From contig JAEUUV010000055.1 of assembly GCA_016787285.1 (NCBI GenBank), forward strand, positions 1-57,065: a DNA stretch of 57,065 bases, given 5' to 3'. This DNA comes from Saprospiraceae bacterium. Its GTDB lineage: Bacteria; Bacteroidota; Bacteroidia; Chitinophagales; Saprospiraceae. Shown here piece after piece: positions 1 through 57,065 of this stretch. Position numbers and translations under genes: made by a program. The number at the start of each line of letters is the position of its first letter. The stretch's first letter is position 1. The notes below the pieces were generated by a model. That model worked only from the letters and a program-made list of their open reading frames with translations, searched no databases and was not told the DNA's origin.

Positions 1-98
1 ATCAAAAATCGATTTTTGGAGCCTCTTTGATACTATCGTCCACCCTCAAGCATCAGGCTGCGGAAAGTTCCAAACCAACAAGTGGGCCGCCTGAAATG

Positions 99-136
99 AA
101 AAAGACCGCCTCATAAGTGCGACTTATGAGACGGCC
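99..136 (-). terminator. Rho-independent terminator of the beta-helix gene
   Basis: On the minus strand a 15-bp stem (arms 122-136 and 104-118, two G-U wobbles, 3-nt loop) is followed at once by five T. It lies about 55 nt past the stop codon of the beta-helix protein gene. This is the classical intrinsic terminator layout. Bases 1-98 further out hold nothing I can assign. Confidence 0.85.
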
Positions 137-191
137 TCGTCCAATGTTTAAATCTGGCGGAAATTTGATCTGCACCTTGCTGCTACACGGA

Positions 192-2273
192 TCAATGCCT
201 GATCACTACTTTTTGGGTAATTGGATCCCGGTTTTGCCACTTGCATTGAAGGAAGTAAACTCCGGCGGGGAGACTTCCTGTGTGGATCGTTACAACCCCG
301 TTCGTGGTAGCATAGTCTTCCCGAAGGAGGATTCTGCCGCTCAAATCAGACAGGTTTACCTGAAAAGGGGATACCGATTCGGGGATAGCTACAGAGAAAG
401 ACTGGTCGGCGGGATTGGGGACTACAGATAGTACTTCCTCTTGATCTGACCAACTGCGTTCTCCTGAGCCGTCGTCAAATCCATTGGGTGTACATAGGCC
501 ACCCATAGCACACGTAGTTTCTGTGAGGTCTGCAATTATCAGAAACCATTCCTGCGGGTCGAATGCAGTACAAACACCTGCATATCCTTGCGGAAATAAA
601 TCGAGGCTTACTGTGTATTGTGTGGCATGTGCCGCGGCAATAGAACCATCAAAACGGGCAGGACAGGCGCCGGAATAATTTCGCCAGTCGTTTCCGGTCA
701 AAAATTGGGGTGCTCCGGTTGAGGTAACCATGTTGTAATGTAACCCCGCATCGGGGTGAGAATTAAAGGTATTTCGCCCGATAAAGCTGCCACTATTGAG
801 AGTGCCTTCGATAAACAAACCTGATCTTGAATTACTGAGTTGGTTACAACACACATTTACGACACCCGAATTATTGACGAGTTCCAGGCCCCTGTTTGCA
901 TGCAATCCACCCGATAAACCAAGTTGATTGCCTTGAATGGTCAAGCCGGCCGAAGTGCCGCTTGCCCGGATATGATGAAGCATGTTTGCAATGCCCAAGA
1001 CTGTATTGTTATTCACCGTTGCATTCCCGGCGGCATTATTTACCAAAATTCCACCAACAGCCGCCGCCCCGGTTTGGTTGACCACGTTGGAATTGACATT
1101 TAAAGTGGTGCTTTGAAGAATTCCAGTCACCTCAATTCCATTAGCTCCAGCTGCACCGGGTATTTGCACTGGGTTATTTTGAAGGATATCGCAAGGGCCG
1201 CCCCTAATACTACCTACAAGGATGCTGCTCATTACAGAATTGCTCCCTGTAAATATTCTGTTTTCACTAATCTCAATATCTGCTGTATTATGACTATAAA
1301 CTCGAATCGCGTGACGAGTTGTATTCGTGAATTCATTGTCTATAATATCGAGGAGGAGAGACCCATTAAAAAAATTAACACCGTTCAGGCAATCGGTAAA
1401 ATGGGCGCCCGACAAACTAATTCTTGAAGACAGTAAGGCATCCACCCCGTAGGTTTGAAGAAAAAAATTGCCTCCTGTGATAGTAATGTCATCTGAGCCT
1501 GTTGCACAATAAATTCCTGTCATGGTAGATATATTATTCCGACGATAGGTGTTGCGGTCTATGTTGATATGAACAGAAGAAATATTTATGCCAATATTAC
1601 AATCGTAAAACAAATTATCCCTGATCAGGTGCTGCGCTGGAATTTGATTACCCGTAATTTTCAAACCATTAGAACAAAAATAAAACCCCGAATTTTGTAT
1701 CGCAAAATCAGCATCCTTTTCAACCGAAACGCCGTTAACCGCTAAATTGATGGTACATGAGTCCATGTTTAGATTACTGGAATCCCTTAATAAAATCCCC
1801 CCCCATTTAACACTTGCTTGACAATTGATGAAAGCACTTTTGTCGCAGTTCAATTCACCATCGCTTTGAACCCTAATATAAGCCAGCTGCCCCATTCTTC
1901 CTACGGTAGATACAACATCCCAGACGCTATTGGCATTTATACGAACCTCTGAGTTAGCGTCAAACAACAAATATGAATTTTCAACTAGCCAGGTTTGTCC
2001 CCCGTCCACAGCAAAAACTCCTCTTATCCTTACGCATTGGCCATTCAGATGATTGAAACCCGGGAAGTTGGCCATGGCCACAGTCAGGGTAGGGATATTA
2101 ACATCACTACCCACAACAATTGGGGTGCCCTCAATGCATGAACACTGGGCAATGGTTTTGTAATTATTCAGGAAAATAATGCTTAATAGCAGGAAAATAA
2201 TCCGGGCAGGAGCCAAGCCCACAGGCTTGATACTGCTCTTGTCGGTTATTTGAAAAATATTCAACTGTTTCAT
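192..2273 (-). CDS. Secreted right-handed beta-helix protein with T9SS type A sorting domain
   Basis: This is a 693-residue exported protein. I start it at the ATG at 2273 because that places an N-terminal hydrophobic segment ending in 'KTIAQ' at the front; a longer reading frame upstream would bury the signal peptide. The middle (about residues 100-560) is rich in short Asn/Gly/Val turns such as 'NNTVLGIANM' and 'GNQLGLSGGL', typical of parallel beta-helix (pectate-lyase-like) folds. The last 80 residues contain 'VVPNPADQSFSV', 'DLSGRIL' and 'LPAGVYFLQ', the Por-secretion (type A) C-terminal domain, so the product should be exported by the type IX system and anchored or released. No catalytic motif is visible, so its substrate is unknown. 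The gene looks more AT-rich than the window average and has a G8 tract at 1797-1804. Confidence 0.85.
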   Translation of the reverse strand: MKQLNIFQITDKSSIKPVGLAPARIIFLLLSIIFLNNYKTIAQCSCIEGTPIVVGSDVNIPTLTVAMANFPGFNHLNGQCVRIRGVFAVDGGQTWLVENSYLLFDANSEVRINANSVWDVVSTVGRMGQLAYIRVQSDGELNCDKSAFINCQASVKWGGILLRDSSNLNMDSCTINLAVNGVSVEKDADFAIQNSGFYFCSNGLKITGNQIPAQHLIRDNLFYDCNIGINISSVHINIDRNTYRRNNISTMTGIYCATGSDDITITGGNFFLQTYGVDALLSSRISLSGAHFTDCLNGVNFFNGSLLLDIIDNEFTNTTRHAIRVYSHNTADIEISENRIFTGSNSVMSSILVGSIRGGPCDILQNNPVQIPGAAGANGIEVTGILQSTTLNVNSNVVNQTGAAAVGGILVNNAAGNATVNNNTVLGIANMLHHIRASGTSAGLTIQGNQLGLSGGLHANRGLELVNNSGVVNVCCNQLSNSRSGLFIEGTLNSGSFIGRNTFNSHPDAGLHYNMVTSTGAPQFLTGNDWRNYSGACPARFDGSIAAAHATQYTVSLDLFPQGYAGVCTAFDPQEWFLIIADLTETTCAMGGLCTPNGFDDGSGERSWSDQEEVLSVVPNPADQSFSVAIPESVSPFQVNLSDLSGRILLREDYATTNGVVTIHTGSLPAGVYFLQCKWQNRDPITQKVVIRH

Positions 2274-2280
2274 AATTAAA

Positions 2281-2334
2281 ATCAGGTTGTATGCCTGACA
2301 GTTTGCCAGACAAGATGAAGAAATGTAAATTAGT
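2281..2334 (-). promoter_or_regulatory. Conserved upstream element, copy 1
   Basis: This 54-bp stretch matches 5501-5554 without gaps at about three positions in four. It lies 8-61 nt before the start of the beta-helix gene; the other copy precedes the metalloprotease gene. Both contain an imperfect dyad, here GCCTGAC-N5-GCCAGAC on the plus strand. It may be a shared promoter or operator of T9SS cargo genes. No exact TAnnTTTG box is present, so the promoter role is inference. Confidence 0.5.
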
Positions 2335-2481
2335 GAAAGGGTAAACAGGATGGCTTGGTCAATCTTGACCGAAATAGATGGACAAGTCAGGGCGAAATAA
2401 GCAGGCACTCTGCTTGATTCTGTTGCGCGCGTCAGTTCGTTCGAAATAGCCCAATGTCAGAAAAGGAGTCCGAGGTCTTAA

Positions 2482-3540
2482 TCAGGGTTGTTCACCACCA
2501 CCATTGTACGGTATACAATATTGCCGTACATAATACATGATTCCGTCATGGTAGGTAAATGGCAGATCGCTGTTAAAAAACTCCGTTGAGCGAATCCAGA
2601 CGCCGGAGAAAACGAACGGGATGGCGTTCGGAAGGCTTGGCGGGTGGTAAATATTTTTGATATCGTTCAGGATGTTCATATTGGTTTGCATTTGTGCCGG
2701 TGAAAGGCAATTCAGACCGTTTCCGCCATTGCTCATCGGCCACAAGAGGTCACCCAGGGGGCTGTCGTTGTAACCAAAGGGCTCGCCTAATGTGGTTAAC
2801 GGAAATGTAACCGTCTCCCCGTAACATACCGGCCAACAGATAGACTGGTTCATGATTTCCATCTCTCTGTCCGCCGCGTCTTTGGGTTGTTGGGTACCAT
2901 CACATTTTCCCAAATCACCGCCCGGACGCCAGTAATCATCGGGCTGAACACCGCATTCGATTTGAAGGATGGGGCCGGCGTCCCCATTTGTTGCAGTAAG
3001 TATCGTAACGGCAAGTTCGGTGTGTCCTTCCCGGTTCTCCTTGACCGTAACATCCGTCAGGAACAAGATCCTGCCGGGTTGCCGGCTGATTTCGGTTTGG
3101 ATAGCCGCATACAATTGATTGTAGGCATTTTGCAGGCCGATGCCGCTCAACACACCGGGGGAAACATGATTTACCGTGAGTGTGAAATCTTTTTTGGCAA
3201 AATCGGACAACGCGTTTTTCTGAACCAGAAAATCGAGGTGTGCGGTACCCTCCAGCAAAGCCAAAGCGTCCTCTGCCGGCGTGTCGGAAAAATCATGCTG
3301 GTCGGCAGCCGAATTTTCCCGAACAGATTTAGCTTGTGCGGAAAACTTTTTCAGTATTTCTACGAAACGCTCGGGATGCTGAAAAGCCAGTTCGGTAAAA
3401 GGCAGGCGCGAGATGTCCGTCGTGGCAGGTTGGAGTTCGGCATTGTCGGGCGTACAGGCGTTGAACAGGCTGACAACAAGGAAAATTGTGGGCCAAAGTG
3501 CGCCGGGCCCGATGTGTGCAATATTTCGAAGAGTATTCAT
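2482..3540 (-). CDS. Hypothetical lipoprotein
   Basis: This is a 352-residue protein that I do not recognise. The chosen ATG at 3540 gives a signal sequence with a lipobox (…VSLFNAC, Cys29), so the protein is probably lipidated and attached to a membrane. A longer frame begins 45 nt upstream but places charged residues before the signal. The mature part is soluble-looking and acidic to neutral, with a Pro/Gly-rich C-terminal half ('PLGDLLWPMSNGGNG') and several Cys. It has no T9SS tail. It sits between two T9SS cargo genes on the same strand with separate intergenic gaps (111 and 208 nt), so co-transcription is possible but not shown. Function unknown. Confidence 0.75.
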   Translation of the reverse strand: MNTLRNIAHIGPGALWPTIFLVVSLFNACTPDNAELQPATTDISRLPFTELAFQHPERFVEILKKFSAQAKSVRENSAADQHDFSDTPAEDALALLEGTAHLDFLVQKNALSDFAKKDFTLTVNHVSPGVLSGIGLQNAYNQLYAAIQTEISRQPGRILFLTDVTVKENREGHTELAVTILTATNGDAGPILQIECGVQPDDYWRPGGDLGKCDGTQQPKDAADREMEIMNQSICWPVCYGETVTFPLTTLGEPFGYNDSPLGDLLWPMSNGGNGLNCLSPAQMQTNMNILNDIKNIYHPPSLPNAIPFVFSGVWIRSTEFFNSDLPFTYHDGIMYYVRQYCIPYNGGGEQP

Positions 3541-3651
3541 TGATTGCGATATTTTAACAAGTGAAAAAAACGGGAGGGCTTCCATGCTGAATTGGGCATT
3601 TTTGAATGCCGCAGTGTCGGCATGGAAAGCCTTCCGACAAATGAAATGTAT

Positions 3652-5433
3652 TTACCAGTGGGTGATCCTGGTTATCAGGACATCCTTTCCGTCGCTTACT
3701 CGCACCACAAAAAGACCTTGAGGAAGATTGGTTAACGGCAGTTGATATTGTGTCGAAGCATCAATCTGGTGCAGTACCAATTTTCCACTCATGTCGAATA
3801 CCTGAATGTCCTTGCTGCGGGTTATTGGAGCTTGGTCTTCAATGCTCAGATAACTGTTGAAGTTGCGCAATGTGAGTGCTCCGGCAAGGAAGGCGCCGGG
3901 CTGATTGCGATCTTCCGATCCCTGAAAGCCCGGGCAATGTGCTTCATCGTCAATGGTAATATTCCAGGCTACGCTAACTCCATAAGGGTCCTGAAGGCCA
4001 CAATGGTCGTAAGCCGATATGAAGACCCTGGATTGACGGTAGCCTTCCACCAGGCTTTTCAAACAGATGGTAGTTCCGGATGTAGTTACCTGCAAGGTTG
4101 GGTCATTCGTTCCGGCAAAGTAACCGCCTACGCAAGGCGCAGTAAACGTGAAGCATTCTTCGTCCGGCGTGCAAATAAATGCCAACGATTCTGGAAGCGC
4201 GGGCGGTTGGGCCGTGCAATTGGATGGCGAAAGGCAATCAGAGATGGCGATTCTGGCATCAATTTCGGCAACGGAATTCGGATGCCATGTGTTCGAACAA
4301 GCCAACACCGGGCGCATGATGTCGTTGCCCGCTTGCGACGTATGCGATGCATTGAAACTGTGGCCCGTTTCATGTGAAACTGTTGTGCGCAATTCGCAAG
4401 CACTGTAGGGCTGATTATTGGGGTTTGTTTCGGAAAAAATTCCGTAACGGTATGATGTGCAAACTTGATTCGTGAAGGCAGCCCCGGCAGCCTGTTGACC
4501 CGAATTGGCAAATAATTTACGCGCCAAACGCAAGTGCCCCAGGTCGTAATTAATTCCAACGCCGAATCCGCCGTTATTGGCCCAATCGACGAAAAAATAC
4601 AACATGTCTTCAAGATCGGTACTCGACGGAAATGGATCGTTTGCTGCCGAGGCGGGTACAAATTGCGTCACGATTTTAAACAATATGGCTCGGGCAAACT
4701 CATCGTCCCAATTGGCTTGAGCATTGTTCATGACCCCGATGTTGTGTGCAATAGTGGCGGAAACGCTGCCGTATCGCACTACCATTGGATAGTCGCTGGC
4801 AATGGCAATCTCCAGTTCAAGGGGTTTGCAATTCTGCGGCCCCGGTTGGTTGGTACTCTCCGGAACGTCCTCCATATGGCTTTTTATCTCGATTGGGGAG
4901 CAAACAAGCCCTTCGGTGTAATGCACGTCGTCGCCGTTGTACACGACAAAACGGTCGGCGGCTTCACCCTGCACGAAATAGCGCAGGGGCTCGATGAAAA
5001 ACCGTTGTCCGTTTTTTTCGAAGAATCCGTACACAAAGTCAGGCGCTACGGTGATAGCAACCCGGTCGGCTTTTTGGCCGTCGGCAATCCCTATGTAGGT
5101 AAATACCGCCGGGCGTTCGGCTATGCTCGTTTTCGAAAGCCCCCTTTGCTCGATAGTAAAATAGCGGTCGGAAACCACCTCACTGGGCTTCAGCGCTGCT
5201 TCAATTTCGGGAAATCCGTCTAATTCAAAATGCATGCTGAACGCCCCCGATGTCTGCGTAGCAAATTGCAGAAGTGCGTCGGCATTTAACTGGAAGACGG
5301 CATAGTGTTCAAAATGGCTGTTGAGGTCAGTGTTTCGGTAAGCCGGTATCCGTTTCCCGCCCAGTTGATACTGTTGAGCATACGCACTCGAAACCAGCGT
5401 GAAAATTGCTAAAAACAGAAGTGTCTTTTTCAT
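3652..5433 (-). CDS. Secreted reprolysin-like metzincin metalloprotease with T9SS type A domain
   Basis: This is a 593-residue protein. Starting at the ATG at 5433 gives a clean signal peptide (MKKTLLFLAI…SSAYAQ). The zinc site HETGHSFNASH lies at residues 354-364, an HExxHxxGxxH-type metzincin motif in which the usual Gly is replaced by Asn, followed by a 'NDIM' Met-turn near residues 370-373. Residues about 205-400 are therefore the peptidase domain (reprolysin-like, M12 clan MA). About 150 residues of pro-domain-like sequence come first, and a beta-rich module follows. The C-terminus ('IQVFDMSGKLVL', 'LPQGLFVVRVSDG') is a type A T9SS sorting domain. The expected role is extracellular proteolysis. 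The gene shares a 54-bp upstream element with the beta-helix gene. Confidence 0.9.
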   Translation of the reverse strand: MKKTLLFLAIFTLVSSAYAQQYQLGGKRIPAYRNTDLNSHFEHYAVFQLNADALLQFATQTSGAFSMHFELDGFPEIEAALKPSEVVSDRYFTIEQRGLSKTSIAERPAVFTYIGIADGQKADRVAITVAPDFVYGFFEKNGQRFFIEPLRYFVQGEAADRFVVYNGDDVHYTEGLVCSPIEIKSHMEDVPESTNQPGPQNCKPLELEIAIASDYPMVVRYGSVSATIAHNIGVMNNAQANWDDEFARAILFKIVTQFVPASAANDPFPSSTDLEDMLYFFVDWANNGGFGVGINYDLGHLRLARKLFANSGQQAAGAAFTNQVCTSYRYGIFSETNPNNQPYSACELRTTVSHETGHSFNASHTSQAGNDIMRPVLACSNTWHPNSVAEIDARIAISDCLSPSNCTAQPPALPESLAFICTPDEECFTFTAPCVGGYFAGTNDPTLQVTTSGTTICLKSLVEGYRQSRVFISAYDHCGLQDPYGVSVAWNITIDDEAHCPGFQGSEDRNQPGAFLAGALTLRNFNSYLSIEDQAPITRSKDIQVFDMSGKLVLHQIDASTQYQLPLTNLPQGLFVVRVSDGKDVLITRITHW

Positions 5434-5500
5434 AATGAACATGTTGATTTTTAAGCCATGAAAAGTTGCAGGAGCAGGCCTGCGAAAGGCCGGCAACCTA

Positions 5501-5554
5501 ATTTGGTTGTGCGCCTGACTGGATGCCAGGCAAGTTGAAGTGATATAAACTGGT
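5501..5554 (-). promoter_or_regulatory. Conserved upstream element, copy 2
   Basis: Second copy of the element at 2281-2334, here 68-121 nt before the metalloprotease start. The dyad is better preserved: GCCTGAC-TGGAT-GCCAGGC, six of seven positions complementary. It may be a shared regulatory site; no regulator is identified. Confidence 0.5.
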
Positions 5555-5695
5555 TTTGGGAGTAAGCGCGCAGTGTGGCAAGTTTTGAACAACCCCTGAG
5601 TAACGCCTAAAAAATACCCCCACGAGTGGGAGGCGATCCGGCGCCCAAACTCCCGTGAAGTCATTTCTTAAGCGTTACCGGGTGTTGAGAAAATC

Positions 5696-6055
5696 TTAGA
5701 AGACGATAAGTGTCTCGGACCTCACATTTTGGCCATGAGCCACACTGACAAGGTAGGTGTGTCCGCTTACGAGGTTGTTGAAAACAGCGCCATTGACCAG
5801 TGTATTAAACTGTTGTACCGGCTGCTGGGTGGTCACGTCGAACAGCACAACAAAAGAGGAGTTCCCGGGTGGAAAGGTTACCCAGGAGGCGAGCATCTGA
5901 CCGGGATTAATCTGCCAAAGGGTGATGGGGCCGACATCCATACATTTGTCCGATTGGACCGGTTGTACGGCCGACGTGGCTTGTGCATTCGGGCCAAAGG
6001 CAGAAGCAGTGATGAAGAGGAGGAGGACGAGAGTACTTTTGATGAACTTGTACAT
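5696..6055 (-). CDS. Small exported fibronectin-III-like protein
   Basis: This is a 119-residue protein. The ATG at 6055 gives a signal peptide (MYKFIKSTLVLLLFITASAF). The rest resembles a single short FN3-like beta sandwich ('GQMLASWVTFPPGNSSFVV', 'LVSGHTYLVSVAH'). There is no T9SS tail and no lipobox, so periplasmic or secreted location is inferred only from the signal peptide. A longer frame runs upstream to 6322, but it crosses the hairpin and G-rich DNA at 6124-6227 and is probably not translated. Function unknown; it may be a stand-alone adhesion or chaperone-like module. Confidence 0.7.
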   Translation of the reverse strand: MYKFIKSTLVLLLFITASAFGPNAQATSAVQPVQSDKCMDVGPITLWQINPGQMLASWVTFPPGNSSFVVLFDVTTQQPVQQFNTLVNGAVFNNLVSGHTYLVSVAHGQNVRSETLIVF

Positions 6056-6123
6056 GGTGTGAAAATTTAAAGGTGAAAGAATTTGTATCGCGCGGCTTTT
6101 TCTTTGAACCGCGGAACAAAAGT

Positions 6124-6141
6124 CCCACCCACCCAAGCCCC
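6124..6141 (-). promoter_or_regulatory. G-quadruplex motif upstream of the FN3-like gene
   Basis: The minus strand reads GGGG-CTT-GGG-T-GGG-T-GGG. Four G tracts with loops of 3, 1 and 1 nt make this a canonical intramolecular quadruplex motif with short, stabilising loops. It lies about 70 nt before the small exported protein's start, on the sense strand, so it could form in the RNA leader or the non-template DNA. Confidence 0.55.
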
Positions 6142-6171
6142 AAAAAAGAACACTGTTTTGGCGTTTTACCG

Positions 6172-6227
6172 CACCCAAAAACAATCCTCCAGGGCGCCAA
6201 TGCACCCTGGAGGATTGTTTTTGGGTG
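6172..6227. terminator. Perfect 23-bp hairpin between two minus-strand genes
   Basis: Arms 6172-6194 and 6205-6227 are perfectly complementary over 23 bp with a 10-nt loop. It lies 79 nt beyond the stop of the helical protein gene and before the small FN3-like gene. The arms end in A5/T5 runs inside the stem rather than a free T tract, so it may terminate, attenuate or protect RNA ends. The terminator label is inference. Confidence 0.55.
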
Positions 6228-6305
6228 ATTTTGCCTCCAGAACGTCCCTTCAAAAAGGAACGAAAATTGAAAGTTTTTCCACTGCCGGTCTGTTTTGGGG
6301 TGCCA

Positions 6306-7763
6306 TTAAAAGCGCCGCCCACCCAAATCCCGGGCCTTTTCTATGAGCCAGACACGCTCGGCGACCAGCTTCTTTGCGTTGATACGCCGGATCAGCTGCT
6401 CCGAACGCGCGTTATCCTTCGTTTTGGGCGAAAGGCTGATCTGGCGCACGAAATTGATGAAATTCGAGAAATGTTCATGCAGGTCTTTGGAAAGCATCTT
6501 GTCACCGGCTCTGCTGATAAACATTTTGAACGCGTCAATTTTGTAAGGCAATAAATCCGAGTCCAGTTCAAAATAAATTTTCAGCTCCAACCCACGTGCC
6601 GTGAGGTGGTAAAACGAGAAGGAAGACCCGAACGGAATGATCTCCAGAGCCTCTTCATATTTTTTTTCCGCAAACAGACACAAGGCTTTGTTCATCCGGT
6701 AAAAGTCGCAGGCTTCGTTTTCGCCAATGATCGCCTCTTTGTGGCGTTCGACAAACGCGTTGGCCCAAGCCACGTCCTGGACGCTGAGCGCGATTCGTGT
6801 GATATTTAACACCGAATTCGGAGAGATTTTCCCTTCGTGGTAAAAATATCCCCGGGCCAGGTTGTCCTTTTGGATTTGAAATAAAATGGGTCGGAGATCA
6901 ACATGGCCGGAGTCAATCAATAGGATGCATAAGTTGCGCAGGTATGCGTAAAGTTCTTTCAAGTGTTCCGGGCTGATCCGCGATTCATGGGCTTGCAGCA
7001 TCTCGAGCAATTGCTCAAAATCCTTGACAACGGGAACAGGCGCTTTCAGAATCGCATAAATTTTCCAGGTAATGGGCAGAAGACTGCCGGTCTCCAGAAA
7101 GGATTTGGGAATTTCCCACAAATCCTGGGTAGAGGCCAACGAAACTGCGGGAAGGGCGGCAACTTTTTGCTGGAGCAACAACCGGTTGAGCATTTCCAAA
7201 CGTTGGGTATAGTAGTACCTGTCGAGTTGGAAAAGCACCTCCGGGATGCCCAGGTCGCCTTTTGCCTTGTTGTACACACTATTCCACTCGTGCTCCTCCA
7301 TCGCGACTTTAAGCATGAACAAATGGTTGGCCAGCGACTCTACCTCCGTGGAAGCAGCCAATTCCCGCGTTTTATCAAGGGCCTGTCTGTATTTGCCCTC
7401 CAGTCCCCGCCCGCGCATTACCACTGCCAAATCAAGCAAATGCTCTTGCTCGTTCCGGTTGTTCAGGTAGTGCTGTACCACGAGAAAGGTCTGAAACAGT
7501 TTTTTGAATTCCGATAGCAATTTGTCTAATTTCCCTTTCACCGGCTCGCTGTTCGGAAATACTTGCTCGTATACCCGGTCTTTTTTCAGCACGTGCGCGG
7601 GATCCGATGCATGCCGGGCAGATTCAAGTACCTGAAACAAGGCTTTTATCGCTGCGGCATAGTGGCTGCTGTTGAAATAGGGGCTTTCCAGAAATAAACG
7701 AAGTGCCTCCACCTCTTCAAGCGAAAGGGCTTCGAATATCTCGGAAACATAGGTATTGCGCAT
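6306..7763 (-). CDS. Conserved helical protein of unknown function
   Basis: This is a 485-residue cytosolic protein, not recognised as any named family. It has no signal peptide or membrane segment. It is almost entirely alpha-helical, with regular Leu/Ala heptads and paired helices ('LSEFKKLFQTFLVVQHYL', 'ALCLFAEKKYEEALEIIPFG'). The latter looks like a TPR-like repeat, so an alpha-solenoid scaffold is likely. It begins at ATG 7763. It runs divergently from the FN3/T9SS gene across a 180-nt intergenic region. Large helical hypothetical proteins of this type occur in Saprospiria genomes. I infer a protein-interaction role without a known partner. Confidence 0.75.
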   Translation of the reverse strand: MRNTYVSEIFEALSLEEVEALRLFLESPYFNSSHYAAAIKALFQVLESARHASDPAHVLKKDRVYEQVFPNSEPVKGKLDKLLSEFKKLFQTFLVVQHYLNNRNEQEHLLDLAVVMRGRGLEGKYRQALDKTRELAASTEVESLANHLFMLKVAMEEHEWNSVYNKAKGDLGIPEVLFQLDRYYYTQRLEMLNRLLLQQKVAALPAVSLASTQDLWEIPKSFLETGSLLPITWKIYAILKAPVPVVKDFEQLLEMLQAHESRISPEHLKELYAYLRNLCILLIDSGHVDLRPILFQIQKDNLARGYFYHEGKISPNSVLNITRIALSVQDVAWANAFVERHKEAIIGENEACDFYRMNKALCLFAEKKYEEALEIIPFGSSFSFYHLTARGLELKIYFELDSDLLPYKIDAFKMFISRAGDKMLSKDLHEHFSNFINFVRQISLSPKTKDNARSEQLIRRINAKKLVAERVWLIEKARDLGGRRF

Positions 7764-7943
7764 GGTACACCCCGTGGAAAAAATACCAAAAAATGTTACA
7801 CTTTGGAAAAAGCCCAGGGCGTAGGTTTGCTGTCGCTAATGAATCAGTTTGCCACCCTGACGGCACAAATATGAACAAAATGCGCGTTCCGGCTGGGGGG
7901 CATGAAACACAAAATTTACAAACAGACCTAAAAATTTCAGCAC

Positions 7944-9059
7944 ATGATCAAGCAAATCACTCAAACCCTGGTATTTTTTTTCCTGTTTCTGAGCAGCTCG
8001 TTACCGGCTGTGCCGCCTGCTATCGAACCTTCAAATGCTGCTTCCACACCCACGGGCGCTCAATTGTGTAACCTTCCCCCGCCGTCATTTTTCACTATGA
8101 TTAGTGCCGGCCCGACCTGGGCAACCCTGTCCTGGAATTCCGTTCCGTCTGCCATGGCATACCATATTATTACCACAGAGGTTGCCACGGGGAATGTGGT
8201 GGACGATAGTACCGTGCCGGCTAATACGAACTCGCTAACCATCACTAATTTAACTCATTCGACGGACTACGAGTCCCGGATATGGTCTGTATGTGCAAAT
8301 GGTCAGGACGGGCAGTCCTACACCGCTACATTTTGGAGATCAATTATTCTCGATCTTATTGTTCTCGGGTATGAAGTACCCGACAGTTGTTTGATGGAAA
8401 TATGTACATTAGTAGAAGTAGGTACGAACAAAGGTTGCAGATACCCGTGGACATCTACTGCGGCTACCTACTTCAAGGTTCGCAAAAAAAACGGAGGACC
8501 TGAGCACCATTTTATGTTGAAAACCCCGGGTAACGTACTTAACGTGTATCCGGAGATTAACCTCAATAGCCCTTTTTCCTTCCATGAGATAGACGGTGAA
8601 TTTCTCTTGATATATCATAGCGATAATCCCCTCCGTCCTATTGCCCGGATTTCAACAGCTTATCTTTCGCAACTTCAGGAAGGCGAGTTGTTCCGCACAC
8701 TTCCCGTCGGGGAAAATCACCCGGAATTTGAGATCGTTCAGCTTGAGATATGCTCCGAACCTGCGCCAGGAGGGGAAGAGCGAGGCAAGATGGAACCTGC
8801 GCCCGCAGCGTTCGTCGTCGCCTCACCGAACCCCTTCACCGATCAACTGACGGTGCAAATCACCCCCCTCACCGACGCTAGCGAACAAGTAACGCTCCGC
8901 TTGTTCGACATGCAAGGCTTCGAGGTCTTCGCAAGCCAAACGCCCGGCGGGCCGCAAAAACACATGATCCCGACCGCCAATCTTTCACCGGGGGTTTACT
9001 TCTTGCGGGTGGAAACGGCAGCGCAAATTCAAACCATCAAGGTGGTGAAAGCGCAATAG
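7944..9059 (+). CDS. Secreted FN3-domain protein with T9SS type A sorting domain
   Basis: This is a 371-residue exported protein with a signal peptide of about 23 residues (MIKQITQTLVFFFLFLSSSL). A fibronectin type III domain follows at roughly residues 48-130 ('ATLSWNSVPSAMAYHI', 'LTHSTDYESRIWSVC'). The central region (about 135-275) has several Cys, is unrecognised and beta-rich. The last 80 residues ('VVASPNPFTDQLTVQI', 'LFDMQGFEVF', 'LSPGVYFLRVE') are a type A T9SS sorting domain. No catalytic residues are visible, so an adhesion or binding role is possible. It is followed by a strong intrinsic terminator and is probably a single-gene transcript. Confidence 0.85.
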   Translation: MIKQITQTLVFFFLFLSSSLPAVPPAIEPSNAASTPTGAQLCNLPPPSFFTMISAGPTWATLSWNSVPSAMAYHIITTEVATGNVVDDSTVPANTNSLTITNLTHSTDYESRIWSVCANGQDGQSYTATFWRSIILDLIVLGYEVPDSCLMEICTLVEVGTNKGCRYPWTSTAATYFKVRKKNGGPEHHFMLKTPGNVLNVYPEINLNSPFSFHEIDGEFLLIYHSDNPLRPIARISTAYLSQLQEGELFRTLPVGENHPEFEIVQLEICSEPAPGGEERGKMEPAPAAFVVASPNPFTDQLTVQITPLTDASEQVTLRLFDMQGFEVFASQTPGGPQKHMIPTANLSPGVYFLRVETAAQIQTIKVVKAQ

Positions 9060-9074
9060 CCTCACCTTTCTGAT

Positions 9075-9150
9075 AAAAAACAGCGGTGGCGCCATTGTTT
9101 GGGAAATGAAAACTGTTCTTTCCCTTACCGTGGCGCCACCTGTTTTTTTT
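9075..9150 (+). terminator. Rho-independent terminator of the FN3/T9SS gene
   Basis: The arms AAAAACAG-CG-GTGGCGCCA (9075-9094) and TGGCGCCACCTGTTTTT (9131-9147) pair with a 2-nt bulge and are followed by further T (eight in all, 9143-9150). The loop is about 36 nt. The element starts 16 nt after the stop codon at 9059. Confidence 0.85.
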
Positions 9151-9180
9151 GTATAGCACTATAAAAAGCAACAGCGCCCC

Positions 9181-10521
9181 TTACCGCTGGAACGAAATAT
9201 TCCTGATGCTATACCCGATCTTCCGTCCTTGCTCGATCCCGTCTTCTATGGCATCCCGGTAGTGGATGCCGCCGTACAACCGCGAAACAGCCGCTTCTTC
9301 AGCATAGTCGAAAAAGGAAGTGTAACTGCGCGGAGAACCGTTAATATCTGTTCGTTTTTCGTGTGTGCGGTCTGTAAAAGCATATTGATCACCAAACAGA
9401 TCCGTCAGCACTTGTGCCGTGGCAGCACTTTGAACCGAGTGTCCGGAGGTGTGTTCCGGAAACGGCGGCGTGGTAAGAATGGGTGTCCAATTGGGGTCAA
9501 TCACATCTTGAATATAGGTGATGGGTCGAAGCAGGTTGGACACATATTTGCACTTCCAGCAGGAGATAAACGCTTCGGCTACGGCAATCCCCACTTTGCA
9601 GTAGGTTTCGGCAGCCAGTTCGAGGGAAGCGTTTTCTTTAACCAGAATTTGCGTCGCGATGTTGATGCTATGCCCGGGCGGGGTGCCGGCAAGGCCCGGA
9701 TCGTCGCTCCAGTAGCGGGCTATGACTTCCTGCTCGGCTGTCAGAACCTTTGTCACATTGTACACTTCCAGGCCCTGTGCATAAAACGGCGATGCCGGGT
9801 CGGTGGAAAACGGTTGGGGCGCAGGCGGTTGGGAATACGTTATTGCGTTGGGGATAAACTCGCGGTTGTACCCCCAGTAGGGTTGCAAGGCGCGCTGGAA
9901 GGCCGGCGCCGTCGGCACCCACATGCCGGGGCCGGTAGGCGGGGTATAATTCGTTGGAAAGTTTTTGGAGTACCCCTGGTGCCCGCCGTCGGCTGTAGAC
10001 CAATAGAAAATGGCTTCAGCCACTTGTCGGCCGTAATCTGCCGACCGGGAGAAGGTTTCGGCGTCGGTTTTCGACATGCTCTCCAGAGCAAACTGCTGCT
10101 CCAATGCCTCTACGGCGGCCAGTTGGTCGGCAGGCATATTGGCGTACAGTTTTTTGGCCATATAGGCCAATGCAGCATTGGCGCTGGCCGGCCAGTAGTA
10201 TTCCTGATAGGCATCCGGAACAGGCATTTTGGGAAGGCCGACCAGCCTTCCGCCCAACGACCTGTATTCAGGCATACCGGGTACCACCGACTCGTACAGG
10301 GCCACGCCGGCGTAGCCAAATGCCCGGGAGGCCACGGGGGGGGTGAATCCAGGGCAAACTTTTGTCAAGTCATACAATTTGTCGAACCACTGGATGGCCA
10401 CGTCGGCTTCGTATTCATTGGCATCCGGCAATGGCTGTGTCACGTCTTTTCGGCAGCCGGACAGCGCCCACAAGGTGGCTATAAACAGCAGGGAAAATCG
10501 GGTGTAGTACTTTTTGTGCAT
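9181..10521 (-). CDS. Vanadium-dependent haloperoxidase/PAP2-family lipoprotein
   Basis: This is a 446-residue lipoprotein (lipobox ending at Cys23, …LWALSGC). The C-terminal half has the PAP2/vanadium haloperoxidase phosphate- or vanadate-binding signatures: 'LLRPITYIQ', then 'PFPEHTSGHSVQSA' (the SGH block) and 'SRLYGGIHYRDA' (SRxxxGxHxxxD). The length and the N-terminal helical bundle match bacterial vanadium-dependent haloperoxidase homologues rather than short PAP2 phosphatases. The reaction could be halide oxidation or phosphomonoester hydrolysis; sequence alone does not decide between them. It should act at the outer membrane or in the periplasm. It carries a C8 tract at 10336-10343 (plus-strand G8). 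It is divergent from the PafA-like phosphatase gene, so both may concern phosphate. Confidence 0.85.
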   Translation of the reverse strand: MHKKYYTRFSLLFIATLWALSGCRKDVTQPLPDANEYEADVAIQWFDKLYDLTKVCPGFTPPVASRAFGYAGVALYESVVPGMPEYRSLGGRLVGLPKMPVPDAYQEYYWPASANAALAYMAKKLYANMPADQLAAVEALEQQFALESMSKTDAETFSRSADYGRQVAEAIFYWSTADGGHQGYSKNFPTNYTPPTGPGMWVPTAPAFQRALQPYWGYNREFIPNAITYSQPPAPQPFSTDPASPFYAQGLEVYNVTKVLTAEQEVIARYWSDDPGLAGTPPGHSINIATQILVKENASLELAAETYCKVGIAVAEAFISCWKCKYVSNLLRPITYIQDVIDPNWTPILTTPPFPEHTSGHSVQSAATAQVLTDLFGDQYAFTDRTHEKRTDINGSPRSYTSFFDYAEEAAVSRLYGGIHYRDAIEDGIEQGRKIGYSIRNISFQR

Positions 10522-10766
10522 AGGAAGACAGGTTTAAATTTTGATGAAGTTGATTCGCAAAGAAGGTGCCTCAGCCCTCCGGGTAGCCATTAAAAATGCT
10601 TAAAAAGCAGGAAAGAGGCGGGATATGTCTTCCAAAAAGCAATCAACCGTGGCAAGCCTACCTATTCGGGTATATGTCGCCGGAGGTAATCACCGCATTT
10701 TCTGCATCTTTGCAGCCCGGCAACTGAAATTCAAATAGCCTCTGAGGTTGAACGAAACACTGTACC

Positions 10767-12431
10767 ATGCGCCTTAATTTTTTACAGACTATCTGTCTAG
10801 TTTTTTCCCTTACTCCCCAACTCTTCGCCCAGACACCCCCCGAGCGCCCCAAACTCATCGTCGGCATCGTGGTGGATCAGATGCGCTACGACTACCTCTA
10901 CCGATACCAGTCGAAATACGGGCCTGGCGGCTTCAAGCGCCTGCTTGGCGAAGGTTTTTCCTGTGCAAATACACTGTACAACTACGTCCCGACCTATACC
11001 GGCCCCGGCCATGCCGCTATCTATACCGGCGCTACGCCTGCGCTAAACGGCATCATCGGCAACGACTGGTACGACCGTTCCTGGGGCCGAAGCCGCTACG
11101 TCACCACCGACACTACTGTGCGCCCCGTGGGTACCGACGACACCCGCGCCGGCCGGCACTCGCCCCGCTCCCTGCTCAGTACCACCATCACCGATGAACT
11201 GCGTTTGTCCAATAACATGCGCTCCAAAGTCGTCGGCGTGTGCATCAAAGACCGTGGCAGCATCCTGCCCGCCGGCCACATTCCCAATGCGAGTTACTGG
11301 TTCGACGATAAAACCGGTAACTGGATCACCTCCTCCTACTACCCTGATTCCCTCGGACTTCCGCAGTGGGTGCAGGATTTCAACGCCCGCCGCCTGCCCG
11401 ACCTGTACCTGTCCCGGCCTTGGGACAAAGCCCTGCCCGAACCTTACGCGGAAAGTTTCAACCCCGGCTGGGACAAATACGACGACGGCAAATACCTGCC
11501 CATGTCGCTCGTGCCCGAAAATTTTCCATACGACTTGCCCACGCACAAGCAGAAACTCGGCTATGGGCTGCTGCGCTTTACTCCGGGCGGGAATGCATTT
11601 ACCGTGGACTTTGCCCTGGAGGTGCTGGACAAGATGGAGCTGGGGCAGGACGAATATCCCGACATGCTTTGCCTCAGTTTTTCCGGCCCCGACTACTGCG
11701 GCCACCAGTTCGGCATTCACGCCGAAGAAACACAGGATATGTACCTGCGCCTCGACGGCCAGATTACCCGCTTGCTGCGCGCGCTCGACGAGAAGTACGG
11801 CAAAAACAACGTACTCGTTTTCCTTACCGCGGACCACGGGGGCAGCGAGACCCCCCTGCACCTGCAGGACCTGAACATCCCGGCCGGGGTGTTTCCCGAA
11901 AGCACCATTGCCGGTCCGCTGAACAAAGCGCTGGTTGAAAAATGCGGGCGTCCCGGCAAATACGTGCTTGACGTAGCCAACCAGCAAATCTGGCTGGATC
12001 ATGCCGCCCTTGACGCCGCCGATTTTGATCTGGAAGATGCCTGCGAAGTGCTGAAAACATGGCTGCGCAATCAGCCCGGTGTATACGACGCCTACACGCC
12101 GGAGGATATTTTTGAACTACCGGAGGACTATCCGTACGGGCCGGAAATTCGTCGGGGCCTGCACCCGCGCCGCTCCGGCGATGTGCTGTTTCAACTCGAC
12201 CCCGCGTGGCATGCCGACGACAAGTATTTCGGCAGTGGCGGCGCCACCCACGGTTCGCCGTACCCCTACGATGCGCACGTGCCGTTGATTTGGTATGGCT
12301 GGAAAATTCCCGCCGGCGAAACCTTTGCGCCGGTGAGCATCACCGACATTGCACCCACGCTGGCGGCCATGTTGCGAATCATGCGACCCAACGGCAGCAC
12401 GGGGAGCATTATTCAGCAGGTAGTGCGCTAA
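10767..12431 (+). CDS. PafA-type alkaline phosphatase
   Basis: This is a 554-residue periplasmic or secreted phosphatase with a signal peptide ending 'FSLTPQLFAQ'. All the metal and nucleophile motifs of the PafA/NPP alkaline phosphatase superfamily are visible: 'VVDQMR' (Asp37), 'PTYTGPGH' (nucleophile probably Thr78), 'GND' (Asn99), 'KDRGS' (Lys161, Arg163; the Lys/Arg pair typical of monoesterase PafA), 'SGPDYCGH', 'TADHGG' and 'GATHGSPYPYDAHVP'. PafA enzymes of Bacteroidota are phosphate-insensitive phosphomonoesterases used to mineralise organic phosphate. The stop codon lies one base from the stop of the convergent truncated haemoglobin gene. The upstream 245-nt divergent region contains no clear promoter box apart from a near match, CATCTTTG, at 10705-10712. 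Confidence 0.9.
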   Translation: MRLNFLQTICLVFSLTPQLFAQTPPERPKLIVGIVVDQMRYDYLYRYQSKYGPGGFKRLLGEGFSCANTLYNYVPTYTGPGHAAIYTGATPALNGIIGNDWYDRSWGRSRYVTTDTTVRPVGTDDTRAGRHSPRSLLSTTITDELRLSNNMRSKVVGVCIKDRGSILPAGHIPNASYWFDDKTGNWITSSYYPDSLGLPQWVQDFNARRLPDLYLSRPWDKALPEPYAESFNPGWDKYDDGKYLPMSLVPENFPYDLPTHKQKLGYGLLRFTPGGNAFTVDFALEVLDKMELGQDEYPDMLCLSFSGPDYCGHQFGIHAEETQDMYLRLDGQITRLLRALDEKYGKNNVLVFLTADHGGSETPLHLQDLNIPAGVFPESTIAGPLNKALVEKCGRPGKYVLDVANQQIWLDHAALDAADFDLEDACEVLKTWLRNQPGVYDAYTPEDIFELPEDYPYGPEIRRGLHPRRSGDVLFQLDPAWHADDKYFGSGGATHGSPYPYDAHVPLIWYGWKIPAGETFAPVSITDIAPTLAAMLRIMRPNGSTGSIIQQVVR

Positions 12432-12432
12432 A

Positions 12433-12831
12433 TCAATTCCCGGGCAGGCGCATCCCATGCCCGCCTGCAAACTTTGGCTTCCAGGTTTCCGAAATAGCAA
12501 AGGCCCGGAATTTGGCATCGTCGGCCACGGGGCCTGCAAACAGGTCATCCACGGTGGACTGGAACAAGTGCAGCCAACGGTCAAAATGTTCTGCCGTGAG
12601 CGGGTGTACCGCATGCAGGTCGAAATGTTTCTGGATGGGGTTGCCTTGGTACTGCGTACCGCCCAACAGCAAAAATTCCCAGAAATTGTACATGACAGGC
12701 AGGTGCTTCGGCCAGTCCACCCGGGCTACGTCGTTGAAGACCGGGCCGAGCAAGGAGTCGGCCTGCACGTTGTCGTAGAACGTGTTGATGAGCCGCTCAA
12801 TGTCGGCGCGGTGTTCGATGTCGTGTTTCAC
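12433..12831 (-). CDS. Group III truncated haemoglobin
   Basis: This is a 132-residue globin that starts at GTG (12831). That start gives the standard family N-terminus ('KHDIEHRADIERLINTFYDNV'-like, split by the helix A/B boundary) and lies 13 nt after the stop of the Zn-protease gene. Key residues agree with group III truncated globins: Tyr19 (B10), a distal-side His43, proximal His73 in 'DLHAVHPLTAEHF' and Trp86 (G8). Such proteins bind O2, NO or peroxide and are linked to detoxification or microaerobic life. It is co-directional with the YugP-like protease and serS. Its stop codon almost touches that of the convergent phosphatase gene. Confidence 0.93.
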   Translation of the reverse strand: MKHDIEHRADIERLINTFYDNVQADSLLGPVFNDVARVDWPKHLPVMYNFWEFLLLGGTQYQGNPIQKHFDLHAVHPLTAEHFDRWLHLFQSTVDDLFAGPVADDAKFRAFAISETWKPKFAGGHGMRLPGN

Positions 12832-12844
12832 GATATACGTGCGC

Positions 12845-13528
12845 TTACTCCCGGCTTCCCATAAAGCGCAGCAGCAGGTACAGGAATTGCAAAAGTGCTG
12901 CCAAGGCTGCCGAAACGTAGGTCATGGCTGCCCAGAACAGGGCGTCTTTGGCCCCTGCGTACTGTTCGCCGCGTGCCACACCGCTGTTGTCTAACCAGGC
13001 CAACGCCCGGCGGCTGGCGTCGAATTCTACCGGCAGCGTCACTAAACTGAACAGGCAGGTGATGCCGAATGCGACCAGCACAACCAGCATGATGATCGGG
13101 CTGTTGAAAAACGACATACCCGCCAAGCCAAACATCAGCAGATATTGTTGCAGCGGGGCGGCAATGCTCACGATGGGCACCAGCGCCGAACGCATCTGGA
13201 GCATGCTGTACGATGTGGCGTGTTGCACGGCATGCCCGCATTCGTGGGCTGCCACCGCGGCGGCGGCCACATTGCGCCCGTGGTACACGTCGTGGCTGAG
13301 GTTCACGGTTTTGTTGGCGGGGTTGTAGTGGTCGGTCAGTTGACCTTCCACTGAAATGACTTCCACGTCGTGGATGCCGTAGTGGCGCAGCATGGTAGCG
13401 GCCACCTCGGCGCCGTTCATGCCGTTGGTAAGCGGCACCTGACTGTATTTATTGAACTTGCTGCGTAGTGTCCCGCTCAGGATCATCCCGATGACGGTGA
13501 AAAGAACGCTGATAATTATGATACCCAT
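12845..13528 (-). CDS. YugP-family membrane zinc metallopeptidase
   Basis: This is a 227-residue integral membrane protein. It has an N-terminal transmembrane helix (MGIIIISVLFTVIGMIL), a cytosolic or exposed zinc motif 'AAHECGHAVQHA', and two or three C-terminal hydrophobic helices. Length and layout match the neutral zinc metallopeptidase family of Bacillus YugP (Zn_peptidase_2). 'PVEFDASRRAL', a conserved block of the family containing the presumed third zinc ligand region, is present. Biological substrates of the family are not established. It lies 13 nt upstream of the truncated haemoglobin start, so the two are probably one transcript. Confidence 0.9.
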   Translation of the reverse strand: MGIIIISVLFTVIGMILSGTLRSKFNKYSQVPLTNGMNGAEVAATMLRHYGIHDVEVISVEGQLTDHYNPANKTVNLSHDVYHGRNVAAAAVAAHECGHAVQHATSYSMLQMRSALVPIVSIAAPLQQYLLMFGLAGMSFFNSPIIMLVVLVAFGITCLFSLVTLPVEFDASRRALAWLDNSGVARGEQYAGAKDALFWAAMTYVSAALAALLQFLYLLLRFMGSRE

Positions 13529-13553
13529 TTTTAAAAGTATTGAGTTTTGCTTG

Positions 13554-13581
13554 CCCGCCGAAGCCTTGGCGAAGGCGGGGG
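13554..13581. repeat. GC-rich REP-like palindrome
   Basis: CCCGCC-GAA-GCC-TT-GGC-GAA-GGCGGG is an interrupted palindrome with tandem GA mismatches that can fold as a hairpin. It lies between serS and the YugP-like gene. It may end serS transcripts, but it has only a T4 stretch, and that is on the plus side. Confidence 0.5.
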
Positions 13582-13640
13582 TTTTGAAAAGTACGCTGAA
13601 TGAAACGAAAGGTTTCGAAAAAAGTTTGGGTTTGGAATAT

Positions 13641-14921
13641 CTACCCGATCATTTTAAACCCGGTGTACTTTTGCAACGCTTTGGGGATGCGAATCCCCTC
13701 CGTGGTCTGGTTGTTTTCCAGCAAAGCCGCCACGATACGCGGCAGTGCCAGCGAGGAGCCGTTCAGTGTGTGCGCCAGTTGGATACGGTTGTCGGCGTCG
13801 CGGAAGCGCAGTTGCATGCGGTTGCTCTGGAACGTCTCGAAGTTGGACACCGAACTCACCTCCAGCCAGCGCTGCTGGGCAGCCGACCACACCTCGAAGT
13901 CGAAGGTTTTTGCGGAAGCAAAGCCCATGTCGCCGCCGCACAGGAGCAGGATGCGGTAGGGGAGTTCGAGTTTGGTCATCAGGCGCTGCACATGGCGAAG
14001 CATCTGCATGAGTGCGGGATAGGATCGCTCGGGGTGTTCGATCTGTACAATTTCCACCTTGTCGAACTGGTGCACCCGGTTGAGGCCGCGCACGTGTGCG
14101 CCCCATGCGCCGGCCTCCCGACGGAAGCAGGGCGTGTAGGCCGTCATGCGGAGAGGCAGGTCTTTTTCGGGGATGATGGCATCGCGCAGGATGTTGGTCA
14201 CCGGCACCTCGGCAGTAGGGATGAGGTACAGGTTGTCGCGTTCGCAGGTGTACATCTGCGCTTCCTTGTCGGGCAGTTGGCCGGTGCCGCGCGCGGTGTC
14301 TTCGTTGACGAGCAGCGGCGGCAAAATTTCCTCGTAGCCGGCCTTGATGTTTTCATCCAGGAAAAACTGGATGAGCGCGCGTTGGAGTTTGGCGCCTTGT
14401 CCGCGGTACACCGGAAAGCCGGCGCCGGTGAGTTTTACGCCCAGATCGAAGTCAATCAGGTTGTACTTTTTGATCAGGTCCCAGTGCGGCAGCGCGTCGG
14501 CAGGCAGCGTCGGGAACGGTTTGTCCCAGGCGCGATGCACCTTGTTGTCGTCGGCGCCGGCGCCTTTGGGTACCGACTTGTGCGGGCAGTTGGGCACGGA
14601 ATAGAGCAGGTCGTCGAGGGCTTTTTTGGCCGAATCGAACTGGTCTTCCAGTTGCTTCGTCTGGTCTTTGAGTGCGGTTACCTGTGCTTTGAGCGCTTCG
14701 GCCTCCTCCTTTTTCCCTTGGCCCATGAGCTGGCCGATCTGGGCCGACAGGCGTTTGTTTTCAGCCAGCAGGTCGTCTAATTTTTTTTGGGTGGAGCGGC
14801 GCTCATCGTCGGCCCGAAGGATGTTGTCTACCACCCTGATTTGTTGAGCCGACCAGTTCCGTTTGCGCAATCCGTTGACAATGCGCTTTTTGTCCTCGCG
14901 AATATTTTTTACTTGGAGCAT
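13641..14921 (-). CDS. serS: Seryl-tRNA synthetase
   Basis: This is a 426-residue class II aminoacyl-tRNA synthetase that charges tRNA-Ser. The N-terminal 110 residues form the long antiparallel coiled-coil arm that reads the tRNA variable loop ('RSTQKKLDDLLAENKRLSAQ'). The catalytic core has motif 2 ('FRREAGAWG…RVHQFDKVEI') and motif 3 ('NGSSLALPRIVAALLENNQ'). The length is normal. The ATG at 14921 begins the family-typical 'MLQVKNIREDKKRIV'. The gene is divergent from rho across a 426-nt region. A near-consensus minus-strand box (TATCTTG, 14948-14954) lies about 27 nt upstream. Confidence 0.97.
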   Translation of the reverse strand: MLQVKNIREDKKRIVNGLRKRNWSAQQIRVVDNILRADDERRSTQKKLDDLLAENKRLSAQIGQLMGQGKKEEAEALKAQVTALKDQTKQLEDQFDSAKKALDDLLYSVPNCPHKSVPKGAGADDNKVHRAWDKPFPTLPADALPHWDLIKKYNLIDFDLGVKLTGAGFPVYRGQGAKLQRALIQFFLDENIKAGYEEILPPLLVNEDTARGTGQLPDKEAQMYTCERDNLYLIPTAEVPVTNILRDAIIPEKDLPLRMTAYTPCFRREAGAWGAHVRGLNRVHQFDKVEIVQIEHPERSYPALMQMLRHVQRLMTKLELPYRILLLCGGDMGFASAKTFDFEVWSAAQQRWLEVSSVSNFETFQSNRMQLRFRDADNRIQLAHTLNGSSLALPRIVAALLENNQTTEGIRIPKALQKYTGFKMIG

Positions 14922-15347
14922 TTTCAGGCAAGATTTTTTCTTGGGCGCAAGATAGCGCGAATTTCAAAATACACTTACCTTTGCCGCGTTCATTTCCAAA
15001 CGGTCAGTGTCTAACGTCTCTTTGTCGGCACGCCCCCACGACTTTTCCCTCTTTGTTTTGGTCTGATTATTGGCAACTTGCGACAAGGGACGGTCAGTTT
15101 GTTCGAGGACATGATCCCGTTACGCCATCTTTCACTACAATGTTATGTCCGGTAAACAGCCCCCCTGGCGTTGGGTTTGGCTTCAGCCGTATGATTTCAC
15201 CTCTCGAAAACGTTCTTGTTCGACTCGAATCGTCCCTGCCTGTTTTTCAAACCGATTCTCCTGGCGCAGTCCGGCACTCCTGCCGCCGCCAAACATTCTA
15301 AAACCTAATTTTTTTCACCATCATCTCCCATTTCCCTTATTCCTGCC
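14922..15347 (+). other. serS/rho divergent region with long, pyrimidine-rich rho leader
   Basis: There is no protein gene that I trust here. It contains the rho -7 box and then roughly 360 nt of leader. The leader is strikingly C/U-rich and G-poor in its last 150 nt, the base composition of Rho-loading (rut) sites. This would fit autoregulation of rho by premature termination, which is known for E. coli rho. A short frame starting at 15145 (MSGKQPPWRWVWLQPYDF…) has three Trp in its first 12 codons but overlaps the rho start and is probably spurious. Confidence 0.5.
14976..14983 (+). promoter_or_regulatory. Bacteroidota -7 box (TACCTTTG) for rho
   Basis: Exact match to the TAnnTTTG -7 element of the Bacteroidota primary sigma factor, on the plus strand upstream of rho. 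No clear TTTG -33 box is visible at the standard spacing. It implies a leader of about 365 nt. Confidence 0.6.
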
Positions 15348-17387
<2,040 letters not shown>

Positions 17388-17417
17388 TCGTGCGTTTTTT
17401 GAATGCCTCGCGCGCAC

Positions 17418-18317
17418 TCACACCACTTTCCGCACTACCCGAAACGCTTGTTCCCCGACCGTGTACCCGATCACAGCCTGATCCCGGAAATTGAGGATCT
17501 GTCCGTCCCGTCGTACCCGTTCGATTAACGCCAGATCAGGGCTGTGCGTCAGCCAGCCGGTTTGCTGCGCCGGCATTTGTGCAAAAACACCCTCGTCGGG
17601 CAAATCCCGGTCGGGTGTGGAATAGAACGCTGCATAGCCGTAATTTACATCCACCGCAGCAGACCAGGGCGCGTCGCCTACGAGCGGACTAACCACAGTG
17701 TAACATTGCTGCTCCAGCGCCCGCGCCCGCGCGCCCACGTGTACCCGGGTTGCACCGCGGATGGTTTCCGTACAACTCGGCGCCAGCAAAACCTGCGCCC
17801 CGGCCCGGCACAGCAGCGCCGCTCCGATAGGGAATTCGATGTCGTAGCAAATCTGAATGCCGAAACAACCCCATTCGGCTTCGAACACGCACAGCCGCGC
17901 CGGCGCGCGCCGCACGTTCCATTCCTCCTGTTCAAAACGGGTCATAAAATATTTGTCCTGGTACCCCATTCGGCCCGTCGGACCGAATACGAAACAGCGG
18001 TTGAACACCGTATCACCGACACAAACCGGGAAACTGGGCGCCACGATTATGACTCCGTGCCGCTCGGCAAGCCCGGCAAATACTGCGCAAAAATCGTCGC
18101 GCAAGCGTTCCATGCCGTGCACTTGCCGCTGAATATCGGCCCGTTCTTCGTGCGGCAGCAGGCTCACCAGCTCCATCGAGCCGTATTCGGGGAAAAGGAG
18201 CAGTTGCGGACGATGCGCCAGGGCTTGCCGCACCCAGTTCTCGGTGTGCTGCACCCAGGCATCGAAACCGTGGTGAAAAGTTACGGGGTACTGCGCGGAA
18301 GCAATGGTGACGCTCAT
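17418..18317 (-). CDS. Carbon-nitrogen hydrolase (nitrilase superfamily)
   Basis: This is a 299-residue amidase-like enzyme. Its Glu-Lys-Cys triad is visible as 'LLLFPEYGSMEL' (Glu), 'YQDKYFMTRFE' (Lys) and 'GIQICYDIEFP' (Cys). It belongs to the nitrilase superfamily; the exact amide substrate is not apparent. The ATG at 18317 overlaps the stop of the upstream GNAT gene as ATGA, so translation is coupled. In other bacteria GNAT and nitrilase domains of this kind are fused in one polypeptide, which supports a joint pathway. A 5' extension to 18434 in the frame overlaps GNAT coding sequence and is rejected. Confidence 0.92.
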   Translation of the reverse strand: MSVTIASAQYPVTFHHGFDAWVQHTENWVRQALAHRPQLLLFPEYGSMELVSLLPHEERADIQRQVHGMERLRDDFCAVFAGLAERHGVIIVAPSFPVCVGDTVFNRCFVFGPTGRMGYQDKYFMTRFEQEEWNVRRAPARLCVFEAEWGCFGIQICYDIEFPIGAALLCRAGAQVLLAPSCTETIRGATRVHVGARARALEQQCYTVVSPLVGDAPWSAAVDVNYGYAAFYSTPDRDLPDEGVFAQMPAQQTGWLTHSPDLALIERVRRDGQILNFRDQAVIGYTVGEQAFRVVRKVV

Positions 18318-18907
18318 AGCAAGGGGCGTGTCCAATAGATCATGGTTTTGGGCGTGGATGCAGTTTCGCCCAAATCGGGCCAGGAGAATGTCGTGTGTAA
18401 AGCACACTCTTTCCGGTAGCCGCGTTTGGCCCAAAATTCATCAAGCGGGCGGTAGCCGGGTGGCCGCAACGGATGGTCGGCAGGCCGATCCACGGCACAA
18501 AAACACGTGAGCCGGTACGCGCCGAAGGCGGCTGCGTGTGCTTCCCGGACGTCAAAGAAACGGTGGCCCAGCCCCAACCCGCGGTATTCGGACAACAGGA
18601 TGCTTTCGCCGAAATAAAAAATTTCCGGCAAGGCAAATCCGGCTGTCCGGAAAGGCGCCTGCACCTCTTCCGTTTCGTCGGTCAGGGGAATGGCCGTGGT
18701 AGCGCCCACCATGCGCGCGCCGTCGAACACCGCGAACAGGAGCGCGCGCTCGGATCGGGCGTACGTTTCCAGGTAGGCGCGTTCGTATTCGAGCGTGCCT
18801 TCGTACAGGTACGGAAAGTCCCGAAAGACCGCGATACGCAGGTTCGCCAGCGGCTCGAATACGGTTCGGATGCCGGCGCCGGTGTATTGCCGGGAAAGCA
18901 GGTTCAT
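18314..18907 (-). CDS. GNAT-family N-acetyltransferase
   Basis: This is a 197-residue acyl-CoA-dependent acetyltransferase-like protein. The acetyl-CoA-binding loop is represented by 'SILLSEYRGLGLGHRFFD' (Q/RxxGxG/A-like). 'ALLFAVFDGARMVGATTAI' is the preceding beta-hairpin. The start ATG at 18907 overlaps the stop of the NTF2-like gene (TAATG), and the end overlaps the nitrilase start (ATGA). This is a tight three-gene operon. The acceptor substrate is not predictable. A longer frame reading back to 19315 covers the NTF2-like gene and is not real. Confidence 0.88.
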   Translation of the reverse strand: MNLLSRQYTGAGIRTVFEPLANLRIAVFRDFPYLYEGTLEYERAYLETYARSERALLFAVFDGARMVGATTAIPLTDETEEVQAPFRTAGFALPEIFYFGESILLSEYRGLGLGHRFFDVREAHAAAFGAYRLTCFCAVDRPADHPLRPPGYRPLDEFWAKRGYRKECALHTTFSWPDLGETASTPKTMIYWTRPLL

Positions 18908-19308
18908 TACGCCGATACCAATTTGATCCAGAGCGGGAGGTTGTAATACGTGGTCACGCGGGTAATCTTGCTGTCTTCTACTTCCAGAAAAGCGCCGGCA
19001 GGCAGCACATATTGTTGCCCTCGGGCCGGCAGCAGATCGCCGTCGGTTTTTTTGTACGTGCCATGAACGGTAAACTCGCAGGCCACCCGGCGCCCCGTCG
19101 GTTCGGTGAGAAACACCAGGTCTTCGAGGCGCTCGTCGTAGCATTCGTCCATGTGGGCCAGAAACGCGCGGTAAGGTTCGAGGCCAACCCGGGTTTCGCC
19201 CTGGTTGACTTCGTGCCGGATGTCGTCGGAGAGCAGGGCGAGCATGCCCGCCCAGTTTTTGTCGTTGAAACAGCGGTAGTATTGTTGTGCAATGTCGAGA
19301 GCAGTCAT
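18907..19308 (-). CDS. NTF2-like (SnoaL/ketosteroid isomerase fold) protein
   Basis: This is a 133-residue cone-shaped alpha+beta barrel protein of the NTF2-like superfamily ('MTALDIAQQYYRCFNDKNW', 'GLEPYRAFLAHMDECY', 'VACEFTVHGTYKKT', 'GAFLEVEDSKITRVTTYYN'). Members bind small ligands or act as isomerases or hydratases; the reaction here is unknown. It is the first gene of the operon with GNAT and nitrilase. A perfect TATCTTTG -7 box ends only 4 nt before the ATG at 19308, so the mRNA is probably leaderless or nearly so. That also fixes the start and rules out the longer upstream frame. Confidence 0.88.
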   Translation of the reverse strand: MTALDIAQQYYRCFNDKNWAGMLALLSDDIRHEVNQGETRVGLEPYRAFLAHMDECYDERLEDLVFLTEPTGRRVACEFTVHGTYKKTDGDLLPARGQQYVLPAGAFLEVEDSKITRVTTYYNLPLWIKLVSA

Positions 19309-19312
19309 GAGG

Positions 19313-19320
19313 CAAAGATA
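19313..19320 (-). promoter_or_regulatory. -7 box TATCTTTG, leaderless promoter
   Basis: The plus strand reads CAAAGATA, giving TATCTTTG on the minus strand. It is followed by CCTC and then the ATG of the NTF2-like gene, so the transcript should begin at or within a few bases of the start codon. Confidence 0.7.
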
Positions 19321-19343
19321 GGCATACGCCTCACTGCGTCCCT

Positions 19344-20159
19344 TTATTTCACATCCGCCACGAGCGCCACAATCCGCAATGGCCCTCCGCTGCCGTGTTT
19401 GATTTTCATGGGTAGCGCCGCCACCCAAAGACCGGTGGGCGGGAGTTTGTCCAGGTTCGCCAGGTTCTCAAATGCCGGGATATTCTGCTGAAACAGAATC
19501 TGGTGGCTCTCGAACAGCGTGGACTGCCCGTAGTCAATACTCGGCGTGTCCAGTCCGATGGCGTGAATGCGGCGCTCGGTGGTCAGCCAGCGGGCTGCGT
19601 CGGGGTGCAGGCCGGGAAAGTGCAGTTTGGCCACTGCCGCCGGGCCGCGCTCGTCGGTGCCCATGTAGCGAATCCGGTCGGGCCAGTACCGACTGTAGCC
19701 TGTGCGTAACAGGACGATGGCGCCCTCCGGCAGGCGGCCATGTTGTTTTTCCCACGCTTCAAAATCCGCCACCGTTACCTGAAAATCCGGGTTCTTCAGG
19801 GCGTTTTCCGATACATCCACTACCACGGCATCACCGATCAGGTGTTCCAGCGGGATTTCGTGCATGGCCTGCTTGCCTTCGGCAAAATGCACCGGCGCGT
19901 CGAGGTGGGTGCCGCCGTGCTCGGCAGCGCAATAGTTGTACGCCGAGTAGTAAAACCCGCTGTCGGTAGTGCCTTCAAAAACCGTGTCAAGGCGGAAGCC
20001 GTCGGCAGTTGGCCAGTAAATCGTGGTTTCGTCAAAGACGTGGCTCAGATCAATCCAGGTTCCCTTCGGAAAGCGGGGTGGCTGTTTTTCCTCGGCGTAT
20101 GGCATACAGGAAGCGAGGCAGCAGAACAGGGCAATGAAAAAGCACAGGCGTTTTGTCAT
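19344..20159 (-). CDS. Cyclase-family metal-dependent hydrolase lipoprotein (kynurenine formamidase family)
   Basis: This is a 271-residue protein starting at ATG 20159, with a lipobox (LASC, Cys18), so membrane-attached. The family signature HGGTHLDAPVH (residues 81-91) supplies zinc or manganese ligands. 'WIDLSHVFDETTIYWP' is the typical start of the cyclase/KynB fold. Family members hydrolyse N-formylkynurenine, isatin or cyclic substrates. A lipoprotein form points to a periplasmic substrate, so I do not call it kynB, although a tryptophan 2,3-dioxygenase is encoded 25 kb away. It lies 37 nt after the GloVer gene and just upstream of the NTF2 operon, which has its own promoter. Confidence 0.88.
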   Translation of the reverse strand: MTKRLCFFIALFCCLASCMPYAEEKQPPRFPKGTWIDLSHVFDETTIYWPTADGFRLDTVFEGTTDSGFYYSAYNYCAAEHGGTHLDAPVHFAEGKQAMHEIPLEHLIGDAVVVDVSENALKNPDFQVTVADFEAWEKQHGRLPEGAIVLLRTGYSRYWPDRIRYMGTDERGPAAVAKLHFPGLHPDAARWLTTERRIHAIGLDTPSIDYGQSTLFESHQILFQQNIPAFENLANLDKLPPTGLWVAALPMKIKHGSGGPLRIVALVADVK

Positions 20160-20196
20160 AGGAAAGCGGTTTGTCAGACTAAAAAAACTCAAAACT

Positions 20197-22941
20197 TTAC
20201 TGCCCGATTCCGCTCACCATGAACACAAACGGGTTTTGCGGCAGATTGTCGTGCGTAACGACCACCAGTGCCCAGCGGTATCCGGGCGCCCCTGGTTGAA
20301 ACCGGACACTGAAAGGCGACGTACCGTTGGGAGGCACGGGTGTGGCCGGCATGGCAGTTACCGTGAAATCGGCGGCATGCTGCCCCGAGATGGTCACCAG
20401 TGGCGAGCCGGTCAGCTGCACTGGAACACCCATACTGAGGTTGCCGAATGTGTAGGTCTGGTCGCTTGAACCGCCTGCGGACACCGGGCCGAAGTCGGTG
20501 CCGTTGGCCGGATTGGGCGTCATGGACAGGTTGTAAACGGGGTATCCGTTATTCGAGCAGTACACCACACAGGCGCCTCCATCGTCCACCAAGCCGTTGC
20601 AGTCGTCGTCGAGGTTGTTGCAGAATTCCGCAGCGCCGGGGTAGATTGAGGAATTGCGGTCTTCACAATCGCCTGAATTTTCGGAAAAACCGTCGCCATC
20701 GTCGTCTGTATTGGCGGCATCAAGGGCGGTCAGTTGGGCGTATTGTGCGCGCGAGCCGTTTGTTCCATCCAGTTCGTCTATCACGGTGTACGTGTTGGTT
20801 GCCGGATCGAACTCGAAGACAACACCGGCATCGGTGCCGCTGCCGAACAGCGTGACGCCGTATAGTTTTCCACCCGAGAGAATCAGGCTGCCGTTCGGGT
20901 ATGCCCCGCCGGTGCCGTCGAACCAGTGGCGCACCGTGTAGGTACTTGTTGCCGGATCAAATTCGAAGAGCGTGCCGTAGGTATTTGTCCCGGACGACGA
21001 AGGCGTAAGGCCGTAGAGTTTGCCGTTAAAAAACGTCGGGGTACCATTGGGGTAGGCGCCGCCGGGCAGGTTGAAATGGTGTCTGACCTGAAAATGGTTG
21101 AAAAGCAGGTCGTACTCAAACAGCACGCCTTTGTTGCTGTTGCCGCCACCGCTCATGCCGAATAGTTTGTTGTTTACGGCCGCGAGGCCACCGCTACTTT
21201 GGTTACCATCTGCCCCGCTGAAGGCGTGTTTTATCCCGAACGTATCCGCGACGGGGTCATACTCAAAAAGGGTTCCGCCGCTGCCCGGGCCGCCGCTATG
21301 GGTGACTCCGGCGATTTTGTTGGCCACCTTGATCAGGTCTCCCACCGTGTAGCCGCCGTCGGCTACGTGATTAAAAAACCGTTTCACCTGAAACGTACTG
21401 GTTGCCGGGTCGTATTCGAACAGGACGCCCGGCAGGTTCGGATGGCCGTTTTCCGTCATACCGTACAACTTGCCGTTGAGCTCCGTCAATCCGCAGGAGG
21501 GCCGGGAACCGTCGGCGCCGCTGAAATGGTGCAACACCGTGTAGGCGTCGTTGACCGGGTTGAGTTCGTAAAGCACGCCCCCGTCGTACAGGCCGCCGTA
21601 CTCCGTGGTACCGTAAAGTTTGCCGGCGTATTCCAACAGACGCCCGCGCGGCGCGCGGCCCTGATCGGCACCCTGAAAATTGGTGAGCGGGATGAAGGTT
21701 GCTGTGCCCGGATCATAGGAAAATAGTTTTCCGGGGCTGTTGCTCAGGCCGTAGAGCAGGCCACCCAGTTCCAGCAGGCCGTTCAGGGAATTACCGGTAT
21801 TTGCCTGGGCCATAGAGAAGAGCGCCTGATAAGCATTAGTGCCGAGGTCATACTCGTACAGCACACCCGACGAGCCGCTGCCGCCTGTCATCGTCATTCC
21901 GTATAGTTTGCCGGCCACAAGCGTCAGATCGCCCTCCGGAAAAGCACCGTCGGAAAAATCGAAATCGTGCAGGGGCGTGTAGGTGTCGGTGCCTGGCTGG
22001 TAGGAAAACAGCACTCCGGCGCCGTTGCTGCCTCCCTGGTTGGCTGTGCCGTACAGGGTGCCTGCATCGGTCGTGAGCGCGGACAAGGGGCGGCGGCCTC
22101 CTGTGCCGTCGAAATCATACAGTTCCTGGTAGGCTAACGGCCCGGGGTCGAACTCGAAGATCACTCCGTCGTTGTTGGCGCCGCCGGATTCAGTCGTACC
22201 GTAGAGTTTTCCTCCCACAACGGCGAGGCTGCCCACTGGCCGGGCGCCGCCACCCGAGGCGCCGAAGTTATGCCACGACTGATAGGCATTGCCCGACGGA
22301 TCGAAACGAAACAGCACGCCCGAACTTTCCGAGCCACCCGCATAGGTGGTTCCGTAAAAAACGCCACCCAGTTCGGTCATGCCGCTTTTGGGATCAGCCG
22401 CATCGCCGTTGTTTGAAAAAGCGTGGACTACGGCATAGGCCTGCGTCCCGAGGTCGTATTCGAAAATTACGCCCCGGCCGCCGGGGCCGCCGAAAGAGGT
22501 CATGCCATACAGTTTGCCCGAAGATTCAAGAAGCCGACCAATGGGTCCAGCGCCGGTCGGATAGTCGAACGTGTAGAGCGCCGAGTAGGTTTTTGCCACC
22601 GGATCGTACTCGAATAACACACCAAAGTCGTTCGCGCCGCCGCTGCCGGTCACGCCGTACAGCTTGCCGTTAGCGGCTTGCATCAAGGTAGCGTGTACCG
22701 GATTGGCCCCTTCGGTTTTGGGAAAGTCAACCACCGTGGTGATGCTCCCCCCCTGGGCCTTGAATATCGTCCCGAAACCGTTGATGCCGCCCTCCGAGCC
22801 GTAGCCGTACAGGGTGTTGGGCTGCGCCAAAATCAGCGCAGGACTGCTCAGAATGAGGAGGAACAGCAGAGGCAACACACATTTTCCGAGTATTGCTTGT
22901 GTGTCGGATGTGTGCCTGAAGTTGGTGTTATTTCGTTTCAT
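20197..22941 (-). CDS. Secreted GloVer-repeat protein with MopRM-like motif and choice-of-anchor-D domain
   Basis: This is a 914-residue exported protein (signal peptide to about residue 40, '…SSPALILAQ'). Residues about 43-760 are about 14 tandem repeats of roughly 50 residues with the core 'GKLYGTTESGGANNDGVIFE' (GloVer/TIGR03803-type repeats), expected to form a beta-propeller-like structure. They are followed by an Asp-rich Ca-binding-like segment and 'EFCNNLDDDCNGLVDDGGAC', a motif of the MopRM putative metal-binding kind. The last 100 residues are an ASPM/SPD-2/Hydin-like (choice-of-anchor D) beta sandwich ending 'NPFVFMVSGIGQ'. Unusually, no type A or B T9SS tail follows. The next gene upstream ends with the same domain. 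Surface location is inferred; no enzymatic motif is seen. Confidence 0.85.
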   Translation of the reverse strand: MKRNNTNFRHTSDTQAILGKCVLPLLFLLILSSPALILAQPNTLYGYGSEGGINGFGTIFKAQGGSITTVVDFPKTEGANPVHATLMQAANGKLYGVTGSGGANDFGVLFEYDPVAKTYSALYTFDYPTGAGPIGRLLESSGKLYGMTSFGGPGGRGVIFEYDLGTQAYAVVHAFSNNGDAADPKSGMTELGGVFYGTTYAGGSESSGVLFRFDPSGNAYQSWHNFGASGGGARPVGSLAVVGGKLYGTTESGGANNDGVIFEFDPGPLAYQELYDFDGTGGRRPLSALTTDAGTLYGTANQGGSNGAGVLFSYQPGTDTYTPLHDFDFSDGAFPEGDLTLVAGKLYGMTMTGGSGSSGVLYEYDLGTNAYQALFSMAQANTGNSLNGLLELGGLLYGLSNSPGKLFSYDPGTATFIPLTNFQGADQGRAPRGRLLEYAGKLYGTTEYGGLYDGGVLYELNPVNDAYTVLHHFSGADGSRPSCGLTELNGKLYGMTENGHPNLPGVLFEYDPATSTFQVKRFFNHVADGGYTVGDLIKVANKIAGVTHSGGPGSGGTLFEYDPVADTFGIKHAFSGADGNQSSGGLAAVNNKLFGMSGGGNSNKGVLFEYDLLFNHFQVRHHFNLPGGAYPNGTPTFFNGKLYGLTPSSSGTNTYGTLFEFDPATSTYTVRHWFDGTGGAYPNGSLILSGGKLYGVTLFGSGTDAGVVFEFDPATNTYTVIDELDGTNGSRAQYAQLTALDAANTDDDGDGFSENSGDCEDRNSSIYPGAAEFCNNLDDDCNGLVDDGGACVVYCSNNGYPVYNLSMTPNPANGTDFGPVSAGGSSDQTYTFGNLSMGVPVQLTGSPLVTISGQHAADFTVTAMPATPVPPNGTSPFSVRFQPGAPGYRWALVVVTHDNLPQNPFVFMVSGIGQ

Positions 22942-22971
22942 TGGATAAAATTTAGTGCGTTAAACATGGCC

Positions 22972-23008
22972 ATAAACCTTCCAGGTTTTCAAAACCTGGA
23001 AGGTTTAT
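22972..23008. repeat. Perfect 18-bp palindrome, copy 1
   Basis: Arms 22972-22989 (ATAAACCTTCCAGGTTTT) and 22991-23008 are exactly complementary around a single C. It lies between the alpha-amylase and GloVer genes. A second copy is at 50075-50101. It behaves like a dispersed REP-type palindrome and may also terminate the amylase transcript. Confidence 0.8.
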
Positions 23009-23095
23009 TCTGCTCAAAACAGAGCAATTAATGCCGTAGTTGCCGTCCTCGCCAACAACGGCCAACTCAAAACCCGAAACTCAAAACTCAAAACT

Positions 23096-27094
<3,999 letters not shown>

Positions 27095-27119
27095 GAGACG
27101 GAAGCGATTATTGGACGGA

Positions 27120-27127
27120 CAAAAGTA
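27120..27127 (-). promoter_or_regulatory. -7 box TACTTTTG for the alpha-amylase
   Basis: The plus strand reads CAAAAGTA. This is an exact TAnnTTTG match on the minus strand, 26 nt before the chosen amylase start, and it supports that start. No -33 box is evident. Confidence 0.6.
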
Positions 27128-27209
27128 GGAAATGAAATCCGGAAAGTCATCTGACCGCTTTTCAATGCTCCCCGGCGGTATGGCGTTTACAATCGGCATC
27201 AATTCAGAC

Positions 27210-28670
27210 TTACTTCCTGCGTCCTGCCAGCCATTTTACAGCCGCTTCCAAAGCAGCGTCTTTTCCGTCGGCGCCGGGTGCAAGCACTTCGTCCGGCACA
27301 ATTTTGCTTCCGTAAAGCACCCCCTCACGGTCGGCGTAGATGGAGGTAGTCAGTAAAATTTGTGCGCCGTCGCGAAGTGGATAACTTTGATTGCCGGTGG
27401 ACAGCCCGACAGTCGGCTCGCCGAAACTCCGGGTATTGGGTCGTTTGCGGAACGCCACGGTCACCACTTCGCCCGAACTACCAGTCCGTGGCCCGGTCAG
27501 CACGGCCACCGGCGCCTGCTTTTGGCGGAGTTTGTATGGCTTTCGGCCGACTTTTGTGATTGCAGTTTTTCCGATACCGGCAGCGCCTTTCCGGTAAAAC
27601 CAGGTTTCCGGTTTTTCCCGACCCGGTACGACGAAATACCCGCACACGCCTTCGCCGAGCAGCGGCCCGATGCCGGCAAGCATGGGCCAGCAGTTGCCGC
27701 CGCCATTGCCGCGCAGGTCAAGTATCCAGCCCTGGGGTCGCATCCGGTCGAGCGAGTCCAGCAGGTTGTGCAGTTGGTCGGCAAACCAGGTGTTCAGGGC
27801 GTCGCTGCCGCTGCTTACTGCGGGCATTTTCAGGCAGGCGATTTTCCCGTCCAGCATTTCGCCCGTAGTCAGCGGCATTTCCCGGAATGCTACTGCATCG
27901 GGTTGGCTCCATTCCGAGGCAGCTGTGGCGCCCATGAGAAAACTGTGTTTGTCTTTCAGTTTGCCCAACGCATACCGGATTGCCGGATAACAACCGGAAT
28001 ACGCCGTTTGTCCGGAGATCATCAACAAGGCCAGTTCCCGAACTTTGGGCCAGTTGGCCGAGTCTCGGTGCAGGGCATTTTGTTGAATCATATCCAGGGC
28101 TTCGGTCAGGTAGGTGCGCAGGGAGTCAGGTACTTGTTCGGCGCCGATGGGAATTTCCGTGACGGCAAACGAATCAAACCACACCCGGCCCTGTCCCACC
28201 AGCAGCCCGCCGATCTGGATTTCGTTGGCTGTTTCTTCTACAAAAAACTCGGTAGCCACTTCCGTCCAGTCTGCAGTACCGTTCAAATTCCGGGCATGCA
28301 TATTGTCGAAAAACAGGCTGTTTTCGCCTTCAAATACATTGATCCAGATGCCGGTGTATTGCTCCACGGCTTCTCGTTTGAGGTAACCCGATACCCGAAA
28401 CTTGCGAACAACCGCACTTGGCGGCAGGGCTACCAATTGCGAAAAAGCGCCAAAGCCTTTGCCGGGGATGCTCTTCAAAAACAAAGACGATCGGCCTGCG
28501 TGGCGAGTCAGGGTATCGCGTCCGGTCTCATACAGCCGGTTGGATCGCCAGCCGTGCAAGCCGGAAGTAAAGGCCGTATCCGCCTGTTCAAAACCGGGAT
28601 TGAGCAGGGTCTGGCTTGAGGTAATCCGGCTTAAGGCAAAAAGAACAGAAATAATGGCGAGTCGTTTCAT
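27210..28670 (-). CDS. Secreted S41-family (C-terminal processing-like) serine peptidase
   Basis: This is a 486-residue protein with a signal peptide of about 20 residues. Residues 21-175 are a galactose-binding/CBM-like beta sandwich ('LLNPGFEQADTAFTSGLHGW', 'WTEVATEFFVEE'). Residues about 185-486 are an S41 peptidase domain: 'GWILDLRGNGGGNCWPML' (the DLRGNGGG block) and 'LTGPRTGSSGE', where Ser398 aligns with the nucleophile of TxSAGE. No PDZ domain is obvious. There is no T9SS tail, so a periplasmic or unanchored extracytoplasmic location is likely. It lies 37 nt downstream of the giant repeat protein gene and 115 nt before the amylase start. Confidence 0.88.
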   Translation of the reverse strand: MKRLAIISVLFALSRITSSQTLLNPGFEQADTAFTSGLHGWRSNRLYETGRDTLTRHAGRSSLFLKSIPGKGFGAFSQLVALPPSAVVRKFRVSGYLKREAVEQYTGIWINVFEGENSLFFDNMHARNLNGTADWTEVATEFFVEETANEIQIGGLLVGQGRVWFDSFAVTEIPIGAEQVPDSLRTYLTEALDMIQQNALHRDSANWPKVRELALLMISGQTAYSGCYPAIRYALGKLKDKHSFLMGATAASEWSQPDAVAFREMPLTTGEMLDGKIACLKMPAVSSGSDALNTWFADQLHNLLDSLDRMRPQGWILDLRGNGGGNCWPMLAGIGPLLGEGVCGYFVVPGREKPETWFYRKGAAGIGKTAITKVGRKPYKLRQKQAPVAVLTGPRTGSSGEVVTVAFRKRPNTRSFGEPTVGLSTGNQSYPLRDGAQILLTTSIYADREGVLYGSKIVPDEVLAPGADGKDAALEAAVKWLAGRRK

Positions 28671-28707
28671 ACTTGAATTACGGATCAATTTTGTGCGCGT
28701 TGATTCC

Positions 28708-31700
28708 TTACCGCTGAATCACCAAAAAACCCTTCCTCGGCTTGTCCTCCGCCGGCAATTTCACCACCCAGAAATACGTGCCCACGGGCAACGGCTGCCC
28801 GTTGTAGGTGCCCTCCCAGTCGTTGTTGTACGGTTTGGCGTAAAAAACCTGATCGCCGAATTCGTTGAAAATCGTCACCTCGTTTTCGAGGTTGCCCTCG
28901 CCGCCCGCTAAGCAGTAAAACGGAATGACAAACATATCGTTGATGCCGTCGCTATTCGGCGTGATGAGCGTGGGCACCCGGCACTCGCCGGCTTCCTGCA
29001 CATCGAAGTACAATGTGGCCATGCTGCACGCGCAGGCCGGGTTCAGGTTGCACAGTTCATAGATCAATTGATCCCGTCCGTCAAAGGTCAGATCGGGCAG
29101 GTAACTGAATACACCGACGCTTGTTTCCGACCAGAGGCCGTGCTTGGGCGGATCCAGCACCCGCAAGGTGAACTGCGGTGGTACAATGTCGTTGAGCAGC
29201 ACATTCGCCGTCACTTGTGTGCCGAAGGACACCGAAACACTGTCTTCGTAGGCTGTGGGTTCCAGGTCGTAGTACACCACCACGGTGTCGCGCGAGCGGT
29301 CGCCGCACAGGCCGCCGTTGGTTTCCCAGAGGAAGCGGTTGGCGCCGAACTGGAGGTCGCACACGATGGTCGCAGACGTGTTGCGGCTGTTGATCACGAG
29401 GCCCGGGTTTTGCAAGGAATCCAGGTAAAACCACTTGCCCGTTTCAAAAGCGTCGAGGCTGGTGGCCTGAAGCAGGGTGCAGGAATCGGTGATGCACAGC
29501 GTTTGGTCCAGCCCTGCAAAAGGCTGTTTGCCAATGGTATGCACGGTTACGGATGCCGTATCTGCCGGACAGCCCGGCACTTTCAGAATCCAGTAAAAAA
29601 AGAAGGTGTTGGCGTTGGCGGGCAGGTTGCGCACCACCGTGTTGGGGGCGGCGGAGTTGTCGAACGTTATAGGCGGCTGGAAGAGTGCCTGTCCGGGCGG
29701 TTGTTTCCAGAACCCCGAACTGCTCATGCCCTGAATGGCGTTGAGTTGTACGGTGTCGGAAAAGCAGGTCACTTTCAGGTCGTTCACTACCCGCGCCTCC
29801 TCGAAGGCGTTGACGGTGACCCGGACGGTATCCCGGCTGAAGTTTTTGCACGAACCGTTGGACAGGGCCCACTCAAAGCGGTACGCATTTCCGGCAGTAG
29901 CGCCCACCACCAGCGAGGTCGGAGCGGGCTGATTCACAATAGTTACCGCCGGCCCGCCGACAAGCGACCACAGGCCGGCGCCTGCCGAAGGTATTGAGGC
30001 AGACAGATTGAACGGAGTAGCGTCGCAGGCGAAAAAGTCGTCGCCGGCAAACGCTGTAACCCCGCTCGGAACGGTATCCAACTGAGCCTGTGCCGGAGCC
30101 GATGCCGCCGAAAGGCAACCGTTCAGGAGCGCGTACACGACAAAACCATTCGGGCCGGACTGCAGACCGGTCAACGGACTTAACGTGAAATTCAGGGCAA
30201 ACGACGGCGGCCCGAGCGGAGCCTGGGTCAGCGCATTGTACCAGATGTATTGTGCGCCGGGCGTAGCGGTAGCCGGGGAAATGCCGAGTTCCAGACTGCT
30301 GCCTGCCTGACTCAGGCAAGCCGGTGCTATGGGCAAAATAGCCGGTGCGGGCGGACGTGCGCGGATTTCCACACAAACCGGATTGCTCTGCGGAGACACA
30401 CAGCCGTTCACCGAAACCGTGGCCGTGTAGCAGCCCTGGTGCGTCGCCGCATTTGCCTGCGGGATGAACGGATTTTGTACGCCTGCAACAAAACTCGGCC
30501 CCGTCCACGCATACGTCCCGCCCGGTACAGCGGAAGCAAACAAACGCAAGGTATCGCCCGCACACACCGGCGAATTGGAACTCGGCACCGGTGCCGGCGG
30601 GATGGGATGCACGGTTACCGTGACCGTTTCCGAAGGCGCCGACGAACACCCGGCGGCCTTGGCCACCAGCCAGTAGTCGCCGCTGTGTTGCTGGCCGGCA
30701 TTGGTTATGATGAGGTTGGCCTGTGCCTGCGTAATGATGCCGTTGGGGGTGTGCCACTCAAACTGCACATTGCTGCCGTAGGCATTTACGTTTTGCACCG
30801 AAATGGTGAGCGTGGAACCCACGCACAAGCCCTGGTTGGGGCCAAGCAACGGACGATCCGGCTGGCGTTGCACATTGATCGTGGTGGAATTCGGGTTGGA
30901 CACACAGCCGCTCATGTCGGTCACCACGAGGTTGTAGGTGCCGTTGTCGCTCGTGCAGACTTTCGGAATGACCGGCTGCGGGAGGGATGAATGAAACATA
31001 TTCGGCCCTGTCCAGGAATATGTCAGCGGGCCGTTTTGGGTGAAAATGGTCGCCTGAAGCAAAGCGTCGGTAGCGCAATCCACACAAGCCGGCGCCGTGT
31101 GTGTGACCGAAGTGATTTCCGGCGGGGAAATGACCAGCACCGGAACGGTGGCCACGTTGGTGCATCCGTTGGCGGTACTGACGGTCACGACATAGTTCCC
31201 GGTAGCCGGCATGTTGGTAGCGGCATTGGCGCCGATGGCGTCAAAGTTGTCCGGCCCGGACCACACAAACGTCACGTCCTGCATGGTCGAATTGGCACTC
31301 AGCGTCAGCGTAGCCCCCTGACAAACCGGCGAATTGGAAGTGGCTGAAATGTTGGGGAAATTCTGAACCTGCACATTGAACGGGTCGGACAGGTCGGAGG
31401 TGCAATTGTTTTGCATCACCTGCAAACGCCAGCCGCCCGAGTGCATCGTCGGAGAGGCGTTGGGGATAATCAGCGTATTGATCGAAGTATTGGTCGCGAC
31501 TAAGTTTGGCGGCGGCGAAATCCACTGGTATTGCCCGGCGGTAGGGATGTCGGTGCAGGTCAACTGGATGGTATCGCCCGCGCAGGCGGTAGCGTCACCG
31601 CTGATCTGCGGTTTTGGTGGCTTGGGCCGCACTTCCACATTTACCGTGACCGGCAGCGACGAACAGCCGTTGGCAGACACGATCAGGGTGTACGTACCCG

Positions 31701-34700
31701 CATGAAACGCTTGCGCACAGGAAGTCACGAGCGGGAATTGAGCCGAACTGACAAAACTGCCTGGCCCCGTCCATGAGTAGGTGATGCCCGGGCCTTGCAC
31801 ATTGGTTCCCAAGGAAATCGGCTCGCAGGTACACACGGAAATGGTCGGATTGACCACTGTTGCCACCGGGCGAGCCTGCACCGTCACTTCTTTCACTTCC
31901 GAGGGCAGCGACACGCAGCCGTCGGAGGTCACCTTCACGTGGAACTGATACACGCCCGGAAACAGGTTAGCCATCTGGAACATCGGGATCGGCGTGGTGC
32001 CCAGCAGCGTCGCATTGGCCGGCGTGCCCGCAAACCACGAGTACGACACCGTGGTGCCGCCGAAGGTTTGGCACTGTAAGGTTAGCACCGTTCCCGAGCA
32101 AATCAGGGGCGGCACCGTGAGCACCGGCTGTGTCGGCAGGTTGGTCAAATCCAGCAAAACACTGCCCGAGGCGGTGCACCCCGTAGGGCCGGTCACCGTT
32201 ACTACATAAGTGCCTTCGTTGGCGCTGGAGGTCATGGGGATAATCGGGTTGGGGTTCATGGAAACGAAACTGGCCGGCCCGTTCCATAAGTAGGTGTAAC
32301 CCGTTCCAGGCGCCGGCGGGTTGGCGGAAAACTGTACCGGCCCGCCTTCGCATACGCCCGCCGTAACCGTAGGAATGGGAGCCACCGTTTCCACGCGTAC
32401 CGTCGTTGTGCAAGTACCGGTGTTGCCGGAGGTGTCGGTCACGGTGAGCGTCACCGTGTAAATGTTATTCGGCGGCGCCGCCATGTTACAGGTAAATGCA
32501 GTTTGCGACAGCGCAAACGAGAGGTTGGTGCCGGAGCAGTTGTCCATGCTGCCGTTATTCACCTCTTGCGGCGTCAGCACGTAATTGACCGAGCCGTGCG
32601 GGTTGGTAAAAATGGTAGTGGGCTGGCATTTGGCCACCGGCGGCACAGTGTCGCGCACCGTGATGCTGAATGTTGCCGTGCCGGTGTTGCCGCTGTTGTC
32701 GGTGGTTTTGTACTGCACGACGTAGGCGCCGGGCGGGAGCGAAATGCTCGTTTGGCCGCCGTTCAACTGTCCGGACTGGACCAATTGCACCCCTTTGCGC
32801 ACCTCGTATTCGACCACGGCATAATTGTAGGTCAGGACGGCTTCCATCGTACTGATTCCGTCGAAGTTGCCGGCATTCAGCGGCCCGCAGGGATTGATGA
32901 AGTCTGTGAAATTTACCACGTTCCGGTTTGCCTGAAGCAGGAAACCGGCTGCGCCGTTGGCCGCCCAGGTATTGATTTGCGCTGCAGAAACGGGAATGGT
33001 GGTTTCGTGTACGTCCGTGCATTGGCCGGAGGTGGAAATATCGGTAGTGTCAAGAAAACCGCCCTGTTCATCCAGCACGCGGAAAAATTCCCCGGGATTG
33101 CCGTTGTCGCCTTTGTGCCGGATGGTGAGCGTCCCGCCCGATACGGCGTTGGGCAACAAGCCCGGAATGTTCAGAATGGTATTTTTCGGCACCCAGCCGG
33201 CGTTGGGGTCGGATTCAAACTGCACGGGCGCCACACCGGAGGTTTTGCTCAGGTTGGCCGAAAAGGCGCAGTTTTCCTGCAAGGCAGGGAATGGCAGCGT
33301 GATGCTCACCAGGCAATTAAGTGCCCCGACATGGGTCGTAATATTTGCCGGCGCCGTCACCACCGGTGGTTCCATATCCGCCACATGCACCACGGTGGTA
33401 GCCGTTGTGGTATTCCCCGCACAATCCATTGCTTCGTACACCACAGCATGGTTGCCGGTATCCAGGAAAAAACTGCTTGCCGGCGGGTACGCCAACTCCG
33501 GGCCACCATCCACCGAACAGGTGATGGTGACCGGTATTTGCGGGGTAGCTACATTGTAACTCAGGGTGGCGCGTGCCCGATCCTCCCCTGGGCAAAATGC
33601 GTTGCAGGCCTCGGCCCCGATACCGTTCGGCGTCAGGGTGATGTTCAACTGACCATCGGCAAGCCAAGTGTTGAGCAGCGCCGCCGGCAGCGTAAATGTG
33701 GTATCGCTGAAGCCACAGGACACGTTGGTCTGTTTGGTGCGCCCGATCAGATACCCGCCTTCTCCAAGTACCTGAAATGTCTCCGAAAGTAGTTCCGAAT
33801 CGGCATTATCGAGGTAGATGGTCAGGGTGGCATTTCCGAGCACCGGCGTGTTGGGCGGCATGTTGGGCGAAGCCCAGGAAAACACGACCGGGTTGACCGG
33901 CACCAGATCAACGGGTACACCGCTTGCCGTCAGCACCACCGTATCGCGCAGCGTCACCGGGCCGGACTGCGCCGTGCAGTCGTCAAAAACCGACAGGAGC
34001 ACCGGCACCTGAACATTGGCCCCGCAAAGCCCCGGCGCTGTGGGTACATGCACGGTATCAAGGGCGACTACCTCCGGCCCGGTTCGGTCCAGCACAGTGA
34101 TGGTTTGGGTATACGTGCGGCTGTTGCTGCAATTGTCCACCACCGTCCATTCGCGCCGCACCTGATAGTTGGCCCAGTGCGCGCAGTTCGCCGGGTTGGG
34201 GTCTTGCAGCAGGGTTTGCACAAAGGTGATGTCCACCGTTTCGTCGCAGTTGTCGGTGCCGGAAACAGCGCCCGGCGCCGGTGGCGGCGGTACCTGATTG
34301 CACTCCACCGTCACGTCGCCGGGTACACCGACGAGCACGGGTTTCACGGTATCCACCACATGCACATTTTGGGAAAACTGCCTGGTATTGCCGCACACAT
34401 CCGTGCTTTGCCAGGTCAGAATTTTCGTGTAGGTATCCCCGCAGCCGGGATTGTCAATGATTTCGCTAATCAGAGTCGGCGCCGAAGCGATGCCCGTACA
34501 AACGTCCGCAGCGGTGGGTGGCGGCGTAATGGGCAGCACTTCGCACACGAGCGTAGTGTCCAAAAATCCGGTTATGGCCGGAGGGATATTTTCCACTACC
34601 GTGATGACCTGCTGCGTGGTGGTGGTATTGCCGCAGTCGTCGCTTACCACGAAGGTGCGGGTGATGGTGTAGGCATAATGCCCGCAGGTGGCCGGGTTCG

Positions 34701-36645
34701 GATTTTGGGTAGATGCGTCGCTGAACGTCAGGCCCACGACCATGCCGCAATTGTCCACCGCCGTCACGTGTTGCCCCAGCACGGGCGCCGGAGGCAGGGC
34801 AAACGTGTCGCAGCGCATGGTCACATTTGCGGGTGAAAGGGTGATGAACGGCTTGGTGGTGTCGCGTACCACGACTGTTTGTGGGGCGGTGGCGGTATTG
34901 CCGCAGTCGTCTGTAGCCAGCCAGGTGACCAGCAAAGTGTACGAACCCGGGCAAATCTGGTTGGTCGGTACGAACGTGTAGGTAAGCGTGACCGCGCTGT
35001 CGCAGTTATCAGTAACAAACGAAACGGGCATATCCGGCGTCACCACGGGACAAAAAATAGTATCTGTCGGTATCGCGGAAAACACCGGCTTGGTGGTGTC
35101 CCGGATTCGGAACCGGATGATGCTGCTGCCCACATTGCCGCACTCGTCGGTGGCTCGGAAGGTGACATCGGCGTGCCAGTTGCAGTCGTGCGCCACAATG
35201 GCCGGATATGGCCCTGTGCCGAACGTGCCGGTGCCCGTTTGCCCGGTCGAAGTCGTCCAGGAAAAGTTCGTCCAGGTGTAGGCGGAACAGTCGTCCGTCA
35301 CTGTGGCATTGGCGTGTGCGTTGATCCAGTTGACCAGCACCGTGCTGTCGTTTCCGCCGCCGCATTCTTCGGTGAACATCATGCCCGAAATCACGGGTGG
35401 CACGGTGTCTATGGCGCCGAATTTGGCGGTGCCCAGAGGCGTGGTGTTGTTACACGCATCCCGGACAAAAAAATCAACGGCAACCATGCCGCGTACTTTC
35501 GGGTAGTTCTGGTTTCCAAATGTTTGTGGCCCGCAGCCGTTCGCCAAGGATGCCAGAAACGCAGCGGTGACTTCGGCGGAATCGCGGTTCACGCCGCCGA
35601 TTTGCATGGTGTACACCAGTTCGGACGGCGGGGTACAGGAGTCGGCGGTTACCAGTCCGGCCCGGCGATGAATCCAGTCGGCCAGTGCAGCCAGATGGTT
35701 GTCGTTGGGCGGCGAGCAGGCGGCCACGCTGTCTTGCGGCGCCCGGAGGATGTACGGCCCGGTGGTGTCCACCGAGGCAAACGAAGCCGTCCGTGTGACC
35801 GCGAATCCGCAACTGTCCGTGGCGGTAAACGTCACTGTAACTGGCGGCGGACAACTGCCTGACAGGGCAGGCGGTGCATTATTGGTGTAGGATGCCACAC
35901 CGGAAGGGTCGGTCGCTTTGAAGGCTGTCATTTGTGCGGCTAACCAGGCGGGATAGGCGGTTTCCGTTTGGGTACAGGAAGACGATCCGTTTTGCGGGGG
36001 TGTGGTCACTGTGGGCGGCAGCGTATCCACAAGGATCGTGATGGTTTGGTTAAACACACCCGTATTGCCGGAGTCGTCGGTAGCCAGCCAGGTGCGGACG
36101 AAAACGCCACCCGCGCACAAAGGCGGCGGCGTGGTTTGGGAAAACGTGACGACCGGATTGCCGCAACTGTCCGTGGCGGTGAGAACCGGAGGAGGCGGTA
36201 CTTGTTTGATGGAGGCGTATGTTACCGTCGGCGGGGTGCCGGCAGTGACCACGACCGGCTTCGTGGTGTCCACGAAATTGATAAAAAATTCGAACAGCGC
36301 CGTGTGCCCCTGGTTGTCGGCTACTTGCCAGACTACTTTGGCGACGTTGTTATACGACCAGGGGTCGGTCAATTGAAACCCGGAAGCCACAGGGTCGAAC
36401 GCTGACTGGGTGATGGTGTACCCAAATGGCGACGTAACTATCGGAGTGCCGATGTTTCCCGACAAAATGTTGGAACAGGTGGCCGGTTTTATGATAATTG
36501 TGTCCGGCCCCGGGTAGTTAAAATTAAAAAAACCCTGCTGGGCGGCAACGTGGCCCGGCAGCGCAATCCAGGTGAGTGCGGTAATGAAGCCGAGCATGGC
36601 CCAGGAAGCCATGCGTAACCGGTTGGTCATAATTTGATGTTTCAT
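28708..36645 (-). CDS. Giant Ig/HYR-repeat surface protein with T9SS type B sorting domain
   Basis: This is a 2645-residue secreted protein with a signal peptide ('…LPGHVAAQQ'). The N-terminal half is about ten HYR-type Ig repeats, each with a 'DTTKPVF' start and a 'DDCGNT' Cys pair. Two longer related modules interrupt the second quarter ('SETFQVLGEGGYLIGRTKQ' and 'GEFFRVLDEQGGFLDTTDI'). The C-terminal half holds about eight PKD/Ig-like repeats of the 'YLWNGPASF' and 'GTYVVTVTGPTGC' type. The end ('LITPNSDGINDMFVIPFY', 'TIFNEFGDQVFYAK', 'PVGTYFWVVKL') is the gliding-motility-associated (type B) sorting domain. It is probably an adhesin. A 15-bp tandem repeat lies about 95 nt before the start. 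Confidence 0.93.
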   Translation of the reverse strand: MKHQIMTNRLRMASWAMLGFITALTWIALPGHVAAQQGFFNFNYPGPDTIIIKPATCSNILSGNIGTPIVTSPFGYTITQSAFDPVASGFQLTDPWSYNNVAKVVWQVADNQGHTALFEFFINFVDTTKPVVVTAGTPPTVTYASIKQVPPPPVLTATDSCGNPVVTFSQTTPPPLCAGGVFVRTWLATDDSGNTGVFNQTITILVDTLPPTVTTPPQNGSSSCTQTETAYPAWLAAQMTAFKATDPSGVASYTNNAPPALSGSCPPPVTVTFTATDSCGFAVTRTASFASVDTTGPYILRAPQDSVAACSPPNDNHLAALADWIHRRAGLVTADSCTPPSELVYTMQIGGVNRDSAEVTAAFLASLANGCGPQTFGNQNYPKVRGMVAVDFFVRDACNNTTPLGTAKFGAIDTVPPVISGMMFTEECGGGNDSTVLVNWINAHANATVTDDCSAYTWTNFSWTTSTGQTGTGTFGTGPYPAIVAHDCNWHADVTFRATDECGNVGSSIIRFRIRDTTKPVFSAIPTDTIFCPVVTPDMPVSFVTDNCDSAVTLTYTFVPTNQICPGSYTLLVTWLATDDCGNTATAPQTVVVRDTTKPFITLSPANVTMRCDTFALPPAPVLGQHVTAVDNCGMVVGLTFSDASTQNPNPATCGHYAYTITRTFVVSDDCGNTTTTQQVITVVENIPPAITGFLDTTLVCEVLPITPPPTAADVCTGIASAPTLISEIIDNPGCGDTYTKILTWQSTDVCGNTRQFSQNVHVVDTVKPVLVGVPGDVTVECNQVPPPPAPGAVSGTDNCDETVDITFVQTLLQDPNPANCAHWANYQVRREWTVVDNCSNSRTYTQTITVLDRTGPEVVALDTVHVPTAPGLCGANVQVPVLLSVFDDCTAQSGPVTLRDTVVLTASGVPVDLVPVNPVVFSWASPNMPPNTPVLGNATLTIYLDNADSELLSETFQVLGEGGYLIGRTKQTNVSCGFSDTTFTLPAALLNTWLADGQLNITLTPNGIGAEACNAFCPGEDRARATLSYNVATPQIPVTITCSVDGGPELAYPPASSFFLDTGNHAVVYEAMDCAGNTTTATTVVHVADMEPPVVTAPANITTHVGALNCLVSITLPFPALQENCAFSANLSKTSGVAPVQFESDPNAGWVPKNTILNIPGLLPNAVSGGTLTIRHKGDNGNPGEFFRVLDEQGGFLDTTDISTSGQCTDVHETTIPVSAAQINTWAANGAAGFLLQANRNVVNFTDFINPCGPLNAGNFDGISTMEAVLTYNYAVVEYEVRKGVQLVQSGQLNGGQTSISLPPGAYVVQYKTTDNSGNTGTATFSITVRDTVPPVAKCQPTTIFTNPHGSVNYVLTPQEVNNGSMDNCSGTNLSFALSQTAFTCNMAAPPNNIYTVTLTVTDTSGNTGTCTTTVRVETVAPIPTVTAGVCEGGPVQFSANPPAPGTGYTYLWNGPASFVSMNPNPIIPMTSSANEGTYVVTVTGPTGCTASGSVLLDLTNLPTQPVLTVPPLICSGTVLTLQCQTFGGTTVSYSWFAGTPANATLLGTTPIPMFQMANLFPGVYQFHVKVTSDGCVSLPSEVKEVTVQARPVATVVNPTISVCTCEPISLGTNVQGPGITYSWTGPGSFVSSAQFPLVTSCAQAFHAGTYTLIVSANGCSSLPVTVNVEVRPKPPKPQISGDATACAGDTIQLTCTDIPTAGQYQWISPPPNLVATNTSINTLIIPNASPTMHSGGWRLQVMQNNCTSDLSDPFNVQVQNFPNISATSNSPVCQGATLTLSANSTMQDVTFVWSGPDNFDAIGANAATNMPATGNYVVTVSTANGCTNVATVPVLVISPPEITSVTHTAPACVDCATDALLQATIFTQNGPLTYSWTGPNMFHSSLPQPVIPKVCTSDNGTYNLVVTDMSGCVSNPNSTTINVQRQPDRPLLGPNQGLCVGSTLTISVQNVNAYGSNVQFEWHTPNGIITQAQANLIITNAGQQHSGDYWLVAKAAGCSSAPSETVTVTVHPIPPAPVPSSNSPVCAGDTLRLFASAVPGGTYAWTGPSFVAGVQNPFIPQANAATHQGCYTATVSVNGCVSPQSNPVCVEIRARPPAPAILPIAPACLSQAGSSLELGISPATATPGAQYIWYNALTQAPLGPPSFALNFTLSPLTGLQSGPNGFVVYALLNGCLSAASAPAQAQLDTVPSGVTAFAGDDFFACDATPFNLSASIPSAGAGLWSLVGGPAVTIVNQPAPTSLVVGATAGNAYRFEWALSNGSCKNFSRDTVRVTVNAFEEARVVNDLKVTCFSDTVQLNAIQGMSSSGFWKQPPGQALFQPPITFDNSAAPNTVVRNLPANANTFFFYWILKVPGCPADTASVTVHTIGKQPFAGLDQTLCITDSCTLLQATSLDAFETGKWFYLDSLQNPGLVINSRNTSATIVCDLQFGANRFLWETNGGLCGDRSRDTVVVYYDLEPTAYEDSVSVSFGTQVTANVLLNDIVPPQFTLRVLDPPKHGLWSETSVGVFSYLPDLTFDGRDQLIYELCNLNPACACSMATLYFDVQEAGECRVPTLITPNSDGINDMFVIPFYCLAGGEGNLENEVTIFNEFGDQVFYAKPYNNDWEGTYNGQPLPVGTYFWVVKLPAEDKPRKGFLVIQR

Positions 36646-36738
36646 ATACGGACGGCCGGAGACCGTCGAAATGTGTCAAGGGATGAAGGCTGACGCTCAT
36701 GGATTAGTGCTGGATTATTTGGTTTTGGAGGGTTACGA

Positions 36739-36768
36739 GGTTTCTGGTTGGAGGGTTTCTGGTTGGAA
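36739..36768. repeat. Two tandem 15-bp units upstream of the giant adhesin
   Basis: GGTTTCTGGTTGGAG is followed immediately by GGTTTCTGGTTGGAA. The tract lies 94-123 nt before the giant protein's start codon, within the promoter region. The remaining intergenic bases 36646-36815 show nothing else definite. Confidence 0.6.
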
Positions 36769-36815
36769 CTTGTCCTTCCGAAGGAATCCGTCCGGTCTGC
36801 GTGGGGTAAGGTCGG

Positions 36816-37010
36816 TTATGAGGCGTCGCCGTCAAGTTTTTTGTCTTTCACGTTTTTGTCGAGAAAGGCGTTGATGGTGTCAACGTTGTAGTCTTTGATG
36901 ATTTCTCCGAATTCGTTGACGGAAATGTTCATACCGCGCAGGTCTTCATGTACGTCAGGCGGTGGCGTTTTGGTTTGCGTTCCGGATTTCGGTTTGTTTT
37001 TTTTTGACAT
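36816..37010 (-). CDS. Small conserved hypothetical protein
   Basis: This is a 64-residue cytosolic protein with a Lys/Pro-rich N-terminus (MSKKNKPKSGTQTKTPPP) and a compact acidic helical part ('GMNISVNEFGEIIKDYNVD'). Function unknown. Support for it being real comes from an exact -7 promoter box 14 nt before its ATG and from sensible composition unlike the antisense shadows. It lies 100 nt beyond the gltX stop and is transcribed in the same direction. Confidence 0.72.
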   Translation of the reverse strand: MSKKNKPKSGTQTKTPPPDVHEDLRGMNISVNEFGEIIKDYNVDTINAFLDKNVKDKKLDGDAS

Positions 37011-37023
37011 GGGAAAAACGTTT

Positions 37024-37031
37024 CAAAAGTA
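37024..37031 (-). promoter_or_regulatory. -7 box TACTTTTG for the 64-residue protein
   Basis: The plus strand reads CAAAAGTA. Exact TAnnTTTG match on the minus strand 13 nt before the ATG at 37010, implying a very short leader. Confidence 0.6.
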
Positions 37032-37110
37032 TGGTTAAGGATCGGAATTGAAGGTGTCTAAAAGAGCCTTGTGTCGATTTATGACGCATCCTGCGCCGCG
37101 CAGGGTGGGA

Positions 37111-38622
37111 CTAAGCCCCCAAAAAATACGCCAAAGCCGTTTGCAGGCGCCGCACCGTTTCGGTCTTGCCCAACACGGCGGCCATGTCAAACACGGCCGG
37201 GCCTTTCATGGTGCCGGCGAGCGCGAGGCGCAACAAAGGCAATATGTCGCCCGCTTTCAGGCTGCGCCCGTGCATAAATTCTTTTAGCGACTCCTCCAGA
37301 GCAGATGCTTCAAAAGTCGTTTGCGCTTCCACATGTTCGATCAACGCTTCAAAATGCGGCTGCAGGGCCGGGTTCCACTTTTTGCCGATCATCTCGTTGT
37401 CATAGGTACGCACCGGCTCGAACAGGTAGTAGCCTTGCTCCACAAAGTCGGGTAAAAACGTGACCCGTTCTTTCATCAAGGCGGCTGACCGCACGAGAAA
37501 CTCCTCGTCGCTGCGGTAGCCTTTGGCTTCGGCCAAGGGGCGGATGCTGGTTGCCAATGCCCGGTTGTCGGCAGCCTGGATGTAGCGCTGGTTGAACCAT
37601 TTGGCTTTTTCGTAGTCGAAGCGCGCGCCGCTCTTACCGATATGTTCGATGGAAAAAGCCTGCGCCAGTTCGTCCATGCTGAAAATTTCCTGTTCGCCGC
37701 CGGGGTGCCAGCCGAGCAGGGCGAGGAAGTTGACGGTTGCTTCCGGTAAAAATCCGGTTTCGCGGAAACCCGGGAAACTGTCTTCCGCCGTTTGCCCGGC
37801 CCACGCAAGCGGGAACACCGGAATACCGAATTTGGCGCCGTCGCGTTTGCTGAGTTTGCCGTTGCCCTCCGGCTTGAGGATCAGCGGCAGGTGGGCAAAT
37901 TTAGGCATGGTGTCCTCCCAGCCAAACCCACGGTACAACAACACGTGATGCGCCGTACTGGGCAGCCACTCCTCGCCGCGAATGACGTGGGTGATGCCCA
38001 TGAGGTGGTCGTCCACGATATTGGCCAAATGGTACGTCGGCATACCGTCGGCCTTGAGCAACACCTTGTCGTCGAGTTCATTGCTTTGAAACACCACTTC
38101 GCCGCGGATCAGGTCTTCGATGCGGATCGCCTGTTCCGGCTCCACTTTCAGGCGGATGACGCAGGGTGTACCGGCGTCCAAATGCTGCTGCACGGCATCT
38201 GCCGAAAGGGTAAGGCTGTTGCTCAGCCCGGTGCGGGTGCGAAAGTTGTAGGTAAAATTTGCCTCCCCGGCACGCAACCCTTCCAGGGCTTCCGGCGTAT
38301 CGAAGGCATAATACGCATGCCCGAGGCGCACGAGTTCACGGGCATATTTTTGGTAGATTTCCTTGCGGTCGCTCTGGCGGTATGGCCCCAGGTCGCCGCC
38401 GAAACCCACGCCTTCGTCGGGGATCAGATGCGTCCACTTGAGCGCTTCAATGATGTATTGCTCGGCGCCGGGTACGTAGCGGTTCTGGTCGGTATCCTCA
38501 ATGCGGAGGATGAACGTGCCGCCGTTTTTGCGGGCAAAGAGGTAATTGTACAAAGCGGTTCGGACACCCCCGATGTGCAGGGCGCCGGTTGGAGACGGGG
38601 CAAATCGTACGCGTACGGACAT
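37111..38622 (-). CDS. gltX: Glutamyl-tRNA synthetase
   Basis: This is a 503-residue class I aminoacyl-tRNA synthetase that charges tRNA-Glu. The HIGH-like signature is 'PSPTGALHIGG' right after the start, and the KMSKS-like loop is 'KLSKRDG'. The ATG at 38622 is chosen because the protein then begins 'MSVRVRFAPSPTG' like the family; an upstream frame to 38754 has no conservation features. A zinc-finger Cys cluster of the discriminating type is not evident. A minus-strand TACTTTTG box at 38820-38827 lies about 200 nt upstream. Confidence 0.97.
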   Translation of the reverse strand: MSVRVRFAPSPTGALHIGGVRTALYNYLFARKNGGTFILRIEDTDQNRYVPGAEQYIIEALKWTHLIPDEGVGFGGDLGPYRQSDRKEIYQKYARELVRLGHAYYAFDTPEALEGLRAGEANFTYNFRTRTGLSNSLTLSADAVQQHLDAGTPCVIRLKVEPEQAIRIEDLIRGEVVFQSNELDDKVLLKADGMPTYHLANIVDDHLMGITHVIRGEEWLPSTAHHVLLYRGFGWEDTMPKFAHLPLILKPEGNGKLSKRDGAKFGIPVFPLAWAGQTAEDSFPGFRETGFLPEATVNFLALLGWHPGGEQEIFSMDELAQAFSIEHIGKSGARFDYEKAKWFNQRYIQAADNRALATSIRPLAEAKGYRSDEEFLVRSAALMKERVTFLPDFVEQGYYLFEPVRTYDNEMIGKKWNPALQPHFEALIEHVEAQTTFEASALEESLKEFMHGRSLKAGDILPLLRLALAGTMKGPAVFDMAAVLGKTETVRRLQTALAYFLGA

Positions 38623-38819
38623 TCGCTTGGCAGGTTGTTTTAGGGCCGGTTCACGAACGGCCCGGTGTGTTGGGTTCGGTTTTACAATTTTTATCAAAAT
38701 GCATTTGCCTATCCGACAAAACCTGCGAAGACGGATTTTGTTATGGGTACGCAAGTGCCAAAAACAGTGCCCGGTGCGGCGAAATCAAATATTTACCGGT
38801 ACTTTGCTTTTGTAATTGG

Positions 38820-38827
38820 CAAAAGTA
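38820..38827 (-). promoter_or_regulatory. -7 box TACTTTTG in the gltX/deacetylase divergent region
   Basis: Exact TAnnTTTG match on the minus strand. If used, gltX has a leader of about 190 nt. The plus strand carries a shorter TACTTTG at 38800-38806 that could serve the deacetylase. Neither has a clear -33 box. Confidence 0.4.
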
Positions 38828-38880
38828 GGTCTTTTTGTCAGGATAATCCGAAGTGTATACGAACATCACGCATTCTGTCC

Positions 38881-39540
38881 ATGTATTTAGTCAAGACGCC
38901 CAAATTGGTACAGGCCCTATGGCCTACCTGCCTGTGGTACATACCCACGCGCGAGAACGTGCTCTACCTCACCTTCGACGACGGGCCTATCCCCGAGGTC
39001 ACGCCCTGGGTGCTGAATACGTTGCTGGAGTACAATGCCCGGGCTACATTTTTTTGTGTGGGCGAAAACGTGGAACGCAACCCGGATATCTTCCGCCGCC
39101 TGCTCGCCGAAGGCCACTCGGCGGGCAACCATACCCACAACCACCTGAACGGTTGGGACACCGAAACCACCAGATACCTGCACAATGTGCGCCATTGCGC
39201 CCGCCTGGTGCAAAGTAACCTGTTCCGTCCGCCGTACGGACGGTTGCGGCCCCAGCAACGGGCATTTCTGGAACGCCATTACAAAATCGTATTCTGGGAT
39301 GTGCTCAGCGGTGATTTCGACCCCAACCTCACGGCGGAACAGTGCCTGCAAAACATCGTGGAAAATGCACGACCCGGCTCAATTATCGTGCTGCACGACA
39401 GCCTGAAAACTGTGGCCAAACTGCGCTACGTGCTGCCGGCCATGCTGGAGCACTTCTCTGCCCTGGGGTACCGCTTCGAAGCGATACCGGTCGAAACGTC
39501 TACAGCCCCTGTTCGGGTTGCATATCACCACGCCCAATAA
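38881..39540 (+). CDS. Polysaccharide deacetylase (NodB homology domain)
   Basis: This is a 219-residue carbohydrate esterase family 4 protein that would remove N- or O-acetyl groups from chitin-, peptidoglycan- or exopolysaccharide-type polymers. Visible motifs are TFDDGP (31-36; Asp33 base and Asp34 metal ligand), HTHNH (84-88; two His metal ligands), 'FRPPYG' (115-120) and 'IIVLHDS' (the late His motif). The ATG at 38881 is used because upstream codons in the frame read non-conserved intergenic DNA. There is no clear signal peptide, so it may be cytosolic or membrane-associated through the hydrophobic 'VQALWPTCLWY'. It is convergent with trhO. Confidence 0.92.
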   Translation: MYLVKTPKLVQALWPTCLWYIPTRENVLYLTFDDGPIPEVTPWVLNTLLEYNARATFFCVGENVERNPDIFRRLLAEGHSAGNHTHNHLNGWDTETTRYLHNVRHCARLVQSNLFRPPYGRLRPQQRAFLERHYKIVFWDVLSGDFDPNLTAEQCLQNIVENARPGSIIVLHDSLKTVAKLRYVLPAMLEHFSALGYRFEAIPVETSTAPVRVAYHHAQ

Positions 39541-39573
39541 ATGCCGGTATAGTAAAGAGCGGCAGCGCTGGTA

Positions 39574-40614
39574 CTACCCCTCCACCGTTTCGGATTGCAT
39601 TTTAAAATGCCCGTGCCGGAACCGGCTCCCGTTGAAATGTTCCGTACGGGCGCGCTCGCGGCGCGTTTCTTCGGGCAGGTACTGGAAGTCGCGGCACTGT
39701 TCGGAGCAGCAGCCCGCATACTTTTCCCGGCAGGCCGGGCACTGGATGAAGAGCAGGTGGCAGTAGGTATTGGCGCAGTTGGTGTGGTCGTCGCAGGGGG
39801 CGCCGCACTGGTGGCAGTGGGCGATGACGGCGTCACTGATGCGTTCGCCGAGGCGCTCGTCAAACACGAAGTTTTTGCCCACGAATTTGTTTTGCAGCTC
39901 CCGGGCGCGCACCTGCCGGGCGTATTCGATGATGCCGCCTTCGAGTTGGAACACGTTTTCAAATCCCCGGTACTTCATGTAGGCGCTGGCTTTTTCGCAG
40001 CGGATACCACCGGTGCAGTACATCACGATTTTTTTGTGTTTTTGTTCGGCCAGCAGTTCGGCCACGTAGGGTAGTTCCTCGCGGAAGGTGTCCACCGGAG
40101 GCACGATAGCGCGTTCGAAGCGGCCTACCTCACTCTCGTAGTGGTTGCGCATATCCACGATGATGGTGTCGGGGTCGTCGGTCAGTTGGTTGAACTCTTC
40201 GGCCTTCAGGTGGGTACCGTAGTTGGAGGGATCGAAAGCCGGGTCGTCTATGCCGTCGGCCACAATTTTGCGTCGCACCTTGATGATGAGCGCAAAAAAC
40301 GACTTACCGTTGTCCTCGATCGCGATATTGAGTCGCAGTCCCTGGAAAAACAGGATACTGTCCATGGCGACTTTAAAATCCTCGAAGTGGGTCTTCGGCA
40401 CCGAAATCTGGGCATTCACGCCCTCGCGAGCCACGTAGATACGGCCCAGCACGCCGAGCGCATCGAACAGGCCGAAGAGGTGGTCGCGGAACAACTGCGG
40501 ATTGCGCAGGGTGACGTACTTGTAAAACGAGATGGTGATACGCGGTTCGGCGCTTTGGTGAATCCGTTCTTTCAGTTCCTGCCGGTTTACACGGTTGTAT
40601 AAAAACTTGCTCAT
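39574..40614 (-). CDS. trhO: tRNA uridine(34) hydroxylase, rhodanese family
   Basis: This is a 346-residue protein of the UPF0176/YceA family. The N-terminal ferredoxin-like part ('[15 protein letters not shown]') is followed by a rhodanese domain with '[16 protein letters not shown]' and the active-site loop '[12 protein letters not shown]' (Cys200, Cys206), then a Cys-rich C-terminal segment ('CHQCGAPC', '[16 protein letters not shown]'). E. coli TrhO makes the 5-hydroxyuridine precursor of the cmo5U wobble modification. The upstream GNAT-like gene stops 3 nt before its ATG, so they form an operon. Confidence 0.93.
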
Positions 40615-40617
40615 GGG

Positions 40618-41742
40618 TCAGTTCAGTTCTTTTTGAAAAATGCGGAACACCTTGTACAGTTGGGCGCCGAGGCGTTCGTATTCGGCGCGCATGGCCGTAT
40701 TGGTTTCCAACACCAGATTGGTTTCAAACGTCAGGATGCCGGCTTTGCGGGCGCTTTCCACCATTTTCCAGCCCATCAGGATGTCGAGGCCCTTGCCGCG
40801 GTGGGGCGCGTCAATGCCGCCGAGCAAGAGGTCGAGTTGTTTGGCGGTGCGGGCGGCGTACAGGATGTGCAGGAAACCGAAGGGGTAGAGCCGGCCTTTG
40901 GCGCGCTGAATCCCCTTGGTCATGTTGGGAATGCCGAGCATGAACGCCACGACCTTGCCCGCTTCGTCCACCACCACTTTCAAAAAACGCGGATCGAGGA
41001 TCGGGAGGTAGCGGGCAGCGGTTTCGCGCATTTCCTGCTCGTCGAGCGGCGAAAAACCCTGCAAGTCGGCGTAGGCCCGGTTGATGAGTTCGAAAACCGG
41101 CACAATGTAGGGTTTCATCTCGCGGGTTTTGGTGAATTCCACCAGCCGGAACTGGGTGTTTCGGTTTACGCGCTCCCAGATTTTAGGGTAGATTTCCGGT
41201 ATGTCCTTGTGGATGTCAATGAGGTAGTCCATGCAGTCGGTTAGTTTTCTGTAACCGCACTGTTCCACAAAACGGGGCAAGTAGGGCAGGTTGCACACGG
41301 TGACCATGATGGGTTGTTTGTCGAAGCCTTCCACCAGCAGGCCTTGTGGCTCGCGGCCCGAAAATCCGAACGGCCCGATAACGCGGTTCATGCCTTTTTC
41401 CCGGCCCCATTTTTCCACAGCGTCCAGCAGGGCATGGCACACTTCGTGGTCGTCGAAGCAGTCGAGGTGGGCAAAACGCACCGTTTTTTCCTGGTGCTCG
41501 CGGTTGTACGGGTGGTGGACGATGCCCATGATGCGCCCGCGGGGTTCGCCGTTTTTCAGAGCAAGAAACAGCGCCGTGTCGCAGTACGAGAACGATTTGT
41601 TTTTGACCGGGTCAAAAAACGCTTTTTGATCCGAGTACAGGGGCGGCATCCAGTTGGCGTGCCCGGCGTGGATGCGGGCAGGCAAGTGGATAAAGGTGTG
41701 CAGGTCTTTTGCCCCTTCGACAAGGCGGATGGATACGGACAT
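40618..41742 (-). CDS. GNAT-fold acyltransferase-like conserved protein
   Basis: This is a 374-residue cytosolic protein from ATG 41742. A TTG two codons earlier is possible but less likely. Two acyl-CoA N-acyltransferase-like lobes can be seen: an N-terminal one ('CDTALFLALKNGEPRGRIMG', 'GPFGFSGREPQGLLVEGFD') and a C-terminal one ('VVDEAGKVVAFMLGIPN', 'GGIDAPHRGKGLDILMGWKM' with RGKG in the acetyl-CoA loop position). It resembles a widespread Bacteroidota hypothetical family. The substrate is unknown. It lies 3 nt upstream of trhO. A near-consensus -7 box (TACTTTTA, 41775-41782) precedes it, and GT39 ends 46 nt upstream. Confidence 0.8.
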   Translation of the reverse strand: MSVSIRLVEGAKDLHTFIHLPARIHAGHANWMPPLYSDQKAFFDPVKNKSFSYCDTALFLALKNGEPRGRIMGIVHHPYNREHQEKTVRFAHLDCFDDHEVCHALLDAVEKWGREKGMNRVIGPFGFSGREPQGLLVEGFDKQPIMVTVCNLPYLPRFVEQCGYRKLTDCMDYLIDIHKDIPEIYPKIWERVNRNTQFRLVEFTKTREMKPYIVPVFELINRAYADLQGFSPLDEQEMRETAARYLPILDPRFLKVVVDEAGKVVAFMLGIPNMTKGIQRAKGRLYPFGFLHILYAARTAKQLDLLLGGIDAPHRGKGLDILMGWKMVESARKAGILTFETNLVLETNTAMRAEYERLGAQLYKVFRIFQKELN

Positions 41743-41788
41743 CAGCAATCAAGTTAGGATGTGGTTTTTTGGGCTAAAAGTATGGCGC

Positions 41789-43459
41789 TCAATTACTCCG
41801 TAGAGGCGGCGCGTGTTTTCGTTTAAAAAATACAAACCCGTTTTTCGCGCCGATTTGCTCCATGTCGGGTTTCGAGAGCAGGTAGCCGGCGTGGTAGTTT
41901 TTGGTTACAATGTACACGTCCTTGTCCACCTGGCCTTCAATCAGCCAGTTTCGGTCGGAAGCGTTCGGGTTGGATTGCGGCATTGTGCGGGCGTAAAAAT
42001 ACTGGGCATACGACTTGTACCCATGGGTGGTGAAATACACGTCTTCGCCGGCTTTACTTTCGAAAAACTCGATGGCTGCCCGCTGGGAATAACCTTCGAT
42101 GCGCTTGATGAAAAAGATGAGCGTCAGCAGTACAAATACCGCCGTGCCGCCGAACAAGATACGCCCCGCCTTCTCGCCCTGTCCCTTGCCGAACCACCGC
42201 AATGTCAGAATCAACACGGTGAGCAGGAGCAAACCGGGCAGAATTTCCAGTCCCGACCAATGCACGTCGGCATCCAGATTGGCCTGTGCAAACGGGTCTT
42301 TGAATAAGGGTTTGAGTATGTCGGCGTTCATGCCAAGGAACGGCAACGCTATGGTAGCCAGCACAAACAACCCGCCGACCACGGCCAGCAGAATTTTCAT
42401 CCAGCGGGCGAACGTGATTTCGCCGCGCAGGATTTTATCGAGTACCAATGCCGCCAGAAAGGTGAGCGGGAAGTAGCACATGGAGGAGTAGTGCACGATC
42501 TTGGACTTGACGATGCTGAACAGGATGAGCACGACCCAGAACAGGTATTTCATCCAGCGGCGGAAATCCCGCCGGTGTTCATGCGCTTCATCGGGCAAGT
42601 GAAAAAATGCGCGCAGGGCAAAAATGGAGGCCGGGAAACAGCCCACCAGCAGCACCACAAAGTGGTAGCCCGGGAAACCGCCATGCCCGGCGTCGGGTGT
42701 GGAAAAGAGGCGGTACTGGTATTTGTTGAATTCGTAGATAAACCAGGGGCCGTTTTTCCAGGTATCCAGGCCGTACCAGGCCAGCATAACCAGAGTAGCG
42801 GCAGCGGTAAAAACCAGAAAATGCGGCACATGCACATAAAAACGCAGGCGTTTGGATACCCAGTACACCCCCATGGTGAGCACGGCAAGCAGGTAGGCCG
42901 TCTGGCCTTTGGTCAGGATGCCCATGCCGATGAAAAAGCCGCCGAGAAACAGGTAGTACCAGCGGTTTTGGCGCAATTCAATGCCCGGCATGGCATCTTT
43001 TTTCCAGTAGCCCAGGATAAAAAAATACAGCCCGAGAAAGATGAACAGGTTGAACCAGGGGTCAATAATGCCCGACTTGAAGTACAGAAACGGCAATACC
43101 GAACCGAAATATGCCGTAGCCCAGAGTGCGCCGAAACGGGCGTCGTACAGTTTTTTGCCGATCAGGTACACAACCACGAGCGTGGCTACCCCGCACAGCG
43201 CGTTGGGCAGGCGAGCGGCGAAGTCGCCTACGCCGAAAATTTTCATAGCCAGTACCTGAAGCCAAAAAAAGAAGGGCGGCTTTTCCCAGAACGGCTGGAA
43301 GTTGACGTGTACGCGCAGGTAGTCATCCAGCACGATCATCTCCCGGCTGATTTCCGCAAAGTTGATTTCGTCCCAGTCGAACAGATGTACCCCGCCGAGG
43401 AAGGGTACAAAAAACAAGGCCCCCAACAGGGCAAAAAATAACGCGTCGCGGTGTTTCAT
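41789..43459 (-). CDS. GT39/ArnT-like membrane glycosyltransferase
   Basis: This is a 556-residue integral membrane protein with about 11-12 hydrophobic segments. The first extracytoplasmic loop contains the GT-C acidic motif 'HLFDWDEINFAEISREM', and the second 'FWEKPPFFFWLQ' is conserved in PMT_2/ArnT proteins. Such enzymes use a polyprenyl-phosphate sugar to glycosylate lipid or protein acceptors at the periplasmic face. A soluble C-terminal domain begins near residue 465. Its ATG (43459) overlaps the stop codon of the dehydratase gene (ATGA), so the two are translationally coupled, although no functional link is obvious. Confidence 0.9.
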   Translation of the reverse strand: MKHRDALFFALLGALFFVPFLGGVHLFDWDEINFAEISREMIVLDDYLRVHVNFQPFWEKPPFFFWLQVLAMKIFGVGDFAARLPNALCGVATLVVVYLIGKKLYDARFGALWATAYFGSVLPFLYFKSGIIDPWFNLFIFLGLYFFILGYWKKDAMPGIELRQNRWYYLFLGGFFIGMGILTKGQTAYLLAVLTMGVYWVSKRLRFYVHVPHFLVFTAAATLVMLAWYGLDTWKNGPWFIYEFNKYQYRLFSTPDAGHGGFPGYHFVVLLVGCFPASIFALRAFFHLPDEAHEHRRDFRRWMKYLFWVVLILFSIVKSKIVHYSSMCYFPLTFLAALVLDKILRGEITFARWMKILLAVVGGLFVLATIALPFLGMNADILKPLFKDPFAQANLDADVHWSGLEILPGLLLLTVLILTLRWFGKGQGEKAGRILFGGTAVFVLLTLIFFIKRIEGYSQRAAIEFFESKAGEDVYFTTHGYKSYAQYFYARTMPQSNPNASDRNWLIEGQVDKDVYIVTKNYHAGYLLSKPDMEQIGAKNGFVFFKRKHAPPLRSN

Positions 43460-43701
43460 CCTGGATACTTCTGAAAAATCTGCTCAATGACTCCGGCCAG
43501 TTTCCGATCCTTGTCGGTCACGATATTCCCGGCGTCGTGGGTGCTGAGCCGGATTTCCACGGTGTTCCACACGTTGCTCCAGTTCGGGTGGTGGTTTTGC
43601 TTTTCGGCGTGCAGCGCCACCTCCGTCATAAATGCGAACGCTTCAGCAAAATCGCGAAACCTGAACGTGGCCTGCAAGCAGTTGTTTTCTTCCTTCCACA
43701 T
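43456..43701 (-). CDS. Pterin-4a-carbinolamine dehydratase (4a-hydroxytetrahydrobiopterin dehydratase)
   Basis: This is an 81-residue enzyme that dehydrates 4a-hydroxytetrahydropterin, recycling the cofactor of aromatic amino acid hydroxylases. The whole family signature is present ('HAEKQNHHPNWSNVWNTVEI' and 'LSTHDAGNIVTDKD'). I start at ATG 43701, which gives the usual length and lies 21 nt after a TATTTTTG -7 box. The longer frame to 43818 runs into the repeat element. No phenylalanine hydroxylase gene is in the window. It is the first gene of the run towards GT39, the GNAT-like gene and trhO. Confidence 0.92.
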   Translation of the reverse strand: MWKEENNCLQATFRFRDFAEAFAFMTEVALHAEKQNHHPNWSNVWNTVEIRLSTHDAGNIVTDKDRKLAGVIEQIFQKYPG

Positions 43702-43722
43702 GGCGCATGTGCATTGTTGGGG

Positions 43723-43730
43723 CAAAAATA
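43723..43730 (-). promoter_or_regulatory. -7 box TATTTTTG for the pterin dehydratase
   Basis: The plus strand reads CAAAAATA. Exact TAnnTTTG match on the minus strand 21 nt before the ATG at 43701. Confidence 0.6.
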
Positions 43731-43784
43731 ACGCGGCTTTGTCGGGCGGTCTCAACTTTTTTTGCCGGCGCCCGCCCTTGTAAA

Positions 43785-44395
43785 GTGTCACAGAGGCTCG
43801 CAGAGTTTGAGAGGACACAGAGTTTTTGTCATTCCGTAGGAAACCGTGTCAAGCATCGTGAGGTTGTGTCCCATTCATGCTTGTCAAAGTTGTACCCCGG
43901 CTCTTTGATGTTTTTTCTGCCGCGATTGGTGTTATTACCTATACCATACGGGCCTCTTTTGCCGGGCTTTCAGGTACTTAGCCCTGAAAGGGCGCTATCC
44001 TGCAAGGCAGGGTGCAGCCCTGCCTCCGATGAGCCGCCGTGGGTAAGCCCTGAAAGGGCGTAATAGCACACTCCGCACATCCTATTACGCCCTTTCAGGG
44101 CTTCCGATTCATATCCGGCCTTCTCACGCGGGGCCATGCCCCGCGTTGGCCGATGGCGCCCCTTCGGGGCTAAGTACCTGAAAGCCCTGCAGAAGAACTG
44201 TCCATACCGCAAATTTAAACACCAGGCACGTTGGGAAAAACGATTCATGAAACCGTAAAAAATGCCCAAGAGCCGGGGTACAACTTTGGATAAGTATTGC
44301 CAGGATACAACTTAACGATGCTCGACAAAACCGTCCGCTCTAAATTGGTAACAAAAACTCTGTGCGTTCTTAAACTCTGTGATTCTCTGTGACAC
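43785..44395. repeat. Nested long imperfect palindrome (about 610 bp)
   Basis: Four inverted-repeat pairs share one centre. The outer pair is 43785-43829 with 44351-44395 (45 bp, 38 matching). The second pair is 43885-43905 with 44268-44288 (21 bp, perfect). The third pair is 43964-43984 with 44167-44187 (21 bp, perfect). The inner pair is 44045-44065 with 44083-44103 (21 bp, perfect, 17-nt loop). The spacers between arms are also recognisably mirrored in part, so each half is a diverged inverse copy of the other. No transposase is present. It may be a MITE/REP-type element or a stack of such insertions. An inner part ('AGCCCTGAAAGGGCG', then 'CTATCCTGCAAGGCAGGG') recurs at 45466-45510. Confidence 0.8.
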
Positions 44396-44434
44396 ACCTG
44401 CTCTACGAACACCCGGAATTTTTGCGACGCACCG

Positions 44435-44442
44435 TACCTTTG
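44435..44442 (+). promoter_or_regulatory. -7 box TACCTTTG for tryptophan 2,3-dioxygenase
   Basis: Exact TAnnTTTG match 60 nt before the ATG at 44503. It lies inside the longer ORF that begins at 44389, which argues for the downstream start. No clear -33 box is present at standard spacing. Confidence 0.55.
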
Positions 44443-44502
44443 GAGCGCAGCAAAATCCGGGGAGAATGCGCCGGAAAATACCTAACCAAACACCCTTTTT
44501 TT

Positions 44503-45420
44503 ATGCAAGACTTGTTGGAGCAGATCGAACGGAAATACCACCAGCTCGGCCAAAACCCGGAAACCTATTTGCAGGGACTCCTGCTGAGCAAACCCGTGAA
44601 CTATTGGGAGTACATTCAGGTGGATACCCTGCTTTCCCTGCAAAAAACCCGCACCGACTTCAAGGACGAGACCATTTTCATCGTGTACCACCAGATCACC
44701 GAACTGGTGCTGAAACTGATCCGTCACGAACTGGAACAACTCACCACAGGCGACCTTCCCGACCCGGCAGTTTTTTCCGAAAAAATGCACCGACTTGTGC
44801 GGTATACCCGCCTGCTGAGCACCTCGTTCAGCATTATGAACCAGGGCATGCGCTACGAGGACTACAACCAGTTTCGCCTGGCCCTGGCGCCGGCCAGCGG
44901 ATTCCAGTCGGCACAGTTCCGCTACATCGAATTGCATTGCACTCCGTTGGATCATTTGATTCCTCCGCACCGCCGCGACAAGGTGCCGGACAACTGTCCG
45001 CTTGAAGATCAATTCCAGTACCTGTACTGGCAGGATGCCGGCTACGACCGCGCCACCGGCGCCAAATCGCTCACCCTGCTCCAGTTTGAGGAGCGTTATC
45101 TGGAGTCGTTTGTGGCGCTGGCGCGCAAAATGCAAGCCGACAACCTGTCCGCACGCTACCTTGCACTGGAGCAGCAGGGCCGCAGCACCGACGATCTCCG
45201 ATCGGTGCTCCGTACGTTCGACTACACGTTCAACGTCTCATGGCCGCTGGTGCACCTGCAAACAGCCCACACGTACCTCGGCGGCGGCCAACACGAAACG
45301 GCGGCCACCGGCGGAAGCCACTGGGAAAAATACCTGCACCCCAAGTTCCAGAAGCGCATCTTTTTCCCCAGCCTGTGGTCGGAGGAAGAACGGGCGGCAT
45401 GGGGAGATGTGCATGGATAA
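44503..45420 (+). CDS. kynA: Tryptophan 2,3-dioxygenase
   Basis: This is a 305-residue haem enzyme that oxidises L-tryptophan to N-formylkynurenine, the first step of the kynurenine pathway. Recognisable TDO blocks are 'NYWEYIQVDTLLSLQ', 'FIVYHQITELVLKLIRHEL' (distal His), 'GMRYEDYNQFRLALAPASGF' followed by 'QSAQFRYIELHC' (substrate carboxylate Arg), 'WPLVHLQTAHTYLGG' (proximal His region) and 'ATGGSHWEKYLHP' (TGGS loop). The upstream promoter box and the family-like N-terminus favour ATG 44503 over 44389. Palindromic repeats flank the gene on both sides. No kynureninase or clear kynB is adjacent. Confidence 0.93.
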   Translation: MQDLLEQIERKYHQLGQNPETYLQGLLLSKPVNYWEYIQVDTLLSLQKTRTDFKDETIFIVYHQITELVLKLIRHELEQLTTGDLPDPAVFSEKMHRLVRYTRLLSTSFSIMNQGMRYEDYNQFRLALAPASGFQSAQFRYIELHCTPLDHLIPPHRRDKVPDNCPLEDQFQYLYWQDAGYDRATGAKSLTLLQFEERYLESFVALARKMQADNLSARYLALEQQGRSTDDLRSVLRTFDYTFNVSWPLVHLQTAHTYLGGGQHETAATGGSHWEKYLHPKFQKRIFFPSLWSEEERAAWGDVHG

Positions 45421-45434
45421 AGAAAAAACGGGGT

Positions 45435-45633
45435 ACACACATCTTTCTCCTGATCTTCAGGAGTTTAGCCCTGAAAGGGCGCTATCCTGCAAGGCAGGGT
45501 GCAGCCCTGCCCACAGCAGGGGTGCCTCAGGTAAGCCCTGAAGGGGCGGCATAGCACATCCCTTGCGGCGTATTACGCCCTTTCAGGGCTAAATTCCTGA
45601 AGATCAGGAGAAGGAAGTGTGCCTGCCGAAGGG
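45435..45633. repeat. Palindromic MITE/REP-like element downstream of TDO
   Basis: The terminal arms 45445-45481 and 45576-45612 are complementary at 36 of 37 positions, with further weaker pairing outward (ACACAC with GTGTGC). The interior shares the 'AGCCCTGAAAGGGCG…CTATCCTGCAAGGCAGGG' segment with the larger palindrome at 43785-44395. An 11-bp direct repeat AAAAACGGGGT flanks it (45424-45434 and 45634-45644), which looks like a target-site duplication. It encodes no protein. Confidence 0.75.
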
Positions 45634-45667
45634 AAAAACGGGGTGGCGGCGATACGCCACCACCCCG
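45634..45667 (-). terminator. Rho-independent terminator of the SprB-repeat protein gene
   Basis: On the minus strand a 13-bp GC-rich stem (arms 45655-45667 and 45639-45651, one G-U pair, 3-nt loop) is followed by five T. It begins 22 nt after the stop of the 1426-residue protein. Its T tract and proximal arm coincide with the right copy of the 11-bp direct repeat flanking the palindromic element. Confidence 0.85.
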
Positions 45668-45688
45668 CTCAAATTCAGGCCAAATGGC

Positions 45689-48600
45689 CTATTCCACTTT
45701 CACCACTTTCCAGACGCCAACCCGACCATTTTCCAGCACCTGCAACACGTAGGCGCCTGCGGGCAAATGCACCGTTTCGAGGCGGGTTGTTTCGGTAAGT
45801 GCTGTTTGTTCGGCAAGCAGTTTGCCGTGCACATCCAGCAGGCGCAACTGCGAACCGGGCTGAACCGGGCGGTCGAACAACACGCTCAGGTGTGTGCCAA
45901 ACGGATTGGGCTGCACGCGCACGCCGGGCAGCGTCGGTTCGTCGGTGCCGACACATACTTTCACGGCAACGGCAAGGGACACATCGTCGGGACAGTTATT
46001 GGCGCTCCAGGTGTAGGCGCCCGTGACGGTGCCTGCGCCGCTATTTTGCCAGAGCACTTCAACCTGGGAGGTGCCTTGCCCCTGCGAGATGGTGCCGTTT
46101 CCGGACACCGTCCACTGGAAATTGGCGACCGAGCCGGGCAGGCTGTACAGCATGGTGCCGCCCACACAGGCCGTGTCGGCGCCGGCAATGGCCACTGTCG
46201 GCGGTGTCGGTTCGCCGATCGTGACGGTAGCTGTAGCCGTGCAGCCGTTGGCGTCCGTGACGGTGAAGCCGCTTTGTCCGGCAGGCAGGTTCGTATTCTG
46301 GGCGCCCGTTTGACCATTTGACCACAAATAAGAGTAACCCGGTGTGCCGCCGCCTGCGATCATACTTGCCTGACCGTCGGTGCGACCCGGGCAGGTGACG
46401 TCGGCGCTGGTGCCGACGGCAGTAGCGAGTTGGTCGGGCTGATTAATCTGAATCGCCTCCGAAGTCGTACACCCGATCAGATCGGTGATGGTGACCGTGT
46501 AAATCCCGGCAGAAATGTTCGTCAGGTTTTGCGTGGTGCTGTTGTTCGACCAGGCGAAGGTGTAGTTCGGGCCGGTGGCTCCGGAAACGGAAAGCGACAG
46601 GGAACCGTCGTTGCCGCCATGGCACTTGATAGCTGTGGCCGAAACGACCACGTTCCAGTCGTCAAAAAATGTCGAAACAGCATTTTCATGCACTGCTGTG
46701 CATCCGGCAGCATCTGTCACCGTCACTGTGTATGGACCTTCCTGCACATTGATCAAAAACGCACCGGTTTCACCGTTTGACCACGCGTAGGTGTACCCGC
46801 CGCTGCCGCCGCTCACGAAGGAAAACACATTGCCCAGTACGGGAGTTACTCCCGGGCAGGTAGCCTGCTCAAAAGCCGTACTGGCCGATACAGGCGGTGG
46901 CGGCGTAATCACCGAGTTGGAAATCACCACGGTACAGCTGTTTGCATCGGTGGCGGTGACGGTGTACACACCCGGCGCTACATTGTCGAGGTTTTGGGTG
47001 GTTTCACTTGTGGACCACTCGAACGTGTAGTTGGGCGTACCGCCGGAAATATTCAGGGTGACGGTACCGACCTCGGTGGAGCAGGGTTCTGCCTCCCAAA
47101 CGGCGCCGGCGAGTAGCGCTGCCGGCTGGCCAACAGTAGCCGTAGCGGTTTGCGAACAACCGACTGCATCCGTCACGGTGACGGTGTAAGTGCCCGCACC
47201 CAGATCGTTCACCGAAGCCGCGGTCTGACCACTGGACCATTTGTACGTGTAGTCGGGTGTGCCGCCGCCTGCATTCGCAGAAACGGAGCCGTCGGCATTG
47301 TCGAAACAGGATGCAGGGCTTGCTGAAGCGCTTGCCGTTAAGGTTGTGTTTTGGCCCACTGTTGCCGAAGCGGTCTGAGTGCAGCCGGAATTGTCGGTGA
47401 TCGTGACGGTGTAGGTGCCGGATGCTACGGCGTCAAGGTTTTGGTCGGAGCTGCTGTTCGACCAATCGAAGGTATAGCCCGGGGCGCCGCCGCCCACGGT
47501 CAGTTGCACGGTGCCGTTGGTGGCGCCGGCGCAACCGGCTTCAGTGGTCGTGGTACTTGCCGTGATGGCAGCAGGCTCGCCCACAGTGACGCTTTCGCTG
47601 CGGGTACAGCCGTTGGTGTCGGTGATCGTGGCGGTGTACGTACCGGCGGGCAGGCTGCTGAGGGTTTCATTGGTATCCCCGTTCGACCAGGCAAATTCGT
47701 AGCCGGGCACGCCGCCCGAAACGGAAGACTGGATGCTGCCGCTTGATGCGCCGTTGCAGTCGGCGTCTGTGGCGGTCAGCGAGAAGTCAATTTCGGAAGG
47801 TTCGGTTACTTCGTCGGTGGCGATACCCTGGCAGCCGCTTCCGTCGGTGACGGTGGCGGTGAATGTACCGGCGGAAAGCCCGCTCACATTCCGGGTGGTT
47901 TCGCCGTTCGACCACTCGTAATTGTACGGCAACGTACCGCCGCTCACGTTGAGGTCAATAGCACCGTCGGCCTGCCCGAAACAGGACACGCTTGTTACCG
48001 CAGCGCCGATGCCGAGTTCATCCGGTTCGGTAATAGTGACCTCCGCCGTGGCGGTGCAGCCTTGCGCATCGGAAACCGTAACGGAGTATGTACCCGGCCC
48101 CAGGTCGCTCAGGTTTTGGGTGGTTGCATTATTCGACCACAGGTACGTCAGACCGGTGCCGCCGGTTATGGTCAGCACAGCAGTACCGTTTGCATCGCCA
48201 TTGCAGGTAACCTGCGTAGAAGAAGCATCCACGAAAAAGGGATCCGTACCGAAGGTAGCCGATGCCCCGATACCGATACTTTGGTTGTAGTACGAGCCGG
48301 TGGGCACATTTTCCAGTTTGATGGTGCGCACCATGTAGTAGTTTTCGCCATCCACCGGGAACGAATCCACAAACGAGGTGGCCGGAGCATCCACGCCGCC
48401 GATCAGTTGGTAGGCGCTGTCGGGGTGGGGCGCCCAGTACACGAGGTAGCCGAACTGGCCGTCGGGTGAGGCGTCCCAGGTGAGGCCGATTGTTTCGCAG
48501 GAGGCCGTGGCCACGGCGTTTTGAGCCGGGCGTACGGCGTGGGCGCGCAGAGTAGGGTCGCCCAGAAGTCCGACATGAATCAGTTCGTCGTCGGCAGTGC

Positions 48601-49969
48601 TGGGCGGATACACGCGGGCATTGCCGAGGAAACTGTTGAGCCACACCCAATAGGTGCTGGTCATAATCGGCTCGCCGAGACCCATGTGGTGGAAATGCCA
48701 GTTGGGGCGACCGGCCCAGGTACAGGTCAGAATACCGCCCTTGGAGGCCAGTGCGCTGGGTATGAGCGGATTGTTTTCAAAATCCCAGTCGCCGAAATAA
48801 CTGCCGAACAGCATAGAAAAGACCACATTGACGCTGTCGGTCTGGAAATTGGTCGAAGTAGCTACACCGGCTGCACTGGTATAGCCGCCTGAGCCACATC
48901 CGTATCCCACCAGAAAACTCTGGTTTTTAGTGTTAGTAATGAAATCACCTTGCACAACGGAGTTGGCCCCCGTCAGGGCGTAGCCGTTCCGGTAGCCGTT
49001 CTGGGCGAATGCTTCGCCGTTGAAAAAACCGAAGTTGTCGTCTATAATCGTCTGGTTCGAGGGTTTGTAATCGCCCGCGCGGAACGCGTGATTTTTGTTC
49101 AGATACCGGCGGTAGAGTTCGGTTTGGGAGACATCCCAGCCGGCGGTCAGGTTGGAAAAGTCTACGCGGCTGACCACGATTTCGGGCAGGGAGGGCGTCT
49201 GGCTTTGGTCAAACTTGCCGTCGCCGGGCACATTCCGGTTGGCGGCACGGGCGGCGCCGTTGTTGTTCACGGTGTTGTCGGTCCAGCCGGCTTCGTCCAT
49301 GTCGCCGTAGTAGTAGTCGGTCGGCCAGGCGCCGAGGTGGTCGGGAGCGTGTCCGTCGGGAGCGATTTCGCCGGAATACGGTACGGGTATATTGCCGAAG
49401 AGGAAGGCGGCGACCGTATTGCCCGGATCGCTTTCGTAGTCGGTTCGGATGATGTTTTTCACCGCGCCCACAGTACTGGTCGCCACATTGATGTCGTGAC
49501 GGAGCACCTGCCAGCCGTCGCCGCGCAGGTCCTGCACATAGCGGTTGAGTTCGGAAGCAAGCGGGGCCGAGAGCGCATCGTCCACCACAAGTATGATTTT
49601 CCCCCGGTACAGGTTCGGTTGGAGGCCGATGCCGGCGTAAACTAAGCCGATGCGCTGCGTGGGTGCGTTGGTCGTAACTTTCACTACAATGTACTCAAAC
49701 CCGACGCCCACGACAACACTGTTGTCGGTGAACGTAGTGGCGCCGCCGGGCAATGCCAGAAAACTCCAGGCAGTCTCGTTGATGAGTTTTCTGCCGATAA
49801 AGGTCTGTGTGGCGCCGGTTATTGCCGGGAAGGAAAGCGTAATGGAAGCCGGGCTGGCATTGGTGGTGACGGTAATCGGTACCACCATGTCGGACGGGGT
49901 TTGGGCGTGTAGTGCCGAGGCCCAAATTAGCCCCGATGCAAACAGGAGGAGGAGGAAGAGTTTTTTCAT
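45689..49969 (-). CDS. Secreted C25-peptidase-like protein with nine SprB repeats and T9SS type A domain
   Basis: This is a 1426-residue protein with a signal peptide ending 'SALHAQ'. Residues about 25-115 are FN3-like. Residues about 120-500 form an alpha/beta domain with 'KIILVVDDALSAPLASELN', 'AAFLFGNIPVPYSG', 'FLVGYGCGSGGYTSA' and 'GGILTCTWAGRPNWHFHHMG'. This resembles the gingipain-type (C25) caspase-like fold, but I cannot fix the catalytic Cys/His pair. A second FN3-like part follows. About residues 600-1250 hold nine SprB-type repeats ('YLWSNNATTQNLSDLGPGTY', 'VTDANGCTATA'). A PKD-like module and a type A sorting domain ('VRVQPNPFGTHLSVLF', 'LPAGAYVLQVLENG') end the protein. It is probably a surface adhesin or hydrolase. 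Confidence 0.88.
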   Translation of the reverse strand: MKKLFLLLLFASGLIWASALHAQTPSDMVVPITVTTNASPASITLSFPAITGATQTFIGRKLINETAWSFLALPGGATTFTDNSVVVGVGFEYIVVKVTTNAPTQRIGLVYAGIGLQPNLYRGKIILVVDDALSAPLASELNRYVQDLRGDGWQVLRHDINVATSTVGAVKNIIRTDYESDPGNTVAAFLFGNIPVPYSGEIAPDGHAPDHLGAWPTDYYYGDMDEAGWTDNTVNNNGAARAANRNVPGDGKFDQSQTPSLPEIVVSRVDFSNLTAGWDVSQTELYRRYLNKNHAFRAGDYKPSNQTIIDDNFGFFNGEAFAQNGYRNGYALTGANSVVQGDFITNTKNQSFLVGYGCGSGGYTSAAGVATSTNFQTDSVNVVFSMLFGSYFGDWDFENNPLIPSALASKGGILTCTWAGRPNWHFHHMGLGEPIMTSTYWVWLNSFLGNARVYPPSTADDELIHVGLLGDPTLRAHAVRPAQNAVATASCETIGLTWDASPDGQFGYLVYWAPHPDSAYQLIGGVDAPATSFVDSFPVDGENYYMVRTIKLENVPTGSYYNQSIGIGASATFGTDPFFVDASSTQVTCNGDANGTAVLTITGGTGLTYLWSNNATTQNLSDLGPGTYSVTVSDAQGCTATAEVTITEPDELGIGAAVTSVSCFGQADGAIDLNVSGGTLPYNYEWSNGETTRNVSGLSAGTFTATVTDGSGCQGIATDEVTEPSEIDFSLTATDADCNGASSGSIQSSVSGGVPGYEFAWSNGDTNETLSSLPAGTYTATITDTNGCTRSESVTVGEPAAITASTTTTEAGCAGATNGTVQLTVGGGAPGYTFDWSNSSSDQNLDAVASGTYTVTITDNSGCTQTASATVGQNTTLTASASASPASCFDNADGSVSANAGGGTPDYTYKWSSGQTAASVNDLGAGTYTVTVTDAVGCSQTATATVGQPAALLAGAVWEAEPCSTEVGTVTLNISGGTPNYTFEWSTSETTQNLDNVAPGVYTVTATDANSCTVVISNSVITPPPPVSASTAFEQATCPGVTPVLGNVFSFVSGGSGGYTYAWSNGETGAFLINVQEGPYTVTVTDAAGCTAVHENAVSTFFDDWNVVVSATAIKCHGGNDGSLSLSVSGATGPNYTFAWSNNSTTQNLTNISAGIYTVTITDLIGCTTSEAIQINQPDQLATAVGTSADVTCPGRTDGQASMIAGGGTPGYSYLWSNGQTGAQNTNLPAGQSGFTVTDANGCTATATVTIGEPTPPTVAIAGADTACVGGTMLYSLPGSVANFQWTVSGNGTISQGQGTSQVEVLWQNSGAGTVTGAYTWSANNCPDDVSLAVAVKVCVGTDEPTLPGVRVQPNPFGTHLSVLFDRPVQPGSQLRLLDVHGKLLAEQTALTETTRLETVHLPAGAYVLQVLENGRVGVWKVVKVE

Positions 49970-50074
49970 ACAAGCGGATATTAAGTGAAAAAAACGGTGC
50001 GAAATCCAATAGGTAATTGGTCTCTCGGGCTTGAGATCCTCTTGCTCTGTTTAGCCGGCGCCTTTATACTGAGG

Positions 50075-50101
50075 CCTTCCAGGTTTTCAAAACATGGAAG
50101 G
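50075..50101. repeat. ACCTTCCAGG-type palindrome, copy 2
   Basis: Arms 50075-50087 (CCTTCCAGGTTTT) and 50089-50101 pair around a single C with one mismatch. It is the same core as 22972-23008, 27 kb away. It lies between the rhomboid gene and the 1426-residue protein gene, 8 nt past the rhomboid stop side. Confidence 0.75.
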
Positions 50102-50108
50102 TCTGTAA

Positions 50109-50777
50109 CTACGACCGCAATCGCCCCTTGTACCAGTACATAATCAGCAAAAAGCCGAACAAGGCCCCGCCGAGGTGGGCAAAATGCGCCACACCTGTAG
50201 AATACCCCCGCACGCCGTAGAACAGTTCCAGTACGGCCATGATCAGGACGAAGTACTTGGCCTTCATGGCTACGGGCGGGAATAGCAAACGTATGACTTG
50301 ATTGGGAAACAAATACGCGAATGCCACATAGATGCCGAAAATAGCGCCCGAAGCGCCGAGCATGGCGCCGTTCCAACTGCGCGGGTCAATGCCGGCCTGC
50401 TCCAGTTCCCACCATTGTACGCCGAAGTGAAGTGCCAAGGCACCGAAACCGCAAAACAGGTAATAAAACAAAAAGCGCCGGTGGCCCCAGGTCATTTCCA
50501 CCATGGGGCCGAAAAAAAACAAAGCCAGCATGTTGAACGCCAGGTGCCCCAGGTCGCCGTGCATGAACATGTGCGTCACGAGTTGAAAGGGCCGGAAATG
50601 CTCTGAGCCGGGGAGGTATGCGGCCAAATACAGGCGCCCCAAGTTCGTATATTCTCTCGCGTCTGGATTCCAGGACGCCGTGCCCAGGATTGCATACGAC
50701 CCGATGAACATCAGCACATTCAGGATAATCAGGTGCCGGACGACTCCGGTGAAGGGTTGGTAAAACTGAAAGTTCAT
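50109..50777 (-). CDS. Rhomboid-family intramembrane serine protease
   Basis: This is a 222-residue polytopic membrane protease with six hydrophobic segments. The Ser-His dyad is visible: 'GASGAIFG' (Ser143) and 'HFAHLGGALFG' (His201). The L1/TM2 block 'THMFMHGDLGHLAFNM' is characteristic of rhomboids. The ATG at 50777 is selected because the frame upstream overlaps the mutL end without hydrophobic or conserved sequence. It is 55 nt downstream of mutL in the same direction, so probably co-transcribed. Rhomboid genes next to mutL are common in Bacteroidota. Confidence 0.93.
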   Translation of the reverse strand: MNFQFYQPFTGVVRHLIILNVLMFIGSYAILGTASWNPDAREYTNLGRLYLAAYLPGSEHFRPFQLVTHMFMHGDLGHLAFNMLALFFFGPMVEMTWGHRRFLFYYLFCGFGALALHFGVQWWELEQAGIDPRSWNGAMLGASGAIFGIYVAFAYLFPNQVIRLLFPPVAMKAKYFVLIMAVLELFYGVRGYSTGVAHFAHLGGALFGFLLIMYWYKGRLRS

Positions 50778-50832
50778 AGTTGACAGAATGCGTATTGGCC
50801 TGATGGGGAGGGCAAGGTACGTCGGCCTGCCC

Positions 50833-52722
50833 TCAACCGGCAAATCGTTTTTGCAATTCGTCCAGTTCGAAAGTAATGAAGCAGGTACGGCCCGATGGGC
50901 TGCGATACGGCGAAGTGCAGGCGAAAAGTTGGTCAATTAAATCCTGCATTTCCAGGGCGTTCAGCGGTTGCCCGCGTTTGAGTGAGGCACTTCGGGCCAT
51001 AGCGCGGGCGAGGTTTTCGGAGGTGCCGAGTTCGAGTTCGAGGTTGTTTTTGTACTGGGTCAATAAACGTTCGAGCAGAATTTCCTCTGTTTGGCCGGCG
51101 CCCATATCGGAAGGGGTGCCGTGGATGATGAACGTATCGCCGCCGAATTCAGCCACGTCGAAACCAAGGCGGTTGACTTCCGGCAAAATGGCGCGCAGCA
51201 AGGCGGCATCTGCCGGTGGCAGTTCGATGTTTTTGGGGAACAGTGCCTGCTGGGTAGCCACGGGTTGTTGGCGCAGCGCTTCGAGGTAGCGTTCGTACAG
51301 GATGCGCTCGCTGGCAGCCTGCTGGTCAATCAGCAAAAAACCCGACTTGATCTGGCTCACGATGTACTGCCCGTGAATCTGGTACGGCTCTTTCTGGCCT
51401 TTGGAAAAGGTGCCGCTTTCGTCGTCCAATGCTGCCGGTTCGGCGCCGGAACGGATATCTGCCGGCACCTCTGCGGACGCCTCGGAGGGCAGAATGGCAG
51501 GCTGCGTTTCGGATTGTTCGGGGGGGGCGGATGCGCGGGAGTCCAACAATTCGAGGCCTTCGTAGAGCCGTTGCCAGTTGCGCAGGTTTTCGTCGGCGAG
51601 GCGGTCGGGAGGACGGGAGGGGTAGTCGCGCACGGCGCCGGAGCGCTGACCGGAGGCGGGGCGCAACTGCGGCGAGGGGGTCGGGCTGGACTGAAAGGCC
51701 GGTTCCTGCTCGAAGTCGAGGGTAGGCGTGACGCTGTAGGCGCCCAACGCATGGCGCACCGTGACTTTCAGGTAGTTGTACACCAATTTTTCGTCGTCGA
51801 ACTTGATCTCCTGCTTGGTTGGATGCACGTTGATGTCAATCCGGCCGGGTGCGATTTCCAAAAAAAGCACGTATAACGGGTAAGTATCCGGCGGGAGCAT
51901 TTCCTCGAAAGCGCCGACTACGGCGTGGTGCAGGTAACTGCTTTTGATGAAGCGCTTGTTGACGAAAAACAACTGCTCGCCCCGCGATTTTTTGAAATAA
52001 TCGGGCTTGCCCACGAACCCGCTGATCTTGAGGATGTCGGTTTCTTCGTGCACCGGAACGAGTTTTTTATTGGCGGCTTCGCCGAAAATTTTGACAATGC
52101 GCTGCCGCAGGTTGCCCGGTGGCAGGTGAAACAATTCCTGGTCGTTGTGGTGCAGGGAAAAAAACAGGTCGGGGTGTGCGACGGCGATGCGCTGAAACTC
52201 GTCGAGCACGTGGCGCATTTCCACGGGGTCGCTTTTGAGAAAATTGCGGCGCGCCGGCACATTGAAAAACAGGTTTTTGACGGCGATGCTGGTGCCGACA
52301 GGCGCCTGACACGGCTCGTGTACTTTCACAATGGAATCTTCCACGAGCACGCGGGTGCCGAGTTCGTCCACGGCGCGGCGGGTACGTAGTTCTACCTGGG
52401 CCACGGCGGCGATAGAGGCCATGGCTTCGCCGCGGAAGCCCATTGTCTTGATTTCGAACAGGTCGCGGGCTTCGCGGATTTTGGAGGTGGCGTGCCGTTC
52501 GAAGCACATACGCGCGTCGGTTTCCGACATGCCGCAGCCGTCGTCCACCACCTGCACGAGTGCTTTGCCGGCATCGCGGAGAATTAGTTTTATTTGAGTG
52601 GCGCCGGCGTCAATTGCATTTTCCATCAGTTCCTTGACCACAGAGGAAGGGCGCTGCACCACTTCCCCTGCAGCAATCTGATTGGCGACGTTTTCGGGCA
52701 ACAACTGGATTACGTTCGTCAT
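50833..52722 (-). CDS. mutL: DNA mismatch repair protein MutL
   Basis: This is a 629-residue GHKL ATPase. N-terminal motifs are intact: 'ELMENAIDAG' (31-40, catalytic Glu34 and Asn35), 'DDGCGM' and 'TMGFRGEAMASIAAVAQV'. A Pro/Ser/Glu-rich linker occupies about residues 340-440 and includes a C8 tract. In the C-terminal domain the endonuclease motif DQHAxxERxxYE reads 'DQQAASERILYE', and the second metal motif reads 'SPSGRTC' instead of C-P-H-G-R-P. The protein is therefore unlikely to be a nicking endonuclease. A minus-strand -7 box lies at 52791-52798. Rhomboid follows. Confidence 0.97.
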   Translation of the reverse strand: MTNVIQLLPENVANQIAAGEVVQRPSSVVKELMENAIDAGATQIKLILRDAGKALVQVVDDGCGMSETDARMCFERHATSKIREARDLFEIKTMGFRGEAMASIAAVAQVELRTRRAVDELGTRVLVEDSIVKVHEPCQAPVGTSIAVKNLFFNVPARRNFLKSDPVEMRHVLDEFQRIAVAHPDLFFSLHHNDQELFHLPPGNLRQRIVKIFGEAANKKLVPVHEETDILKISGFVGKPDYFKKSRGEQLFFVNKRFIKSSYLHHAVVGAFEEMLPPDTYPLYVLFLEIAPGRIDINVHPTKQEIKFDDEKLVYNYLKVTVRHALGAYSVTPTLDFEQEPAFQSSPTPSPQLRPASGQRSGAVRDYPSRPPDRLADENLRNWQRLYEGLELLDSRASAPPEQSETQPAILPSEASAEVPADIRSGAEPAALDDESGTFSKGQKEPYQIHGQYIVSQIKSGFLLIDQQAASERILYERYLEALRQQPVATQQALFPKNIELPPADAALLRAILPEVNRLGFDVAEFGGDTFIIHGTPSDMGAGQTEEILLERLLTQYKNNLELELGTSENLARAMARSASLKRGQPLNALEMQDLIDQLFACTSPYRSPSGRTCFITFELDELQKRFAG

Positions 52723-52790
52723 ACTCGGGCACCGTACCGGCCAAATGACTCCCTTGGCGTTGTGTTTGGGTTGAAGCGGTATCGGGTGTG

Positions 52791-52798
52791 CAAAGATA
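52791..52798 (-). promoter_or_regulatory. -7 box TATCTTTG for mutL
   Basis: The plus strand reads CAAAGATA. Exact TAnnTTTG match on the minus strand, 68 nt before the mutL ATG and 10 bp from the divergent plus-strand promoter. Confidence 0.6.
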
Positions 52799-52808
52799 GG
52801 TCATTTTG

Positions 52809-52840
52809 TTTGTGCCGTTTGCGCACAGTTTTTACTTTTG
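52809..52840 (+). promoter_or_regulatory. Complete Bacteroidota promoter (TTTG-N20-TACTTTTG)
   Basis: TTTG at 52809-52812 and TACTTTTG at 52833-52840 are separated by 20 nt, matching both the -33 and -7 elements at the ideal spacing. It points to the 42-codon gene at 52878. This is the best promoter match in the window. Confidence 0.75.
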
Positions 52841-52877
52841 CCGCTCTTTTTGACCTTACCTCAACTCGTTCGATAGC

Positions 52878-53006
52878 ATGGAAAACATTTCCAACTCCCG
52901 CGGCAAAGGCTACTGCCTCCTGTACATCTTCATGGGCCTGTTCTTTTTCACGGCCTTGGTGCTGATGCTGTACAACCGCAATTTCATTCTGGATTTTCCG
53001 AAGTAA
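52878..53006 (+). CDS. 42-residue single-pass membrane protein
   Basis: This short gene starts at ATG 52878 and ends with TAA at 53004-53006. The product has a polar N-terminus with two positively charged residues (MENISNSRGKGY), one 17-20 residue hydrophobic helix ('CLLYIFMGLFFFTALVLML') and a short polar tail 'YNRNFILDFPK'. By the positive-inside rule either end could be cytosolic. A perfect promoter lies 37 nt upstream, which is the main reason to accept it. It is divergent from mutL. Function unknown; it could be a small regulatory subunit of a membrane complex. Confidence 0.72.
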   Translation: MENISNSRGKGYCLLYIFMGLFFFTALVLMLYNRNFILDFPK

Positions 53007-53103
53007 ATGTGCTTTCTGCCGCGCCGGGCGCTCAATTTCGCCTTTTGTCTGCTATTGTGCGAATAAAACGCCTTTTGCCGGAAGCATCTGCGAACCAACC
53101 CTG

Positions 53104-53111
53104 TACATTTG
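53104..53111 (+). promoter_or_regulatory. -7 box TACATTTG for the terminal giant gene
   Basis: Exact TAnnTTTG match 34 nt before the ATG at 53146. A TTTG lies at 53074-53077, 26 nt upstream, which is longer than the usual spacing. Confidence 0.55.
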
Positions 53112-53145
53112 GACATTCTTTAACCGGTAAGCCTTTTTACCCTGC

Positions 53146-56100
53146 ATGTTCAAATGTACAATCGCCCTCGTCGGGGTGCTGCTCGGCGCCTGTCCGACCA
53201 TTCTTTACGCCCAAAATATCAGTATCGCGTACCAGACTCCCGATTCGTTGGTCGTGTGTGCGGGCGATACGCTGACTGTACACATTTCGAACAACACTGC
53301 CCTGCCGGTGGCCGGCGCATTACTTGATCTCGAACTGCCAACCGGTCTGGAGTATTTGCCCGGCAGCGCCGGCGGCGCCACAGAATCCAACATTTCCAAT
53401 CTGGAAAAACCGGTACTCGCCCTCCCGAACCTCGCTCCGGGCCAACCGGCGACGGTGCGGTTAATCCTGTCTGCCACCTGCGGATTAGTGGATTCCATAA
53501 ACGCAGCCAAACTGTTTAGCGTGCTGCTGCGGGTGCGGGCCGGCGCTGTAGTGGAGCAGACAACGACCACCAAATTTCAGATACAAACCAGTCTGCTGGT
53601 CATCACACAAGTGGACAACAGTATACTTTCGGGCGAAAAAGGCGACGTGCTGACCCGCACCCTGCACGTGCGCAACACCCGCCTCGGCCCGGTGCGGCAC
53701 TTGTTCCTGCGCGACGCACACAGTGGCGGTATTCAAATCCATGTAGCCGGGGCGGTAACCGAGCAAAACGATCCGACCCTGTACACTGCTTACTTCGACG
53801 GCACATTTTTCAGCCAGTTCGGCAACGGCGACGCCTTGCTGGATTTCAACGAAACGGTGCTCATCAAGCAGGAAATCGAAATTACGGACTGCGGGTTTCC
53901 GGTCTACAACTGCCGCTCGAACATCGCCGCACTGTGGAGTTGCGCGCCTGCCGACGCTCTTTGTCAGGGCGACAGCACCTTTGCCGACGTGCAGGTGTCG
54001 GAGTCCACGTTCCAGCCGAACCTGACGTTCCAGACCCACTACGCCTTGCCCTGGGATCACTGCGCCGAGTTGCCGCACCAGATGCGCATGCGCATCGTGA
54101 ACCAGGGGCCGGCCCCGGCCACCAACCTCGTTCTGCAAATCAATTCGGAAGCGCCCGGCGGCTTGGGCATGGACAAAAACTCGTTCCGCCTGAGCCAAAA
54201 CGGCCAGGTGTCGCCACTGCCGGCCAACCTGACTACCGATTTCCCCATGGAAGCCTGCGGCGACACTGCCTCGGGTTTTGTCACGCTTTTCATGCCCGAA
54301 ATTGCGGGGCACGACACCGTGGACATTTCCTTCGACGCCTACTACTGCATACCGTATTGCACGCAGATCATGCCCAAACTCCGCCTGAACTATTTTTACA
54401 ACAAACCCTGCCCGCCTTCGGGATTCGTGGTGGCCGATACCGTGACCTTCGAAGCCAAAACCGGCGATTACCTCACCGGGGTGGTGCAGTATGGGTTCAG
54501 TGAGTGCCTGCGCGACGGGGAAAAGTACTCGTTCACGTTCCGGCTGAATTCGACCCGCTTTTTGACCGACACCGGTTATTTGTTTGTCAAAATGGACCTG
54601 CCGCGGGGGCTGGAGTGGTCGCCCGATTGTCCGCCGCTGATGAGCGGGAAAGCCCCTGTGGTGCAGAGCATCACGCCCATGGTCACGACTTTTCCGGTGA
54701 ACCGGGTGCTGCTGGCTTTTGAACTGCCGCTGGGCAATGCGTTTTCGCCCCTGAATTTTTGTCTGAAAAATACCTGTCAGGACAGCGCCTCCTACATCAG
54801 CGTATCCGGCGGCAGCCCTACGCCCGGTGTGGATTTTTTCGGATATACCCCCGAATTTTGTTTTAACTGCGGCTACGAGCCGAAAATGTCGGCGGTTTTT
54901 TCCCAAACTCTGAATGTAGACCTGGACTGTGCCTGGGGCACCTGCGATAGTTTTCAGTTGCAAACCGAATGTATTTGCAGCGTGGATACTATCGGGCCTA
55001 ATGATACTTTTCCGCTGATTGATACCACGTTTACGGGTTGCCGGGTACTGAAAAACCGCCACGAGGCCTATCGCCTGAATTACGATTTGCCCGACAACAA
55101 CGACGACCGGCGGGCCGATGCCACCGGCTCTATTGACTTCGACAAAGTGCGCCGCGACCGCTTTCTGCCGGGCGATACTGTGCGGAATATTTTCAATACC
55201 CGGGTAGAATGTGGCGACACGATCAAGTCCCTGTTTTACCAGGTTTTTACCGAAATTGTTGCCAGCGACTTCGGGTATGCAGGCACAAACGACACCTTCA
55301 ACATAGGCCCCAACCAGACCGATGCTGCGCGGTTTTACTTTACCGACCTGAAATACCTCGAAGTGGCCGAAGCCGTGTTCACTGTGTGGGATTCCAGTGC
55401 CAACGCGGTGTATTCCTGCCCGGTTGCTTCTTTTTCCCCGAGGGGCGGGCGGTATGGCCAGATCGGCTTGGTGAACACCAAGCCCGTGCAGGTGGTGGAC
55501 GAACTCACCAGCGCCAACTTCCCGTTTTACATCCGCATGGATTCCCTGCGGGCCAATGGCTGTGTGCCGCCGGACTTTATCCTGCGTGCCGGTGATTCGG
55601 TGGAATTACGGGTTGACCTGAAACTCGGCGTCAATTACAACCCGAAAAGCAAAACCAGTTCGCCGCCGCTCATCAACTTCGAGATGGGCTACAATGCCAA
55701 CCGCTCGTACCGGCCGTTCAATTACCGCAGCCTCGACACCCTGATGATGCAGTTTTCGGGGTATGTGGATTCGTTCAGTCACGCCACCTTCGGCATACGC
55801 CCCTGCGAACCCTCGCAGCAGGTGACGCCGTTCGCCTACGACATCCGCATCGCGCGCGAAAACCTGTTCCCATTCGAGGTTCGGCCACTGTCGAAAATCA
55901 CGAACTACGACCTCGTGATGAACCCGCCCGGCTTAGTGCCCCAGTCGGCGACGCTGCTGTTTCTGAACCGGCAAAAAAACACCCCGCTGCTCCAGAATGT
56001 GCCGCTGCCATTCTCCCTTGTGCCCGACTCGATGGTGCATGTGGATTTGTCGCCGGCCTACGCCGAACCGATTGACGAGGGGTACGGACTGCGCACCCGG

Positions 56101-57065
56101 CTGGTATTCGACCCCAGTTGCCGCTTCACGCAGCCGGATTCGTCGGCGGCCTGGGTGACGGTGGAATTTCCCAAGTGCATGGCCATGCCCGACTCGTTTA
56201 CGCACATTGTGGAAAACAAACTCGGCTTTTACAGCAACCACCCGAAAGACACCATCACCACGACCGAACCCGTGCTGAATTTCCCCACCGGCGCCGTATC
56301 GGCAGACCTGATCCTGCGCAACCTGGCTCCGGCGGCAGCACCCAACTACTGGATTCAATTGGTCAACCCGGAGGGCGGCCTGACCAACCCAAGCATTACC
56401 ATCCTGAACACCGGCGCCGTTATCACGCCGGCCAACGGCCTGTTTCAACTCGGCACATTGCCGGTAAACGGCAAGCAGGATTTGCGCATTTCGGCGCTCA
56501 ACACCACCTGCGACCCACAGCGCCTGCTCGTGATTTACGGCTGGAATTGCCTGCCCCTCGCGCAGCCGGAGGCGGATGTTTGCGCAAAAGATACCCTCGA
56601 AATTCTGCTCCGGCCCCGGAAGCCGGAAATCGAACTGGATCTGGAAAGCATGCCCCAGAGCGTGCCCCTGTGCGATACGTCCGACTACTTTGTTTTGGAA
56701 ATTTCCAATGCCGATCTCGGTCACGCCTACAAGCCGATTGTGCATATCGAACTGCCGGCGGGTCTGCAACTTGTGTCCGGCTCCTGCGAAATGTCGTACC
56801 CGGCCGGCAGCGTCTATGTGTCCATTCCCGACCCGATGGATGCGGGCAACGGGCAATTGGAGTGGAACCTGGCGGCGATTCAGGGCGCGATAGCCGCTGC
56901 CGGTTTGCAGGGTGTGAATGCCATACCGCAAAACGCCTTGCGCATCCGGTTCCGGGTGGCCGCCGAATGCGGGGCGGTGTCGAGCGCCCAGTTGATATTC
57001 GGTGCGCGGGCCGAGTGGTACTGCGGCAAGCCCACCAACAGCCTGCGAAAAGCAAGCCCCCCGAT
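53146..57065 (+). CDS. Very large secreted DUF11-like repeat protein, 3' end outside the window
   Basis: The frame opens at ATG 53146. I read most of its codons and found no stop up to the window edge, so at least 1306 residues are encoded. The signal peptide is MFKCTIALVGVLLG…ILYAQ. The sequence is beta-rich with regularly spaced Cys and repeated conserved-repeat (DUF11-like) signatures: 'ALLDLELPTGLEYLPGSAG' near residue 60 and 'VHIELPAGLQLVSGSCEM' near residue 1205, each followed by an 'LAPGQPATVRL'-like clause. Proteins of this kind in Bacteroidota usually end in a type B (gliding-motility) T9SS domain; that end is not visible here. It is probably a surface structural protein or adhesin. 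The long minus-strand ORFs opposite it are shadows. Confidence 0.85.
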   Translation, partial: MFKCTIALVGVLLGACPTILYAQNISIAYQTPDSLVVCAGDTLTVHISNNTALPVAGALLDLELPTGLEYLPGSAGGATESNISNLEKPVLALPNLAPGQPATVRLILSATCGLVDSINAAKLFSVLLRVRAGAVVEQTTTTKFQIQTSLLVITQVDNSILSGEKGDVLTRTLHVRNTRLGPVRHLFLRDAHSGGIQIHVAGAVTEQNDPTLYTAYFDGTFFSQFGNGDALLDFNETVLIKQEIEITDCGFPVYNCRSNIAALWSCAPADALCQGDSTFADVQVSESTFQPNLTFQTHYALPWDHCAELPHQMRMRIVNQGPAPATNLVLQINSEAPGGLGMDKNSFRLSQNGQVSPLPANLTTDFPMEACGDTASGFVTLFMPEIAGHDTVDISFDAYYCIPYCTQIMPKLRLNYFYNKPCPPSGFVVADTVTFEAKTGDYLTGVVQYGFSECLRDGEKYSFTFRLNSTRFLTDTGYLFVKMDLPRGLEWSPDCPPLMSGKAPVVQSITPMVTTFPVNRVLLAFELPLGNAFSPLNFCLKNTCQDSASYISVSGGSPTPGVDFFGYTPEFCFNCGYEPKMSAVFSQTLNVDLDCAWGTCDSFQLQTECICSVDTIGPNDTFPLIDTTFTGCRVLKNRHEAYRLNYDLPDNNDDRRADATGSIDFDKVRRDRFLPGDTVRNIFNTRVECGDTIKSLFYQVFTEIVASDFGYAGTNDTFNIGPNQTDAARFYFTDLKYLEVAEAVFTVWDSSANAVYSCPVASFSPRGGRYGQIGLVNTKPVQVVDELTSANFPFYIRMDSLRANGCVPPDFILRAGDSVELRVDLKLGVNYNPKSKTSSPPLINFEMGYNANRSYRPFNYRSLDTLMMQFSGYVDSFSHATFGIRPCEPSQQVTPFAYDIRIARENLFPFEVRPLSKITNYDLVMNPPGLVPQSATLLFLNRQKNTPLLQNVPLPFSLVPDSMVHVDLSPAYAEPIDEGYGLRTRLVFDPSCRFTQPDSSAAWVTVEFPKCMAMPDSFTHIVENKLGFYSNHPKDTITTTEPVLNFPTGAVSADLILRNLAPAAAPNYWIQLVNPEGGLTNPSITILNTGAVITPANGLFQLGTLPVNGKQDLRISALNTTCDPQRLLVIYGWNCLPLAQPEADVCAKDTLEILLRPRKPEIELDLESMPQSVPLCDTSDYFVLEISNADLGHAYKPIVHIELPAGLQLVSGSCEMSYPAGSVYVSIPDPMDAGNGQLEWNLAAIQGAIAAAGLQGVNAIPQNALRIRFRVAAECGAVSSAQLIFGARAEWYCGKPTNSLRKASPP

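Follow-up and report, generated by a model that had tools for sequence, protein, structure and literature searches.

The 611-bp palindrome between the divergent genes for pterin dehydratase and a dioxygenase is very probably the product of non-coding palindromic repeats that inserted one after another, the later ones near the centre of the earlier. It is built from repeat families, of which A was in place before B; target duplications flank B, and four relatives have a short, palindrome-free spacer between the same two genes. In the proposed course of events, a palindrome of ~124 bp (A), with a REP-like core (F) at its centre, would first have entered the spacer, presumably as a unit and with F as an older insertion within it. 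Element B would next have inserted into F, duplicating 6 bp, and B encloses a T-type shell, inside which Acido-Lenti-1-like hairpins form a dyad about a central stem. Dyad and T shell probably joined B by insertion, the alternative being that the second copy of B, in contig C256, reflects a deletion. The elements would have been moved by an enzyme encoded elsewhere, for which hairpin tips may be preferred targets. Concentric nesting with a readable order is a natural record of palindromes used as targets by palindromes.

The palindrome and its rank in the genome

The original prediction of a long palindrome at 43785..44395 of the window (the whole 57,065-nt stretch of DNA analysed) is confirmed by arm search, self-alignment and shuffle scores: the segment is a true long inverted repeat. 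Aligned end to end with its own reverse complement, the 611 bp match at 65% over 647 columns; the self-complement score is 146 bits, where 200 dinucleotide shuffles reach no more than 37.4, and the predicted DNA fold has an energy of -179.7 kcal/mol (z -21.8, 20 shuffles). Perfect arm pairs of about 21 bp are present as claimed (Table 1), and two side hairpins (~44006-44024 and ~44126-44146) are additional to the arms listed previously. The arms recur in the genome and the spacers are mirrored; unique arms without mirrored spacers, named beforehand as the result that would speak against the prediction, were not obtained.

Instability is generally expected of long palindromes. This 611-bp inverted repeat is present in an assembled bacterial contig, part of a draft genome of 345 contigs. 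A census of 629,115 bp of that genome (the window and stretches of 60 other contigs) counted 76 palindromes, among which 22 are self-paired and no shorter than 100 bp; a different overlap rule gave 74 rows, and a shuffled copy gave 4 palindromes, of at most 30 bp. The 611-bp palindrome is the longest self-paired one in this sample, the runner-up measuring 253 bp, and also across the samples of its own genome and of the relatives G035 and G034. Palindrome load differs between these genomes: G035 has 19 palindromes in 393,126 bp, none reaching 100 bp, and G034 has 110 in 370,895 bp, 66 of them of at least 100 bp and the longest of 378 bp. Small palindromes contained in large ones in G034 (30 centred and 4 off-centre, in 9 palindromes) were dropped as proof of nesting, the same signal being given by arm-length variation within one family. 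Gene orientation around palindromes was likewise set aside, the crude open-reading-frame method having misclassified the window's own locus. Further palindromes of the window lie at 22972-23008, 6172-6227 and 9075-9148, the first belonging to the AACCTTCCAGGTTTT family, which also adjoins a RAYT-like gene.

Table 1. Features of the palindrome and its surroundings (positions in the window; R1, half-unit model described in the text)
Feature	Position	Strand	Remarks
TATTTTTG, promoter-like box of pterin dehydratase gene	43723..43730	-	outside palindrome
Outer arm pair	43785-43829/44351-44395		45 nt, 84%
Family-A left half	43785..43846	+	ends within central F REP-like core (F from 43828)
Target duplication AAACCG, 6 bp	43841..43846 and 44328..44333	+	flanks of B
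Element B	43847..44327	+	481 bp, TGTC...GACA ends, inserted in F core
B arm pair	left 43885-43916 / right 44257-44288	+	32 nt, 88% paired
Third arm pair	43955-44023/44128-44196		69 nt, 78%
T-shell left arm	43957..43979	+	flank complementarity, 0 of 300 shuffles
Left Acido-Lenti-1-like half-element	43980..44024	-	RF01687 19.2 bits (gathering 37); R1 50.8 bits
Central stem, AAGCCCTGAAAGGGCGTAATAG + reverse complement	44045..44103	.	15-nt loop, 100% complementary
Innermost arm pair	44045-44066/44082-44103		22 nt, 100%
Right Acido-Lenti-1-like half-element	44127..44171	+	RF01687 27.0 bits (gathering 37); R1 58.4 bits; one of the 30 rows of R1
T-shell right arm	44172..44209	+	match to C69 element; flank complementarity
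Family-A right half	44328..44395	+	begins with right target duplication AAACCG
TACCTTTG, promoter-like box of dioxygenase gene	44435..44442	+	outside palindrome

The spacer and its counterparts in relatives

The pterin dehydratase gene starts on the minus strand (start codon 43699-43701) and the dioxygenase gene at 44503, where the relatives place it; the listed open reading frame of the latter begins at a GTG at 44389, inside the A palindrome. The spacer is 801 bp long, and subtraction of the 611 bp leaves 190 bp. The same divergent gene pair is separated by 174, 176, 167 and 204 bp in the relatives G035, G019, G011 and G002, whose dioxygenases are 72-74% identical and in which the palindrome is absent. 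TAnnTTTG boxes, which we take to be the Bacteroidetes -7 element, are similarly placed in three of these four relatives. A search with the whole region matched 3 of 60 genomes, namely its own and, within the dyad part alone, G014 and G026. At the thresholds used, A and B were undetected in 59 relatives, weak copies possibly having been missed because in some genomes only the best-looking candidates were scored; under the same restriction the A arm was found in its own genome alone among the 60. Public genome contigs gave 0 matches to the A arm, in a set to which its own genome may not belong.

These observations bear on the view that the palindrome regulates the two divergent genes as a structured DNA or RNA element and is kept by selection. 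It ends 39 nt ahead of the promoter-like box of the dioxygenase gene and its foldability is extreme, as would befit such an element; its absence from four relatives with the same gene pair, the failure to detect A or B across the relatives searched and the poor pairing of the window's A arms nevertheless make this role highly improbable.

Families A and F

Searching its own genome with the whole palindrome region returned 130 matches, and the filtered loci comprise 26 distinct copies of A with the window's included: 24 of 113-127 bp, one of 180 bp and the 611-bp one of the window. A length of 123-125 bp is found in 17 of the 25 other copies. The loop of 24 aligned copies contains an F-like core. 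An extra copy of 67 bp (L195, 1972-2038), below the length limit of the A filter, has the A arms and lacks the F core, which would fit either an insertion of F into the middle of A or a loss of F from this copy. No target duplication was established for A itself.

The A hairpin covaries. In the 24 copies entered into the test (the 180-bp and window copies were excluded), 93.8% of cells are paired, the cells changed on both sides number 49 compared with 13.2 +/- 3.1 after shuffling (0 of 500), and the pairs changed on both sides number 12 compared with 7.6 (5 of 500). Across all 26 copies the arms fit their own partner at 0.894 and an exchanged partner at 0.814 (0 of 50,000 permutations). Such covariation marks hairpins that are kept up, whether by selection or by correction through template switching, with scores of this kind inflated by the relatedness of the copies; template switching is reportedly treated in one paper (PMC8794818) as maintaining hairpins. 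For the window's copy the arm fit is poor (0.82), and 18 of the 25 other right arms suit its left arm better than does its own right arm. The earlier suggestion of selection on the arms therefore finds no support at this locus, and local selection is not needed as an explanation.

The F core (GTCATTCCGNAGGAATCNGTC) has 65 matches in its own genome at up to 2 mismatches, compared with 0 for a reversed-pattern control. It occurs alone, as inverted pairs and within A, and is thus like a REP in being a short palindrome present in many copies; in the window, where it matches at 43828-43848, F is split by B. Of the tags typical of REPs (GTAG or CGTC), GTAG was read at the inner end of F in some copies (C256, C294), rather than counted over all 65.

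Element B and the order of insertion

When B is excised from the window, the flanks join to an A palindrome of 124 bp whose alignment score per base to the nearest copy is 0.85; none of 200 random stretches scores above 0.47. The own-genome DNA search yielded one B copy besides the window's. This copy (C256) measures 265 bp between the same ends, lacks the dyad and carries the duplication AATCCG on both sides. Its position, within an F pair, corresponds to that of the window's B in F, and the flanks that were read contain no A arms. A 6-bp target duplication, as expected of a MITE, accordingly accompanies 2 of 2 B copies. Given that the duplications are alike within and unlike between the copies, the simplest reading is that B inserted twice independently; the preference of B for F is drawn from two events, or from one if the copies share an origin. 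The dyad-less copy may represent the state before the dyad or a deletion.

The idea of several insertions inside each other, one option of the original prediction, is in this way supported for A and B: nested insertion holds because separate copies of both exist elsewhere, B has its duplication, excision restores an A of 124 bp and the spacer is short in four relatives. Fold-back replication or template switching would instead have copied neighbouring sequence in inverted form, the palindrome growing in place without transposition. The covariation of A arms within copies is what hairpin-templated correction would give, and the fold-back process explains upkeep of the arms. It does not explain their origin, for which we consider it unlikely: the layers are dispersed families, 6-bp duplications flank B in both copies, the second of which sits at another site with a duplication of its own, and the excised A has a common family length. 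That the whole is a single composite mobile element, all layers moving as a unit, is barely conceivable. T shell and dyad do recur together, by reading at 7 other loci (one with a single shell arm), but 25 of 26 A copies are without B and a B without the dyad exists; a composite of A plus B is already contradicted by these A-only copies and the dyad-less B.

The search for a mover

No transposase linked to, or beside, A, F, B or the dyad was found among the Y1 and RAYT families searched. A RAYT transposase with the same ends, proposed earlier as a check, did not turn up in nine Y1_Tnp loci and the RAYT-like locus C151, which contain no A, F, B or dyad motifs; as a flank of a RAYT gene the F core was seen in 0 of the 9 loci, several loci being cut by contig ends, and in 0 cases at C151. 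The 6-bp duplication left by B suggests that its mover may be another, DDE-type enzyme. Six RAYT-like genes are present in the own genome (C30, C184, C192 with an internal stop, C158, C200 and C151), and in the stretches read palindromes of other families adjoin them, which fits the TIRYT idea as set out in PMC3733652. At C151 (L238, G000:C151), a palindrome GACCTTCCAGGTTT...AAACCTGGAAGGTC flanks the RAYT-like gene and has another copy inside the 237-aa open reading frame of that gene, in which no stop is reported.

There are analogies to known systems. Non-coding sequence, inverted ends and a target duplication define a MITE; B shows all three and differs in that two copies of it were detected. 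The REP/REPIN/BIME repeats with their RAYT/TIRYT enzymes, as described in PMC3733652, resemble the present repeats as short extragenic palindromes that occur singly or paired in inverted orientation. The RAYT-like genes with adjoining palindromes in this genome add to the likeness, as may the GTAG read at the inner end of F in some pairs. The differences are the lack of a RAYT gene beside the A, F, B and dyad motifs, the 6-bp duplication of B and the stacking of several families. Palindrome nesting itself is not new, since REP dimers inserted within long palindromes figure in Di Nocera 2013 (PMC3733652). Unlinked target palindromes are missing there for two of three examples, whereas free A without B and free F are found here. 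Insertion sequences that target REPs (Tobes and Pareja 2006, PMC1525189) share with our case a palindromic repeat as specific insertion target, the difference being that what inserts here is a non-coding palindrome in its own right. Outside supplementary files and most subscription papers, the literature yielded no nested palindromes or MITEs of this kind.

The T shell and the dyad

The innermost layers (43957-44209) match the C69 element at 83%. In the dyad, the central stem is flanked on each side first by a side hairpin and then by an outer hairpin, and the Acido-Lenti-1 model spans one side hairpin plus one outer hairpin (seen on L283). The two half-elements of the window face apart, and both score under the 37-bit cut-off of RF01687; no Rfam RNA reaches its gathering score in the window. 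Matches to mir-606, MIR8622 and rne-II, all below cut-off, were taken as chance matches of palindromes. Other loci of the genome resemble the dyad centre, the better matches standing at 71-87%. A genome search for RF01687, with strict filters by which weak matches are lost, gave 25 own-genome matches with E of at most 0.01, of which 5 exceed the cut-off; it matched 23 of 60 genomes (own included; 8 of 60 over cut-off) and 1 of 14 control genomes (0 of 14 over cut-off). In 30 half-element rows, chosen as hits of the RF01687 model, two consecutive hairpins are paired in 92.5% of cells, and changes on both sides number 33 compared with 13.2 +/- 2.3 in shuffles (0 of 500), in line with conserved pairing; the pairs changed on both sides (5 against 3.9; 76 of 500) and the further pair types (10 against 9.8; 307 of 500) show no excess over shuffles. 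A regular expression for the half-element matched 0 of 146 halves.

The 25 own-genome matches divide into 16 solo units and 9 in 8 dyad loci (C266 truncated). Dyads of this genome lie inside palindromes and solo units outside them. The 70-nt flanks are complementary in 14 of 15 dyads (13 at 0 of 300 shuffles, C149 at 1 of 300; C310 not), a set that includes 45436-45621 with its single half-unit and excludes the truncated C266 and C88; 0 of 16 solo units reach this level, the best (L407) standing at 8 of 300. By reading, the dyad flanks belong to shells of two unrelated types, T (TATGCACACA...TTTCAGG) and M (GGGTTGAGCGGGTT units). The dyad may either enter palindromes or move along with its shell; since T copies have both in common, joint travel is favoured within a type. 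No precise empty site for the dyad was seen within B. At 45428-45621, directly after the dioxygenase gene, the window has another T-shell element, which contains a central stem and an Acido-Lenti-1-like half; the gene is hence bracketed by two T-shell elements.

The dyad in other phyla

The central-stem pattern was found in at least 114 stretches of public genome contigs, of which 80 loci form the cross-phylum set. The titles of these 80 name Bacteroidales, Prevotellaceae, Flavobacterium, Planctomycetota, Hydrogenedentota, Sumerlaeia, Verrucomicrobia, Acidobacteria, Desulfobacteraceae and others. With one stem counted per locus and 5 of the 80 stems excluded as cut by contig ends, half-units facing apart stand on both sides of 52 of 75 stems, on one side of 18 and on neither side of 5. 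The count was made with model R1 (30 rows, 9 of them from five of the counted loci, which match by construction), on hits at E up to about 0.008 and with hits on the central stem itself omitted; it supersedes a test for hairpins alone in the flanks of dyads (42 of 73, compared with 10 of 240 places taken at random). L296 has an additional half-unit in opposite orientation. The dyad is patchy, not universal, given that the exact 17-mer TAAGCCCTGAAAGGGCG occurs in 5 of 296 sampled genomes of the phylum, the window's included. No RAYT gene was found beside the dyads of the 80 loci among open frames of at least 80 codons, a profile of four own-genome proteins giving no match up to E 10 and recovering 6 of 6 RAYT-like loci as positive control.

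Acido-Lenti-1 (RF01687; Weinberg 2010, PMC2864571) is catalogued as a bacterial RNA of several phyla with function unassigned. The window copies share its two-hairpin layout and core sequence; they differ from it in scoring under the gathering cut-off and in their arrangement, as opposite halves of an inverted dyad with the central stem between them. A 2026 paper (PMC13298647) takes Acido-Lenti-1 downstream of protease genes as possible regulation, and none of the published passages at hand terms it a palindromic repeat or dyad half. We offer tentatively, as a possibility more doubtful than not, that Acido-Lenti-1 is not an sRNA gene and instead makes up one half of a mobile, REP-like DNA hairpin found across phyla. 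Own-genome dyads sit at the centres of other palindromes and solo units do not, which would point to a mode of transposition that recognises hairpin tips and stacks palindromes concentrically. The innermost layer suggests that an Rfam "sRNA" family may be repeat DNA, and the nature of Acido-Lenti-1 becomes directly testable.

Among the solo Acido-Lenti-1 units of the own genome, L402, L411 and L413 seem to start shortly past an apparent stop codon. Dozens of near-identical solo units are present in G034 and G027 (L373, L374, L395, L396, L414, L418), in the loci read mostly near GTGAGAGG-like or GGCAA-type tandem arrays, and a dyad of G016 (L378, L417) lies between inverted arrays.
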